From: Planctomycetota bacterium
Lineage (GTDB): Bacteria > Planctomycetota > Phycisphaerae > Phycisphaerales > Phycisphaeraceae
Reading direction: 5' to 3'
Assembly (NCBI GenBank): GCA_024276075.1
Contig: JAJRXX010000032.1
Coordinates: 1-57,791, forward strand
Length of the DNA: 57,791 bases
Below the pieces are notes generated by a model, which was not told where the DNA came from, searched no databases, and saw only the letters and a list, made by a program, of their open reading frames with translations. The position numbers were made by a program, and so were the translations under genes. Positions 1-57,791 of the stretch are shown one piece after another (position 1 is the first letter of the stretch; the number at the start of each line of letters is the position of its first letter).

Positions 1-1
1 G

Positions 2-3000
2 GTGGGCAACGCGAACGGCACGGGTTACACGAGCTTCACGTTCCAGGTGCAGGACGACGGGGGCACTTCTAGCGGCGGGGTTGATACGGACGCGTCTGCG
101 AACACGATGACGATCGACGTGACGAGCGTGAACGACGCGCCGGTCAACGGTGTTCCGGGTGCTCAAGTAACGAATGAAGATACAGCGTTGGTGTTCTCGG
201 CTGGGAATGGGAACCTGGTCTCGATCAGCGACGTGGACGCGGGGGTTGCGGCGGTCGAGGTGACGCTCACCGCGACGAACGGGACGGTGACGCTGCTGGG
301 CACGGCGGGTTTGACATTTAGTGTGGGTGACGGGACCGCTGACGCGGTGATGACATTCACGGGGACGGTGGCGGCGATCAACACGGTGTTGGATGGGTTG
401 ACGTTTGATCCGACGCCGACCTTTAATGGCGCAGCTAGTTTACAGATTGATAGTGACGATCAGGGTAATGCTGGTGCTGGCGGCGCGTTGACCGATTCGG
501 ATACGGTGAGCATCACGGTGGGGGCGGTCAATGACGCGCCGGTTAATAGTGTTCCGCCTACTCAGGCCACCGACCAAAATACCGCTCGGATATTTTCGGC
601 TGGCAACGGGAACCTGATCTCGATCAACGATGTGGACGCGGGGGTCGCTTCGGTCGAGGTGACGCTAACGGCGACGAACGGGACGATAACGCTGTCGGGC
701 ACGGGTGGTCTGACATTTAGCGTGGGTGACGGGACCACTGACGCGGTGATGACGTTTACGGGGACGATCGCCAATATCAATACGGCGTTGGACGGGCTGA
801 GCTTCGACCCGACGCCAGCCTATTTTGGGGCTGCGAGTTTACAGATCGTTACGGACGATTTGGGTAACACGGGCATTGGCGGGGCTCAGAGCGACAGTGA
901 CACGATCAGTATCCAGGTGCTGCCGCCGTTTGCGATCAGTGGCAGGGTGATGCAGGACGTGGACGGCGACGGCGCGGTGAGCGACGACGGTGTGGGTGTG
1001 GCGAATGTGAGTGTCTCGATTTATCGAGACAATGGCGACGGCACGCCTGGTGCGGCTGACACGTTCCTATCGACCCTCGTCACGGACGGCACGGGCTTTT
1101 ACTCGTTTGCGAATCTGGTGCCTGACACGTACTGGGTGGTGGTCGATTCGAAGACGGTCGCGCCGAGTGCGGGTTTCAACGCGACGTTTGTACAGGGCGA
1201 CGTGTGGGCGGAGCAGACGTATGCGTCGGCGGATGCGGTGTCGTTTAACGGTGGGTTTAGCTTCCTGGGTGCGGGCGGTGCTTTCTACGGGGGTATGCAA
1301 AGCGAGGTGTCCGACGACGCTTCGGCGTTGGCCACGGCTGAGCACGTGACGCGCGGTGTAATCGTGGCGAGTAGTGTTACAAATGTCGATTCCGGCTTCA
1401 GCTTTACCGCGGTGACGCGCACGGGTGACGGCGACGATGACGGAAGCAACAATCGTACGGTACAGGGTTCGTTGCGGCAGTTCATCCAGAACAGCAACGC
1501 GATCGTCGGCACGCAGAGCAGTCAATTCGCGATCTCGACGAGCGATTCGAACTTTGACGTCAGCGGCAACGGTGAGTATACGATCCGGCCGACGTCGGCG
1601 CTGCCGACGGTGACGGACGCGGTGGTGATCGACGGTACGACGCAGACGGGCTTTGGCACGACGCCGATCATTGAGCTGGACGGTGTGTCAGCTGGTGGTG
1701 GTGTGTCGGGTGTGCACATCACGTCTGGCGGCAGTACGGTGCGCGGACTGGTCATCAACCAATTTGGTGCTGAGGGTGTTCAACTCGACACGGGCAGCGG
1801 CAGCACGATCGAGGGCAATTTTATCGGTACCGATGTGACGGGTGCATCGGCACGGGCTAATGGTGGCGCGGGCGTGCTGGTACTCAACGGTTCGGGTAGC
1901 AATACGATCGGTGGTACGGGTGCTGGCAGCGGGAACACGATCGCATTTAACGGCGGCGACGGGGTTGCGGTCACCGGTGCGGGTACGGGCAACGCCATCT
2001 TGAGCAACATGATCCATACCAACACAGGGCTGGGTATCGATCTAGGTAATGACGGTGTAACAGGCAACGACGTGGGCGACGGTGATACTGGGCCTAACAA
2101 TTTGCAGAACTTTACCGTGTTGACCGGCGCGGGTACGACAGGCGCGTTGGTGACGGTTGCGGGCAGCTTGAACAGCGCAGCGGGCACGACGTATCGCGTG
2201 GAGTTCTTCAAGAACACGGCGAGCGACGGCAGTGGTTACGGTGAGGGCGAGACGTTTATTGGCTTTGCGAATGTGACCACGGATGGCAGTGGTAATGGTG
2301 CGTTTAGCACGTCGTTCGGCACGGCAGTGGCGATCGGCGAATTTATCACGGCAACGGTGACCGATCCGGGGAACAATACTTCGGAGTTTGCGTTGAACGT
2401 GGCGGCTACGAATTTCAACGCGGGCCCGGTCAATACTGTGCCGGGGGCGCAATCTACATTAACAGGTGCGGCGGTGGTCTTCTCGGTGGGTAACGGGAAC
2501 TTGGTCTCGATCAGCGACGCTGACGCGGGGGGTGGTGCGGTTCAACTCACGCTGACAGCGACGGACGGGACGGTGACACTGTCGGGCACGGGTGGGCTGA
2601 CGTTTAGCGTGGGTGACGGGACCGGCGACGCGGTGATGACATTTACGGGTACGGTGGCGGCGATTAACACGGCGTTAAGCGGTATGTCGTTTGACCCGGG
2701 GGCTGGATTTGTCGGAACGGCGGGTCTGCAGATCGATGCGGATGACCAAGGCAACAGTGGTTTTGGTGGTTCTTTGGTGGATAGCGACGCGGTTGTGATC
2801 GATGTCACACCCGTTCCCCCGCCTCCTCCGCCACCACCTCCGCCGCCCCCCCCACCGCCGCCACCACCACCTCCCCCGCCCCCTCCTCCACCGCCTCCTC
2901 CAGGTGGCGGGGGTGGTAGTAGCGGATCCGGTGGCGATGGTAGTAGCGGATCCGGTGGATCTGGCGGCGGCGGCGGTGGCGGGGGAGGAGGAGGAGAATC

Positions 3001-3571
3001 CGGCGGCGGCGAGTCTGGCGGGGGTGAGGAGGGTGGAGGTGAGTCTGGCGGTGAGGAAGGTGGAGGTGAAACCGGCGGCGCCGAAACGGGTGGTTCGGGT
3101 GAAGCGGCTGCTGGCGGCGGTGACGCTGGCGGTGCGGCGAGTGGTCAGTCGTCGTCTGGGTCGAGTGGCGGTGGTGCGCCGAGCATGGCCAGCGTGAGTG
3201 CATCGCTGGTGGCGGGTCCGGCCAAAGTGGTGACGACCGCTGCGGGGGTCATTAGTGGTTTGCCCGCGAATACGGTGGTTGTATTGCAAGAGAAGTTTAC
3301 GGATATGAAAAAGGAAATTGAGGAGAACAACACCTCGGTGAACGTAGCGGTGGGCGCGGCTGTGAGTGTGTCGTCTACGTTGTCGCTGAGTTATGTGATT
3401 TGGTTTCTGCGTGGGGGGTCGTTGTTGACATCGTTGCTGACGAATCTCCCGGCGTGGCAGTTTTTCGATCCGCTGCCTGTGCTGGATTCGTGGGACTCCG
3501 GCGGCAGTGGTGGTTTGGGTAAGGATGACGAAGACGAGGCCGAAAGGAAGCTCAAGGCCATGATGAAATGA
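2..3571 (+). CDS. Giant secreted adhesin-like repeat protein, C-terminal part (5' end outside window)
   Basis: The frame is open from the first bases, so this is the 3' part of a longer gene. In the visible 1189 residues I see two cadherin/VCBS-like repeats (about 44-175 and 176-308, each opening NDAPVN and containing GNGNL.SI.DVDAG). A Cna-B/SdrD-like domain follows (about 313-400, DVDGDGAVSDDGVGVANV), then a parallel beta-helix-like stretch to about 790 and a third repeat (about 795-935). After that come roughly 30 consecutive prolines and a Gly/Ser/Glu-rich linker to about 1060. The hydrophobic C-terminal segment around residue 1123 (SYVIWFLRGGSLLTSLL, then PAWQFFDPLPVLD) resembles, from memory, the tail of very large surface proteins in other phyla. 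It probably acts outside the cell in adhesion; ligand unknown. The signalling gene begins 53 bp downstream. Confidence 0.8.
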   Translation: MGNANGTGYTSFTFQVQDDGGTSSGGVDTDASANTMTIDVTSVNDAPVNGVPGAQVTNEDTALVFSAGNGNLVSISDVDAGVAAVEVTLTATNGTVTLLGTAGLTFSVGDGTADAVMTFTGTVAAINTVLDGLTFDPTPTFNGAASLQIDSDDQGNAGAGGALTDSDTVSITVGAVNDAPVNSVPPTQATDQNTARIFSAGNGNLISINDVDAGVASVEVTLTATNGTITLSGTGGLTFSVGDGTTDAVMTFTGTIANINTALDGLSFDPTPAYFGAASLQIVTDDLGNTGIGGAQSDSDTISIQVLPPFAISGRVMQDVDGDGAVSDDGVGVANVSVSIYRDNGDGTPGAADTFLSTLVTDGTGFYSFANLVPDTYWVVVDSKTVAPSAGFNATFVQGDVWAEQTYASADAVSFNGGFSFLGAGGAFYGGMQSEVSDDASALATAEHVTRGVIVASSVTNVDSGFSFTAVTRTGDGDDDGSNNRTVQGSLRQFIQNSNAIVGTQSSQFAISTSDSNFDVSGNGEYTIRPTSALPTVTDAVVIDGTTQTGFGTTPIIELDGVSAGGGVSGVHITSGGSTVRGLVINQFGAEGVQLDTGSGSTIEGNFIGTDVTGASARANGGAGVLVLNGSGSNTIGGTGAGSGNTIAFNGGDGVAVTGAGTGNAILSNMIHTNTGLGIDLGNDGVTGNDVGDGDTGPNNLQNFTVLTGAGTTGALVTVAGSLNSAAGTTYRVEFFKNTASDGSGYGEGETFIGFANVTTDGSGNGAFSTSFGTAVAIGEFITATVTDPGNNTSEFALNVAATNFNAGPVNTVPGAQSTLTGAAVVFSVGNGNLVSISDADAGGGAVQLTLTATDGTVTLSGTGGLTFSVGDGTGDAVMTFTGTVAAINTALSGMSFDPGAGFVGTAGLQIDADDQGNSGFGGSLVDSDAVVIDVTPVPPPPPPPPPPPPPPPPPPPPPPPPPPPPPGGGGGSSGSGGDGSSGSGGSGGGGGGGGGGGESGGGESGGGEEGGGESGGEEGGGETGGAETGGSGEAAAGGGDAGGAASGQSSSGSSGGGAPSMASVSASLVAGPAKVVTTAAGVISGLPANTVVVLQEKFTDMKKEIEENNTSVNVAVGAAVSVSSTLSLSYVIWFLRGGSLLTSLLTNLPAWQFFDPLPVLDSWDSGGSGGLGKDDEDEAERKLKAMMK

Positions 3572-3624
3572 TCCGTCGGTAGGGCACTGGTTGACGTCAG
3601 CCGGGACGACGGTTTGGAGGCAGT

Positions 3625-6096
3625 TTGAAACGGATATCAACAGCAACTCGTCTTAGCCTAGGTTTGGTGGCGCTGACGCTTAGCGTCTTGTCCACCACGC
3701 AGCTTCTGGGAATTTACCCGGATCCGACCCAGGCGAAGCTGGATGGCCGGCTGAAACTGTGCGAGGCGATTGGTATACACAGCGCGTCGGCGGTGCGCAA
3801 CGACGAGGTCGATATCGATGCGCTCTCGGCGGTGACCTCGTCGATGGTGGCGCAGAACCCACAGGTGATATCAGTGGGTGTACGTAATGTGGAAGGAGTG
3901 CTGCTGGTCCAGTCGGGAGATCACGAAGCGAGTTGGGCTGCGGGAGCCGAGCCGGATAAGTCGACGCCTACGCACGTGCGCATCCCGATTATCCGGGGTG
4001 GTGAGAAATGGGGTGAGGTCGAGGTCCAGTTCGAGCCGTTGTATGGCGGCGGCTTCTGGTGGTGGTTGAAGCACCCGATTGTCGGGACGATGGTTTTCAT
4101 GGGGGTCAGTGGTTTCGTTGCGTACTTGTTTTACCTGCGTCGCACGCTGAAGGTGCTCAACCCGCAGTCGGTTATCCCGTCGAGGATCCAGGCGATGCTC
4201 AACACGATGACCGAGGGGATCGTTGTGCTGGACAAAGACGAACAAATTGTGATGGTCAATGAGGCATTCGTTAAAACCGTCGGCGGTACGACGGCGAACC
4301 TCCAGGGCAAGAAGATTACAAGTCTGGGTTGGCAGCAAGAGGAGGCAGATGATGAAGAAGAGACGGCTGAGTACCCGTGGACAAAGGCGATCAATGAGGG
4401 CAAGACACAGGTGGGCGTGGCGCTGAAGCACAAGACATCCGATGAGGATGAAATTACGCTGATGGTCAATGCTGCGCCTATCCTCGGCACCGACGGCAAG
4501 GCTCGCGGCGCGCTGACGACGTTCGATGACGTGACAGCGGTCGAGAAGAAGAATGTTCAGCTTAACGACTTGGTTTCGATGCTCAAAGACTCGCGGGACC
4601 AGATCAGTGAGCAGAATAAGCAGCTCGAGCGGTTGGCTACGCGGGACGCGCTGACGGGGTGTCTGAACAGGCGGTCGCTGTTTACGCAGTTTGATTCGTT
4701 ATGGAACATGGCTAATGACAGCGGTAAAGACATCGGCTGCATCATGTTCGACATCGATAAGTTTAAATCGATCAACGACAACCACGGGCACGCCAAGGGC
4801 GACCAGGTGCTGCGTGAGATCGCTGAGGTTCTCAAAACCACAGCGGACGAGATGGATATTGTTTGCCGATACGGCGGGGAAGAATTCTGTATTTTGATGA
4901 GGAATGCCGGGGTCGATCAGGCTACCGAAACGGCTGAGCGGTTTCGCAAGGCGATTGAAGATCGGCGTGCGGGCGACCTGCCTGTGACATCGAGCTTCGG
5001 GGTTTCGGCGAAGTCGATGGGCGCATCGAGTCCACAGGACCTGCTCGATCAGTCGGACCAGGCGCTGTACGCGGCGAAGCACGGCGGTCGCAACCGGGTG
5101 GAGCGTTTTGATCAGCTACCCGAGGCGCCCGCGGAGCCTGAGAAAGACGATAGGGGAGAAGGTGGTCATGTGGTTGCAGGGCCCCAGCCGAAGCGATTGG
5201 ACGAGCCCGAAAGCGATACGTTTATCCCGTTCCAGGCTGCGGCGGGTCTGTTGGCGGCGCTGTCACACCGTGACGCTGCCACGGGTCAGCACAGCAAGCG
5301 TGTGGGTGATCTGTGCGTCATGGTGGGTAAGGAGCTGATGTCGGCGCGAGATTGTTTTGTTTTGGAAGTCGCGGCGCTGCTTCATGACTTGGGCAAGCTA
5401 GGTATTCCTGACGCGATTCTTCTGAAGCCGGGCGAGTTGACGGAAGAGGAGTGGCATGTGATGCATCTGCACGATGAGATGGGTGTGGCGATTGTGACCG
5501 CTACGTTTGCCTCGAAGGAGTTGACGGATGTGATCCGATTGCACCACGCGTGGTATGACGGTAATCCTAGCCGGACAGATTTGCCGAAGGGGCGAGACAT
5601 CCCGCTGATGGCGAGAGTGCTGAGCATTGCCGATGCGTACGATGCGATGACGTCTGATCGTCCGTACCGCAAGGCTCGTAGCCAGGATGAGGCGTTTGCG
5701 GAGCTGCGGCGTTGCGCGGGTACGCAGTTCGACCCTGATCTTATCGAGCGGTTTATCGAAGTCGTTACGGACATATATAGGCGTGAGCGGACGGACCTTG
5801 GGCCGGCTACGGGGCAGTTGGCGTTGGAACTGGGTCAGGCGATCGATCGTCTAACCACGGCTATCGAGGATGATAAATTTGCGTCGATACCTGTGATTGC
5901 GGCGCAGCTTAAGTTTGCTGCTGCAAGGGATGGCAGCGGCAGGATTGTCGAGTTGGCAGACAACTTGGAGAAGATATCGGCTTCGGGCGCCGATCTTGGG
6001 CACATCACCGACGTGATCAGTGAATTGCTCAAACTATGCAACACGGTGAGTCAGGCCAGGAATGATCCGGCTGATACGCATCCGCGTACGTTGTGA
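3625..6096 (+). CDS. Membrane PAS-GGDEF-HD-GYP cyclic-di-GMP signalling protein
   Basis: A TTG start is preferred because GGAGG lies at 3616-3620 and the N-terminus (MKRISTATRLSLGLVALTLS) reads as a membrane anchor. Order of parts: TM segment (about 10-30), external sensor region, second TM (about 148-170), PAS domain (about 185-305), GGDEF domain with an intact GGEEF active site near residue 417, HD-GYP-type domain with HDLGK near 586, and a helical C-terminus. The I-site RxxD is absent (DEMD stands there), so product inhibition is unlikely. The second HD-GYP motif is degenerate: HHAWYDGN then LPKG, with no GYP. The last ~90 residues resemble an HPt fold but lack the phospho-accepting His (AAQLKFAAA where AHxLKGxA is usual). 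It likely makes cyclic-di-GMP; phosphodiesterase activity is uncertain. It follows the adhesin gene and may control attachment (inference). Confidence 0.88.
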   Translation: MKRISTATRLSLGLVALTLSVLSTTQLLGIYPDPTQAKLDGRLKLCEAIGIHSASAVRNDEVDIDALSAVTSSMVAQNPQVISVGVRNVEGVLLVQSGDHEASWAAGAEPDKSTPTHVRIPIIRGGEKWGEVEVQFEPLYGGGFWWWLKHPIVGTMVFMGVSGFVAYLFYLRRTLKVLNPQSVIPSRIQAMLNTMTEGIVVLDKDEQIVMVNEAFVKTVGGTTANLQGKKITSLGWQQEEADDEEETAEYPWTKAINEGKTQVGVALKHKTSDEDEITLMVNAAPILGTDGKARGALTTFDDVTAVEKKNVQLNDLVSMLKDSRDQISEQNKQLERLATRDALTGCLNRRSLFTQFDSLWNMANDSGKDIGCIMFDIDKFKSINDNHGHAKGDQVLREIAEVLKTTADEMDIVCRYGGEEFCILMRNAGVDQATETAERFRKAIEDRRAGDLPVTSSFGVSAKSMGASSPQDLLDQSDQALYAAKHGGRNRVERFDQLPEAPAEPEKDDRGEGGHVVAGPQPKRLDEPESDTFIPFQAAAGLLAALSHRDAATGQHSKRVGDLCVMVGKELMSARDCFVLEVAALLHDLGKLGIPDAILLKPGELTEEEWHVMHLHDEMGVAIVTATFASKELTDVIRLHHAWYDGNPSRTDLPKGRDIPLMARVLSIADAYDAMTSDRPYRKARSQDEAFAELRRCAGTQFDPDLIERFIEVVTDIYRRERTDLGPATGQLALELGQAIDRLTTAIEDDKFASIPVIAAQLKFAAARDGSGRIVELADNLEKISASGADLGHITDVISELLKLCNTVSQARNDPADTHPRTL
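6074..6089 (-). repeat. ATACGC/GCGTAT palindromic motif, third diverged copy
   Basis: ATACGCATCCGCGTAC lies inside the last codons of the GGDEF gene. On the minus strand the surrounding GGTCACAACGTACGCGGAT is a near match to the segments upstream of murJ and parA. It suggests a short mobile or binding-site sequence that has become part of a coding end. Confidence 0.5.
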
Positions 6097-6146
6097 CCAC
6101 GTCATACGCATTCAGATAAATTGCACGTATGCCATTCAAGAAGAGG

Positions 6147-6211
6147 CCCGCTTCCTGACGGTCGCGGCTCGTCGTGGAGCCGTACACCAAATCAAAAAAC
6201 GCTCTAAGGCA
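6147..6211 (+). repeat. Interspersed palindromic repeat, right half with CTGACGG core
   Basis: Carries the conserved core CTGACGGTCGCGGCTCGT and ends AAAAAACGCTCTA, matching the right terminus of the complete element at 32122-32253. No matching left terminus is visible, so this is a truncated copy. Confidence 0.7.
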
Positions 6212-6263
6212 ATATATAGAGTGATTTGTATGAGTGTCTGCCGATCGTATGGCGCTGAGTTCA

Positions 6264-6293
6264 TAAAAAAACCGACCCCTTGACGGGGCCGGC
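6264..6293 (-). terminator. Rho-independent terminator of the porin gene
   Basis: Read on the minus strand, the stem CCGGCCCC / GGGGTCGG (one G-T pair) with loop GTCAA is followed by seven T. It lies about 40 bp past the porin stop codon. Confidence 0.85.
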
Positions 6294-6334
6294 TTTGAGT
6301 TTCACTTTTTGATTTCAAGTGAGAGCAAGTGAGT

Positions 6335-7726
6335 TTAAAACAACAACTGAAACTGCGTTCGTAGGACGATTTGGTTCCGGTTGTTTGCAGCGGTGTCGGC
6401 TAGCAGACCTAGGCCGGAGGAACCGCCGACATTTGTGAGTGAGTTGAGTGCCCAGACCAAGTCGGTGGTGAATTTGGCGTTGTGCTTGTTGAGGTAGTAG
6501 TTAGCGCCAACGGTGACGAGGTTCACATCATGTGACGTGTCAGGGTCAATGTGCTCCCAGCGGATAAATGGCTCAAGCTTGTCTGGGATGATCATCATGG
6601 ATCCCTGGACGACCAGGCCGAAGGCATCGACGTCGTTGACGCCGCCTAGTGCGTTGAAGTGCACACCCGTGACCGCTGCGTAGATGCCGACGCCTTCCGA
6701 TTCGATCGAACCGTCAATGGTCCAGGCGGTAAATTCGTCTACGGCAATCGCAGTACCCGTAGAGTTAAATCCGCTGGTGGTTGGCAGCGGCGTGTTGGCT
6801 TGTCCGTCACCGGTCTCGACGACCTCGTGGTGGATCGCCGCCCCGATGAATACCGCTTGCTCCTCGCCGGACCAAGCGGAGAAGTCTTTCATCTGTTCCC
6901 ACTGGCCAGCCAGACGCAGATCAATGCGGGCGCCGAACGCGATATCGGTGGCATCGTTTTGGAAGTCCGCGGTGGTGCCGACTTCACCGGAATTGACGCC
7001 GTCGTTAACTGTCAGCGTTATCTTGGCGTAGTCGTTGGCTTCAACCTTCAGCCAGATGCCCTGGATACGACCCGCGGTAAAGAGCTCATTCATCAGCGAC
7101 CGCTCCACAGTCAACTGCTTCTTGGAGCTGGTGGTTTCCTCTCTGAGGAATGGTGCTTTATCCTCACCGGCGAAGAGGGTCATGTTGTCAGCGATCTTGA
7201 TGCCGAAGTAGGCGTGGTCGAGATCGATATTTTGTGTATTGCGGTGTGCCTGCAGGCCCACGCTGTAGACAATCCGTGGCGACCCGAGGTGTCCCTTAAA
7301 GAAGAGCTTCACGCGGCGGAGTTGGAAGCCGAACTCGTCGTTGTCCTGCGCGGCGACTTGGCTGTCACGAGAGTTGAAGATGTAGCGGAACTGTACCTGT
7401 CCGCTGACCTTGAGCAGGTTGTTGCCGTCTTCTGAGGCCAGGAAGAAGCCTTTGTTGTAGCCGGCGGTCATGCCGTCTGCCATGAGGCTGGCGCGTGTAT
7501 CGGCATCGGCGAGTACCTCGCGTACGAGGCCCTTGACCTCTTCGGCGCGTCGCTCGTTTAGCCAAGTGTCATTCTGCCTAGCTTCAAGCTCGCCGAGGCG
7601 TGCCCTGAGTGCGGCCAACTCAGCCTGCATTGCAGTATCAGCGGGGACCGTCTCGGCCAATACACCGCTTGAAATACCCGACACCAAAACCGCAGCCAAG
7701 TAAACAATCTGTTTGCTGCTAAACAT
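6335..7726 (-). CDS. Outer-membrane porin, phosphate-selective OprO/OprP type
   Basis: 463 residues. The signal peptide (MFSSKQIVYLAAVLVSGISS, cleavage after GVLA) is followed by a short coiled coil (about 28-75, AELAALRARLGELEARQ). A beta-barrel domain then opens LLKVSGQVQFRYIFNSRD and carries a long FQLRRVKLFFKGHLG strand region typical of OprO/OprP proteins. The chain ends in phenylalanine (FQLLF), as expected for a BAM-inserted barrel. The N-terminal coil before a barrel is common in planctomycete and cyanobacterial porins. AAGGAGAG lies just before the ATG and a terminator follows. It should carry small anions or other solutes across the outer membrane. Substrate cannot be read from the sequence, and no pst/pho genes are nearby. 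Confidence 0.85.
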   Translation of the reverse strand: MFSSKQIVYLAAVLVSGISSGVLAETVPADTAMQAELAALRARLGELEARQNDTWLNERRAEEVKGLVREVLADADTRASLMADGMTAGYNKGFFLASEDGNNLLKVSGQVQFRYIFNSRDSQVAAQDNDEFGFQLRRVKLFFKGHLGSPRIVYSVGLQAHRNTQNIDLDHAYFGIKIADNMTLFAGEDKAPFLREETTSSKKQLTVERSLMNELFTAGRIQGIWLKVEANDYAKITLTVNDGVNSGEVGTTADFQNDATDIAFGARIDLRLAGQWEQMKDFSAWSGEEQAVFIGAAIHHEVVETGDGQANTPLPTTSGFNSTGTAIAVDEFTAWTIDGSIESEGVGIYAAVTGVHFNALGGVNDVDAFGLVVQGSMMIIPDKLEPFIRWEHIDPDTSHDVNLVTVGANYYLNKHNAKFTTDLVWALNSLTNVGGSSGLGLLADTAANNRNQIVLRTQFQLLF

Positions 7727-8302
7727 AAACCGGCTCTCCTTAAGGTTTATTGCTTCGTTTTTAATGACTAACGAGGCTTACTGGTAAACGTTGAACGTGG
7801 ACGAAAAAATATCTAAATCTAATCCGGGACGCAAGCGCAAACAGTGTGGTAGATAAAAACACTACCAAATGCATCGTATGCCACAACCGTCTGTTGACGG
7901 TATGACTGGTATTGTCTCGTGTGGTTTGTGTCCGTCAAGGGCAGTCGGGATAAAATGTGGGAAATTAAGTTATCGGTCTATCGGAGATGGAGGGATTGCG
8001 AGCGAGGATTAATGCATATTTGGGTTAGATATTGTCGTTTTGTTGCGAGTTGGGGAGTCCTGGTAGTAATAAGCCAGGGAAGTGAACCGCGATCACAAGG
8101 TGCGTTGATGCTGGGGGTAGGTAGTTGTTGGGTGCAAAAAATGGCGAAGGTTTAATACGCATTGCGTATATTTCAACGCGTCGGGGATATGTAAATTATT
8201 GCCGGTTATGCTCGGGCGTTCGTGAACACGCACAAGTTTCAAGTGGGATTGGTATTACGGGGATGAGGGGATGATAGGAAGGGGAGGACGGTAGATGCTG
8301 AA
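7727..8302. other. 576-bp intergenic region without a convincing gene
   Basis: It should hold the porin promoter (transcribed leftward). The 78-codon ORF at 7919-8155 has no family-like composition or ribosome site and I do not call it. The one clear structure is the perfect palindrome ATACGCATTGCGTAT at 8155-8169. Confidence 0.6.
8155..8169. repeat. Perfect palindrome ATACGCATTGCGTAT
   Basis: Seven-base arms around a single T. The same arms occur near 12365 and 57624 (ATACGCAATGCGTAT), there as the right end of a 102-bp repeat, and as the shorter ATACGC/GCGTAT form upstream of murJ and parA. Confidence 0.6.
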
Positions 8303-8500
8303 TCAGGCGACGACGTCGAGCAGGGCGCCGCGGCTAGAGTCGCGGGGACCACTTGATAGCTGCTGCTGTATCTGAGCGGCATCACGTAGCATCGAGACGA
8401 CGTTTTCGCCTTGTGCTTTGGCGACGTCCTGCGTCTTGGAGGCGATGGCGAGGCTAATCTGTGACCCTAACGCGGAACTAGATGAACTGATTGCTGACAT
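8303..8500 (-). CDS. YjfB-like putative motility protein, small
   Basis: I take the inner ATG at 8500, giving MSAISSSSSALGSQISLAIA and about 65 residues. The upstream ATG adds 17 residues unlike the family. The sequence is a low-complexity Ser start followed by an amphipathic helix, AIASKTQDVAKAQGENVVSM. This matches from memory the YjfB family, short proteins (about 60 residues) annotated as putative motility proteins with no established biochemical role. It is encoded alone, divergent from nagB, with no flagellar genes in the window. Confidence 0.65.
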   Translation of the reverse strand: MSAISSSSSALGSQISLAIASKTQDVAKAQGENVVSMLRDAAQIQQQLSSGPRDSSRGALLDVVA

Positions 8501-8742
8501 TGTTTTGTAATACTCGGTCGGTTGGTAGTCGAACTTAAAATATCGATGCATGCTGTGCGAAATGGATAGTGGGCAATCGAGCAGACCGATAATGCTCCTG
8601 GTGGAGAACCGGTTGGCTCGATACCTATTATCGTGGATTGCGAATGTGACGCGGGTGTGTCATAGGTTGCTCCGCTGATCGGGTTGCAATTTTTGGGCGG
8701 GGCCTCAATATGACGAATCGGGAAATTAGAAAGACCAATGCT

Positions 8743-10698
8743 ATGCAAACAAGAACCGACGCCGCCACCACCCAGATGACCCAGCTTGAGAAGATATCGA
8801 CGCAGGTGTTTGATCGCTCCGAGCAGGCCAGCGCCGCGGTGGCACAGGAGATTGCTTCACTTATTCGCAAACGTGCTAGTCAGGGCAAGCACTGCGTGTT
8901 GGGCTTGGCGACCGGGTCGTCGCCGGTGAGCGTCTACAGCGAGTTGGTGCGTATGCATCAGGAGCAGGGGTTGTCACTCAAGAACGTCATTACGTTCAAC
9001 CTCGACGAGTATTTCCCCATGGGGCCAAAATCGCTGCAGAGCTACCACCGGTTTATGCACGAGCACCTGTTCGAGCATGTGGATATCGACCCGAAAAACA
9101 TACACATCCCCGACGGTTCGATAGATGTCGAGGATGTCTTCGAGCACTGTCAGTCGTATGAGCGTGCGATTGAGGATGCTGGGGGTATCGACATCCAGCT
9201 ATTGGGTATTGGGCGGACGGGTCACGTCGGATTCAACGAGCCCGGCTCGGCTAGGGATAGTCAAACCCGTCTGATCGCGCTGGATCAGTTGACCCGTTTG
9301 GACGCTGCGGCTGATTTTTTTGGTGAGGAAAACGTGCCTCGTCGAGCTATAACGATGGGGGTCGGCTCCATCTTGGCTGCGAAGCGGGTGATTCTGTTGG
9401 CGTTTGGTGAGGGTAAGGCGCCCGTTTTAGCGAGGGCGATCGAGGGGGCGGTGACGCCTACGATTGCCGCCAGCTATCTCCAGGAGCACGCGAATGCACA
9501 GGTGATACTCGATCGGCCTGCCGCCGCGTCGCTGGCGCGTCAGAAGACGCCTTGGCTGCTGGGGCCGATGCGTTGGAACAAGAAATTGATTCACAAGGCT
9601 GTGATCTGGTTGGCGCGGATGCTCGAAAAGCCCATACTCAAGCTCACCGATGAGGATTATAACGAAGCGGGCTTGCAGGACCTCGTTGCGGAGCACGGGC
9701 CCGCGTATGACATTAACATCAACGTGTTCCGTGCTCTGCACGAGACGATCACGGGTTGGCCTGGCGGCAAGCCCGCGCAGACTACAAAGAGATACTCCGG
9801 CGAAGGGCGTAAGGCCCCCGACAAAATATTTCCCAAACGCGTGATCATCTTCTCGCCTCATCCGGACGACGACGTGATATCAATGGGTGGTACGCTCTTG
9901 CGTCTGGTCGATCAGGGCCACGAGGTGCACGTGGCGTACCAGGTATCGGGGAATATTGCGGTATTCGACGAAGACGCCAGTTCATTTGCGGATTTTGCGA
10001 CGCACTTCAACAAGATGTTCGGCATCGAGCAGAAGCAGACGCAAGAGATCGAGAGCCACATCGAGGAATTTCTCAAAAAGAAGAAGCCGGGCCAAGTCGA
10101 TTCTGAAGAGGTGCAGAAGATCAAGACGCTTATCCGTCGTGTGGAAGCCCGCGCCGCTGGCCAATCTTGCGGTGTGCCCGAGCAGAATCTCCACTTCCTG
10201 GACATGCCATTTTATGAGACGGGGGTTGTGCGCAAGAAGCCATTGAGCGAAGCGGATATCAAGCTGATTGTCGATATGCTCGAGAAGATCAAGCCGCACC
10301 AGGTCTACGCTGCGGGTGATCTTTCTGATCCGCACGGCACGCACCGTGTCTGTCTGGCAGCGATCCTCGAGGCGCTCGATCGGACCAAGGATCAAGCGTG
10401 GCAAGGGGATTGTCAGGTATGGGTGTATCGGGGTGCTTGGCAGGAATGGGAAGTCGAAGAGATCAGCATGGCGGTGCCTCTGGCGCCGCACGAGTTGACG
10501 CGTAAGCGCACGGCGATATTCAAACACGAATCGCAGAAGGACAAGGCCTTGTTCCCCGGGATTGATTTGCGAGAGTTTTGGCAGCGAGCGGAGTCGCGAA
10601 ACCGTGCCACCGCGAGGATTTACGATCAGCTTGGGTTGGCGGAATACGAGGCTATCGAGGGCTTTGTGCGGCTCGAAGAAATCGAAGACGTCATCTGA
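8743..10698 (+). CDS. nagB: Glucosamine-6-phosphate deaminase fused to a PIG-L (LmbE-like) deacetylase domain
   Basis: About 651 residues from the ATG at 8743 (another ATG lies at 8710). Residues about 15-265 are NagB: VLGLATGSSPVSVYSEL, the FNLDEYFPM motif, and GRTGHVGFNEPGSARDSQTR, the sugar-phosphate isomerase/deaminase signature. NagB converts glucosamine-6-phosphate to fructose-6-phosphate and ammonia. A linker leads to a PIG-L/LmbE domain (about 365-650) with the zinc motif HPDDDVISMGG and a second ligand region, SDPHGTHRVC. This family deacetylates N-acetylglucosaminyl compounds. Similar two-domain NagB proteins of about 660 residues exist in Bacteroidetes, so the fusion is known, but the acetylated substrate is not. 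One chain may do the NagA-like and NagB steps of amino-sugar use (inference). No nagA or transporter is adjacent. Confidence 0.88.
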   Translation: MQTRTDAATTQMTQLEKISTQVFDRSEQASAAVAQEIASLIRKRASQGKHCVLGLATGSSPVSVYSELVRMHQEQGLSLKNVITFNLDEYFPMGPKSLQSYHRFMHEHLFEHVDIDPKNIHIPDGSIDVEDVFEHCQSYERAIEDAGGIDIQLLGIGRTGHVGFNEPGSARDSQTRLIALDQLTRLDAAADFFGEENVPRRAITMGVGSILAAKRVILLAFGEGKAPVLARAIEGAVTPTIAASYLQEHANAQVILDRPAAASLARQKTPWLLGPMRWNKKLIHKAVIWLARMLEKPILKLTDEDYNEAGLQDLVAEHGPAYDININVFRALHETITGWPGGKPAQTTKRYSGEGRKAPDKIFPKRVIIFSPHPDDDVISMGGTLLRLVDQGHEVHVAYQVSGNIAVFDEDASSFADFATHFNKMFGIEQKQTQEIESHIEEFLKKKKPGQVDSEEVQKIKTLIRRVEARAAGQSCGVPEQNLHFLDMPFYETGVVRKKPLSEADIKLIVDMLEKIKPHQVYAAGDLSDPHGTHRVCLAAILEALDRTKDQAWQGDCQVWVYRGAWQEWEVEEISMAVPLAPHELTRKRTAIFKHESQKDKALFPGIDLREFWQRAESRNRATARIYDQLGLAEYEAIEGFVRLEEIEDVI

Positions 10699-10786
10699 GG
10701 TCCGGTGGGGTTGGTTGGCTACCGATACGCGGGGTGGCGTTGAAATTTTCCTCGGTGAATGCGTTGGTTGAGGGTATAATTAAATC

Positions 10787-11050
10787 GGGACCCGAGCCTG
10801 ACCGGGTCGTGACAAGTAAAGATTGCTTTCTGTCTGCGGGGTTCGCCAGCGGTGTTTGAGTTTGCTTGAACCTTTAAGAAACCCCAAGGGAGCGGCGTGG
10901 GGCGCGAAGGCCATGCCTCCATGTGTGGAAGGCCGGGACGACCCGACAACGCACCCACCTTTTATTGGGGTTCGAGCAAATCCATCGAACGGCTCAGGTG
11001 GATGGGAAGCAATCATTTCAAGAACGGCTCGATCCGTGTCGAGCCGTTTT
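10787..11050 (+). ncRNA. Structured RNA candidate, 6S-RNA-like
   Basis: A perfect TATAAT at 10775-10780 precedes this gene-free stretch, and a hairpin with T-run (11023-11052) ends it. Inside is a long hairpin with interruptions. ATTGCTT at 10822-10828 pairs with AAGCAAT at 11007-11013. TTTGCTTGAACC (10861-10872) pairs with GGTTCGAGCAAA (10969-10980, one G-T), or part of it extends to CCCCAA/TTGGGG. The closing stem, asymmetric bubble, apical region and the words GTTCGCCAGCGG and CCTTTAAGAAACCCC recall 6S RNA, which binds sigma-70 RNA polymerase. This is pattern memory, not a covariance search, and the candidate is longer than the usual ~185 nt unless processed. Confidence 0.45.
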
Positions 11051-11052
11051 GT
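11023..11052 (+). terminator. Hairpin terminator after the structured RNA candidate
   Basis: Arms AACGGCTCGA (11023-11032) and TCGAGCCGTT (11039-11048) pair perfectly over ten bases with loop TCCGTG and are followed by TTTTGT. Confidence 0.7.
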
Positions 11053-11106
11053 ATTGGCTACAGCATTTTCGGCCTATAGATGCATCGCTTATCGCAAAAG
11101 AATTGG

Positions 11107-11164
11107 CCCGCTCCTCACGGTCGCGGTTCGTTGAGTATGCTACAGGTGAATTGAAAATGCTCTA
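11107..11164 (+). repeat. Palindromic repeat, right half with core, next to the SAT start
   Basis: Contains CTCACGGTCGCGGTTCGTTG (one of the most diverged cores) and ends TGAAAATGCTCTA at 11164, eleven bases before the acetyltransferase ATG. The terminal TA is the beginning of a possible -10 (TAGGAT). Confidence 0.6.
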
Positions 11165-11174
11165 GGATAATCCC

Positions 11175-12173
11175 ATGGAACGGGCACCGGACAAATCGCC
11201 GCACGACCTGGTTGGGCTGATCGACCGGATCGTCGACAGCTACCACGCGCACCCCGATACGCAGCACCTCGACTCGACGTTTCTGCCTAACAGGGCGAAA
11301 ACGATCCAGCTTACGGAGTTGCTTCGGCGGCTGATTTTCCCGGGTTTTTTCGACGAACAGCGGCTCACGTCCGACATGATCAAGTACCACGTGGGCGACC
11401 TGCTCAATCAGGTGCATGACCTGTTGTACGAGCAGGTGCGGTCGGCGCTACGGTACGACCTCAACCGTACCGCGGGGAACGGCAAGGGCGACGACTGCGA
11501 TGATTGCGACGAAGAGGCTCGGCGCGTCATAGGTGTGTTTTTGGGACGCATCCCGGAAGTCCGTAGGCGGCTAAACCTCGACGTGCAATCTGCGTTTGAC
11601 GGCGACCCGGCTGCGGCGAACTTTGACGAGACCGTGTTCTGCTACCCGGGCATCGACGCTATTTTCATTCACCGCATTGCGCACGAACTGTGGAAGCTAG
11701 ACGTCCCGCTGCTGCCGCGGATCATGAGTGAGTACGCGCACAACCACACCGGCATCGACATCCATCCCGGCGCGACGATTGGGGATTCGTTTTTCCTCGA
11801 TCACGGCACCGGCGTCGTGATCGGTGAAACGACGGTCATCGGCGATCGCGTCAAGGTGTACCAGGGCGTTACGCTCGGTGCGCTGTCGACCAAGGGCGGT
11901 CGCGTCTGGCGCGGGCGCAAGCGACACCCGACCATCGAGGACGACGTGACCATCTACGGCGGTGCGATTATCCTCGGGGGTGAGACGGTCATCGGCAGCG
12001 GGACCACGATCGGCGGGTCCGTGTTCCTGACGCGGTCGATCCCACCGAACCACACAGTATCCATGAAGCTGTCGGAGTTGAAGATCACCGCTCGGCCTGT
12101 GCGTAGCAAGACTGTCAAGGCTGCGGCAGGGGATGCTGAACAAGATGAGCAGGGGCAAGACTTCGACATTTAG
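11175..12173 (+). CDS. cysE: Serine O-acetyltransferase
   Basis: 332 residues, of the long EpsC/SAT type. An all-helical N-terminal half is followed by a left-handed beta-helix with hexapeptide repeats. The signature HPGATIGDSFFLDHGTGVVI starts near residue 196, followed by VYQGVTLGALSTKGGR and KRHPTIEDDVTIYGGA, which form the acetyl-CoA and serine site. The enzyme makes O-acetylserine from serine and acetyl-CoA, the first step of cysteine synthesis in the cytoplasm. No cysK is adjacent. There is no Shine-Dalgarno sequence, and a -10-like TAGGAT stands six bases before the ATG, so the mRNA may be leaderless. The TAG stop is also the first three bases of a degenerate repeat element. Confidence 0.88.
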   Translation: MERAPDKSPHDLVGLIDRIVDSYHAHPDTQHLDSTFLPNRAKTIQLTELLRRLIFPGFFDEQRLTSDMIKYHVGDLLNQVHDLLYEQVRSALRYDLNRTAGNGKGDDCDDCDEEARRVIGVFLGRIPEVRRRLNLDVQSAFDGDPAAANFDETVFCYPGIDAIFIHRIAHELWKLDVPLLPRIMSEYAHNHTGIDIHPGATIGDSFFLDHGTGVVIGETTVIGDRVKVYQGVTLGALSTKGGRVWRGRKRHPTIEDDVTIYGGAIILGGETVIGSGTTIGGSVFLTRSIPPNHTVSMKLSELKITARPVRSKTVKAAAGDAEQDEQGQDFDI

Positions 12174-12277
12174 CGCAGGTGGCAAAAATATTCGCCATCC
12201 CGGTGGGTCGCTGGTGCGCCACGTATCTGTGTCTCACGGCCTGCAAGCAAGCCGTGCCACCCGACTAACGGAGATTA
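12171..12277 (+). repeat. Family A palindromic element, degenerate, cut by another element
   Basis: Begins TAGCGCAGGTGGC (compare TAGAGCAACTGGC in intact copies), includes the hairpin at 12235-12256 and the trailing CCACCC, and reaches GGAGATTA, where the 102-bp element at 12278 interrupts it. The right end is not recognisable beyond. Confidence 0.6.
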
Positions 12278-12379
12278 TACCAATCAAGATTAATACTTGC
12301 GCGGCATCTGCGAACGCGAAGGCAAAACAGACAATAACTTACATCCTTTACAACGCGCTAGAACGATACGCAATGCGTA
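12278..12379 (+). repeat. 102-bp element (family C), copy 1
   Basis: Starts TACCAATC and ends ATACGCAATGCGTA, flanked on both sides by TTA. A second copy of exactly the same length is at 57537-57638; by eye about 16 of 102 positions differ. It contains no ORF. Confidence 0.75.
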
Positions 12380-12380
12380 T

Positions 12381-12490
12381 TAGAGCGTTTTCTGATTTCG
12401 CATGGGGGGTTCTCAGCGAGCCGCGCGCGTCAGCAAGCGGTTTTTGGGCTCTAAGGGGCCCGCTCCCTGACGATCGCGGCTCGTTGTGGG
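12381..12490 (+). repeat. Family B element with core, right end lost
   Basis: Starts TAGAGCGTTTTCTGATTTCG, identical to the left end of 32122-32253. The left arm GAGCCGCGCGCGTCAG is roughly complementary to the core arm CTGACGATCGCGGCTC (12468-12483), so the core can fold back on its own element. Confidence 0.65.
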
Positions 12491-12576
12491 GCTCGATGGA
12501 GCATGCCAGCTTGGTTAAATATCACTTTGTCAGGCATTCTAATATCTGTTGGTTTTAAATATGCTTGGGTTAAACG

Positions 12577-12604
12577 TTACAGGATGAGCCCATGCGCCTA
12601 TGAT
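12577..12604 (+). promoter_or_regulatory. Possible promoter of the LON-domain gene
   Basis: TTACAG (12577-12582), a 16-base spacer and TATGAT (12599-12604), five bases before the ATG. Transcription would start at about the start codon. Confidence 0.4.
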
Positions 12605-12609
12605 TCGTT

Positions 12610-13299
12610 ATGGCTGAAGAACGCAGAATCGATTTCGCGCACCCGATGCCGCTTTTCCCGTTGCCCGGCTTCGTGCTGTTGCCACACGCGACGGTGCCGC
12701 TGCATATTTTTGAGCAACGCTACAGGCGCATGACCAGCGACGTGCTCGATTCGCACGGATTGATTGCGATGGCGATGTTTGAGGGCGATCAATGGCAACA
12801 CGACTACGAAGGGCGACCGCGGATCAAACCCTGTGTCTGCGTTGGGTACGTTGTGCGCCATGAGCGTTTGTCTGACGGGCGGTACAACCTGCTGCTGCAA
12901 GGCGTCTGCAGGGCAAGGGTGCGGCAAGAGGTGGACCACGAGCCGTACCGCAAGGCATTGCTCGATCTTACGGAGACGAATATCCCCATGGAGATCGACC
13001 TGGTCGAGCTGAGGCAGAGCATCGAAAGACTACTGAGCGACCCGTTGCTCAAAGGGCTGGCGTCGGTGAGCGCGATCCATAATTGGCTTAGCCACGAGAT
13101 ACCGACCGCTGCCATGGTGGACCTGACGATCATGACCGTCTGCGGTGATGCGAGCAAGCGATACGACATGCTTGCGGAAAGCGATCTTTTTGTGCGGGCG
13201 GCGTGGTTGAGGGATTGGCTTGTCGATACAAAACGGACGCTCTCGATCGCACAGCGGTTCCGGCAAGAGGTCCCGGCGGTGGGGGTCTACCCGAATTAG
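12610..13299 (+). CDS. LON substrate-binding domain protein (no protease domain)
   Basis: 229 residues covering only the N-terminal LON domain: LPLFPLPGFVLLPHATVPLHIFEQRYRRM at the start (read from PLFPLPGFVLLPH), then GYVVRHERLSDGRYNLLLQG, both typical family motifs. The ATPase and Ser-Lys protease domains of Lon are absent and the gene ends in a normal helical tail. Stand-alone LON-domain proteins are widespread and usually of unknown function; substrate recognition or adaptor roles are proposed. It is followed after 70 bp by the helicase gene. A -10-like TATGAT five bases before the ATG and no ribosome-binding site suggest a leaderless mRNA. Confidence 0.85.
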   Translation: MAEERRIDFAHPMPLFPLPGFVLLPHATVPLHIFEQRYRRMTSDVLDSHGLIAMAMFEGDQWQHDYEGRPRIKPCVCVGYVVRHERLSDGRYNLLLQGVCRARVRQEVDHEPYRKALLDLTETNIPMEIDLVELRQSIERLLSDPLLKGLASVSAIHNWLSHEIPTAAMVDLTIMTVCGDASKRYDMLAESDLFVRAAWLRDWLVDTKRTLSIAQRFRQEVPAVGVYPN

Positions 13300-13369
13300 G
13301 GTGCGTCTGAAATTAGCCTCCTTCTCAAACCAGCGTGAACTCTGCGCGATCTGCTACTATTAAGGCGGG

Positions 13370-15616
13370 ATGAACATTACCACCACAGATACGCACGCCG
13401 ATCCGCTGCTCGACGACCTGACCGAGCCTCAGCGAGACGCTGTTACGCATGTTGATGGGCCTTTGCTTGTGCTGGCTGCGGCGGGGTCGGGTAAGACGCG
13501 CGTCATCACACGGCGTATCGCGCACCTCGTACTGCGTGTTGGGATCGCGCCGTGGAACGTGCTGGCGATTACGTTTACCAACAAAGCTGCGGGCGAGATG
13601 CGGGAGCGGGTCGCGGGGCTCATGTCGCAGCGGCAGGCGGACGCTGTGACGGTTTGTACGTTTCACAGTCTGTGTGCTCGGCTTGTGCGGCGGTATGCGC
13701 ACTACCTTGAGCTGCCGAGCGGGTACTCGATCTACGACAGCGCCGACCAGACCCGGGCGATGAAGAACACGCTCAAGGCACTGGAGATCAGTACCAGCAA
13801 CTTTCCGCCCGGCAAGGTCTTATCAGCGATCAGCAAAGCCAAGAACGATCTGCTTAATCCCGAAGCCTTCGCCGCATCGGCTATGGACTTTTACAGCAGA
13901 ACCATTGCGCAGATATATAAAAAATACCAACACACCCTCACGCAGAATAAGGCTCTGGACTTTGACGATCTGCTGCTGCGCACGGTTGAGCTGATGAAGC
14001 AACATCCCGACGTGCTCGACGAGTTGCGTCGGCAATACGTCTACGTCCTGATCGACGAGTATCAGGACACCAACCACGCGCAGTTTTCAATTGCGCATAA
14101 TCTTTCGGCGGGGCACCGCAACATCTGTGCGACAGGTGATCCCGATCAATCGATCTACGGCTGGCGTGGGGCTGACATCCGCAATATCCTCGAGTTTGAA
14201 ACGTTGTATCCCAACGTCACCACCGTGCGCCTCGAGCAGAACTATCGCTCGACCAAGCACATCCTCGCTGCGGCTGACCGGCTGATCCGGCACAACACGC
14301 AACGCAAGCACAAAGACCTCTGGACGGAGAACGACCAGGGCGATCCGGTGCGCGTGGCGGCCTGCCGCGACGAGCGTCGTGAGGCGCAATGGGTCGTCGA
14401 TTGGTTTACACGGTTGCATGATCGTCACGACACGCCTTGGAGCGATATGGCGGTGTTTTACCGGGTCAATAGCCTTAGCCGTGTCGTCGAGGACGCGTTC
14501 CGCAACGCGAATGTCCCTTATCAGATTGCGCGGGGCACGTCTTTTTATGAGCGTAAAGAGATCAAGGACGCGATTGCGTATTTGCGTGCCATCGCCAATC
14601 CCGCCGACGCGATTAATTTGTTGCGTATTATCAACACGCCTAGCCGGGGCATCAGCCCGACCGCTGTCAAGGCCATGGCAGCATACGCCGTAGCACACAG
14701 CACTCACCTGCCTGACGTTTTGCAATCACCCGGCCAGGTCGAAGCGCTGGGCACCAGAGCGACCGCCTCTGTCACGCGTTTCGCTGAGCGAATGAGCGAT
14801 TGGCGGGCTACGCTTAGTACCGACAACGAGACGCCGTTGCGTGCTTTCGTCGAGCGCGTTCTGCGCGAGTCGGGCCTCGAGCGGTACTACCGAAACGATA
14901 AGACTGATCCCGATCAGGAACGGCTGATGAACTTGGGCGAACTGGTCAGCTCGGCGCAGCAATTCGAGCTCGACAATCAGCCGGTTGATGAGGATGAGTA
15001 CCCCTCGTTGGCGCATCGGCTCGAAGCGTATCTCGAGCAGATCAGCCTTGTGAGTGACGTCGACGCGATCGACACGTCTCAGGGTGCTGTCACGTTGATG
15101 ACGCTCCACGCTGCGAAGGGGCTTGAGTTTCCCGCGGTGGCTATGGTTGGTGTCGAGGATGGGTTGCTGCCGCACAGTATTTCGCAGGAGGACCCTCACG
15201 GGTTGGAGGAGGAGCGACGGTTGTGTTTTGTGGGTATTACTCGTGCTAAGGAGCGGCTGACGCTTTTGCACACGCGGTACCGCACGATTTTCGGCCAACT
15301 GCAGCCGAGCATCCCCAGCCGATTCATCGATGAGATGGCAGGCGATCAGCTTGACCGGGAAGACTTCGACGCCGCGGCGGCTGGGCAAGCGGACTTTGTG
15401 GACGAACCCGCGCTCGATTGTGGCTACGACGACGATCCCGAGGCGCTGCGCCCGGGCACGCTGGTGCGTCACCCGCAGTTTGGCTTGGGTAGGGTGCTGG
15501 AACTGCGGCCGGGTGGGCCACAGGCGCGGGCGCGCATCGAGTTTAACACTGTGGGGACCAAGACGCTGATCCTGCAATACGCGCGGCTCGAACGGGTGCA
15601 CATCCACGAGGATTGA
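13370..15616 (+). CDS. pcrA: UvrD/PcrA-type superfamily 1 DNA helicase
   Basis: 748 residues with all SF1A motifs in order: Q-motif region LTEPQRDAV, Walker A AAAGSGKTRVITRRIAHL (about 36-53), motif II DEYQDTN, motif III GDPDQSIYGWRGAD, motif IV LEQNYRS, motif V-VI VTLMTLHAAKGLEFPAV and RRLCFVGITRAKERL. The C-terminal 60 residues (PGTLVRHPQFGLGRVLEL ... ARIEF) form the Tudor-like RNA-polymerase-binding domain of PcrA/UvrD. It unwinds DNA 3' to 5' in nucleotide excision repair, mismatch repair or replication-conflict removal. Length matches PcrA. The ATG is preceded by AAGGCGGG and, further up, TACTAT. Confidence 0.93.
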   Translation: MNITTTDTHADPLLDDLTEPQRDAVTHVDGPLLVLAAAGSGKTRVITRRIAHLVLRVGIAPWNVLAITFTNKAAGEMRERVAGLMSQRQADAVTVCTFHSLCARLVRRYAHYLELPSGYSIYDSADQTRAMKNTLKALEISTSNFPPGKVLSAISKAKNDLLNPEAFAASAMDFYSRTIAQIYKKYQHTLTQNKALDFDDLLLRTVELMKQHPDVLDELRRQYVYVLIDEYQDTNHAQFSIAHNLSAGHRNICATGDPDQSIYGWRGADIRNILEFETLYPNVTTVRLEQNYRSTKHILAAADRLIRHNTQRKHKDLWTENDQGDPVRVAACRDERREAQWVVDWFTRLHDRHDTPWSDMAVFYRVNSLSRVVEDAFRNANVPYQIARGTSFYERKEIKDAIAYLRAIANPADAINLLRIINTPSRGISPTAVKAMAAYAVAHSTHLPDVLQSPGQVEALGTRATASVTRFAERMSDWRATLSTDNETPLRAFVERVLRESGLERYYRNDKTDPDQERLMNLGELVSSAQQFELDNQPVDEDEYPSLAHRLEAYLEQISLVSDVDAIDTSQGAVTLMTLHAAKGLEFPAVAMVGVEDGLLPHSISQEDPHGLEEERRLCFVGITRAKERLTLLHTRYRTIFGQLQPSIPSRFIDEMAGDQLDREDFDAAAAGQADFVDEPALDCGYDDDPEALRPGTLVRHPQFGLGRVLELRPGGPQARARIEFNTVGTKTLILQYARLERVHIHED

Positions 15617-15654
15617 CACGCTGATCTTTTTGAGTCGTCGTGCTGTCTTTATGG

Positions 15655-15791
15655 TAGTGGGTCAGTTCGAGTATTTTGACGGGAATTGTCATCCGAAACA
15701 TTGGTGACAAGGGGCTTTCAAAGCAGAAGAGGACCGCTCCCTGACGGTCGCGGCTCGTTGCGATGACGCTCGGTTTCAAACTGACCCGCTA
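15655..15791 (+). repeat. Complete palindromic element with its own terminal inverted repeats and the shared core
   Basis: Left end TAGTGGGTCAGTTCGAG, right end AACTGACCCGCTA, inverted over about 14 bases with one or two mismatches. It begins TAG and ends CTA. Inside is the core CTGACGGTCGCGGCTCGT (15741-15758). Its termini are unlike those of other core-bearing elements. It ends 33 bp before the trpF start. Confidence 0.75.
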
Positions 15792-15823
15792 CCGTCTTTA
15801 TAAGGTCTGTCTACAATGCCGTT

Positions 15824-16510
15824 ATGGCACATACCCGTATCAAGGTCTGTGGTATCCGAGACGTCGTCGTTGCTCATGCAGCGGTGGCAGCGGGTGCGGA
15901 CGCGATCGGCTTGGTATTTGCTGAGAACTCGTCACGGCGGGTGTCTGTTCAGGGGGCTCGGGAGATTGCGCGCGTTCTGCCGGCGTTTGTCGAGCCGGTG
16001 GGGCTTTTCGTCGACGTCACAACCCAGCAAATTCGAGACGTCGCTGACGAGGTTGGCTTGACCACCGTCCAATTACACGGCTGCGAGTCACCCGACCAAG
16101 TTGTGGAACTGGCGCCGCTGCGTGTGATCAAGGCACTGCCGTTTAGCCCGGACGCCAAACAATTTGCTGCGATACTGGCGCCGTGGCATGGGGTTGCCGA
16201 CTCGTTGGCTGCGCTGCTGCTGGACGCGCCCAAAGACGATAGTCCCGACTCACTACCCGGCGGCACCGGGCGAGCCTTTGATTGGAACGTGCTGGCAGAG
16301 GTGATCGCCGATGGGCGGCTGGGCCCATTGCCGTCGATGATCCTCGCGGGCGGGCTGACCCCTGAAAACGTCGGTCAAGCGATCTCGGCGGTGCGCCCTT
16401 ATGCAGTGGACGTGTCGAGTGGTGTCGAGGCTAGCAGGGGCGTGAAAGACCCCGAATTGATCAGCGCATTTTGCCAAGCTGTGCGACGCGCCGACGCATC
16501 GCAGTCGTGA
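15824..16510 (+). CDS. trpF: Phosphoribosylanthranilate isomerase
   Basis: 228 residues, a complete TIM barrel. The catalytic Cys sits in IKVCGIRD (about residues 5-12), the phosphate site is near GLVFAENSSRRVS, the general-acid Asp lies in LLLDAPKD, and the tail has ILAGGLTPENV and DVSSGVEASRGVKD. It catalyses the Amadori rearrangement of N-(5-phosphoribosyl)anthranilate in tryptophan synthesis. It stands alone, with no other trp gene in the window. A TACAAT hexamer six bases before the ATG and the lack of a ribosome site suggest a leaderless transcript. The gene converges on the deaminase gene with only 29 bp between them. Confidence 0.93.
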   Translation: MAHTRIKVCGIRDVVVAHAAVAAGADAIGLVFAENSSRRVSVQGAREIARVLPAFVEPVGLFVDVTTQQIRDVADEVGLTTVQLHGCESPDQVVELAPLRVIKALPFSPDAKQFAAILAPWHGVADSLAALLLDAPKDDSPDSLPGGTGRAFDWNVLAEVIADGRLGPLPSMILAGGLTPENVGQAISAVRPYAVDVSSGVEASRGVKDPELISAFCQAVRRADASQS

Positions 16511-16539
16511 TACCTAATTGAACGACAACCACGATGCGG

Positions 16540-17028
16540 TCAATACGGCTGCGTGTCGGTCCGCGATTGCCAATCACGGAACAGTTCAACTGCTTGGTCA
16601 CGCATGAGACCGCTTTCGACGGTTACGGGTGATCCGCTCGATTGTTTCATCTGTTTGTTGGAGATTTCCAATTCGCTAAAGCCAAACGTTTTTGCGTTTG
16701 AGATTCCTGCCCCGAACACGATCCGGTCGATGCGTGCCCAGTGGATTGCGCCGAAGCACATCGGGCACGGCTCGGTCGTGCTGTAGATCACGCACCCGCT
16801 CAGGTCGATTGTTCTGAGCGTCTGGCATGCCCGGCGGATGCAGCACACCTCGGCGTGAGCAGTGATGTCCGTATCGAGCCACACCTGGTTGTGCGAGCAG
16901 GCGATGATCTCGCCTTGTCGCGCGATACACGCTCCGAACGGCGTTTGGCCCGCGTTGACACCCCGCCGCGCCGTCTCGATCGCCAGCCTCATCAGCCGTT
17001 TGTCATCTGCCGGTGATGCTTGTGACAT
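16540..17028 (-). CDS. Cytidine/deoxycytidylate-type deaminase, guanine-deaminase-like
   Basis: 162 residues. It has the zinc-dependent deaminase motif: HAEVCCIRRAC (about 59-69) with the proton-shuttling Glu, then PCPMCFGAIHWARID (about 93-107) with the two Cys ligands. The start (MRLAIETARRGVNAGQTPFG) and the C-terminal acidic/aromatic tail resemble GuaD-type guanine deaminases and less the tRNA-editing TadA. Likely reaction: hydrolytic deamination of guanine or a related base. Assignment within the family is uncertain. It lies 12 bp downstream of murJ on the same strand and is probably cotranscribed with it. Confidence 0.8.
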   Translation of the reverse strand: MSQASPADDKRLMRLAIETARRGVNAGQTPFGACIARQGEIIACSHNQVWLDTDITAHAEVCCIRRACQTLRTIDLSGCVIYSTTEPCPMCFGAIHWARIDRIVFGAGISNAKTFGFSELEISNKQMKQSSGSPVTVESGLMRDQAVELFRDWQSRTDTQPY

Positions 17029-17040
17029 GGTTAATAGTCC

Positions 17041-19230
17041 TCAACGAGCGTGCCGTGATGTGAGCCAACGCAGCTCGTGCATTTTCATTAGCCTTGCGCC
17101 GACGAAGACGATACCCATTCCCAGCACGACCATCACGAGAAGTTGGGCTGCTGCACCCGTGCGAGACACCGTCAGCGGGTTGTACGCCCAGACGATGGGC
17201 GTCAAGGCGATCGTCATCGCGGCGGTGAGTATCGACGACCTCACCCACGATTGGCGCACGGTTGTCCCAATGGGTGTGGTTACGTATCGGCTGATTAGTC
17301 GTAGCAGCAGCACGGCTTGTATGGACGAGCTGATCGCTGTCGACCACGCCAGCGCCGCCACGCCCAACCACCACACCAGGGTCAGGTTTAACACAAGATT
17401 TACGGCTGTCATAGCAGTGCAGACGATCAGCGGTGTGCGTGAGTCGCCCAGCGCGTAGTACGCCCGTGTGAGCACGTGCGTCATGGCGTATGCCCACACC
17501 GCGGCACCGTAGCCCGCGAGGATCATCGCCACCCGTGCGGAGTCTTCGATTGTGAACTCGTAGCGCTCAAAGATCACGCGTACCAGCGGTACTCTTACCA
17601 GGATCAGCCCGACACTTGCGGGTAGGCCGACGAAGATTGTCAGCTGTAAGCCTTGTTGGAGTATCGTGCGGAATTCGTCGAGCCCGCTGCCTATGGTCCC
17701 GTTGCTAGCCCCTTTGGACGCTGGCCCGTCGGCATGATGCACCGCTGCTGCGTGTGCCAGTGCAGGGAAGATCGCGGTCGCCAGGGCAATCCCGAAGACA
17801 CCCAGGGGGAACTGATATAGCCGTTGTGCGAATTGTAAGCCGGTCACAGCGCCCTGACGCACCGGGTAGGCGAGTTCCCATCCGAAGATCGACAGCATTA
17901 CGTTGCCACCGGCTTTGGGTGATAGTACCCACGCGATCAGGCTGTCGAGCAGCGTGTTGAATTGAAACACCGCCAGGCCCAGCACCATCGGGACCATGGT
18001 CCAGAGCATCTTGCGAAATGGGGTGCCGACACCGCTGAGGCGTAGTGTGAAGGGCGTCTCACGGTGGGCTGCTACTGCTTGCCACGCGAGTTGGAACAGG
18101 CCCGCCACCAGTACCGCCGTTGCCACGATCGTGATCCCGTTGTGGACATCCGCGCCGGAGCTGTTTAGACCTGCACCCAGCAGTGCTGCGCCGATCATCG
18201 CGATATTTAGTAGTACCGGCGCCGCGGCGGGCGGTCCGAACCGCTTGTGCACCTGAAGCACGCCTCCGAGCAGCGCTACCCCACAGATCATGGGCATGTA
18301 AGGCAGCATGATCATGGTTAGTCGGATCGCCAGGTGTGTGTCGGCGGACCAGTCGCTGCTACCCAGCAGTGCCGTCAACACGAACTCACCTATCACCGTC
18401 ACGGCGCCGAGCACGACGAGCAGCACCGAGACGGACACCCACGCCAGTCGTCTGGCCTTGGCTGGATCGTCACGCAGCAGCCCGGTGTAGGCGGGTATAA
18501 ACGCGGCTGTCATCGCGCCCTCGCCGAAGAGTCGTCGGAACAGGTTCGGCACGACAAACGCGAGCCAAAAGGCGTCGGTGATCGCGGTCATGCCGAAGCA
18601 CGCTGCCAGTACCGCGTCGCGTGCCAACCCCAGCACACGTGACGCCAGCGTTAACCCACTGACCAGCTTCGCGTGGTCCACGAATGCGAGCGGGCTTTGG
18701 TTATGAGTCGTTTTTGCGGGTTTTGATTTTGCATCGACCGGCTGCGCGCTTACTTCAGTCGTACCATTTTCGTTACCCTCGTTACCCCCCGGCATACCTT
18801 CGTCGCACGCCACCCGCCAGCGCCAGACTACAGCCATGACCAGCCCGATGCCTAGCAGGTTTGCCAGTATGTCGCTGGCGGATACCTCCCTACCCACGAA
18901 GCTCTGCGTCAGCTCATCAAATATCGAATACACCACGGCGACAAACGTGCCGATTATCACATGGTGACGCATGCTGACAGCGCGGCTAGGCAGGCGTGCA
19001 AAGATTAGTAGCAACGCCAAGCACGAAAACGCGCCGACATGCAAGAGCTTGTCGAGTTGGATGGGGCCAACGATGTCGGGGTTAGCGATTTTGAGGTATG
19101 GCCAGTGCGTGAGCAGCGCCAAGGTCGGCCAGTAGACCGCTAGCGTTTTACGCGACCAGCGGTCGAGCAGCTTTTCCAACACGCTGGTAGCAGGGGACGG
19201 TTGGTCGATATGGGTGGGCCCTTGGGGCAT
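17041..19230 (-). CDS. murJ: VanZ-like domain fused to MurJ lipid II flippase
   Basis: 729 residues; MurJ alone is about 510. Residues about 30-145 are a VanZ-like membrane domain with its two hallmark motifs, LDKLLHVGAFSCLALLLIF and FDELTQSFVGREVSASDILA. After a charged linker (about 148-185), MurJ begins at LVSGLTLASRVLGLARDAVL (about 189) and continues with FVVPNLFRRLFGEGAMTAAF and the other conserved helices to the end. MurJ flips lipid II across the inner membrane for peptidoglycan assembly. VanZ-like proteins are linked to teicoplanin resistance or envelope processes, with unclear chemistry. Both are inner-membrane proteins. A TATAAA hexamer six bases before the ATG and a conserved palindrome precede the start. 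Downstream is the deaminase gene. Confidence 0.88.
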   Translation of the reverse strand: MPQGPTHIDQPSPATSVLEKLLDRWSRKTLAVYWPTLALLTHWPYLKIANPDIVGPIQLDKLLHVGAFSCLALLLIFARLPSRAVSMRHHVIIGTFVAVVYSIFDELTQSFVGREVSASDILANLLGIGLVMAVVWRWRVACDEGMPGGNEGNENGTTEVSAQPVDAKSKPAKTTHNQSPLAFVDHAKLVSGLTLASRVLGLARDAVLAACFGMTAITDAFWLAFVVPNLFRRLFGEGAMTAAFIPAYTGLLRDDPAKARRLAWVSVSVLLVVLGAVTVIGEFVLTALLGSSDWSADTHLAIRLTMIMLPYMPMICGVALLGGVLQVHKRFGPPAAAPVLLNIAMIGAALLGAGLNSSGADVHNGITIVATAVLVAGLFQLAWQAVAAHRETPFTLRLSGVGTPFRKMLWTMVPMVLGLAVFQFNTLLDSLIAWVLSPKAGGNVMLSIFGWELAYPVRQGAVTGLQFAQRLYQFPLGVFGIALATAIFPALAHAAAVHHADGPASKGASNGTIGSGLDEFRTILQQGLQLTIFVGLPASVGLILVRVPLVRVIFERYEFTIEDSARVAMILAGYGAAVWAYAMTHVLTRAYYALGDSRTPLIVCTAMTAVNLVLNLTLVWWLGVAALAWSTAISSSIQAVLLLRLISRYVTTPIGTTVRQSWVRSSILTAAMTIALTPIVWAYNPLTVSRTGAAAQLLVMVVLGMGIVFVGARLMKMHELRWLTSRHAR

Positions 19231-19239
19231 CAGCGGTTT

Positions 19240-19255
19240 ATACGCATCCGCGTAT
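19240..19255 (-). promoter_or_regulatory. ATACGC/GCGTAT palindrome directly upstream of murJ
   Basis: On the minus strand GTCAAAACATACGCGGATGC continues GTAT and ends ten bases before the ATG. About 34 of 40 bases match the region upstream of parA. Either an operator/promoter shared by the two genes or a short repeat. Confidence 0.5.
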
Positions 19256-19411
19256 GTTTTGACTGCGTCGTATTAGACATAAGTGCTTGAACCGGTTTCA
19301 TAAATCCCCTCCCTGTCAGCAACATTATGCATCAAGCGGCGGCTCGGTGATCTGCTCTACGCTATGTCCGGGCGGGCCCGGACATACAGAAACTGGACAG
19401 CGACAAATGCG

Positions 19412-20467
19412 TTACGAGCCTTTGCGTGCGTAGTGGTCCGCGACGGCCTGTGCCAGGCGTCCGTAGTCGCCCGCGCCGGGGCAGCCGGGTGCGTAGTCGA
19501 AGATCGTCTTGCCGAAGCTGGGGCATTCTGCGAGCTTGATGTTGCGTCGTATGGGCGGGTCGAACACCACGGCGTCACGCCACGGCAGGTCCTGGTCCCG
19601 CGCGCCGGTCAAAAACGACTGCAGATCGGATATCACCTCGCTGGCCAAGATCGTCTGAGACTCGTGCATGCACAGGATAATCCCCGCGACGATGAGGTCC
19701 GGGTTTACCGATTGTTTGACCAGGGTGATGGTTTCGAGCAGCTTGCTTAGGCCTTGCAACGCCAAAAAGTGGGCCTGCATCGGCACGATTACCTCATGCG
19801 CCAGAGTCAACGCGTTGAGCGTCAATAGCCCCAGACTCGGTGGGCAATCGATGAGTACAAAGTCAAACGGCTCGCCGCCTTGCTCACACCCGATTAGCAA
19901 TGAGTCGCACTTATCTTTTAATACACGCTGCGCCTGTCCCGATGCGGCTAGAGACGCGAGCTCGGGCTCCACACCGGCGAGGTTGACTTCCGCGGGCAGC
20001 AGCACAAGGTTTGCGCCTACCTCCTGGGCGATCGTCGCGGCGGGTAGGCTGGAGTCGGTTAGCAGGTTGTAGATGCTCTTTTCGAGGCTATCGGGCTCGA
20101 TGCCCATGTGCAGCGTGAGGTGTGCTTGCGGGTCGAGGTCGACCAGCAGCACGCGCTTACCCATTCGTGCCAGAGCGGTGCCCAAGGTGGCTGTCGTGGT
20201 GGTCTTGCCTACGCCGCCTTTTTGGTTGACCAGCGCGATTCGCCGTGTCTGCTCGTGTTCTCCTTTTTTTGCCCCGAATGTGGAATCAGATTTAGACCCG
20301 CGTGCAGGACCGGGCGCCTGATCGCGGTTGGGGATTACGATTTGGCCGGGTGCCGGGTGGTTCGGTTGCTGCACGGGTACTTGTGGCGATGGTTGATCGC
20401 TGGCGTTGGGGTCGGCGGTCTGTACCGCGGTCGTTTCGTGGGTGGTATGGGGGTCTGGAGCGGTCAA
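19412..20467 (-). CDS. ParA/Soj-family ATPase
   Basis: 351 residues starting at TTG, chosen because AAGGAGG stands eight bases before it. The first ~75 residues are Pro/Gln-rich and look disordered. The ATPase begins RRIALVNQKGGVGKTTTTAT (about 78-97), with the deviant Walker A KGGVGKTT. VLLVDLDPQAHLTLHMG and FVLIDCPPSLGLLTLNAL are Walker A' and B. ParA proteins move chromosomes, plasmids or large protein cargo in the cytoplasm by patterned ATP-dependent DNA binding. No parB or parS is visible, so it could be an orphan ParA acting on another cargo. It shares a 40-bp upstream segment with murJ. Confidence 0.87.
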   Translation of the reverse strand: MTAPDPHTTHETTAVQTADPNASDQPSPQVPVQQPNHPAPGQIVIPNRDQAPGPARGSKSDSTFGAKKGEHEQTRRIALVNQKGGVGKTTTTATLGTALARMGKRVLLVDLDPQAHLTLHMGIEPDSLEKSIYNLLTDSSLPAATIAQEVGANLVLLPAEVNLAGVEPELASLAASGQAQRVLKDKCDSLLIGCEQGGEPFDFVLIDCPPSLGLLTLNALTLAHEVIVPMQAHFLALQGLSKLLETITLVKQSVNPDLIVAGIILCMHESQTILASEVISDLQSFLTGARDQDLPWRDAVVFDPPIRRNIKLAECPSFGKTIFDYAPGCPGAGDYGRLAQAVADHYARKGS

Positions 20468-20503
20468 AGCGGACGCCTCCTTGCGTCGTCATGGTCAGCG
20501 ATG

Positions 20504-20519
20504 ATACGCATCCGCGTAT
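20504..20519 (-). promoter_or_regulatory. ATACGC/GCGTAT palindrome upstream of parA
   Basis: On the minus strand GGTCAAAACATACGCGGATG continues CGTATCA, ending 37 bases before the TTG start. Near-identical to the murJ upstream segment and to 6074-6089. Confidence 0.5.
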
Positions 20520-20730
20520 GTTTTGACCGCATCGTGTATGCACAAGTGTTGTGACAACGGTTCGCACGTACACGGGTCATACGGTAATACCTACGGGGAT
20601 TGGTACGTCAATTCCGCCGCAGTATACGAGATTTAACCGCTTGTCACTCCAAGTTGACTACCGACGCGCGCTGACTTGGCAAGGTGACACCACCTCACTA
20701 TCCTGCACCCTCATTGGACTGAGATTTTAA

Positions 20731-22227
<1,497 letters not shown>

Positions 22228-22230
<3 letters not shown>

Positions 22231-22308
22231 ATTTTTCGCAGCAAAGAAGCTCGCTCCCTGACGGTCGCGGCTCGTTGTAGACACTACACGTGGATTGAGA
22301 ACGTTCTA
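22228..22308 (+). repeat. Core-bearing repeat starting at the atpD stop codon
   Basis: TAAATTTTTCGCAGCAAAGA matches, with a ~10-base gap, the lead-in at 23606 and 44369 (ATTTTCGTGCTTCAAT then CAGCAAAGAA). The core CTGACGGTCGCGGCTCGT follows at 22258-22275. It ends at CTA, shared with the next element. Confidence 0.6.
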
Positions 22309-22431
22309 GAGTAACTGGCGTCAATATTCTCCATCTTGATTGGATCGCAGGTGTAACAGACATCTGCATTTCACGGCTTGCAAGCAAGCCGTGCCACCCG
22401 GTCAATGGAGAGTAATCACGCAAAGTGATCC
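22307..22431 (+). repeat. Family A palindromic element
   Basis: Left end TAGAGTAACTGGCGTCAATA, a perfect hairpin at 22372-22393 (arms CACGGCTTGC / GCAAGCCGTG) followed by CCACCC, and a right end inverted to the left one (ATGGAGAGTAATCACGC). About 125 bp, the same size and order as 34344-34470. Confidence 0.75.
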
Positions 22432-22459
22432 AGCGACGAGTGAACACGCTTGCGGTACG

Positions 22460-23416
22460 TCAGCTCGGTCGGTTGCGGTCTTTCGCCATTTTGTCGAGTG
22501 CTTGGCTTAGTGTGAGCGGTTTTCGTTTTAGTGCGGACCATAGCTTTGTGCTATCGAGCGATACGTCTCTTGCGCGCGGCGCGGGATAGGTCGAATCCGC
22601 CAAGCGGACCGATCGGATCAACCCTTCGTCGAGTTTAAAGGCTTTGCATACCGCTTTTCCAATGGCGACTCGGCTAAGCTGTGTCTGGCTGCCCGCGTGC
22701 CACAAGCCTGTTTCGCCACGCGACGCGATTTCTATCATGGCGTCACACAGATCGTCCACAAAGATCGGCGTGCGTACTTCATCTTCAAACAGCGTCAATG
22801 TCTCTCCTGCTGTCAGCGTGTCGAGCATCCACGCGAGGAAACTACCCTTGTGCGTGCTGCGCGGGCCGAATACCAGGGACGTTCGGATAACCGATCCGCG
22901 TGGGAATGCCAACACGGGCTGTTCAGCTTCGAGCTTGAGGCAGCCGTATGCGGATACCGGCCCGGTGGGATCGGATTCGATATATGGCGCGTGCTCACCG
23001 TCGAAGACCAAGTCGGTTGATAGTGCGACGAGCAAGGCGTCGGGTGTCGTGTCGGTCAAAGCGTTTGTTAGATTTTGCGTGGCGTCGACGATGTGGGTGC
23101 GTGCTGTCTGTGGGTGTTGCTGACAATTTGATACATTTGTTTGGGCGGCGCAATGGAACACGATCGACGGGCGCACGTCATTTAAGAGGTGCTGCACGGC
23201 TTGTGCGTCACGCAGGTCTGTCTGGACGACCGTTCTTCCCGGCACCGTTAGCGAGCGAGACAAACCTGTGCCGACTACATGCGCGTCGGCGTCGGCTAAT
23301 CGCCGCAACAGGTGCTCACCGACGAATCCCGTCGCCCCGGTGATCAGGATCGGGCCTTGTGTTTTCGGGTCAGTCATGACGGTGGCTTTTCTACGTGACG
23401 CGGGATTATGAAACAA
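22460..23416 (-). CDS. RmlD-like NAD(P)-dependent sugar-nucleotide reductase (extended SDR)
   Basis: 318 residues. A Rossmann fold opens ILITGATGFVGEHLLRRLAD (GxxGxxG, about 22-41). The catalytic Tyr-Lys pair is YGCLKLEAE (about 155), with upstream LSTDLVFDGEHAPY, a pattern typical of dTDP-4-dehydrorhamnose reductases (STDYVFDG). It probably reduces a 4-keto nucleotide sugar for surface polysaccharide. The rmlA/B/C genes are not nearby, so the substrate is unproved and the enzyme may be a different SDR of the RfbD group. It is flanked by repeat-rich gaps on both sides. Confidence 0.8.
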   Translation of the reverse strand: MFHNPASRRKATVMTDPKTQGPILITGATGFVGEHLLRRLADADAHVVGTGLSRSLTVPGRTVVQTDLRDAQAVQHLLNDVRPSIVFHCAAQTNVSNCQQHPQTARTHIVDATQNLTNALTDTTPDALLVALSTDLVFDGEHAPYIESDPTGPVSAYGCLKLEAEQPVLAFPRGSVIRTSLVFGPRSTHKGSFLAWMLDTLTAGETLTLFEDEVRTPIFVDDLCDAMIEIASRGETGLWHAGSQTQLSRVAIGKAVCKAFKLDEGLIRSVRLADSTYPAPRARDVSLDSTKLWSALKRKPLTLSQALDKMAKDRNRPS

Positions 23417-23457
23417 GTAGCCGGTTTGTCGTAAGGGCGTTTAAGAGCGTTCTTATA

Positions 23458-23594
23458 TAGAACTCATCCCAAAACCCAAACAATAGACCACCGACAGATG
23501 ATCCACCGGTGTAAACCCTCGTCATTTACACTGGCTGACAAGCAGCCAGTGGCACCCGATTCAACCCCCATTGGGGGTTTGGGGATGGGTTCTA
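23458..23594 (+). repeat. Palindromic element with divergent termini and a compensated hairpin
   Basis: Left end TAGAACTCATCCCAAAACCC pairs with the right end GGGTTTGGGGATGGGTTCTA (17 of 20). The central hairpin at 23529-23551 has arms CACTGGCTG / CAGCCAGTG, followed by GCACCC. Architecture equals family A but the termini and the stem sequence differ. Confidence 0.75.
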
Positions 23595-23601
23595 CACATT
23601 C

Positions 23602-23665
23602 CAATTAATTTTCGTGCTTCAATTTCAGCAAAGAAACCCGCTCCCTCACGGTCGCGGCTCGTTGT
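23602..23665 (+). repeat. Core-bearing repeat next to the metalloprotease gene
   Basis: Lead-in TTAATTTTCGTGCTTCAATT, then CAGCAAAGAAACCC and the core variant CTCACGGTCGCGGCTCGT. Similar lead-ins occur at 22228 and 44369. Confidence 0.65.
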
Positions 23666-23694
23666 GTACGCGCAAGGATTAAAAGGAATGCGTG

Positions 23695-24903
23695 TTAGTA
23701 GGTACGGCTATCTAAAAGTGAAAAAGGGTATCGGTTATCGGGGTCGTTTGATAATGAAAAGCCAAGGTCGCTGTACGGTTGTCGCACGGTTACGAGGCAC
23801 ATACGGCGTCTGGTGGCGTACACGCCCAGCACCATCATGCCCACGAGTCCCAGGAACGCTGGCTCGGGAGCGCCCCCGACCGCGGCGGATAGGTTCCACC
23901 CGATCACGTCGAACGCTCGCTGATCGTTTGCGGAGATCGCAAGCAGTTCGCCCGGCGCGGCGGTGGGGTCCATGATGCCGATTCCGAGGTTGTCCTTGAA
24001 GTGGCTGGCCTGCTGCGTGTCCCCGAAGTTTGTCCCGGTGGCAAAGCTTACGGATTTCGTGGTTCCGCCGTCGAATGAAAGGAACTTGTCGGTGGTGTTG
24101 GCTGTCCAGTCGATGACGCCCACGCCCTGCGCTCGGCTGACCGTGGAGAAGCGGAACAGGTCGAGAGTGCTGACCCAAGTGAATGCGCTATCGGGGAACG
24201 GTCCGCCTGAGGGAGGCGAATTACCGTCGAGGGTATCCACGCCGCTGGTGAAGCCCAGTGCGTGCCCGATCTCGTGTGCCGCGACACCCACGAAGTCGAA
24301 TGCCCCGGGTGTGATGCCGTCGCTTCGGTCGAAGTCCCAGGTGAACTGATCGCTAAAAGTGATATCGGCGTCTCTTGCGGCGTCGGCTGCTGCTAGGAGT
24401 CCTAATGCTTTGGCGTTTGAGCGTGCCATGCGGATGGTTGTGTTGTTGGTGTCGCCGTCGTTGTCGAGATAGGGCGTGGCGTTGCCCGAGCCGAAGGGGC
24501 TGTCGCTGGTCCGATTGATCATGAGGCTAAACGCGGAGCCGCTCTGTAGGGCGCTGGCCGTGGCGGTGTCGTCTCCTGACGTCGCGTCGGTGACCAGAGC
24601 GCTGCGTGTGGCGGAGTAAGTAAACGTGGCTCGGTCCGACGACGCGCCCCCTAGGATGCCGGGTCCGAGCGTCGCAAACGCGATGTCAAAATTGACCGTC
24701 ACGCTATCAGTAAGGATCGCTGACCAGAGTGCAGCGGCGGCGTTGAAGCCTTGCGTGACGTTTGCGGGTGTTCCGCCGGCGGGGTTGAAGTTAAACGTGA
24801 GTGCATTGGCCGAAGCGCACAAGGCTGCGGTGACCCCGCACGCCATCGCTGTCCATGTTGGCTGCTTCAAGCGGTAGGATGTGAGCGCTTTGTCATATCC
24901 CAC
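23695..24903 (-). CDS. Secreted zinc metalloprotease-like protein with PEP-CTERM tail
   Basis: The start is ambiguous. GTG at 24903 follows a purine-rich GAGGAAGG stretch; a longer GTG start lies at 24930 and ATG at 24846. The signal peptide hydrophobic run is MACGVTAALCASANA. The zinc site is VAAHEIGHALGFTSG (HExxHxxG, about two-fifths of the way along), in a fold I recognise as the NF038122 type of planctomycete metalloprotease. The end has EPAFLGLVGMMVLGVYATRR, a PEP-CTERM sorting signal (PEP variant APEPAF, TM, basic cluster). Unusually, about 35 residues continue after the arginines, where most such proteins stop. Substrate unknown; location probably cell surface or outside. Confidence 0.8.
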   Translation of the reverse strand: MGYDKALTSYRLKQPTWTAMACGVTAALCASANALTFNFNPAGGTPANVTQGFNAAAALWSAILTDSVTVNFDIAFATLGPGILGGASSDRATFTYSATRSALVTDATSGDDTATASALQSGSAFSLMINRTSDSPFGSGNATPYLDNDGDTNNTTIRMARSNAKALGLLAAADAARDADITFSDQFTWDFDRSDGITPGAFDFVGVAAHEIGHALGFTSGVDTLDGNSPPSGGPFPDSAFTWVSTLDLFRFSTVSRAQGVGVIDWTANTTDKFLSFDGGTTKSVSFATGTNFGDTQQASHFKDNLGIGIMDPTAAPGELLAISANDQRAFDVIGWNLSAAVGGAPEPAFLGLVGMMVLGVYATRRRMCLVTVRQPYSDLGFSLSNDPDNRYPFSLLDSRTY

Positions 24904-24930
24904 TGCCCGGCCCCCCCCTTCCTCACACAC

Positions 24931-25371
24931 AAAGGTACGTCTGCTATGACGGTTTTGAGTACGTGTTTAATATGGATTCAGATTTAGTTGGTGTGTATTG
25001 AGGATTAAAAAACAAAACCTGCTGCCTGACGGTTGCGGCTCGTTACGATGGTGCATGAATTTATCTGAATCCGTTTAAGTCCAATAATATTTGTCGATAC
25101 GATCGCTACAGACGGCATAAGCCACGTAGCCATTAGAGTCGTATCGAGCGTGGATATAGGTTACTTTAGAGTAATTTGGCTGGCTAAAAGGGTGTTTTGC
25201 GTCGGTTAGTTGAGCGTCAAAACCGGAAGTCGCGGAGGTTTTTTACAACAAGCCCAGCAAAAATAGGTTGTTACAGCTATTTTTTGTGCTATGATTCTTT
25301 ACGGCATTATCTATGATAATGTCGATTCATATCAAGTAGCGGTATCGTGCATGTCTGCGAAAGGGAGTCGA
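24931..25371. other. Intergenic region between metalloprotease and GH16 genes
   Basis: Besides the element at 24968-25078 it holds a possible GH16 promoter: TTGTTA, 16 bases, then TATGAT at about 25288-25293. Nothing else is recognised. Confidence 0.5.
24968..25078 (+). repeat. Core-bearing element with GGATTCAGAT inverted termini
   Basis: Left TAATATGGATTCAGATTTAG and right ATTTATCTGAATCCGTTTA are inverted over about 15 bases. The core variant CTGACGGTTGCGGCTCGT lies at 25026-25043. Another set of termini around the same core. Confidence 0.6.
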
Positions 25372-26151
25372 TTGAAAAAGCATCTCGTTTTAGCCGCGGT
25401 TTCGACCCTGCTCTTGTCACAGTTATCGTTGGCAAAGACGCTTGAGTGGTCCGGCTATGAGTGGCATGTCAAGACCAGCGAAGAGCCGTTTGGTCCCGGG
25501 CCCAATATGTGGTCGGATGCTGGCGATTCGGTGTGGGTCGACGGGCAAGACCGGTTGCACCTGAAGATCCGCAACATCAACGGCCAATGGCATTGTGCTG
25601 AGGTGATGAGCACCAAGTCGCTCGGCCACGGTCAATACATCTTTTACCTCGACAGCCGTGTCGATAACCTCAACGCCAACATCGCGGCGGGGCTGTTCGT
25701 ACACTCAGATGACCAAAACGAAATCGACATTGAGTTCTCTAAGTGGGGCCAAGAGAGACGGTACACACATCATCAATTTGTTCTTCAGCCACGCATCGAC
25801 GACACCAACCTGCACCGCAGCGATTGGCGAGTGAAAAGCCCACGGTCTACGCACGGGTTTATCTGGTCAAACGACGAGGTGCGGTTTAGAAGCTTTACCG
25901 ATCACGTAATCAAGGGTAAGCGTGCTATCAAGCGGTGGAACTACGCCGGCCCCAATAACCCTGTTCCCAACAATGAGAAAGTGCATATCAACCTTTGGCT
26001 GTACAAAGGCGCTCCGCCCACGGATGGCAGCGAAGCGATACTGGTCGTGAGCAAGTTCATCTTTGTCCCGCTGGCCGACCTGAACCGCAAGAAACAAAAA
26101 GACGCCATGACAGCCATTCCCAAGGTGAACTGGGACTACTTGGATCAATAG
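25372..26151 (+). CDS. Secreted GH16-family glycoside hydrolase
   Basis: 259 residues from TTG at 25372, chosen because AAGGGAG (25361-25367) precedes it and the product then begins as a standard signal peptide, MKKHLVLAAVSTLLLSQLSL. An upstream in-frame ATG lies at 25351. The jelly-roll has the GH16 catalytic motif NEIDIEFSKWG near residue 117, with nucleophile and acid/base Glu around the central Asp. Enzymes of this family cut beta-1,3 or beta-1,3/1,4 glucans, agar, carrageenan or xyloglucan; the substrate cannot be read here. It acts outside the cytoplasm. The TAG stop is the first three bases of a repeat element (TAGAGCGTCC). Confidence 0.85.
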   Translation: MKKHLVLAAVSTLLLSQLSLAKTLEWSGYEWHVKTSEEPFGPGPNMWSDAGDSVWVDGQDRLHLKIRNINGQWHCAEVMSTKSLGHGQYIFYLDSRVDNLNANIAAGLFVHSDDQNEIDIEFSKWGQERRYTHHQFVLQPRIDDTNLHRSDWRVKSPRSTHGFIWSNDEVRFRSFTDHVIKGKRAIKRWNYAGPNNPVPNNEKVHINLWLYKGAPPTDGSEAILVVSKFIFVPLADLNRKKQKDAMTAIPKVNWDYLDQ

Positions 26152-26380
26152 AGCGTCCTCAACGCATCTTCTGTAGCGTTTGGTTACAACAAATCCCCGC
26201 TCCCTGGCGGACGTTATGCACGAACAGAAAAAAGTAGGGTCCGCTGTGCGGACCGCTCCAGTCTGGCCAAACCACACTTGCAAGCAAACCATGGTTGACG
26301 CAAGGGGTTACGAAATTTTGTGCATAATGTCCTGACGGTCGCGGTTCGTTGTGTACGCCGCAGGTCAATTGGCGATGCTT
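26149..26380 (+). repeat. Core-bearing element starting at the GH16 stop, split by an insertion
   Basis: TAGAGCGTCCTCAACGCATC opens it. The core is broken at CCGCTCCCTG (26197-26206) and resumes CCTGACGGTCGCGGTTCGTT (26331-26350); a 124-bp insert lies between. It ends GGCGATGCTTTA, touching the next element. Confidence 0.65.
26207..26330. mobile_element. 124-bp insertion with inverted termini inside a repeat core
   Basis: Near-terminal inverted repeats ACGTTATGCACGAA (26211-26224) and TTTTGTGCATAATGT (26316-26330), 12 of 14 matching. CCTG stands directly before and after it, as a 4-bp target duplication would. A hairpin GGTCCGC-TGT-GCGGACC is at 26238-26254. No ORF. Confidence 0.65.
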
Positions 26381-26609
26381 TAGAGCAACTGGCGTCATTA
26401 GAGCACCTTGCATAAATAATCGCCATGTCAGTTCTGGAGTAGGGCAGGTCATTGACCTGCCTTCTTCTTGGGGAGATGGAGAATAATTACGCAAGTTGCT
26501 CTAATCTTCATTGACCGGGTGGCACGGCTTGCTTGCAAGCCGTGAAATACAGGTGTTTGTTACACCTACTATCCAATCAAAATGGTAAATATTGACGCCA
26601 GTTGCTCTA
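26381..26609 (-). mobile_element. Family A element interrupted by a nested 105-bp element
   Basis: Ends TAGAGCAACTGGCGTCAT and ATTGACGCCAGTTGCTCTA are inverted repeats. The perfect hairpin is at 26523-26544. Removing the insert at 26399-26503 with one TA leaves about 126 bp, the family A length. An equivalent junction without this insert is at 57458-57480. Confidence 0.85.
26399..26503 (+). mobile_element. 105-bp MITE-like element, copy 1, flanked by TA
   Basis: Begins TAGAGCACCTTGCATAA and ends TTACGCAAGTTGCTCTA (inverted). It contains the hairpin GGCAGGTCA/TGACCTGCC. Identical base for base, as far as I can read, to 57687-57791. The outer TA at each end is the target duplication. Confidence 0.88.
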
Positions 26610-26627
26610 GTCTCGCTGGTCCGACGA

Positions 26628-27548
26628 TCATGGCCAGACCACGACCTCTCGCTCGAGCACGACGCCGAACCGCTTAGAGACCTGATCTTGCACGCGCTCG
26701 ATCACCGCCAAGATATCGTTTGCGGTGCAGCCGGGATGCGCGACGATAAAATTTGCGTGGCGTGGCGAGACCTCCGCGCCGCCGATGCGAAGCCCTTTGA
26801 GACCGGCTCGATCGATCAACTGCCCCGCGGTTGGTGGTTTCTTATCTGGTATGTGCGCGTCGTCAGTGGGGTTTTTGAACGCGCATCCCGCTGAGTGGTC
26901 GGCGAGTGGTTGGCTGACTTTCTTATAAAGGAAGATTTCCTTGACCTGGCGCATCAGTTCGTCGGGGTCTTCCCGCACCAGTTCGAACTCTACTTCGAGG
27001 ATGTAACGCGCCACGATATTGGTTTTGCGATACGAAAAGATGAGATCGTCTCGGTCACGGTAGTAGACCTGCCCGGATGCGCCGCAGACCATCACGCGCC
27101 GTATCGCCTGCCCGATGTCCCCGAAACTCCCGCCGGCGTTCATGCGCACCGCCCCGCCCACGCTCGCGGGGATGCCCGCCAGGCATTCCAAGCCTCCCAG
27201 GCCCGCCTTCGCCGTTTCGAGCACGAGCTTGGCTAAATTGAAGCCCGCACCGACGGTGACGGTTGAGCCGTTGATATCTATGTTTTCGAAACAGGGGTCG
27301 TCTAAACAAACAACGACGCCCTGTACGCCTTGGTCGGCGACGAGCAGGTTGGCGCCGCTGCCCAAGACGTAGACCGGGACGCTCGCGTCGTGGCACCGCG
27401 CCGCCAGCGCAGATAACTGCTGAACACTCGACGGGTGCGCCACGATCAATGCGTGTCCGCCGACGCCGTACCATGTGCGTGGCCCCAGGTGTACGTCACA
27501 CTCATGACGGAGATTCAGGTCTTTGAGCAGCGTGCTATCGATTGGCAT
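26628..27548 (-). CDS. murB: UDP-N-acetylenolpyruvoylglucosamine reductase
   Basis: 306 residues. FAD-binding motifs are present: NTW-like RTWYGVGGHA, GSGANLLVADQGV and ECLAGIPASVGGAVRMNAG. The substrate domain has the type II pattern without the extra Tyr-containing loop, ending RIGGAEVSPRHANFIVAHPG. At the proton-donor position, usually Ser in SxGSxFKNP, I read HSAGCAFKNP, which places Cys there; a Cys is known in some MurB enzymes. It reduces UDP-GlcNAc-enolpyruvate to UDP-MurNAc with NADPH in cytoplasmic peptidoglycan synthesis. No neighbouring mur genes; mnmA lies 162 bp upstream on the same strand. Confidence 0.93.
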   Translation of the reverse strand: MPIDSTLLKDLNLRHECDVHLGPRTWYGVGGHALIVAHPSSVQQLSALAARCHDASVPVYVLGSGANLLVADQGVQGVVVCLDDPCFENIDINGSTVTVGAGFNLAKLVLETAKAGLGGLECLAGIPASVGGAVRMNAGGSFGDIGQAIRRVMVCGASGQVYYRDRDDLIFSYRKTNIVARYILEVEFELVREDPDELMRQVKEIFLYKKVSQPLADHSAGCAFKNPTDDAHIPDKKPPTAGQLIDRAGLKGLRIGGAEVSPRHANFIVAHPGCTANDILAVIERVQDQVSKRFGVVLEREVVVWP

Positions 27549-27586
27549 GATGATTCAGAACTGTGCGTGATACGTTTACGAATATG

Positions 27587-27615
27587 TCCGCTTGCTGACG
27601 GTCGCGGCTCGTTGT
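27587..27615 (+). repeat. Repeat core between murB and mnmA
   Basis: GCTGACGGTCGCGGCTCGTT in plus orientation, here against the direction of both neighbouring genes. The following GTGTGCGCACAAGGAT resembles the sequence after the core at 23655. Confidence 0.6.
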
Positions 27616-27663
27616 GTGCGCACAAGGATCAGTCCGAATGCGAATGATACATCTGGTCGCGGC

Positions 27664-27685
27664 TCACGGGTTGCAAGCAACCCGT
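27664..27685 (+). repeat. Hairpin repeat with a perfect compensated stem
   Basis: Arms CACGGGTTGC / GCAACCCGTG pair over ten bases, followed by TCACCC. Relative to the common CACGGCTTGC stem, a C-to-G change on one arm is matched by G-to-C on the other. Just before it is a fragment GGTCGCGGCTC of the core. Confidence 0.7.
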
Positions 27686-27710
27686 GTCACCCCCATCGTT
27701 GGATGAGTGG

Positions 27711-28844
27711 CTAGAGTGGTCCGCACAGCGCTTGGCGTATCCACCCGCCTCCGATTAATTCTTCGCCACGGTAGCACACGGTGGCCTGCCCGGGTGTCAC
27801 CGCTCGTAGGGGTTGATCGAGTTGTACCTTAAACGTGTCGTGTTCGGAGGCGTGGACCGTGCCCGAGACGGCGGGGCTGTTGTGGCGGATTTTTATCTGG
27901 CAAGCGATCGGTCCGTCCAGGGGTGGGTCGATCAGCCAGTTTGCTTGGTCCGCGGTGAGCCCATCGGCCAACAGGTCGTCTTGGTCGCCGATTGTGACTG
28001 TATTGGCGGCGGCGTCTTTGTCGACCACGTAGATCGGCAACCCGACCGCTATCCCCAGTCCCCGGCGCTGGCCGATCGTGAACCGTTGCTGGCCGTTGTG
28101 CTGACCGACGATTTCGCCTTCTTTATTAAGGATGTCGCCGCTGCGCATTTGGTCGGGCGCGTGCCGGTCGATCAGGGCGGCGTAGTTGTTGTCGGGGACA
28201 AAGCAGATTTCCTGGCTATCGGGCTTGTCGAATACCGGTAGCCCAAGCTCGCGAGCGATGGTTCGCACTTGATGTTTTTCGAGATCGCCGATGGGCAGCA
28301 GCATGTGTTGCAGGCGTTCGTGCGTGGTGCCAAAGAGGAAGTAGCTCTGGTCTTTGCGTTTGTCTAGGCCTTGTAGCAGGCGGGGCTGATTGTTCGAGTG
28401 GTCTACCCGGGCGTAATGGCCGGTGGCGACGTAATCGGCGCCGATGGACTGTGCGTAGTTGGCGAGCTTGCCGAACTTGAGCCAGTCGTTGCAGCGCACG
28501 CAGGGGTTAGGGGTTCGTCCGGCGTTGTATTCGCCAACGAAGTAGTCAATGATCCTTCCGAAGTCCTTCTTAAAGTTCAATACGTACAGGGGGATGTCGA
28601 GCATCGCGGCGACGAGCCTGGCGTCGGCTGCGTCGTTTAGCGAGCAGCAACCTTGGTGTCCCGGGCGTGCGTGTCCTGATTTACAGGCGTCGGCGTCGGC
28701 GGTCTCGACGCTGTCGTCGCTGCCCAGGCGCATGAAACAGCCTACGACCTCGTAGCCCTGTTCTTTGAGCAGGGCCGCGGTCAGGGAGCTATCGACGCCG
28801 CCGCTCATGGCGACCAGCACTTTTTTGGTTTGTTTCTTTCCCAT
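27711..28844 (-). CDS. mnmA: tRNA-uridine 2-sulfurtransferase
   Basis: 377 residues. N-terminal PP-loop SGGVDSSLTAALLKEQGYEV (about 13-32). The catalytic Cys pair sits in NPCVRCNDWLKFG and in SQEICFVPD, with TGHYAR between. The C-terminal beta-barrel ends CYRGEELIGGGWI. It thiolates U34 of Lys, Glu and Gln tRNAs, using sulfur relayed from a cysteine desulfurase. An insertion rich in Asp/Cys/Gly at about 45-70 is longer than in E. coli. The ATG begins MGKKQTKKVLVAMSGG; no other tRNA-modification gene is adjacent. Confidence 0.94.
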   Translation of the reverse strand: MGKKQTKKVLVAMSGGVDSSLTAALLKEQGYEVVGCFMRLGSDDSVETADADACKSGHARPGHQGCCSLNDAADARLVAAMLDIPLYVLNFKKDFGRIIDYFVGEYNAGRTPNPCVRCNDWLKFGKLANYAQSIGADYVATGHYARVDHSNNQPRLLQGLDKRKDQSYFLFGTTHERLQHMLLPIGDLEKHQVRTIARELGLPVFDKPDSQEICFVPDNNYAALIDRHAPDQMRSGDILNKEGEIVGQHNGQQRFTIGQRRGLGIAVGLPIYVVDKDAAANTVTIGDQDDLLADGLTADQANWLIDPPLDGPIACQIKIRHNSPAVSGTVHASEHDTFKVQLDQPLRAVTPGQATVCYRGEELIGGGWIRQALCGPL

Positions 28845-29026
28845 GACAGTTAGATTCTATCCTGGACGGAATCTTTGAGTCCCAGCCCGTGTTTAGCACA
28901 TGCGGTGTCCAGGGTTGTGCTGAACACTGCTTGCCAAACGAAGGTGAGCGATTTACGCTAGGGCTACGATTTTAGGTGAAAATACGATCATATTTAAGTC
29001 AATCATATCCAGCTAAGGAGCTTGTG

Positions 29027-30985
29027 ATGTCAACGTATCGGTTGATGAAGGGGAGCAGTCTTCTTGCGCTGGTCTATTTGCTCGCGTCTGTTACGCCTGC
29101 GTGGTCCCAAGAGGCTGCGTTGCCATCGGCGCTTGGTTTGGTGCCCGACGGTGCACCGGTTGCCTTGATCGTGCCCAGCCTTTCGTCGTTAAGCCAAAAA
29201 ATTGCAAAGCTAAACGAAGAATCACTCGACTCGGCGATCCCGCAGATGGCCGATGTGTTGAGCATCATGAAACTCATGGCCGGTGCGATGGCGGGGGTCG
29301 ACGACAGCGGTTCGCTCGTCGCGACGATTTTGAGCATTGATGGGCTCGACGGCGACGACCCAGACAAGCAGCCACCCGCGGTCGTATTGGTTCCGGTTTC
29401 TAATTACGGCGCTTTCGTGGGCAACTATGGGGGCAATGCCGACGAGCCGATTACGACCCTGCTCACGCCACAGGGGTCGACCTATTTCGCTAGGAAGATC
29501 GGTCAGCACGCTGTCATGGGTCAAAACCAGGAAGACGTGAATAGTTACCAACCGGCTGTCGCACCGCAGGTCCTAGCACAAGCGGCGGGGGCTGTCGGCA
29601 GGGAGTATCTGTCATTGAGCGACGTGGCTGTGATTGTCAATATCGAAGCGATTGAGCCGATCATTCGGCCCAAACTCGAGAAAGAGCTCGAGAAGATGTT
29701 TGCCCAGTTGGATCAAGAGTTGGCGAACGACTCGGAAGCGGAGGCTTTTCAGGGCCTGATCAAGGCGGTGGCGTCTATTTATGGTGACACCGCTCATGCG
29801 TTGCTGCGCGACACGTCGGTCGTGGTCGCGGGATTAGACCTGACCGACAGCGGGGTGGGGATGTCTTACACCGCTCAGTTCAAGCCGGGCAGCCCCACAG
29901 CCAGGATATTCACCAACGGCGGCGCTGCTTCAGAGCAGTTGGCGAGGCTGCACGATCAGCCGTATTGGTTGGCGTCGGCGATGGACTTACGAGGCATCTC
30001 GGTGCAATTACTGGTCGACGCGGTACAAGCGAAGCTCCCGCAGGCAGACCCGGCCGGCGCTGCGGACCCGGTGACTGAAATGTTTACGCAGGCTATGGAT
30101 TTGTTCGCCCGTACAAAAGGTATCGCCACGGCTTACACCCTCCCGGCGCAGCCTGGCATGATGGGTATGGGCGGTGGATTTATGAACGGCGTAGCGGTCT
30201 ACGAAACGACCGATGGACAGGCGTATACCGAGTCTGTCAGGCGGTATTTTGAATCGCTCCAAGGGATGATGGAAATGGTGAACGGGTTAAATGATGCTGG
30301 GGTGGATCAACCCGATCAGCACCTAAACCCCATGGCGAAGCAGGGCGGTCAATTTAGCGTCGATGTGCAATACACGCCCAACGCGATGATGATCGACGGC
30401 CTGCAGGTTGACGAATACCAAATTCAGTATCAAATACCACCGGAGATGACCGAAGACATGGGCCCCGCCGGGCCGATGGCGATGATTATGATGGGCGGCA
30501 CCGGCCAGAGCGGGTACATCGCTGCCAAGGGGAACCTCGTGGTCATGACTACCACGCGCGACGCACAGGTGATGCGCCAAGCGCTGGCATCAACGAACGC
30601 TAAAACGGGGCTCGGATTGGACGGCCCCATCGATCGGGTGCGTCGTGGCGGGCTGCCTGCCGACGCATCGGCGGAGTTTTACCTGAGCATCCCGGGTCTT
30701 ATGGACGGCGTTAACATGTTTATGATGATGTTCGGCCAGCAGCCGATGCAGGTGCCCGCGGACCTGCCCCCGATCGGCTGGGGTGCAAGCATCCAAGATC
30801 ATGGTGTCGTCAGCCGGCTGTATATCCCGATCGAGGTGGTTCGGTTCTGCAAGGACGTCGCCGACCGGGCCATGATGATGGGCGCCGACGCGCCGCCGAA
30901 CGGTCACGACGATCAACCCTGGGGACCCGATGGGCAGGGGGATGACGGTTTTGATCGCCAAGGCCCGCCGCCCGCGCCGCACTGA
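29027..30985 (+). CDS. Large secreted protein of unknown function
   Basis: 652 residues from ATG 29027, chosen for TAAGGAG six bases upstream; the 28976 start lacks a ribosome site. The signal peptide is MSTYRLMKGSSLLALVYLLA with cleavage after TPAWS. The mature chain is acidic, with alternating beta-rich and helical stretches, Met-rich loops (GMMGMGGGFMNG, MAMIMMGG) and a disordered Gly/Asp/Pro tail ending PPPAPH. I recognise no catalytic motif. Its layout resembles planctomycete periplasmic proteins of the DUF3352-like type, but I cannot confirm that. It lies 35 bp before the GH113-like gene and is probably cotranscribed with it. Confidence 0.75.
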   Translation: MSTYRLMKGSSLLALVYLLASVTPAWSQEAALPSALGLVPDGAPVALIVPSLSSLSQKIAKLNEESLDSAIPQMADVLSIMKLMAGAMAGVDDSGSLVATILSIDGLDGDDPDKQPPAVVLVPVSNYGAFVGNYGGNADEPITTLLTPQGSTYFARKIGQHAVMGQNQEDVNSYQPAVAPQVLAQAAGAVGREYLSLSDVAVIVNIEAIEPIIRPKLEKELEKMFAQLDQELANDSEAEAFQGLIKAVASIYGDTAHALLRDTSVVVAGLDLTDSGVGMSYTAQFKPGSPTARIFTNGGAASEQLARLHDQPYWLASAMDLRGISVQLLVDAVQAKLPQADPAGAADPVTEMFTQAMDLFARTKGIATAYTLPAQPGMMGMGGGFMNGVAVYETTDGQAYTESVRRYFESLQGMMEMVNGLNDAGVDQPDQHLNPMAKQGGQFSVDVQYTPNAMMIDGLQVDEYQIQYQIPPEMTEDMGPAGPMAMIMMGGTGQSGYIAAKGNLVVMTTTRDAQVMRQALASTNAKTGLGLDGPIDRVRRGGLPADASAEFYLSIPGLMDGVNMFMMMFGQQPMQVPADLPPIGWGASIQDHGVVSRLYIPIEVVRFCKDVADRAMMMGADAPPNGHDDQPWGPDGQGDDGFDRQGPPPAPH

Positions 30986-31020
30986 TCGGGTGCGGCTTTC
31001 GTGTTCGGTGTTTTGTCACT

Positions 31021-32124
31021 ATGTTCGCATGCACACTCTGGATCGCGTTGATCGTGTACAGCCTGTCGGTTGTCGGCGCTGTTTTGGCACCCCGACAAAC
31101 CGCCGGCGAGGTACCCGTTGCTAACTCGGTATCCCCCTCCACTTCTCTGGGGCGCCATTCGCTACTGGGTTTTGCGCTGACGCTGCACCACACGGATCAG
31201 TTTCATCTGTATACGCAGGCAATCGACGAAATGGCTGCGCTTGGGTTCAACTGTCTGCAACTGGTCACGCCGGCCTTTCAGACCGACGGTGCTTCGGACC
31301 GGGTATTTATCGAAACGGGTCCGGGGCGTGGGCCCACGCGAGCACAACTGGTGGCTCTGCTGCGTCACGCGCGACAACGCGGCATGACCACCGCGCTGAT
31401 GCCGCAGGTATTGCTCACCCACCCGCGAGGCAACGAGTGGCGAGGCAAGATCAACCCCGAACACTGGGACCCGTGGTGGCGCAGCTACGAACAGATGATC
31501 GACTACTTTTTAGGCGTCGCTAACGAAACGGGTGTGGACATCTTCTGCGTTGGTTCTGAGTTGCTTAGCACCGAGCGACAAAACCAACGCTGGGCACAAC
31601 TGATCGCACGCGTCCGATCCCGCTTCCCGGGTGCGCTGACCTATTCAACTAATTGGGACCACTTCCACGTGCCGACGATCTGGCGTGACCTGGACATGAT
31701 CGGTATCAGCGGGTACTGGGACCTGACCGAAGACGCTCAGCACGATCCGCCCACACCCGGCGATTTGGCTCACCGCTGGGAGCGGATCAGAGACCGGCTG
31801 CTTGCATTTGCGCAGACGTTTCACAAGCCCATGTTGTTTACCGAAGTCGGCTACCCCAGCCTGCCGTGGGCGCTGCAGGACCCGTGGAACTACATCAACT
31901 CAGACGACACCCCCACAGACCACGCCGTTCAGGCGGAGGGGTACCGGGCGTTTCTGTCGGCGTGGGGTGATCTGCTCACCACTCAGCACAGCCGCAGCAC
32001 TTTTGCCGGCGTCTTTTTTTATGCCTGGGACCCCTACCACCGCGGTGGTGATCGTGACACGGGCTACGGCGTGCGCGGCAAGCCTGCGCTAAACGTCATC
32101 AAGCAATGGTTAGAGCGCAATTAG
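31021..32124 (+). CDS. Exported GH113-like glycoside hydrolase (TIM barrel)
   Basis: 367 residues. The N-terminal hydrophobic segment CTLWIALIVYSLSVVGAVLA is a signal peptide or anchor. The barrel shows FALTLHHTDQF, the acid/base Glu in FCVGSELLSTE (about residue 180), and the nucleophile Glu in MLFTEVGYPS (about 275). These two, plus GVFFYAWDPYHRGG, fit the GH113 group known for beta-mannanases, though related barrels act on other glycans. It probably works in the periplasm or outside. The TAG stop coincides with the first three bases of a complete repeat element. Confidence 0.78.
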   Translation: MFACTLWIALIVYSLSVVGAVLAPRQTAGEVPVANSVSPSTSLGRHSLLGFALTLHHTDQFHLYTQAIDEMAALGFNCLQLVTPAFQTDGASDRVFIETGPGRGPTRAQLVALLRHARQRGMTTALMPQVLLTHPRGNEWRGKINPEHWDPWWRSYEQMIDYFLGVANETGVDIFCVGSELLSTERQNQRWAQLIARVRSRFPGALTYSTNWDHFHVPTIWRDLDMIGISGYWDLTEDAQHDPPTPGDLAHRWERIRDRLLAFAQTFHKPMLFTEVGYPSLPWALQDPWNYINSDDTPTDHAVQAEGYRAFLSAWGDLLTTQHSRSTFAGVFFYAWDPYHRGGDRDTGYGVRGKPALNVIKQWLERN

Positions 32125-32253
32125 AGCGTTTTCTGATTTCGCATGCGGGATTCTCAGCGAGTCACACGCCAGCAAGCGGTTTTTGGTTCTAAGGGACGGT
32201 CGCGGCTCGTAGCGAAGCCCTTTCAACCGTACACTCATTCAGAAAACGCTCTA
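32122..32253 (+). mobile_element. Complete family B element with perfect 15-bp inverted termini
   Basis: TAGAGCGTTTTCTGA (32122-32136) and TCAGAAAACGCTCTA (32239-32253) are exact inverted repeats. The interior carries the core GACGGTCGCGGCTCGT in plus orientation, with the upstream GCTCCCT part deleted. No ORF. It supplies the stop codon of the GH113-like gene. Confidence 0.85.
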
Positions 32254-32621
32254 GCCATTACTAAAAACCGGCCGATAACACCGCAGCGGTTAATTTCAAT
32301 TAAAAAGAACGGGTGCCGACTCGTAATACGGATCGCAAAAAAATTTGACCTACATCACGGGGTGTTGTGATTTACTGGAAAACAGTTTAAAAACGAGAAT
32401 AGGCCAAAAGCTTTTGCGATCCGTATAAGCCACAACGATTCGTGGCTGATAATCGAATGGTTTTTTCGTCTTGGACTGAGGCTTCGGTGTCCGTATCGTC
32501 TTATTCAAACACGCGCCGGCCCGGCGATGTCCTTGCACGCGGTGTAAATACGCTTACTTATGTGGTCGATGATTCTTCATAGTTAGCCGAATTCTGGTAA
32601 CGCAAAGACAGGGGCACCGTT
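32254..32621. other. Intergenic region upstream of the chemoreceptor gene
   Basis: 368 bp, AT-richer than its surroundings. GATCCGTAT near 32329 (as ATACGGATC) and 32419 forms an inverted pair (ATACGGATCGCAAAA / TTTTGCGATCCGTAT, perfect over 15 bases, 75 bp apart), so it may be another element. Promoter not identified. Confidence 0.5.
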
Positions 32622-34307
32622 ATGCGTCGATCACTTTTTATGCAGTTGACCCTAGCACTGGCCGTGATGGTAGTGCTGATAGGCGGGTTTGCGGCATTCA
32701 ACATTTTGCTTGTGAAAGATGTCGAATCTGAAACCAAGATAATGGTGGAAGGTATCGAGGAAATAAATGACGTTACCGTCGAAATGACGTTGAAGGCCAA
32801 AGACCTACGGCTGCATATCGTTCAGGTCCAGCAATGGCTCACAGACATCTCCGCCACGCGCGCAGCAAAGGGGTTCGACGATGGTTTTGACGAAGCTGAG
32901 AATCACGCAGCAGCGATTAAAATCCTTGTGAGCGATTTTCGTGTCTATTTTAGTAATGCTGGCGATAGCGCTTCGTTAGCCGAATTAGACAATTTGGTTA
33001 CGCGTTTTGATGCTTTTTATGACTTTGGGCGTCGAATGGCAACCACCTATATCGAGGGTGGGGCGGACGCGGGCAACCCCATGATGGAGAAGTTCGATCC
33101 GTTTGCCGCAAAGCTTGAGGAAAGCGCTGAATCGTTTGTTGAGAAACAAATGGCGAGCTTGAATAACAACCTCAAGCAATTCGTCGGAGAGGCTTACATA
33201 ATTGATGCCCGCCTGTTACAGATCGAAAAAGTGGCTATCGTGAATGTCGTCTTAGTCTTAATCGGTAGCGTAGCGCTGTGGCTATGTTTCCGATCGATGG
33301 TGTTGCGTCCCCTGAATCAGATCACGGCGAGAATCAAGGACATTGCTCAAGGCGAGGGCGATCTAACCAAGCGTGTCGAGCATCACAGCCAAGATGAGTT
33401 GGGGGAATTGAGCGGCTGGTTCAATACTTTCGTGGAGCGGATTCACGATGTGATCGTCGAGGTCAGCGGCGCCACGGGTGCCGTCGCCGGTGCCGCCTCA
33501 CAGATCGCGGCATCAAGCGAAGTAATGTCGAAAGGTATGGTTGAGCAGGACCAGCAGGTGACTCAGATATCGGCGGCGATCGAGCAGATGTCGGCGTCGG
33601 TGGTGGAAGTGGCTAAGAAGAGTGCCGATGCTGCGAGCAATGCCGGTGAGTCGGGTAAGGTCGCTCAGGAAGGCGGCAAGATCGTCAACGAGACGATCGA
33701 GGGTATGCGTGCGATCAGCGATGCGGTCAGCGCTGGTGCGGCGAGCGTGTCGGAACTTGGCAATCGAGGCGAGCAGATCGGCGCGATTATCGAGGTGATC
33801 AACGACATCGCGGATCAGACGAATCTGTTGGCGTTGAACGCGGCTATCGAGGCGGCTCGCGCGGGCGAGCACGGTCGAGGGTTTGCGGTCGTGGCGGACG
33901 AGGTACGCAAGCTGGCGGATCGCACAACCAAGGCAACGGAGGAGATCGCTGGATCGATCAAGGCAATCCAGTCTGAGACGGGCCAGGCGGTAACGAAAAT
34001 GAACGCGGGCACGGAGCAGGTGATGGTGGGGGTTGAGAGCGCGACGAAGGCGGGGCAGAGCATACAGCAGATTGTCAACAGTGCTGGCGAAGTGGCGGGT
34101 ATGATCCAGTCGATCGCCGCGGCTGCAGAAGAGCAGTCTGCTGCCAGCGAACAGGTGAGTCGGAATGTTGAGTCGATCTTGGTGGTAACACGTCAGTCAG
34201 CCGAGGGTGCCGCTCAATCGGCGTCTACCGCGGTGAATCTATCGGCCAAGGCGGAGCAGTTGCAGGCTTTGGTGGGACAGTTCAAGACGAAATCGCTGGG
34301 TGCTTGA
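32622..34307 (+). CDS. Methyl-accepting chemotaxis protein
   Basis: 561 residues. TM1 is about 5-30 ([20 protein letters not shown]), then an about 170-residue helical sensor region. TM2 is about 204-228 ([20 protein letters not shown]). HAMP follows ([20 protein letters not shown]), then a signalling coiled coil with the universal hairpin [20 protein letters not shown] and [15 protein letters not shown]. No C-terminal CheR-binding pentapeptide. It would relay an external signal to CheA/CheW. No che genes are in the window. The ligand is unknown, since the sensor region matches no domain I can name. Confidence 0.92.
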
Positions 34308-34343
34308 TCCATGCCGCATGGTTGCGGATCGATTATTGCCCTT

Positions 34344-34470
34344 TAGAGCAACTGGCGTCAATATTCTCCATCTTGCTTGGATCGCAGGTCTAACAGACAC
34401 CTGTATCTCACGGCTTGCAAGCAAGTCGTGCCACCCCGCCAATGGAGATTAATTACGGCAAGTGCTCTGA
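34344..34470 (+). mobile_element. Family A element, intact
   Basis: 127 bp. Left TAGAGCAACTGGCGTCAATA and right ATTACGGCAAGTGCTCTGA are inverted, extending inward over TTCTCCAT/ATGGAGA. Central hairpin at 34409-34430 (one G-T pair) followed by CCACCC. No ORF. It ends 21 bp before the purD promoter. Confidence 0.82.
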
Positions 34471-34491
34471 TTTATCCTGCGTGAAATATCT

Positions 34492-34520
34492 TTGCACGCT
34501 GGCATTGGCATCTCTATGAT
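34492..34520 (+). promoter_or_regulatory. purD promoter, apparently giving a leaderless mRNA
   Basis: TTGCAC (34492-34497), exactly 17 bases, TATGAT (34515-34520). The ATG is at 34530, nine bases on, so the start site would fall 2-4 bases before the start codon. No ribosome-binding site. Confidence 0.65.
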
Positions 34521-34529
34521 GCCGTTGCC

Positions 34530-35849
34530 ATGAATATCCTTGTAATTGGAAGCGGCGGGCGGGAGCACGCGCTGGGCTGGAAGCTGCGGCAATCGAAGCA
34601 GTGTGGCAAGCTATTTTTCGCGCCCGGCAACGGCGGCACCGCTTCAATCGGCAAAAACGTGTCGCTCAACGCCGACCGGGTCGACACCAAGACGGTCGAT
34701 GCGATTGATTACTTCTGCCGTCACAATGACGTGGGGTTGGTTGTCGTTGGACCTGAGGACCCGCTGGCGGGGGGCTTGGTCGATCGGCTCGAACAAATGC
34801 AGTCGCGTCATGGCGGCGATAAGGTACCCCGCGTGGTATTCGGGCCGGTGCAGGCTGCTGCGCGTCTGGAAGGCGACAAGGCCTTTGCTAAAAAATTGAT
34901 GCGGGCTGCGTCGATTCCCACCGCTGAGGCGCGCATTTTTACGGATGCTCAAGCGGCACTGGCTTACGTGAAAAACCGGGAGACGCCGGTCGTGGTCAAG
35001 GCGGCGGGGTTGGCCAAGGGGAAGGGCGTGATCGTCTGCGACGACAGTGACCAAGCAGAGGCCGCTGTGCGGACGATCATGATCGACCGCGCCTTTGGTG
35101 ATGCGGGCGACACCATCGTCGTTGAGGAACGTCTGATCGGACAGGAGCTATCGGTTCTGGCGCTGGTGGATGGGCGGAATATCTTTGTGCTCGACCCGGC
35201 ACAGGATCACAAACAACTCGGCGAGGGTGATACCGGTCCCAATACCGGGGGTATGGGCGCCTACTGTCCGACGCCGTTGATCAGCGACAAGCTCATGGGG
35301 CAGATCCAGCGTGAGATCCTCGTGCCCATGGTGGACACGCTTCGGCGCGAAGGGATCATCTACCGGGGTGTGTTGTACGCCGGGCTGATGCTCACAGCGG
35401 GCGGGCCGAAGGTGCTCGAATTTAATTGCCGATTCGGTGATCCTGAAACGCAGGCGCTGATGATGCGGCTCAAAGGCGACTTGGTGCAGATCATGCTCGC
35501 CACGATGCAGGGCAGGCTAGACGAGGTCGATCTATCCTGGAACCGGCGTTGCTGCTGCTGTGTGGTCATGGCCAGCGGGGGCTACCCGGGCAGCTACGAA
35601 AAGGGCAAGCCGATCACCGGTATCGACGAGGCGAACGGGCTCGACGGTGTCCAGGTCTTCCATGCGGGAACGGCATTGAAAAATGATCAAGTTGTCACCG
35701 CTGGCGGGCGCGTGCTGAACGTCTGCGCATTGGGTAGCGATTTGGCTGACGCGCAGGAGCGTGCGAACGCCGCTTGCGAACACATCCGGTTCGACGGTGC
35801 CTATTTTCGGCGAGACATCGGCTACCGCGTTATGAAGGTCAAACAGTAA
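34530..35849 (+). CDS. purD: Phosphoribosylamine-glycine ligase
   Basis: 439 residues with the ATP-grasp layout of GARS: N-domain MNILVIGSGGREHALGWKL, ATP-binding VVKAAGLAKGKGVIVCDD, DHKQLGEGDTGPNTGGMGAY, and the metal ligands in EFNCRFGDPETQ. It joins glycine to phosphoribosylamine in purine synthesis. A run of four Cys (RRCCCCVVMASGGYPG, about 341-344) is unusual at a site where one or two Cys are normal. A -35/-10 promoter ends nine bases upstream. pheS starts 13 bp after the stop and purC follows pheS. Confidence 0.95.
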   Translation: MNILVIGSGGREHALGWKLRQSKQCGKLFFAPGNGGTASIGKNVSLNADRVDTKTVDAIDYFCRHNDVGLVVVGPEDPLAGGLVDRLEQMQSRHGGDKVPRVVFGPVQAAARLEGDKAFAKKLMRAASIPTAEARIFTDAQAALAYVKNRETPVVVKAAGLAKGKGVIVCDDSDQAEAAVRTIMIDRAFGDAGDTIVVEERLIGQELSVLALVDGRNIFVLDPAQDHKQLGEGDTGPNTGGMGAYCPTPLISDKLMGQIQREILVPMVDTLRREGIIYRGVLYAGLMLTAGGPKVLEFNCRFGDPETQALMMRLKGDLVQIMLATMQGRLDEVDLSWNRRCCCCVVMASGGYPGSYEKGKPITGIDEANGLDGVQVFHAGTALKNDQVVTAGGRVLNVCALGSDLADAQERANAACEHIRFDGAYFRRDIGYRVMKVKQ

Positions 35850-35862
35850 GCGATCCACTGAG

Positions 35863-36873
35863 ATGCTCGAACAAATTGACCAACTCGGGACCAAAGCCAA
35901 GAGCGACCTAGCTGGCGTTAGCGACGCGGACAGCCTCGAGCAATTTCGCATCAAATACCTAGGCACCAAAGGCGAGATCAAGGGGCTCATGTCACAGCTC
36001 AAGGAGGTGCCGCCCCAGCAGAAGCCGCAGTTTGGTCAGCGGGCAAACGCGCTGCGTGCCGAGATCCAAACACTCTACGACCGTCGCAAAACCGAATTGG
36101 GTGCCGATGCGAAGTCCTCCGATGGTCCGCTGCTCGACGCTACCGAGCCGGGCCTTGCTCCCAGGCTTGGTAGGACGCACGTCATTACCCAGACCATGGA
36201 CGATCTGATTGAGGTGTTTGGCAGGATGGGCTTTGAGGTGGCTATCGGCTCGGAGGTCGAGGACGGGTACCACAACTTTGTGGCGCTGAATATCCCCGAG
36301 GACCACCCCGCTCGCGACCCGCTGGATAACTTTTACCTGGAAGGTTCCGGCAGTGGGCAGCCGACACAGCATTTGCTGCGTAGCCAAACGAGCACGATCC
36401 AAATTCGTGTGATGGAGACCACGGAGCCGCCGATCCGTGTGATCGCCCCCGGCCGGGTCTACCGCCCCGATGAGCACGACGCCACCCACAGCTCCATGTT
36501 CCACCAGATCGAGGGGCTCTACGTCGATCGCAAGGTGAGCATGGCGGACCTCAAGACGACGCTGATCCAGTTTGCGCACGCCTACTTTGGGTCCAAAGCG
36601 GAGATTCGGCTGCGGCCTAGCTTTTTCCCGTTTACCGAGCCGTCTGCGGAGTTGGACATCAAGATGTGTGTTAAGGACAAGTGGGACTGGGTCGAGCTAG
36701 GCGGCTGCGGGATGGTCGACCCGAACGTCTTCAAGGCTGTGGGCTACGACCCCGAGCAGTGGACCGGCTTTGCGTTTGGCTTGGGGATCGAACGCATCGC
36801 GATGCGGAAATACGGCATCACCGATATCCGCTGGCTATATGAAAACGACGTGCGCTTCCTGCGGCAGTTCTAA
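35863..36873 (+). CDS. pheS: Phenylalanine-tRNA ligase alpha subunit
   Basis: 336 residues. N-terminal coiled coil (about 1-85) for tRNA binding, then the class II catalytic core. Motif 2 is near RVYRPDEHDATHSSMFHQIEG, motif 3 is AFGLGIERIAMRKYGI, and FTEPSAELDIKM is part of the Phe site. It works as an alpha2/beta2 enzyme; the pheT beta-subunit gene, normally next to it, is not in this window. The gene sits 13 bp after purD and is probably read from the purD promoter. No ribosome site is obvious before the ATG. Confidence 0.95.
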   Translation: MLEQIDQLGTKAKSDLAGVSDADSLEQFRIKYLGTKGEIKGLMSQLKEVPPQQKPQFGQRANALRAEIQTLYDRRKTELGADAKSSDGPLLDATEPGLAPRLGRTHVITQTMDDLIEVFGRMGFEVAIGSEVEDGYHNFVALNIPEDHPARDPLDNFYLEGSGSGQPTQHLLRSQTSTIQIRVMETTEPPIRVIAPGRVYRPDEHDATHSSMFHQIEGLYVDRKVSMADLKTTLIQFAHAYFGSKAEIRLRPSFFPFTEPSAELDIKMCVKDKWDWVELGGCGMVDPNVFKAVGYDPEQWTGFAFGLGIERIAMRKYGITDIRWLYENDVRFLRQF

Positions 36874-37077
36874 AAGGTCGTTGCAAAAATACTCTAGTTC
36901 AGTTGGCACGCTCGCGGTGATCATTGATCTGCCGCAAGCCGGTATCTTGTGGTCGCTGTGCACATTCATTGCTGCGCGATTTTATAGGATCGGTTGTCGA
37001 CGCGCTGCAGGGCAATGTTATACTGTGGCGAACAGAAGACGGTTGGCAAAACCTTATTCAGTAACCGGGGCGCACGG

Positions 37078-38115
37078 ATGACCGCGTCATCAGAAACAAT
37101 TTTGGATTACCAAGCCTTGACGACCACGACGACTACATTGATGCAGACCGATCTGCCGCTACCCGGTCGCCGCCAGGGTAAGGTGCGTGATATCTATGAG
37201 GCTACGCTTCCCGCTGGCGGTGTGGCTGGGTGTGAGACGCATGCGCTACTGATCATCGCTACCGATCGGATCAGTGCTTTCGACGTGGTGATGCCCAACC
37301 CCATACCCGGCAAGGGCGTGGTGCTGACGCAGATCAGCAAATTCTGGTTTGATATGGTGGCGGAGAAGTTCGGCGATCAACTACAGCATCATCTGCTGTC
37401 CGTCGACTCGAACGATATCCCGGGCCTGACCGATCAGCAGCAAAACCAACTCGCTGGGCGGGTCATGATTGGTCGAAAAACCGGGGTCGTGCCGGTCGAA
37501 TGCGTGGTGCGAGGCTACCTCGCGGGGTCGGGCTGGAAGGAATATTCCCGCAGCCAAACCGTCTGCGGCATTAAGCTGCCGGCTGGCCTCAAGCAGTGCG
37601 ACAAGCTCCCCGAGCCGATCTTCACGCCCTCCACCAAGGCCGACGTGGGGCACGACGAGAACATCTCGTTTGAGCAGGCGTGCGATATAGCCGGGGCGCC
37701 CTTGATGAATAAGCTGCGCGACCTGAGCCTGGCGATCTATAACATGGGCCACGACTACGCGCGTGGCTGCGGGATTATTTTGGCGGATACCAAGTTTGAG
37801 TTTGGGCTGCCGATCGACGACGCGCACACAACGGTTAGTAGCACCGACACGCCCGACGCCAAGCCGATCTTGATCGACGAGGTGCTCACGCCCGATAGCT
37901 CGCGCTTCTGGCCGGCCGATCAGTACGAACCGGGACACGATCAGCCTAGCTTCGACAAGCAATATGTGAGAAACTATCTTCAGGAGTTGGTCGATAATGG
38001 CCGATGGAATAAAACACCGCCCGCGCCGGTGCTGCCCGATGAGATTGTCCGCAACACACTGGCGAAGTACCTTGCGGCATACCGGGCGTTGATCGGATAT
38101 GATCTGAGTTTATAA
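37078..38115 (+). CDS. purC: Phosphoribosylaminoimidazole-succinocarboxamide synthase
   Basis: 345 residues from ATG 37078. The upstream in-frame start at 36994 would add 28 unrelated residues. The long SAICAR synthase form opens LPGRRQGKVRDIYEA and has IATDRISAFDVVMPNPIPGK, VECVVRGYLAGSGWKEY and IFTPSTKADVGHDENISF, ending with LIDEVLTPDSSRFW. It adds aspartate to CAIR in purine synthesis. A possible TATACT -10 lies about 55 bp upstream. A strong terminator follows. Confidence 0.95.
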   Translation: MTASSETILDYQALTTTTTTLMQTDLPLPGRRQGKVRDIYEATLPAGGVAGCETHALLIIATDRISAFDVVMPNPIPGKGVVLTQISKFWFDMVAEKFGDQLQHHLLSVDSNDIPGLTDQQQNQLAGRVMIGRKTGVVPVECVVRGYLAGSGWKEYSRSQTVCGIKLPAGLKQCDKLPEPIFTPSTKADVGHDENISFEQACDIAGAPLMNKLRDLSLAIYNMGHDYARGCGIILADTKFEFGLPIDDAHTTVSSTDTPDAKPILIDEVLTPDSSRFWPADQYEPGHDQPSFDKQYVRNYLQELVDNGRWNKTPPAPVLPDEIVRNTLAKYLAAYRALIGYDLSL

Positions 38116-38144
38116 CCAGCGCTGTTTCAGTGCTGCGTAACCAG

Positions 38145-38178
38145 GAGCCCACGACGCGCCACGCGTGGGCTCTTTTTT
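38145..38178 (+). terminator. Rho-independent terminator of purC
   Basis: GAGCCCACG and CGTGGGCTC form a perfect stem (38145-38171) followed by six T. About 30 bp after the stop codon. Confidence 0.92.
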
Positions 38179-38284
38179 ATTGCGCGTAAGACCTACGTTC
38201 ATTGATTGACACCCGCACAAACACCGTGGCTACCACGCTGTGACAGCATGGGTATAATGTGGCTTTGCGAGTCAGATAAGTGTA

Positions 38285-38358
38285 CGGGGTGTAGCTCAGC
38301 TTGGTAGAGCGCTTCGTTCGGGTCGAAGAGGCCGCAGGTTCAACTCCTGTCACCCCGA
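38285..38358 (+). tRNA. tRNA-Pro (anticodon CGG)
   Basis: All arms fold. The acceptor is CGGGGTG / CACCCCG, the D arm GCTC/GAGC with AGCTTGGTA loop, and the anticodon stem CTTCG/CGAAG with loop TTCGGGT, giving CGG for codon CCG. The T arm is GCAGG-TTCAACT-CCTGT and the variable loop AGGCC. CCA is not encoded. TATAAT at 38253-38258 is a likely -10; no good -35 is seen. Confidence 0.95.
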
Positions 38359-38916
38359 TTGAGCATAGCGGACGAGCTGTGCGAGCGAGTCCGTATCGTG
38401 CAGATACGACTTGCTTGGTCGTGGGTCGGTTTGAAGCCGGGTGTCATCGTGACGGGCCGCGACTGTGAGGGAAGCGGGCGTTTTTTTGCGTTAATCTTCG
38501 TTTAGAAGCACTCCCCGTCAGCATGATAAATCTTTTCCATTATTTGAGTTAGACACAACCATCGTTTGACAGGGTTCATTTTTTCATTGCAATTTTCAGG
38601 CGGGCTTTGTAAGCTGAGATTGCTTACGAAACTGGTTTTGATGGCTTCGTGGCAGTAGGGGTTTGGCCAGTGGAGGGGCTATTCCGAGAGTTCCGGGAGA
38701 ACTGAGAGGGCGTCGTTTTAAAATCCAGCGTGTTGAATGCAACCGGTCGCTTACTTCGATCGTGGCGATGGTTATCACCGGAGCTTGCTGCCAGGTGTGC
38801 CGAGGCTATCTCCGGTGAGCGCGACGGTTTCAATCAACGCCCATTTTGTCCGTGTTTTTACCAACTATGAAATAGGTAATTGAAGACATGTATTTCTGTG
38901 AGAGGAAAGTAAAGTG
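38359..38916. other. Intergenic region between tRNA-Pro and the long repeat-protein gene
   Basis: About 560 bp. A weak GC hairpin followed by seven T near 38460-38490 may end the tRNA transcript. No ORF with family-like composition and no repeat-core copy is seen. It should contain the promoter for the 1.8-kilo-residue protein. Confidence 0.5.
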
Positions 38917-41900
38917 ATGATGTCAAAAACAACCGTTTTGCCTTGGGCTGCAAAGCTGATCCCTACGCTTACCGCAGTAGCGACCTTCGCTGCCGTGATG
39001 CTGTTGGCAGGCCACGCACGTGCTGCCGATTACGGGTGGGACGGCGATCTGGGTGACGATCTTTGGAGTAGCGCGATCTTCCCGCCTGTGACAACCAACT
39101 GGTTTAATAGCGCCACGGGTGTAGAAGACATTCCGTTAGCCACGGATAGCATCACCCTCGCCAACACGTCCTTGGCTGGGCCGGTGACGATCGACCTGAA
39201 CGGCCCCCAAGCGATCAATTTTATCAGTGCCGCTGGCGTGGCGGGCACCTACACCTTTATCAATAACGGCGCCGGTGCGTTGGAATTTGTTTCCACCATC
39301 GGTCCTCCGAATGTTGCGAATGTGATTTTGACAATTAACTCTAGTGCTCTGGTCTTCGACACCGACATTTTGCTGAACACGACAACGGGTGGGGATTTTA
39401 CTTCCCTTCTAAACGTACGCCCGGGTGGCGGTCAGATATTGGTAAACGGCAACGTGTCTACATCTGCTGCGACAGGCACCGCGACGCTGCAACTGACGTC
39501 CCGCAACACGGGTTTGGCTGAGTCGGTGAAGGTTACAGGAATAATCTCCGACGGGTCTAGTGCCACGATGGCTCTGGAAGCTGGTTTTGCAGGCGATGCC
39601 GATCAGCACCGCGGCGAGGTCGTCGTTACAGGGGCCAACACCTACACCGGGCGCACGGATGTGAACGGGGCCACGCTGACCTTTAACTCTATCGCTGATG
39701 TTGACGGCGGTGCCAGTGCGTTGGGCGCGCCCACTACAGTTGTCAATGGCACCATCGACCTGGGTATCAACGCGGCTGGCGGCAGCGCCCCCGGCACGCT
39801 CAAGTACACCGGCGCCGGTCACTCAAGCGATCGCGTGATCAACCTGGCGGGTACCACACAGGGCGGGATCATCGACGCCTCTGGCACCGGGGCGCTGGTC
39901 CTCTCCGGCGGCATCACAACCTCCGCCAACGGGTCAAAGACCCTCGTCCTCACCGGGAACAACACCGATGAAATCACCATCTCCGGGGTCATTAACGATG
40001 TAAGTGGGGGGAGCGTTTTTGTTACCAAGGCCGGGGCCGGGACTTGGGTGCTCACCGGGGCCAATCAAGCCGCAGGGACCACCAACGTCAACGACGGGGA
40101 ACTCATCTTGCGGGGCGCCGGATCAGCGATCAGCGCGTCGGGATCGTCCAGCCCGTTCCGGATCAATAACGACGCAACCTTCACACTCGAAGGCGGCACC
40201 GTCAACGCCACCGAAATGGACCGCGCCGCCGCGGCGACGTTTAACTTCAAATCCGGAACGGTCAACCTCTCGACAGGGACGTCGACCTTTCAAGCCGCCA
40301 GCGGACCGTTGACCATCGGCACCGACGGCGACGGCATACTCAACCTCAACGGCACCGTAGCTCAGATCAACGGCGGGGTTGTGATCCAAGGCCCTGGCGA
40401 CGAACTCAACCTCACAGCCAGTTCGCTGACCACAACTTCACTGGACAATTCCAACGGGGGCACGTTCAACTTCACCGGCGGGTCCGTTGTGATCAATACC
40501 GGGCAGATTACCACCGGCGCGGGCACATTCGGCAACACCACCACGGTCTCCGGCACCGGCGGCATTACCAAGATCGGCGCCGGTACGCTCATCCTCAACG
40601 GGGATAACGTCCACTCCGGCCCGACCAATATCAACGAGGGTACGATCCAGATCGGCGCGCCAAGCGGCGTGGACTCGTTCAGCAACGCGACCACTGTCAC
40701 CATTGCCTCCGGCGCGACACTCGACATGAACGGCTCCGATGAAGGGTTTGGCGGCTTGGCGGGTGCGGGCAGCGTACTGCTCGGTGGTGCTACCCTCAAT
40801 GTCGGCTTCGGCAACCAGACAACCACGTTTTCAGGTGTCATCTCCGGCAATGGGAATTTCGGCAAGTTTGGCACGGGTACGCTGACACTTACCGGCAATA
40901 ATACGTACAACGGGCTTACCCCCACCGTCGGCACCGCGGGCACACTCAAGCTCGCTGCGGGCAACACACTCCCCGATCTGACCAGGGTGACGCTGTCCAT
41001 ATCGGGCGCGACGCTCGACCTGGATAACCAGAACGAAGAGATCGGCGGGCTATCGGGTGTGGCGGGCACAGTCGTAAGCCTCGGGACCGCGACGCTCACT
41101 ACCGGGGGTAACGACGAGACGTTCAACAACTTCGATGGCAACATCACCGGCACCGGCGGGCTGACCAAGGTCGGCACCGGGATCCAGCGGCTGCGGGCTA
41201 CCAATTCATTTACCGGCGACGTCAACGTCAATAACGGCACACTCGAGATCGGGGTGAGCAACACGCTCGGGACCAACGCGGTGATTGTTGCCTCGGGTGC
41301 TACGCTGCGCGTGGCGGGCAACGGCGAGTCGTTCGGCTCGCTGGCTGGCGCGGGCACCGTGAACGCCACGGTCAATGTCGTCAACACGGTCAACCCCGGA
41401 TTCAACGACACGGACACCACCTTCTCCGGCACGATCATCGGCATTGGCGAGTTTGGCAAATCTGGCACCGGCACCATGACCATGACCGGCTCCAGCAGCT
41501 ACACCGGAGCCACGCGGGTGAACAACGGCACGCTCGTGTTCGACGGGGCTTCGGCAGGACTGGCGGGCACCAGTGGCGTCCTACTTAACGGCGGCGACCT
41601 CACACTAAAAAACAACGCGACAATCAATACATCTGGGAATATCGCCCTACAAACCACGACCAGCAGCCTGCTGATCGAAAGCGGCGGTGTGGCTACGGTA
41701 TTCCAAGCCAACATCGGTCAGTCTACCGGGTCTGATGGGTCTGCCACGGTTACGGGGGTCGGGTCGCAAATCCAAAGTTCCAGCCGTACCCGCGTCGGAG
41801 ATTTTGGGAAGGGCACGCTGGACGTGCTCAATGGCGGGCGGGTCATCACCGGCGAGCGGTTGGCCATCGCGGACTCTGGAGCCGGCTCCGCGAACAGTGC

Positions 41901-44307
41901 TGTGCTCATCGACGGTTTTATCAACAACGGGGTCAACGGGATTTTCGGGGACGATGACGACGAGGTCTCCCTCGTCAACGCGGCCTTTGCGGTCTTTGTG
42001 GGCGACGCGGCCACAGGATTTCTCACCGTTCAGAACGGCGGGCGCCTCGTCAGCGGCACCGGTTCGAACAACCACACAACCAATTTTTCGATCATTGGGG
42101 TCCCCGCCATCGCGGACGGCTCCATCGCCACCGTTACGGGCAACCAGTCCCGATGGGTCCACAACGGCTTCATGGAAGTCGCTCGTCAGGCCGGCGACGC
42201 GACCAACCCGGTCGAGCTGAACGTGCTCGACGGCGGATTCGCTGAGTTCTCATTTTTGCAGTCTTCTACCCGAGACGGCTCGCGGTCGAAGATAACCGTC
42301 GACGGGGCGAATTCCACGCTCCATCTGCGCGACGCGCGTGGCGACGCGGGCGTCGTCAGCCCCGGCTTCGGCGATATCCGAATGGTGACCCCTAACAGCA
42401 ACGGGTTCTCCGAAATCTTCGTCACCAACGGCGGGAGGATAGATATCGATACTCGATTGGCGATCGGCCAAGGTACCGCTGATTTCGGCGGGCAGGCTCA
42501 TGTCACGGTCGATGGCGCCGGCTCCGTCATCGATGCGGGCAAGGAAATGATCGTGGCGTTTGCTGGCAGCACGGGAACGCTGACCATCACCGACGGCGGC
42601 ACGGTCAACTCCGGCACCGATGCCGCTGTGGATCCCAACGCCCTGACCCGTGACGGTTTTATCTCGCGTACCAGCGGCAACGGGACCGCGATCGTCGGCA
42701 GCGCGACCAGCGACATATCCACGTGGAACATCGGTGCCAACTTGTGGGTAGCGGGCAATCAGACCGGTACGAGCACGAGCACGGGCACGCTCAACGTCAA
42801 CACCGGCGGCGTTGTGGCTGTGACCAATACCCTCACCGTCCGCGACAACGGCACGGTCAACCTCGACGGCGGCACGCTCGAACTCGACAACCTCGTGCTG
42901 ACCGACTCCAACGCCAACGCCGGCGGTACGCCCACCTTCAACTTCAACACCGGCACCCTACGATTTACCACCGCGCCCGGTACAACGCTCAACGCCACAC
43001 AACTCGACCAAGTACTCGGTGGCCCCACGCCGACACTAACCACCGGCAGAAATCTCATCGTCGATAATAACGTCACGCTATCCGCACCGCTGCGGCTCAA
43101 CGGCGGGTCACTGTCTGTCGGTGCCATTGATGCCGGTAGTGCTGCGAATCTCGACGTCGACGCCGGCACGTTTAACCTTACCGCCAGCGATCTGACCGTA
43201 GGCACAGCGGGTCAGTTCGGTGCTACAGTGGAATTCAATTCCGCTACCGCCGTCAACGTGACCAACGGCAACCTCGTTGTCGAATCAGGTGGTGTACTCA
43301 ATACCAACGGCGGGTTTTCGGCACAGAGCGGCACCAACGACGGGCAGATCAGCACCGTCGGCGGATCGTTGGCGTTCAGCAACGGTGCCACGAACAACGC
43401 TGCCGGCCAGATCAACGCCATCAATGCCACGCTCGACTTCGGGCTCACAGGCCTGACCAATACCGGGCAGCTCAACCTCATCAACACCACCGTCAACGGC
43501 ACCCTGGCCAACAACGGCTCCGCCGCGGTGTCGGGTACGAACACATTTACGGGGGCCGTCTCGGGGGCTGCGAACTACACAGGCGCCGGTACCGTCATCT
43601 TTGAGAACACCTACGCACCGGGCAACAGCCCCGCAGCGGTGTCCGTGGGTGGCAATCTCGGTTTCGGATCGAACGGCTCGTTGGTCATCGACGTGGAAGG
43701 CACCACGCCGGGCATCAACGGGCACGATCAGGTCGCTGTGACCGGCAACGTCGCCTTCGACGGGACGCTAGAGTTGATCGTGGATACAAACACCTTTACA
43801 CCCGTGTACGGCAACGTGTTCAAGATACTCACCTACGGATCACGCACCGGTACATTCGGTCAGGTCACGCTCAACGGCTCGATTCTGACGCTACAGACCG
43901 ACCTGGCGCTTGCACCTGTCTACGATTTCCCAGGTTCTTCTGATTCGCTGTTCGCGGCCACGCCGTTTGCCGCAGCGCCCGATAGCCTGACGCTGTTCAC
44001 CACGCTCCCAGGCGATGCGAACCTTGACCTACAGGTTGAGGACGCCGACCTGAGCCTACTATTGACCAATTTCGGCAACACCGGCGCCGCCTGGACGGCT
44101 GGCGACTTCACCGGCGACGGCATTGTTGACGACGCCGACCTGAGCTTGCTCTTGACCAACTTTGGAGGCGATGTACGGAGCCTCTTCTCTAACACCGGCT
44201 TTATCGGCAACGCCTCGACCATCCCCGAGCCGACGTCACTGGCGGTGTTTTCATTGGGCGGTCTGTTGCTGATACGGCGGCGGGCGGTGATTCGTGCTTG
44301 CCGGTGA
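38917..44307 (+). CDS. Very long beta-helix (autotransporter-type repeat) protein with dockerin and PEP-CTERM tail
   Basis: About 1796 residues. GTG, ATG and ATG stand in tandem at 38914-38922; GAGAGGAAAG lies a few bases upstream. The signal peptide has core TAVATFAAVMLLAG and cleavage after HARA. Dozens of PATR-type strand repeats follow (GTLTLTGNNTYNG, GGITKIGAGTLILNG), then from about 920 a second repeat style (GVGSQIQSSSRTRVGDFGKG) like T5 passenger stems. About 1690-1755 is a dockerin-like pair of Ca-binding loops (GDANLDLQVEDADL, GDGIVDDADL), then PEPTSLAVFSLGGLLLIRRR, the PEP-CTERM sorting signal. There is no autotransporter barrel, so export and anchoring should go by Sec and the exosortase route. 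Probably a surface or matrix adhesin. Confidence 0.88.
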   Translation: MMSKTTVLPWAAKLIPTLTAVATFAAVMLLAGHARAADYGWDGDLGDDLWSSAIFPPVTTNWFNSATGVEDIPLATDSITLANTSLAGPVTIDLNGPQAINFISAAGVAGTYTFINNGAGALEFVSTIGPPNVANVILTINSSALVFDTDILLNTTTGGDFTSLLNVRPGGGQILVNGNVSTSAATGTATLQLTSRNTGLAESVKVTGIISDGSSATMALEAGFAGDADQHRGEVVVTGANTYTGRTDVNGATLTFNSIADVDGGASALGAPTTVVNGTIDLGINAAGGSAPGTLKYTGAGHSSDRVINLAGTTQGGIIDASGTGALVLSGGITTSANGSKTLVLTGNNTDEITISGVINDVSGGSVFVTKAGAGTWVLTGANQAAGTTNVNDGELILRGAGSAISASGSSSPFRINNDATFTLEGGTVNATEMDRAAAATFNFKSGTVNLSTGTSTFQAASGPLTIGTDGDGILNLNGTVAQINGGVVIQGPGDELNLTASSLTTTSLDNSNGGTFNFTGGSVVINTGQITTGAGTFGNTTTVSGTGGITKIGAGTLILNGDNVHSGPTNINEGTIQIGAPSGVDSFSNATTVTIASGATLDMNGSDEGFGGLAGAGSVLLGGATLNVGFGNQTTTFSGVISGNGNFGKFGTGTLTLTGNNTYNGLTPTVGTAGTLKLAAGNTLPDLTRVTLSISGATLDLDNQNEEIGGLSGVAGTVVSLGTATLTTGGNDETFNNFDGNITGTGGLTKVGTGIQRLRATNSFTGDVNVNNGTLEIGVSNTLGTNAVIVASGATLRVAGNGESFGSLAGAGTVNATVNVVNTVNPGFNDTDTTFSGTIIGIGEFGKSGTGTMTMTGSSSYTGATRVNNGTLVFDGASAGLAGTSGVLLNGGDLTLKNNATINTSGNIALQTTTSSLLIESGGVATVFQANIGQSTGSDGSATVTGVGSQIQSSSRTRVGDFGKGTLDVLNGGRVITGERLAIADSGAGSANSAVLIDGFINNGVNGIFGDDDDEVSLVNAAFAVFVGDAATGFLTVQNGGRLVSGTGSNNHTTNFSIIGVPAIADGSIATVTGNQSRWVHNGFMEVARQAGDATNPVELNVLDGGFAEFSFLQSSTRDGSRSKITVDGANSTLHLRDARGDAGVVSPGFGDIRMVTPNSNGFSEIFVTNGGRIDIDTRLAIGQGTADFGGQAHVTVDGAGSVIDAGKEMIVAFAGSTGTLTITDGGTVNSGTDAAVDPNALTRDGFISRTSGNGTAIVGSATSDISTWNIGANLWVAGNQTGTSTSTGTLNVNTGGVVAVTNTLTVRDNGTVNLDGGTLELDNLVLTDSNANAGGTPTFNFNTGTLRFTTAPGTTLNATQLDQVLGGPTPTLTTGRNLIVDNNVTLSAPLRLNGGSLSVGAIDAGSAANLDVDAGTFNLTASDLTVGTAGQFGATVEFNSATAVNVTNGNLVVESGGVLNTNGGFSAQSGTNDGQISTVGGSLAFSNGATNNAAGQINAINATLDFGLTGLTNTGQLNLINTTVNGTLANNGSAAVSGTNTFTGAVSGAANYTGAGTVIFENTYAPGNSPAAVSVGGNLGFGSNGSLVIDVEGTTPGINGHDQVAVTGNVAFDGTLELIVDTNTFTPVYGNVFKILTYGSRTGTFGQVTLNGSILTLQTDLALAPVYDFPGSSDSLFAATPFAAAPDSLTLFTTLPGDANLDLQVEDADLSLLLTNFGNTGAAWTAGDFTGDGIVDDADLSLLLTNFGGDVRSLFSNTGFIGNASTIPEPTSLAVFSLGGLLLIRRRAVIRACR

Positions 44308-44368
44308 GCAAACTTGATGCTCCGTTTCGGTTGGGATTGGTAGCGTAAACTGTAATGATACGCATTCT

Positions 44369-44426
44369 AATCAATTTTCGTGCTTCAATCGCAGCAAAGA
44401 AGCCCGCTCCCGGTCGAGGCTCGTTG
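44369..44426 (+). repeat. Core-bearing repeat between two converging genes
   Basis: Lead-in AATCAATTTTCGTGCTTCAA, then GCAGCAAAGAAGCCCGCTCC and the shortened core CGGTCGAGGCTCGTTG in plus orientation. Just before it is TGATACGCATT, as in the 102-bp elements. Confidence 0.6.
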
Positions 44427-44439
44427 AGGATGTTATATA

Positions 44440-47400
44440 TCATTGCGTGCTGGGCTGAATCGCGAACCACTTATACAGGGCTGGTAGAACCAAGAGAGTT
44501 AGGATGGTGGAAGTCACCAGCCCGCCGATGACGACGATCGCCAGCGGACGCTGTACTTCGCTGCCCGTACCGGTTGCCATCAGCAGTGGGATCAGTCCCA
44601 GCGCAGTCGTCGCTGCGGTCATGAGCACCGGCCGGACACGCAGCAATGCGCCTTGGATAGACGCTTCGTCAATCGGTTGGCCCTCTTCAATAAGCTGGTT
44701 TAGATAGGTGATCAGCACCATACCGTTTTCAAGAGCGATCCCAAACAGCGCGATGAACCCGACCGAAGCCGGCACCGAAAGGTTTTCACCGAATAGCCAC
44801 AAGCCGATCACGCCGCCGACCAGCGCTAAAGGAATGTTGAGCAAGATCAACGCCGTGTTTTTGATGGAACTGAAACTGCTAAACAGGAGGATGGCAATGA
44901 TTAGTAGCGTGATGGGTATGACAATCACCAGTCGTTTGTTTGCCTCTTGTTGAAGACGGAACTGGCCGCCCCAGGTTACGAAGTAGCCTGGAGGCAGTTC
45001 GACATTTTTATCGATAGCTTCTTGGGCTTCAGCGACAAACGAACCGATATCTCGCTCAATGACGTTGTTCTGAATAGTGATGAAGCGTTGATTGTTTTCG
45101 CGGGTAATTTGTCGTGGCCCTTCGATGCGGCGTACTGCCGCAAGCTGGGCAAGCGGGATCTGTTCGCCGCGTGGCCCTTTGATCAGGATGTTTTCGATAG
45201 CCTCGATCGTTTCGCGTGCTTGGGACGCAAAGCGAACATAAATTTCGAATCGGCGGATGCCTTCGAATATTTCTCCAGCCGAGACGCCACCCACTGCTGT
45301 GCTGATCAGTTCTTGTACCTGGGCGAGGTTTAGGCCGTAACGAGCCACCGCCTCACGGTTCGGTCGAATGAGAAGTTGTGGTGTGCCGGTCACCTGATCG
45401 ACCTGCAAATCGACTGCTCCGGGTACCTGCTCCACCACTTCTGATATCTCGTTTGCTTTGACGACGAGTGTTTCGAGATCGTCGCCAAACAGCTTGATGG
45501 CAAGTTCTGCTCTGACGCCTTCGAGCAGCTCGTCCACGGTCATCTCAATGGGCTGTGTTAGATTGGCTTGGATACCAGGGAGGCCTTCTACGGTCTCACG
45601 GATTTGCTCTTCGACAAATTCCTGATTTCCCGCCTGTCGCCATTGGTCCTTGGGCTTGAGGATGACATACATTTCCGCTGAGTTAATGGGGTCGGCGTGA
45701 GCACCGACTTCGCCGCGCCCAACTCGGCTGGTTACTGTAATAACCTCAGGGATGGCAAGAAGTCGACGCTCGACAAGGAGTGTGTTTCGCTTGCTTTCTT
45801 CGAGTGAGATCGACGGTGCCATCGTAAGTCGGACGACAATCGTGCCCTCATTGAGCTTGGGTGTGAATTCCGATCCGAGAAATGGAAAGATAATGACGCC
45901 GATTATGAGTAAGGACACTGCCAAGCCAACCGCAGCCCCTCGCGATCGCACGAAGAAGCAGACGGCGGGGCGATAAGGCTTAAGAATTAAACGAACGATC
46001 AGCGGCTCTTGGTGATCGCCATCAGGTCCTTTTTGGGGCCGCCGCATCAGCAGATCGCTAAAGACCGGCGCGGCGAACAAAGCGTAAATCAACGAACCGA
46101 GCATCGCCAGTGCTACAGTATAGGCCAGTGGTCGAAACGTCTTGCCTTCAACGCCTTGAAGTGTAAACAGGGGAAGGAAAACAATAATAATAATTGAAAT
46201 GGCAAATGTAATCGGTCGACCGACCTCACGGCACGCTCGAACGATGGCCTGTGTGCGTGACTCGGATGAGGTTGATTCCCGAAGCACGCGATCAATGTTT
46301 TCGACCATCACAATTGTGCCATCGACCATCATGCCGATGGCGATAGCCAGACCGCCCAGTGACATGAGATTGGCCGATATTTCGAAATAACCCATCGCCA
46401 GACAGGCAAATAGAACCGAGAACGGGATCGCAAGTGCCACCACCAGACTTGGACGAAAACCGCCCATGAAAATGAGTAAAACCAGCGCGACCAGGGCAAT
46501 GCCCATGATTAACGAGTTGGTCACCGTGTTGACCGCAGCAACGACGATGTCTTTTTGCTGATAGTAAGGGACAATCTTTACACCCTGCGGCAAGGTCCGA
46601 TTAATTTTCTCGATCCGTTTTTCCACCGCTTCGATGACTGTAGAAGCATTGGTGCCATAGAGTTTGATGACCATCCCGGCGACGACTTCGCCCTCGCCGT
46701 TACGGGTCTGAAGCCCACGACGGATTGCCCCCCCGATTCGCACCTCTGCCAGATCGCGCAGATAGATTGGTCGGCCGTCGACCGTCTTGACAACGATACT
46801 ATTGAGATCATTGATGCTGGTAGCCAGGCCGACGCTACGGACTACTAATTCTTCGTTGTTTTGCTCAATAAACTGGGCGCCTACATTGACGTTGTTGGCT
46901 TCGATACGTTCAATGACAGCGCCGAGTGTCAGGTCAAATCGCAGCAGCGATGCGGAGTCGACTACGACGTGGTATTGCTTTTCTTGACCCCCGATACCCA
47001 GTACTTCTGTTACCCCCGGCACTGTTTGCAAGTTGAACTTGACGATCCAGTCCTGCATGGTCCGGAGTTCTTCGAGCGAATACTTGCCGGTGGAGTCTTC
47101 GAGGTAATAGAAGAAAATCAAGCCCATGCCTGTCGAAATCGGCCCCATCCCCGGATCGCCGAATCCTTCGGGTATCTGCTCTCTCGCTTCCTGCAATCGT
47201 TCGCCGACGAGTTGGCGGGCGAAGTAGATATCTAGACCGTCTTCAAAATATACATTAACAACGGAGAGCCCGAAGTTGGAGACCGATCGTATCTTCTCGA
47301 TACCCGGAAGGCCGGTCATCGCAGCTTCGACGGGATAGGTCACATACATCTCGATCTCTTCGGGCGCCAGACCCTCTGTGACAGTAAATACCTGTACCAG

Positions 47401-47535
47401 ATTCGGCGATACGTCGGGAAACGCATCCACGGGCAGACGGGTGTAGCTCCAGTAACCGGCTGCCATTACCAATACAGTTAAGACGATGATCAGCAGTCGG
47501 CCGCGCATCGCGAAATCTATCATTTTCTCAATCAT
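44440..47535 (-). CDS. Heavy-metal efflux RND transporter, CusA/CzcA family
   Basis: 1031 residues, full length, starting MIEKMIDFAMRGRLLIIVLT. Twelve TM helices as in RND pumps and two large periplasmic loops. The TM4 motif MMVDGTIVMVENIDR contains the proton-relay Asp. In Czc-type pumps this segment usually reads differently (DGAVV) and in CusA (DAAIV), so the metal cannot be fixed: Co/Zn/Cd, Cu/Ag or another cation. It pumps metal from periplasm or cytoplasm through the adaptor and outer-membrane channel encoded upstream. The adaptor gene ends 26 bp upstream. AAGGAT precedes the ATG. Confidence 0.92.
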   Translation of the reverse strand: MIEKMIDFAMRGRLLIIVLTVLVMAAGYWSYTRLPVDAFPDVSPNLVQVFTVTEGLAPEEIEMYVTYPVEAAMTGLPGIEKIRSVSNFGLSVVNVYFEDGLDIYFARQLVGERLQEAREQIPEGFGDPGMGPISTGMGLIFFYYLEDSTGKYSLEELRTMQDWIVKFNLQTVPGVTEVLGIGGQEKQYHVVVDSASLLRFDLTLGAVIERIEANNVNVGAQFIEQNNEELVVRSVGLATSINDLNSIVVKTVDGRPIYLRDLAEVRIGGAIRRGLQTRNGEGEVVAGMVIKLYGTNASTVIEAVEKRIEKINRTLPQGVKIVPYYQQKDIVVAAVNTVTNSLIMGIALVALVLLIFMGGFRPSLVVALAIPFSVLFACLAMGYFEISANLMSLGGLAIAIGMMVDGTIVMVENIDRVLRESTSSESRTQAIVRACREVGRPITFAISIIIIVFLPLFTLQGVEGKTFRPLAYTVALAMLGSLIYALFAAPVFSDLLMRRPQKGPDGDHQEPLIVRLILKPYRPAVCFFVRSRGAAVGLAVSLLIIGVIIFPFLGSEFTPKLNEGTIVVRLTMAPSISLEESKRNTLLVERRLLAIPEVITVTSRVGRGEVGAHADPINSAEMYVILKPKDQWRQAGNQEFVEEQIRETVEGLPGIQANLTQPIEMTVDELLEGVRAELAIKLFGDDLETLVVKANEISEVVEQVPGAVDLQVDQVTGTPQLLIRPNREAVARYGLNLAQVQELISTAVGGVSAGEIFEGIRRFEIYVRFASQARETIEAIENILIKGPRGEQIPLAQLAAVRRIEGPRQITRENNQRFITIQNNVIERDIGSFVAEAQEAIDKNVELPPGYFVTWGGQFRLQQEANKRLVIVIPITLLIIAILLFSSFSSIKNTALILLNIPLALVGGVIGLWLFGENLSVPASVGFIALFGIALENGMVLITYLNQLIEEGQPIDEASIQGALLRVRPVLMTAATTALGLIPLLMATGTGSEVQRPLAIVVIGGLVTSTILTLLVLPALYKWFAIQPSTQ

Positions 47536-47561
47536 GGGGGTTTATCCTTTAGAGCGATAAG

Positions 47562-48908
47562 TCAGTGGGCGTGGCCGTCGCCAAACGCACCTTTCTGCAG
47601 CTCGGCTTTGAGCGTAAAGGCATTGTTGGACACGTAGCGGTCGCCGCGACCAAGGCCCTTTACAATCTCAATGTGCGTAGCGTTAGTCTTGCCAACGCGC
47701 ACTTGTCTAGGCTCATATCCTTTTTGAGTTTGCACGAAAATAACCGTTTTGCCCTCGACGATTTGCAATGCTGTGCGCGGGACGACAATGGCGGCTGATG
47801 CGGACTCGTCCATCGCTACGTGACCGGTCACGAACAGGCCCGGCCTCCACTGGCCTTGTGGGTTGTGCAACACGATTCTCGCTGTGGCGGTGCGTGTTTG
47901 TTCATCTATCGCGGGGCTGATGAAGGCGATCGTCCCGCTGGCGTTGGGGATGCCGTGACCGAACTCGATCTGTACATGCATGCCGGCCCGTACCCGCGCC
48001 AAGTCACGCTGGTACACCGTCAGGTTTACCCACACGCTCGACATGTCAGCCACGATAAAAGGTGATTGCTTCGGTTGGTCGTTGATCACTTCACCCCGTG
48101 TGGCTTCCCGTGCAATCACAAGACCGCTGATCGTGGTGCGCAGTTCGTATCGACTCAGTGACGTATCTATCGCGTCGAATATCGCTCGGACCTCTTCATT
48201 TGTAAGGCCCAGTGCGTGTAGGTTTTGCTCGGCTAAGTTCCGTGCGATCTGGGTCTCACGGACCGCTTGCCGGGATACGAGCACCTTGCGTTCGGTACCG
48301 ATTTTGTCCTTGAACAATCTTTCGTCGCGAATCAGGTTTTCTTGGGCCAATTCGAGGCGTGCCTGGGTAGCCAGATATTCACTTTTGGCGCCGGCGAGTT
48401 CTCGGCTGTTGAGCACCGCCAATATCTCGCCTGCCTCGACGCGGTCTCCCACGCTTTTGGTCACTTCCACTACGATTCCCGCGACACTCGGAGTGACATG
48501 AGCGACCAGGTCGGCATTGAACACGACTTCGCCCGGTAGCCGAAGTGTTTGGCCAAGCTTGCCGCGGCGGGCACGTTCGACCTTGATATCGTATTCCTCA
48601 ACCACGGACGGGGTAATTCGTATGACGCCTTCTTCGTCGTTGTGACCCTCATGGCCGTCATGGTCTTTGTGCGTGCTTTCTTCAGCGTGGCTGTCTTCAT
48701 GTGCGTGGTCGGCGTGGTCATCGAGTTTGGTCTGATTGTTTTCCGTGTCGTCGTGTCCGTCGTGGTCTTCGTGCGTTTGCGTGCCGTGATCGTGTTGGGC
48801 GCCGATGGCCAACGACGTGGTCGGGGAAACATCTGTGGATAAAGCGGTCGTGAATCCAGTCACGAGACATAGCACGATGAATACACCGATTTGTTTGGTT
48901 TTTATCAC
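47562..48908 (-). CDS. RND efflux periplasmic adaptor, His/Asp-rich (CusB/CzcB type)
   Basis: 448 residues from a GTG that overlaps the TGA of the channel gene (GTGA). Signal peptide, then about 35-95 very rich in His and Asp (EDHDGHDD, DHADHAHEDS, KDHDGHEGHNDE), a likely metal-binding region, with a second His cluster at the extreme C-terminus (GDGHAH). The core shows the barrel-sandwich start LRLPGEVVFNADLVAHVTPS, an alpha-hairpin (about 185-245) and an adaptor beta-barrel. It links the inner-membrane pump to the channel in the periplasm. His-rich adaptors are known in zinc and cobalt systems, which favours but does not prove those metals. Confidence 0.92.
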   Translation of the reverse strand: MIKTKQIGVFIVLCLVTGFTTALSTDVSPTTSLAIGAQHDHGTQTHEDHDGHDDTENNQTKLDDHADHAHEDSHAEESTHKDHDGHEGHNDEEGVIRITPSVVEEYDIKVERARRGKLGQTLRLPGEVVFNADLVAHVTPSVAGIVVEVTKSVGDRVEAGEILAVLNSRELAGAKSEYLATQARLELAQENLIRDERLFKDKIGTERKVLVSRQAVRETQIARNLAEQNLHALGLTNEEVRAIFDAIDTSLSRYELRTTISGLVIAREATRGEVINDQPKQSPFIVADMSSVWVNLTVYQRDLARVRAGMHVQIEFGHGIPNASGTIAFISPAIDEQTRTATARIVLHNPQGQWRPGLFVTGHVAMDESASAAIVVPRTALQIVEGKTVIFVQTQKGYEPRQVRVGKTNATHIEIVKGLGRGDRYVSNNAFTLKAELQKGAFGDGHAH

Positions 48909-50332
48909 GATTCGTCTCCAACGTTGGTTGTTTGAGATTCAGTTGGGATTGTGGTTTCGCTGGCAACATTCGGGAGCGGTTGACCAATCAAACCTTCGAT
49001 CTGCGCCACTGCTTTGTGGTAGGCAGCCAATGCGTCAAGGTATTGCTGTCGAAAGTTGATCAGCGTTCGTTCCGCGTCCAACACGTCAAGAAAACCTAGA
49101 TCGCCTTGATCGAACGCACGCCGGATCGCCTCGTACGCCTCGGTGGCCGGGGGCAGTGCATGGTCACGGAGTATGACCGCGTTGCTGTGGGCGGTCGTAA
49201 TCTGGGCGTAAGCAGCGGCCAGTGCAGCCTGCACCCGCAATTCGGCCGCCCGGCGCTCCTGATGAGCTGATGCGACGCCGAGCCTTGCAGCAAGAATGTC
49301 GCCCTGTCGACGATCGAAGATGGGAAGCGGAATTGAAATCCCCGCAACCAAAGTGTCGTCGTCGGACTCGTTGAGGCGCCGATAACCAATGGTGCCGGTC
49401 AGGTCAGGCACAGCCTGAGCTTTGGCAAGCGCTATTTCTGTTTGACGTGCGGTAATTTCCACCGCCCAACGTGCCACGTCGGGGTTTTGATTCACCAATG
49501 TGACCAATGCTGAAGCAGGCGGTACGGGTTGTATGTTGTTGAGATCGCCCACCGCGTTCGTAAAACGTGGCAGCGTGCTGCCCCAAGTCGATGCAAGTTG
49601 CAGTCGGGTTGCATCCCGTGCCCGTTGGGCGCCCTGGAGCTCAATCTTGGCCGCCACCACCGGTACGACGGCACGCAAACGTTCAACAGGGGGGGCGTCG
49701 CCGGCGTCGACGCGGCGATTGATCGAATCTTGAACCTGCTGGGCGATCGCAACCGATTCCTGTGCCAATTCGACTTGGCGCTGGGCGGCAAGGACATTTA
49801 CGAATCGTTGTGTCGTTTCGGTTAACAAAGCGATTCGAGCGGCTTCATAGTCCCACCCCGCCAACTCACCACGTAATTGGGCGCGTCGGCGACGGTGTTC
49901 GATATCGCCACCGAGCGGAATGGTCTGGCTGAGCGAAATTGTCGTCTCCAGGGCATCAGAACCTGATGTGCTACCGGACCCGGCAAAATTTTCAAATTCC
50001 GCTTCTGCTTCCGGGTTTGGCCAGAGCCCCGCTTGGAGCGTCCGCGCCTCCGCAGCCCGGATGCTATAGGCGAAAGTGGCCAGCCCCGGGTTTCGCAGTA
50101 ATGCTGCCGCTAGCGCCTCACGAAGCGAGATATTGCCTTCGTGTTCGGCAACAACGCGATAGCTACGTTTAGCCGTGTTCGAATGATCGCCACTGGGCGG
50201 CTTGAAAGTGGCGTAAGACTTACCGAGCGGTCGCCGTTGCGTCCAGTAGTCGTCATTGAGCACCGATCCGGCGCAACCACACAACCCCACGCCGACAGCG
50301 GTTAAAAAGAAAAGGCTAAGTGCATGTTTCAT
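48905..50332 (-). CDS. TolC-family outer-membrane efflux channel (CzcC/CusC type)
   Basis: 475 residues. It is a probable lipoprotein: MKHALSLFFLTAVGVGLCGC has the lipobox LCGC. Two homologous alpha-barrel/beta-barrel halves follow, with the typical SLREALAAALLRNPGLAT start and EAYEAIRRAFDQGDLGFLDV near the end. It should form the exit duct through the outer membrane for the metal pump. It heads the channel-adaptor-pump order and overlaps the adaptor gene by four bases. CAGGA is eight bases before the ATG. Confidence 0.92.
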   Translation of the reverse strand: MKHALSLFFLTAVGVGLCGCAGSVLNDDYWTQRRPLGKSYATFKPPSGDHSNTAKRSYRVVAEHEGNISLREALAAALLRNPGLATFAYSIRAAEARTLQAGLWPNPEAEAEFENFAGSGSTSGSDALETTISLSQTIPLGGDIEHRRRRAQLRGELAGWDYEAARIALLTETTQRFVNVLAAQRQVELAQESVAIAQQVQDSINRRVDAGDAPPVERLRAVVPVVAAKIELQGAQRARDATRLQLASTWGSTLPRFTNAVGDLNNIQPVPPASALVTLVNQNPDVARWAVEITARQTEIALAKAQAVPDLTGTIGYRRLNESDDDTLVAGISIPLPIFDRRQGDILAARLGVASAHQERRAAELRVQAALAAAYAQITTAHSNAVILRDHALPPATEAYEAIRRAFDQGDLGFLDVLDAERTLINFRQQYLDALAAYHKAVAQIEGLIGQPLPNVASETTIPTESQTTNVGDES

Positions 50333-50446
50333 GAATCAATCCTGCGAAATCGTACGCAATCATCAAAAACGTCAGCGTGTCGATGTAAGGGAACGCGCGT
50401 GGCGGTCCTGCGACGCGGATAAACGAACGCTTCGGGAGTGGCTTCG

Positions 50447-50860
50447 CTAAATCAGCAGGATGACGCTACGGGCAAGCAGTTGCGCTGGGTGAGCAAGGAG
50501 GACGTGATTTGTCGTGGCGTCGATCGGTAAAGGACGCTGTGGCAGTTCAGCAATCGAATGCGTGATATACGCTGGCATCGGAACGATGGCTCGATGCGTT
50601 TTACGGGTGATAACGACTGGCAGGCTGAAGGAGACGTCTACGCACGTTTCACTGTTCAGTAAAACATTGGCTGTATGGTCGCTGCCCATTGTCGATGCGA
50701 TGGATTGGCACGAGCCGACGTGGACAACCTCAATCGCTTTGTGGCCGTGGTTGTCGGCGCATTGAACCAGGAACGTGCCCAACAGAGACGTTATGAACTG
50801 GCCAAGCAGTAAAAGAACGACCATCGCTCTGGTTAAAGATGTATTGGACAATAAGACCAT
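50447..50860 (-). CDS. Small membrane-anchored protein upstream of the metal-efflux operon
   Basis: 137 residues from the ATG at 50860; a GTG at 50953 would make 168. The N-terminal TM is AMVVLLLLGQFITSLLGTFL, then a short extracytoplasmic part with paired Cys/His: VQCADNHGHKAIEVVHVGSC and ETCVDVSFSLP. From memory, small proteins with this Cys-His layout are often encoded just upstream of czcCBA-type operons. Their function is not established; a metal-binding or sensing role is inference. It lies 115 bp upstream of the channel gene on the same strand. Confidence 0.7.
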   Translation of the reverse strand: MVLLSNTSLTRAMVVLLLLGQFITSLLGTFLVQCADNHGHKAIEVVHVGSCQSIASTMGSDHTANVLLNSETCVDVSFSLPVVITRKTHRAIVPMPAYITHSIAELPQRPLPIDATTNHVLLAHPAQLLARSVILLI

Positions 50861-51013
50861 CAGATAGTTACTTAGTCGGCGATGGTTTACCAGTGCTTTA
50901 ATCGGACTTCGATTGCGGGTTATTGTAGCGTCTAATTCTGAATAGGTCGTCACAGCCCAGTATGGCTTTGCTGGAGTCGATTTTAATAGAGGACATTAAA
51001 ATATAGCAATTCG

Positions 51014-52738
51014 TTAAACAGAGGGGGTTGGCTGCGTAGGCTGTTGGGCTTCGGGTTTGGAAAAGCTGCGCCACATCTTAGTCGGCAGCATGCCGAGCCC
51101 CATCAACAGTAGTTGGCTGCAAACAAAAGCGAACATCCAGAATATCGCTGAGTCCATGAAGCCGTAGGAGTGCAGCCCGACGCCTAGCATGTTGGTGCCG
51201 AACCAGGACCAGCTTGTGATGATATTCCCAGCGATGGCCAGGACCATCATTCCTCGTTCACGGATCATGCCGCCCCATCGTGCGTGCAAGATCAATGCAT
51301 TCATCAGGACGATCAGCACAGCGCCGTTTTCTTTCGGGTCCCAGCCCCAGAACCGTCCCCACGATTGATCGGCCCAGATGCCACCGAGCACGGTTCCAAC
51401 AAAGCTCAGCAGCATGGCGAAGCAGACCACGCCGTAGACCATTTTGCCCAACGATTTAAATAGCTCGGGCTTGAGCACAGGTGTGAATACGCCCAGCAGG
51501 ATAAACAAGATCGCCAAGAATCCTGCCAGAAACGTCGCCGAATAACCCACGGTCACCGCGATGACGTGTGTCGACAGCCAGAAGTTCGAGTCCAGCACAG
51601 CCTGCATCATCTCCATCGTGTCGCCGTCACCGCCGAGATTGTGCGCAATGATCAACGTCACGAACCCAATCACCGCAGCGGTGATGCTGCCCAGTCCCAG
51701 CCGAAACAACCGTTCGAGGAACAACGCTAATAGCACGCAACCCCATCCGATGAACACAGCCGAGGAGTAGAGGTTTGTGACAGGCGGGCGTCCCTGGAGG
51801 TAAATCCGCGACCCCAGCCCGAACGTGTGAACCACAAACGTTAATATAAGCAGCCAGACTGCGGCCTTGCCCAAAGACTCGGGCCAAACTGGTCGGGACA
51901 AGCAACGCAGCAAAAACGACATGCATGCTAGAACAAACGCGATCACGTACAGGACCGTCGCGAGATAAAACGGTTCAAAATCGTTGAAGAATATCTCATA
52001 CCCTGTCTTGCGTACGTCACGAGGCATCAGGCTTTTGAGATAGTGGTGGTATTGAGACGCGATGCGGTTGAATCGTTGCGGGTCGTTCTGATTGTACGCT
52101 GACATAATCGACGTGATGTAGGCGGCTGAGGCGGGCATGTTGCTATCAGATTGGTGGACAGCGTGCATGATTTTAGACATGGGTTCCCACGACTCGCGGC
52201 CGTCTACAGGGGGCACTGTGTAGGGCGTGTCTAGCTGTGACAGTCGGCTAAATAGGATCAAGTGGCGGTAGAGTTTGAGCAGATGTTTCTGGAAAGGATT
52301 GCGCTTTTTGCCGGTGATCTGCATGGCCTGCTGCGCTTGCTTCGAGATCGTGTTCTGGTGCGTCATGATCGTATCGAAGCTAAAGCGTTTCCCGTCGGCG
52401 TGCGTCAGGCCCATCAACGCCAGCACATCGGGGTGATCGATCCGGAAAACGTCGTAGCCACGCGATTGTTCAGGTCGGGCGATCGTGTCTGCTAACCAGC
52501 GGATGGCGGGCTGCCGCAAGCCGTTTAATCGAAACGTCTGACGACCGCTGATGATCATGAGGCTGTTGCGCGCCACGGTATCGAGTGGCTTGACACGGCC
52601 GTCCGCGGAGACGGGAATCCGCCTAATCTGCTGGAAATCATAAGGCCCATTGTTTTTGGCGGGACGCGCATGATTTAGCAGGAACGCCGACGCCAGTAAA
52701 ACCGCAATCCATGGGAATGCCCGCCCAGGTGACGTCAT
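51014..52738 (-). CDS. ccsA: System II cytochrome c biogenesis protein CcsA-type (long form)
   Basis: 574 residues from ATG 52738, which overlaps the ResB stop by four bases (ATGA); the upstream start at 52834 lies inside resB. The N-terminal ~260 residues have one TM and a periplasmic part opening RIPVSADGRVKPLDTVARNS, typical of long CcsA proteins in Bacteroidetes and planctomycetes. The C-terminal half has about eight TM helices and the haem-handling WWD motif WGRFWGWDPKENGAV (about 455-469). With ResB it moves haem outward and attaches it to apocytochromes c. Confidence 0.9.
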   Translation of the reverse strand: MTSPGRAFPWIAVLLASAFLLNHARPAKNNGPYDFQQIRRIPVSADGRVKPLDTVARNSLMIISGRQTFRLNGLRQPAIRWLADTIARPEQSRGYDVFRIDHPDVLALMGLTHADGKRFSFDTIMTHQNTISKQAQQAMQITGKKRNPFQKHLLKLYRHLILFSRLSQLDTPYTVPPVDGRESWEPMSKIMHAVHQSDSNMPASAAYITSIMSAYNQNDPQRFNRIASQYHHYLKSLMPRDVRKTGYEIFFNDFEPFYLATVLYVIAFVLACMSFLLRCLSRPVWPESLGKAAVWLLILTFVVHTFGLGSRIYLQGRPPVTNLYSSAVFIGWGCVLLALFLERLFRLGLGSITAAVIGFVTLIIAHNLGGDGDTMEMMQAVLDSNFWLSTHVIAVTVGYSATFLAGFLAILFILLGVFTPVLKPELFKSLGKMVYGVVCFAMLLSFVGTVLGGIWADQSWGRFWGWDPKENGAVLIVLMNALILHARWGGMIRERGMMVLAIAGNIITSWSWFGTNMLGVGLHSYGFMDSAIFWMFAFVCSQLLLMGLGMLPTKMWRSFSKPEAQQPTQPTPSV

Positions 52739-53919
52739 AACCCGACCTTCCGAACAAATTTGGTTAGGTTCAGGCCGAAGTGCAGCAGCATTCCCACCGA
52801 CACGAGCGTGCATGAGATGTAAGGCAGCAGCCACCCCGGGTTGCGCACAACTTGCAAGATCGTACCGGTATCGCCTTCTTTAAATGCCGACTGATAAAAC
52901 GTCTCTCCGCCGTATCGCAGCGGATTGTTCATGTAGATCAATACCTGACGATCTTCACGGTTAACCGGGTCAACCAATCGGATGAGGCTCGAGAAATTGC
53001 GGGGTTTCTGTGTGCCCACAAATTTATCGTGGCGGAAGTCAATCAGGTGCATCGTGTAAGGCTTATAGTCACGCTTGAACCGCAACGAGAGTTTGTACGA
53101 TTTGCCACCCACAGTTACGCGCTGGGCGTCGTCGAGGTACAGCGAGACGAGCCAAGTCCCCAGCGATTGTCCTTCGTGTGACAGCTTTATATAGGCTGAG
53201 GGAGCGTCGACATTCTGGCCATCAACACCCGTCGCTCGCGCAATTCGCTGCGCAACGACGCCTTTGCCGGTTCCCGCAGTGGCTCTCGGTTTCAAACCGG
53301 GTGGGGCACCCATTGGTCCGAACAGCCTCGAGTTGGGCATCCACTCGATCACCGTCACGTCAAAAGGTAGCCGCGAATCGCGGATTGGATCTCCATAGTC
53401 AACGAGGATTGATTCGGGAATCACCACGACTTGATCGTAGTCCGGCGAAGATGCATCGATCACCGCTAGCTCGGCTTGCCGGATGTCTTCGGTGTAGTTC
53501 GCATAGCTGCCTTCGTCGATCGTCATGTTGCCTTCTTGGGCAAAGACCGCTGTGATCAGTTCGCCGACCAGCAGCAGCACAATCCCCATGTGCAAAATAA
53601 GAATACCCGCACGCTTCGATGTGAGCTTGAACCGCATGCTGTGCGCCGCTATCAGGTTGATCATCATCAGCGTGCCGATGACGAATCCACCCGGAAACGG
53701 AAAGCGTCCAGGTATCTCCGCGATATTGATGGGCACGAACAATTGCAGGTCTATCCAAACTACAAAGCTGCGAAAATACAGACGCATCACCGTCCATATC
53801 CCTTGATGCACCTGGGCCAAGGTCCCCGCAAAGATCAGGAACATCGCCATGGCAAACAACACAACCGTCAGCTGCAGCGACGCAAGGGGTTGAAACGTTT
53901 TTTTCACGTTTGGGTTCAC
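52735..53919 (-). CDS. resB: ResB-like cytochrome c biogenesis protein
   Basis: 394 residues from a GTG overlapping the lipoprotein TGA. TM segments near 15-35 (SLQLTVVLFAMAMFLIFAGT), about 70-95 and 108-128 (GILILHMGIVLLLVGELITA). A large periplasmic domain follows and a last TM at about 360-382. The pattern and the sequence LINLI-like MMINLIAAHSMRFKL fit ResB/Ccs1, the partner of CcsA in system II. The two genes overlap by four bases, so translational coupling is likely. Confidence 0.87.
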   Translation of the reverse strand: MNPNVKKTFQPLASLQLTVVLFAMAMFLIFAGTLAQVHQGIWTVMRLYFRSFVVWIDLQLFVPINIAEIPGRFPFPGGFVIGTLMMINLIAAHSMRFKLTSKRAGILILHMGIVLLLVGELITAVFAQEGNMTIDEGSYANYTEDIRQAELAVIDASSPDYDQVVVIPESILVDYGDPIRDSRLPFDVTVIEWMPNSRLFGPMGAPPGLKPRATAGTGKGVVAQRIARATGVDGQNVDAPSAYIKLSHEGQSLGTWLVSLYLDDAQRVTVGGKSYKLSLRFKRDYKPYTMHLIDFRHDKFVGTQKPRNFSSLIRLVDPVNREDRQVLIYMNNPLRYGGETFYQSAFKEGDTGTILQVVRNPGWLLPYISCTLVSVGMLLHFGLNLTKFVRKVGL

Positions 53920-54998
53920 GGGTGGGTGTGCGGCGAACCGCTGGACAAGACCAACTGTTCAAACGCCTGTTTCTCTTTTTCTACAGCCTCATTTATGCCG
54001 GCCATCTTAATGAATAAGGTGTTGCCTTGCCTCGGCAGCGTCGCCACCACCATTCGCTGACGCGCACCCGAGCCATCATCCGCAGCTAACAGGTCTACCA
54101 CCATGGCCTGACCCCCGATCCGCTGCGTCGGCTGATCGTCGATCCGAGCCACAGGCGCCAAGCCAAGTTGATTGCGCCAACGATTGATATTTGGCAGCAC
54201 GCCTCCACCGTCGCCTTTCAATGCTGTGACCGTAATCCGCACCTCGCCGGCTGCGTTTTTAGCGTCGTAAGCCGCCATCAGAATGGTTGATGGGTTGGAG
54301 TCTGGTTTCCAATGCGCAGGTATTTGCCAACCAGCATGATCGCTGTGGTTGTGTCCCGCTGATCCCTCACTCGGCCCTTGACCCGCGCCAGCGCCGCCGC
54401 TAGCACTGTTTGCACCACCAGCCAAACGGAATGATTGCGCGAAGCCAACGATCGAGGCCTTGTGATCATCGAGTTTCGACGGTTCATCCATCGCCTTGAC
54501 GAACCACGTCATACTCACGCCGTCTTCGATGATGGCACCGATCATTCGCTTGGGCGCATTGTTGTTACCCCCGCCCCGACCGATCATGTCCAGTACAAAG
54601 CCCCGCAAGTTACCTTTAGAAAACGGCGTCAGATGCTCACTCACATCGTCCTGAGCAATCGGGTCGAGGTTAAGCTGGCCACGCCAACGGTTCATGTTTG
54701 ACAGCAGCCCGCCTGCGCGGCCGGGAAATGCGGACACCGCGACCTCCACGGTGTTTGCGCCGCTGGTCGCCTCAAACGTCGCCACCCGCATCGCTCGCTC
54801 ACCCGGTAATTGCCGCCAACCCTTCGGTACCGTCCACGTCATCTCGGGACGCCTTGCGCCAGCAGCCGGGGTTGCCGCGGTAGCGAGTCCTATACGTGGC
54901 GCGTCTTTCGGTGCCTGATAGGCTTGGATCTCGTCACGCTCACACCCACCAAGTCCAATCGTTAGAAACAGGAGTAATAAACAGGCTCGAACCCACAT
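53916..54998 (-). CDS. Lipoprotein with two copies of the same domain, first gene of the cytochrome c assembly operon
   Basis: 360 residues. Lipoprotein signal MWVRACLLLLFLTIGLGGC (lipobox LGGC). Two homologous domains, about 50-192 and 222-345: TWTVPKGWRQLPG against AGWQIPAHWKPDSN, and NMNRWRGQLNLDPI against NINRWRNQLGLAPV. A Gly/Ser/Asn-rich linker with His separates them. I do not know the family; the fold might be a small beta-rich domain. It overlaps resB by four bases, which suggests a role in cytochrome maturation or a c-type respiratory complex (inference). AAGGA lies 7 bases before the ATG. Confidence 0.8.
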   Translation of the reverse strand: MWVRACLLLLFLTIGLGGCERDEIQAYQAPKDAPRIGLATAATPAAGARRPEMTWTVPKGWRQLPGERAMRVATFEATSGANTVEVAVSAFPGRAGGLLSNMNRWRGQLNLDPIAQDDVSEHLTPFSKGNLRGFVLDMIGRGGGNNNAPKRMIGAIIEDGVSMTWFVKAMDEPSKLDDHKASIVGFAQSFRLAGGANSASGGAGAGQGPSEGSAGHNHSDHAGWQIPAHWKPDSNPSTILMAAYDAKNAAGEVRITVTALKGDGGGVLPNINRWRNQLGLAPVARIDDQPTQRIGGQAMVVDLLAADDGSGARQRMVVATLPRQGNTLFIKMAGINEAVEKEKQAFEQLVLSSGSPHTHP

Positions 54999-55420
54999 TG
55001 AAGTATCCTTGTGTAAAGGGCGTCATTTACGATCCAAAGCATGTGGGACAGGCGTTGTCGGGGATGGTTTTAGAGGATCGTTACTAATTTGGCGGGGGCT
55101 TTTGAGGGTAGCCATGATACCTCAAACAGGTTCTGGATGTGAATAACTCAGGGGGAGAGTGTGCTAACGGTGGATGCTTAGGTATACGCACAATCCCGTT
55201 GGCCCACGATTATCTAATTGCTCTGTACCGCTGATTGGCACAGGTTTAACGGGACGGCTTCAACAGCGGTTTATCCGCTAAATGTCGATTTTCTACTCCT
55301 GTCGGGCTACAATCAAAAGATACGCGTCCTGGGAGATGATCCGTCGGGTCGGAGGTGAGGTCGAGGTGCCTTCAAGGTGCGCGTTCTCATCAATAAGCCG
55401 TAACAGTTAAGGGAGAAGTT
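54999..55420. other. Intergenic region between the lipoprotein operon and the last gene
   Basis: 422 bp holding two divergent promoter regions. A possible -10 TACAAT lies at about 55308-55313, and AAGGGAGAAG precedes the PEP-CTERM gene. I see no gene and no repeat-core copy. Confidence 0.5.
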
Positions 55421-57415
55421 ATGAAGCATCATCGATCAATCATTGCAGGGCTCGCCGCGGTTGCGGTCTTGAGCATGACCTATCAAGACGTGGCGGCGGC
55501 GACCATCAATTTCGACGATGCGTATGCTGATCTGGGTGAAAGCAGCAACCCGGCGACGTACTACCAAACGGACTTGGGCGTGACGTTTACCGGGCAGTAT
55601 TTTGGGGTCGTAGGCGGGCAGGGCAACGGTGACGCTGGCAACTGGGAGCTGCGTGGGACCAACGGGTCAGCGTTATTGGGCATCAATACGAGTTTTACAG
55701 GCTCACCGACGATCAATTTCGATAAAGACATGAGTAACTTCAGTGTCGATGTGGGGGTCCCGGAGTTTGGATCGACTACCAATATACAGGTCAGGGCAAC
55801 GGGTTTTCGCAATGGCGCGGTGGTCGAAACTCAGTCCATCTTCATCGTGACCACAGGAGACGTTGATGGGGAGTGGAGAAAGCTCACCTTTACGCAATTC
55901 GTGGACTCGGTGCGGATTCAGAAAATCAGTGGAGCCTCAAACGCATTCGGGGTAGACAACTACCAGTTCTCGATTGCCGATGTGGTATGGACGGGTGTGT
56001 CAGGGGGGAGCTTTTTTTCTTCTGCTAATTGGCAAGATTCAGCGGCACCCCCCTCGAACGCGGCATCGATCGCAATCCAGCCTCAATTCGGGGGTACCAT
56101 CTCCGGGCTGTTCAACACGATCGTCACCGAAGACTTTACCCTCGGGGCGGGGATCGGGACCGGTACGCTGGATATCGGCTCCACGGGGGTGATGATCGTC
56201 AGCAACTCCACGGATATCCAAGCATCCGGGCGCATCACCGGAGACGGGTCATTTATTTCTCAGGAATCTACATTTACGCTCGGTGGAACCATCGATCTCG
56301 CCGACAGCCTGCAGGTCATCGCTCAGACGAACATGGTCAACAACGGTCAGATCGAAGGCAATGGCGACCTCGATGTGGGGAAAAATCTGACGAATAACGG
56401 ATCGATCCAGATCGGCGGGAAGATCAAAGCAGCCAGCCGAGTCTTTAACAATGCGACCATCGAATTGGTTAACGGGGGCGTAGTCGAAGTGAGTTCGTCG
56501 CTATCTAACAACCCCGGTGGGTTGATCAGTGGTGATGGTCTGGTCGCTGCGACGGTATTCAACGCTGGAACCCTACGCGTGGCGGTTGGCGATAAGCTCA
56601 CCGTCGACGATCCCGTGGGCGCGACGAGTGTGTCGAATAGCAACACCGCAACCACCCCGGCCCAGATCGAACTGCTTGGCGGGACGCTTGAAGTTAAAGG
56701 CGACCTGATTAACGGAGACCTCCGTGCGGTTCCGTTACCCGGGCGTATTGCCGGGCACGGTACGCTAATCGTGCAGGGCACCTTGTCGAACAAGATCGGG
56801 ACCCTGGCGTTCAGCGGTGATACCGACATCCTCGGGGACGTGAACAATCAAGACACGATTATCGTCACCGGTAATTCTCGGCTGACATTCTTCGATGACG
56901 TCGATCACACCGGAACCGAGATCCGAGTGAGTAGCGGAAGTATCGCGGTATTCTTTGGGGACGTCACCGGAGCAGGCCCGTATACCGGAAACGGAACGGT
57001 GCGGTATGAGGGAACCTTTAGCCCTGGAAATAGCCCTGGACTGGTCAATTTCGGCGGTGATCTGGAACTCAGTGACAATGTAACGCTCGTAATGGAACTT
57101 GGCGGGCGTCTGCGTGGCGACGAATACGACGCGATCAATGTCGCCGGAGCGTTGCCCCTCAACGGCATCCTTGACGTTCAGCTAATCGATGGGTTCTTGC
57201 CATCGTTGGGCGATACGTTCGACCTATTCGATGCGGCGGTGATGGCGGGTGATTTCGATCACATCCTGCTCCCGTCACTGGGTAGTGGGCTTTCGTTTGA
57301 TGTGTCGGCTCTATCAATCAACGGCACGATAGCCATCGTCCCCGAGCCTGGTACCACAGCGGTGCTGGGGTTGGCGGGGTTGTGGGCCATGGCGCGTCGT
57401 CGCCGTGACGCATGA
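55421..57415 (+). CDS. Secreted PEP-CTERM protein with beta-strand repeats
   Basis: 664 residues. The signal peptide (MKHHRSIIAGLAAVAVLSMT, cleavage near VAAA) is followed by a jelly-roll-like domain (about 30-185, FDKDMSNFSVDVGVPEFGST). A shorter run of PATR-type strands follows, with the recurring end motif GNGTVRYEGTFSPGNSPG (about 526-543) and a closing beta domain (DVQLIDGFLPSLGDTFDLFD). The last residues EPGTTAVLGLAGLWAMARRR are a textbook PEP-CTERM signal. Exported and probably anchored by an exosortase. GAGAAGTT before ATG 55421 decides the start. Role unknown. Confidence 0.85.
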   Translation: MKHHRSIIAGLAAVAVLSMTYQDVAAATINFDDAYADLGESSNPATYYQTDLGVTFTGQYFGVVGGQGNGDAGNWELRGTNGSALLGINTSFTGSPTINFDKDMSNFSVDVGVPEFGSTTNIQVRATGFRNGAVVETQSIFIVTTGDVDGEWRKLTFTQFVDSVRIQKISGASNAFGVDNYQFSIADVVWTGVSGGSFFSSANWQDSAAPPSNAASIAIQPQFGGTISGLFNTIVTEDFTLGAGIGTGTLDIGSTGVMIVSNSTDIQASGRITGDGSFISQESTFTLGGTIDLADSLQVIAQTNMVNNGQIEGNGDLDVGKNLTNNGSIQIGGKIKAASRVFNNATIELVNGGVVEVSSSLSNNPGGLISGDGLVAATVFNAGTLRVAVGDKLTVDDPVGATSVSNSNTATTPAQIELLGGTLEVKGDLINGDLRAVPLPGRIAGHGTLIVQGTLSNKIGTLAFSGDTDILGDVNNQDTIIVTGNSRLTFFDDVDHTGTEIRVSSGSIAVFFGDVTGAGPYTGNGTVRYEGTFSPGNSPGLVNFGGDLELSDNVTLVMELGGRLRGDEYDAINVAGALPLNGILDVQLIDGFLPSLGDTFDLFDAAVMAGDFDHILLPSLGSGLSFDVSALSINGTIAIVPEPGTTAVLGLAGLWAMARRRRDA

Positions 57416-57457
57416 GGCTGTGGAAACGGTGTGGCGAAAGTTGTTTTGTTTGGGGTT

Positions 57458-57688
57458 TAGAGCAACTGGCGTCATTAATCTTCATTGACCGGGTGGCACG
57501 GCTTGCTTGCAAGCCGTGAAATACAGATGTTTGTTATACCAATTCAAATTAATACTCGCGCGGTGTCTACGAACGCGAAAACAGGGCAGACAATAACTTA
57601 CATCACTTACAACGCGCTGGAATGATACGCAATGCGTATTACACCTACTATCCAATCAAGATGAAAAATATTGACGCCAGTTGTTCTA
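57458..57688 (-). mobile_element. Family A element interrupted by the 102-bp element
   Basis: Opens TAGAGCAACTGGCGTCATTA and closes TATTGACGCCAGTTGTTCTA (inverted); the perfect hairpin is at 57497-57518. Its first 22 bases give the empty site for the insertion at 26399. It is itself split at 57537-57638. Confidence 0.82.
57537..57638 (+). mobile_element. 102-bp element (family C), copy 2, nested
   Basis: Starts TACCAATTC and ends ATACGCAATGCGTA, flanked by TTA on both sides. The host sequence without it is seen at 26555-26575 (GTTTGTTACACCTACTATCC). Confidence 0.82.
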
Positions 57689-57791
57689 GAGCACCTTGCA
57701 TAAATAATCGCCATGTCAGTTCTGGAGTAGGGCAGGTCATTGACCTGCCTTCTTCTTGGGGAGATGGAGAATAATTACGCAAGTTGCTCTA
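57687..57791 (+). mobile_element. 105-bp MITE-like element, copy 2, at the window end
   Basis: Same 105 bases as 26399-26503. It abuts the family A element, sharing its terminal TA, and ends with the last base of the window. Confidence 0.85.

Follow-up and report, generated by a model that had tools for sequence, protein, structure and literature searches.

At positions 26381–26609 of the window, by which is meant the whole stretch of 57,791 nucleotides of Phycisphaeraceae DNA that was analysed, one short repeat lies inside another, and the locus raises the question of what the inner element is, how it came to lie there, and what it carries. A first-pass annotation of the sequence had read a family A repeat split at a TA by a 105-bp element, with an uninterrupted copy at 57458, and had taken the insert for an IS630/Tc1-mariner-type MITE; the coordinates and sequence of both the filled site and the second copy are borne out (Table 1). 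The nest lies between convergent ORFs ending at 26151 (+) and 26628 (−). The repeats do not occur by chance: TAGAGCAMCTKGC, with up to two mismatches allowed, has 13 matches in the window against 2.85 expected, a number that none of 100 shuffles reached.

Table 1. Coordinates of the repeats and their parts in the window.
Feature	Position	Strand
Family A element, 126 bp when unfilled, interrupted by the 105-bp element	26381..26609	+
105-bp element, TA to TA; among the 41/64 identical copies	26399..26503	+
Left terminal inverted repeat of the 105-bp element, TAGAGCACCTTGCATAAATAATCGCC	26399..26424	+
Right terminal inverted repeat of the 105-bp element; minus strand reads TAGAGCAACTTGCGTAATTATTCTCC	26478..26503	-
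REP1 core of the 105-bp element, GTAGGGCAGGTCATTGACCTGCC	26439..26461	+
REP2 core of the split family A copy, GTGGCACGGCTTGCTTGCAAGCCGTG	26519..26544	+
Family A copy, empty at the joint, with a different insert	57458..57688	+
Single TA at the empty joint of the 57458 family A copy	57476..57477	+
REP2 core of the 57458 family A copy	57493..57518	+
Insert of another repeat family (repeat D10), TA to TA, in the 57458 copy	57535..57641	+
Second 105-bp copy, adjoining family A and running to the contig end	57687..57791	+
REP1 core of the second 105-bp copy	57727..57749	+
Older family A copy; one end unrecognised at 3 mismatches; limit 22432 inferred from 35-base spacing	22307..22432	-
Older family A copy; one end unrecognised at 3 mismatches; limit 34469 inferred from 35-base spacing	34344..34469	-

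The figure of 105 bp for the element includes both flanking TAs. The filled and empty copies had been said to differ by exactly that length; the insertion does run from TA to TA, but the net gain is 103 bp, made up of 101 bp and a second TA. Likewise, the copy at 57458 carries a single TA at the joint (positions 19–20 of family A, the TA within ATTAAT), yet it is not the intact empty site that had been described, as a second insert of 107 bp, both flanking TAs counted, occupies another TA of family A. The 26381 copy is the empty site for that insert, so the two copies form a reciprocal filled/empty pair. The 105-bp copy at 57687 is identical to the element at 26399, shares the terminal TA of the 57458 family A copy, and ends exactly at the contig end. 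The family to which the 107-bp insert belongs, also found at window positions 12275–12382, begins TATACCAATT and ends ATACGCATTGCGTATTA, and its relatives elsewhere hold 105-bp inserts of their own (C57:27532, C39:16478, C63:9672). A further family in this genome (G000) has TAGAGCATTTTC ends and a GAGCCGCGACCGT-AGGG-GCGG stretch (C7:48198–48326, C11:4921–5049, and window repeats D2 and D19); repeat family D2, with this stretch, has nine copies in the window at 60% identity or more.

Querying the whole genome with a 29-bp left-end pattern identified 70 copies of the 105-bp element, 61 exact and nine with one mismatch, and the reversed-pattern control identified none. Contigs C14, C30, C56, and C77, as well as the window (at 57791), terminate within the element or at its edge, and 70 may therefore be a lower bound of the copy number. 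Five copies were left out of the complete-copy counts, namely those at contig ends (C14, C30, C77, and window 57687) and a chimera at C39:3411; the remaining 65 comprise 64 of 105 bp and one of 97 bp. All 65 have TA at both ends, the right-hand TA being required by the script, and all of the five excluded copies but the chimera are explained by contig ends. The TA is preceded by C or T in 60 of 65 copies and followed by A or G in 59; the full YTAR context is present in 54, as compared with 329 of the 1808 TA sites of the window.

Junctions were compared within an examined sequence of about 229 kb (with overlaps) out of the 2.88-Mb genome. Seventeen of the 65 copies lie inside older repeats of which another copy is at hand (after 4 of 21 junction matches, which joined a copy to its own locus, were dropped), and for 14 of these the relative has a single TA at the joint; three copies have only relatives that differ at the TA, and 48 have no relative in the examined sequence. 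In a random-site control, 23 of 400 window TA sites (7 of 81 in the YTAR subset) match such repeats; the 105-bp element is thus found in older repeats at a higher rate than expected, although enrichment of the examined sequence in such repeats calls for caution. The family A joint is spanned by 49 other non-self places in the examined sequence, 48 of which have the TA, and family A has been struck three times at this same TA, in both orientations (C24:26399, C7:58125, and C15:26647, the last in a family A copy that carries a small deletion next to the joint). The two contrary patterns named by the first-pass annotation, a different sequence at this joint in other family A copies and missing TA duplications at most other 105-bp copies, are therefore both absent, and the further empty sites that it proposed to look for exist. 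At C4:70431–70578 (L383/L384), a TAGAGCATTTT-type element apparently sits at a TA (GAT-TA-ATC) of a variant family A, the same family A TA that is used elsewhere by the 105-bp element. Another 105-bp copy, at C74:1594–1700 (L041), interrupts a further IS630 transposase gene in its DDE domain, the two parts of which match DDE_3 positions 1–52 (below the curated cut-off) and 57–145 (above it).

The two families differ in their apparent age. Among the 64 copies of 105 bp, 41 have no mismatch to the reference, 17 have one, three have two, two have three, and one has four, for a mean divergence of 0.49%. The family A consensus of 126 bp was drawn from 33 copies of exactly that length, out of 79 REP2 matches in the examined sequence, 41 of which have both ends in place; these 126-bp copies are 1–11 bases off their consensus, so family A looks older than the 105-bp element and looks like an older layer, in agreement with the nesting. 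A third family, of 103–104 bp, was found in two copies (C25:54476–54578, L387; C15:26776–26879, L055:877–980).

A feature new to the present analysis concerns what these elements enclose: judged by its sequence, the centre of both the 105-bp element and family A appears to be a REP. REP1, at positions 41–63 of the 105-bp element, is GTAG-GGCAGGTCATTGACCTGCC, a GTAG head and then a palindrome whose 9-base arms enclose 1 nt; REP2, in family A, is GTGG-CACGGCTTGCTTGCAAGCCGTG, with a GTGG head and 10-base arms around 2 nt. At one mismatch or fewer, REP1 is present in 4 of 61 genomes (G000, 74 places; G010, 18; G012, 12; G045, 5), and REP2 has 128 matches in G000, 60 in G012, and a single one in each of G004 and G010. 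The same cores flank RAYT genes. In G045, three REP1 copies surround a RAYT domain on both sides (705+, 756−, and 1370− in L215); in G000, two mutually inverted REP2 copies bracket a RAYT domain (C7:8484 and C7:9048, or 985+ and 1549− in L220), one of the two copies falling inside the frame as called, before the domain. The respective RAYT proteins score 185 and 94 bits against NF047646 (cut-off 80). All four Y1_Tnp matches of G000 were examined, and no REP1-flanked RAYT was among them.

Within the examined sequence, TAGAGC ends flank 67 of the 71 exact REP1 cores on both sides, three on one side, and one on neither, figures that are biased upward as this set was mostly collected via the left end of the element. 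For the 69 exact REP2 cores, mostly collected via the core itself and in contig order, the corresponding numbers are 42, 20, and 7, and two of the seven without recognisable ends are the RAYT-flanking ones. Conversely, every one of 133 TAGAGC end pairs spaced 60–450 bp contains REP1, REP2, or both, in sequence largely collected by the same end and core patterns. A core-independent search of the whole genome returned two places at a smaller size (one with half a REP2, the other the 97-bp copy with REP1) and nine at a larger size, with one in the reversed control. Four of these nine involve a 105-bp copy or the 103-bp family; the other five belong to or involve the TAGAGCATTTT family, and no such core was seen in the sequence parts inspected, so that the presence of a REP is claimed solely for elements of the TAGAGCAmCTkGC type. 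A REP2 variant, GTGGCACGGGTTGCTTGCAACCCGTG, with a compensated stem change and no TAGAGC ends nearby, was observed at C8:7596, C17:6610, and C25:46056.

The core also appears to be kept. One G000 copy and one G012 copy of the 105-bp element differ by 18 mismatches, none of them in the 23 core sites (P = 0.007 under random placement). Among the 64 G000 copies, positions 30–105 show no change in the core and 24 changes outside it; as these fall at 11 distinct sites, core conservation seems modest once shared ancestry is allowed for. The G012 relatives of family A are identical in 26 of 26 core bases by construction, having been picked by the core, and carry no evidential weight. The 103–104-bp family has GTAGGGCAGGACATTGTCCTGCC, a REP1 variant in which the two strands of the stem have changed in concert; conservation and this compensated change together favour, as far as sequence comparison goes, upkeep of the hairpin.

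The shared core may be read in other ways. The REPs could be leftovers of the MITE, which would have come first, its hairpin being adopted later by a RAYT. The REP2 cores with one end or none, the RAYT-flanking pair included, are what such decay might leave, and truncated QMITE2 copies of Coxiella have been interpreted as REPs along these lines (PMC5896051). However, the 13 REP1 cores inspected among the 23 of G010 and G045 have no TAGAGC end at three mismatches or fewer within 60 bases upstream and 90 downstream (a few matches appear in the same flanks at four mismatches), and the full-length 105-bp element was not found in either genome; moreover, GTAG-headed REPs are described across phyla (PMC3733652, in the part concerned with their distribution). 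This order of events is accordingly judged unlikely. A second reading, in which the element is a plain IS630-type MITE and its central palindrome an internal hairpin serving as a terminator or folding aid, would account for the strong folding of the 105-bp single strand (z = −5.2 and −5.4 on the two strands; none of 200 shuffles as good) and fits the statement that MITE transcripts generally form stem-loops (PMC5896051, in the section that treats them). It leaves unaccounted for the presence of identical 23-base and 26-base cores to either side of RAYT domains, in G045 and this genome respectively, as well as the REP1 cores without ends in G010 and G045, and we consider it quite improbable. 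Movement of the 105-bp element by a RAYT through its REP, with incidental ends, deserves very little credence: the core is kept in all 65 complete copies, the 97-bp copy included, yet the unit gained or lost is bounded by terminal inverted repeats and TA rather than by the REP, and for the insertion events read here this route is refuted by junctions at the inverted repeat and TA. Recombination or assembly error as the source of the filled and empty sites is scarcely credible either. In its favour, the draft consists of 77 contigs, and a contig end cuts or terminates 4 of 70 copies; against it, 14 copies in different backgrounds have single-TA relatives and both orientations occur at the same family A TA.

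The reading of the 105-bp element as an IS630/Tc1-mariner-type MITE is supported by several lines of evidence: it is short and non-coding, leaving no room for a gene, its ends pair imperfectly over about 26 bases, single-TA empty relatives exist for 14 of 65 copies, and an IS630 element with a TAGAGC end is present in the genome. Of the kind that the first-pass annotation proposed to seek, an IS630-family element with a TAGAGC end lies at C45, but it is broken. This element begins TAGAGCAGATTGCGTGAATAATTG; its DDE part scores 135.7 bits against NF033545 (IS630 transposase; cut-off 100) and its first ORF matches HTH_Tnp_IS630. That ORF contains a stop where its G012 relative is open, and the right end lacks the TA. 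No intact IS630 element with such ends was found in the G000 draft; as the one IS found there that bears them is broken, the draft did not yield the transposase responsible for the recent burst. The genome contains five DDE_3 matches, four over the cut-off; the four loci other than C45 (C6, C68, C74, and C76) have no TAGAGC end pair of their own at three mismatches or fewer, and those at C68 and C76 are shorter, such that an end may be missing. The C68 locus (L042), at a contig start, consists of an IS630 fragment followed by an open frame with the Cas9 domain PF18470.

End identities, counted ungapped in the register of best fit by eye, are 19/24 and 19/24 for the left end of the 105-bp element against the two C45 IS ends, and 17/24 and 16/24 for its right end; for the 103–104-bp family they are 21/24 and 20/24 on the left and 18/24 and 16/24 on the right. 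The relative G012 offers a second view of this pairing. Transposase matches at E 1e-10 or better occur in 16 of 61 genomes (G000 included), the closest outside G000 being that of G012, at 78%; of these 61, no genome but G000 and G012 has a full-length 105-bp element, which in G012 is 80–83% identical and lies in at least eight places, 14 of its 23 candidates having been scored. Extending the search to 51 family members, for the most part genomes of the same set, brought no third genome with the full-length element; none of the 60 relatives or 50 family members belongs to the same genus. Of 11 REP1 cores inspected in G012, seven have both ends and four do not. The relative that has the 105-bp MITE also has an IS630 element with TA-bounded TAGAGC ends, with an end identity of 15–18/24 as compared with 16–19/24 for G000:C45. 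The G012 MITE ends match the G000 IS at 20/16 and 17/13 of 24 and the IS of G012 itself at 15/17 and 16/14; they are no closer to the latter.

TA-bounded inverted ends were recovered at 4 of 30 transposase loci (L123, L125, L143, and L151), all of which begin TAGAGC; the other 26, the G000 locus included, have no such end pair. In the IS630 elements L123, L125, and L039, from three genomes, two ORFs are separated by a change of frame at one and the same position (it recurs in G012 and G057), which looks like a normal, programmed-looking feature of this IS group.

Taken together, these data suggest, with high probability, that the 105-bp element is a non-autonomous IS630-type mini-transposon that inserts at TA and carries a RAYT-type REP as cargo. 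An IS630-family transposase, presumably the acting enzyme, would recognise the TAGAGC... ends of about 24 bp; the element would move as double-stranded DNA, and its insertion at a TA, which is duplicated, is read from the empty sites. At 26399, it landed in an older family A copy with ends of the same type. With GTAG- or GTGG-headed hairpins at the centre of both elements, of the kind that elsewhere flank RAYT genes, REP copies would have spread as cargo by the IS630 route, whatever the RAYT does. The REP was probably captured by the MITE, rather than the reverse, and a RAYT may still act on the core at present.

A nested MITE with an empty site is ordinary by itself; it is the fusion of two mobile systems that raises the interest of the locus. 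IS630-type ends and a RAYT-type hairpin appear to be joined in three families here and in a second genus, and at least three families keep the REP at a fixed place while their arms diverge (105 bp with REP1, 103 bp with the REP1 variant, and 126 bp with REP2). It is possible, if rather doubtful, that an IS630-type MITE is the carrier of RAYT hairpins in this Phycisphaeraceae lineage, with a RAYT or the host maintaining the core and the IS630 ends spreading it; if so, a single 105-bp unit would bring two unrelated chemistries of transposition into cooperation.

Among bacterial elements, Correia elements and RUP insert at TA. Both are named as IS630-derived bacterial MITEs (PMC2817692), and both resemble the 105-bp element in being short, bounded by terminal inverted repeats, and non-coding; however, the passages of that paper that deal with them mention no RAYT-type REP core. 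The nearest precedent found is QMITE2 of Coxiella burnetii, as described in the relevant sections of one account (PMC5896051) and also covered in part of a review (PMC10969869): a MITE with a GTAG REP, present in tens of copies, and itself a landing site for another element. Unlike the 105-bp element, QMITE2 is 150–190 bp long and has direct repeats of 7–11 nt instead of TA, and those sections name neither IS630 nor RAYT. A QMITE2-like element was rejected for the present locus, where repeats of 7–11 nt are absent and the empty sites show that TA alone is duplicated. In the literature searched, which covered few subscription journals, no description of an IS630/TA-type MITE carrying a RAYT-class REP core was found.

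The cores themselves agree with REP/REPIN and RAYT systems, as outlined in parts of three papers, in their GTAG or GTGG head, palindrome, many copies, and flanking of RAYT genes (PMC2817692, PMC3116915, PMC3733652); GTAG-headed REPs and RAYTs are also recorded there in Planctomycetes and in R. baltica. Those treatments, however, regard a single REP or a pair of REPs as what moves, whereas most copies in the sequence examined here lie inside TAGAGC ends and are gained or lost within a TA-inserting unit. The mechanisms of REP dissemination are called poorly understood in a passage of another paper (PMC8266576). Here the REP would travel by another route, whose filled and empty sites are directly readable, such that the role of the RAYT becomes separable from hitchhiking; genomes with the same cores mostly inside terminal inverted repeats (G000 and G012) and genomes with them outside (G010 and G045) provide a natural comparison.
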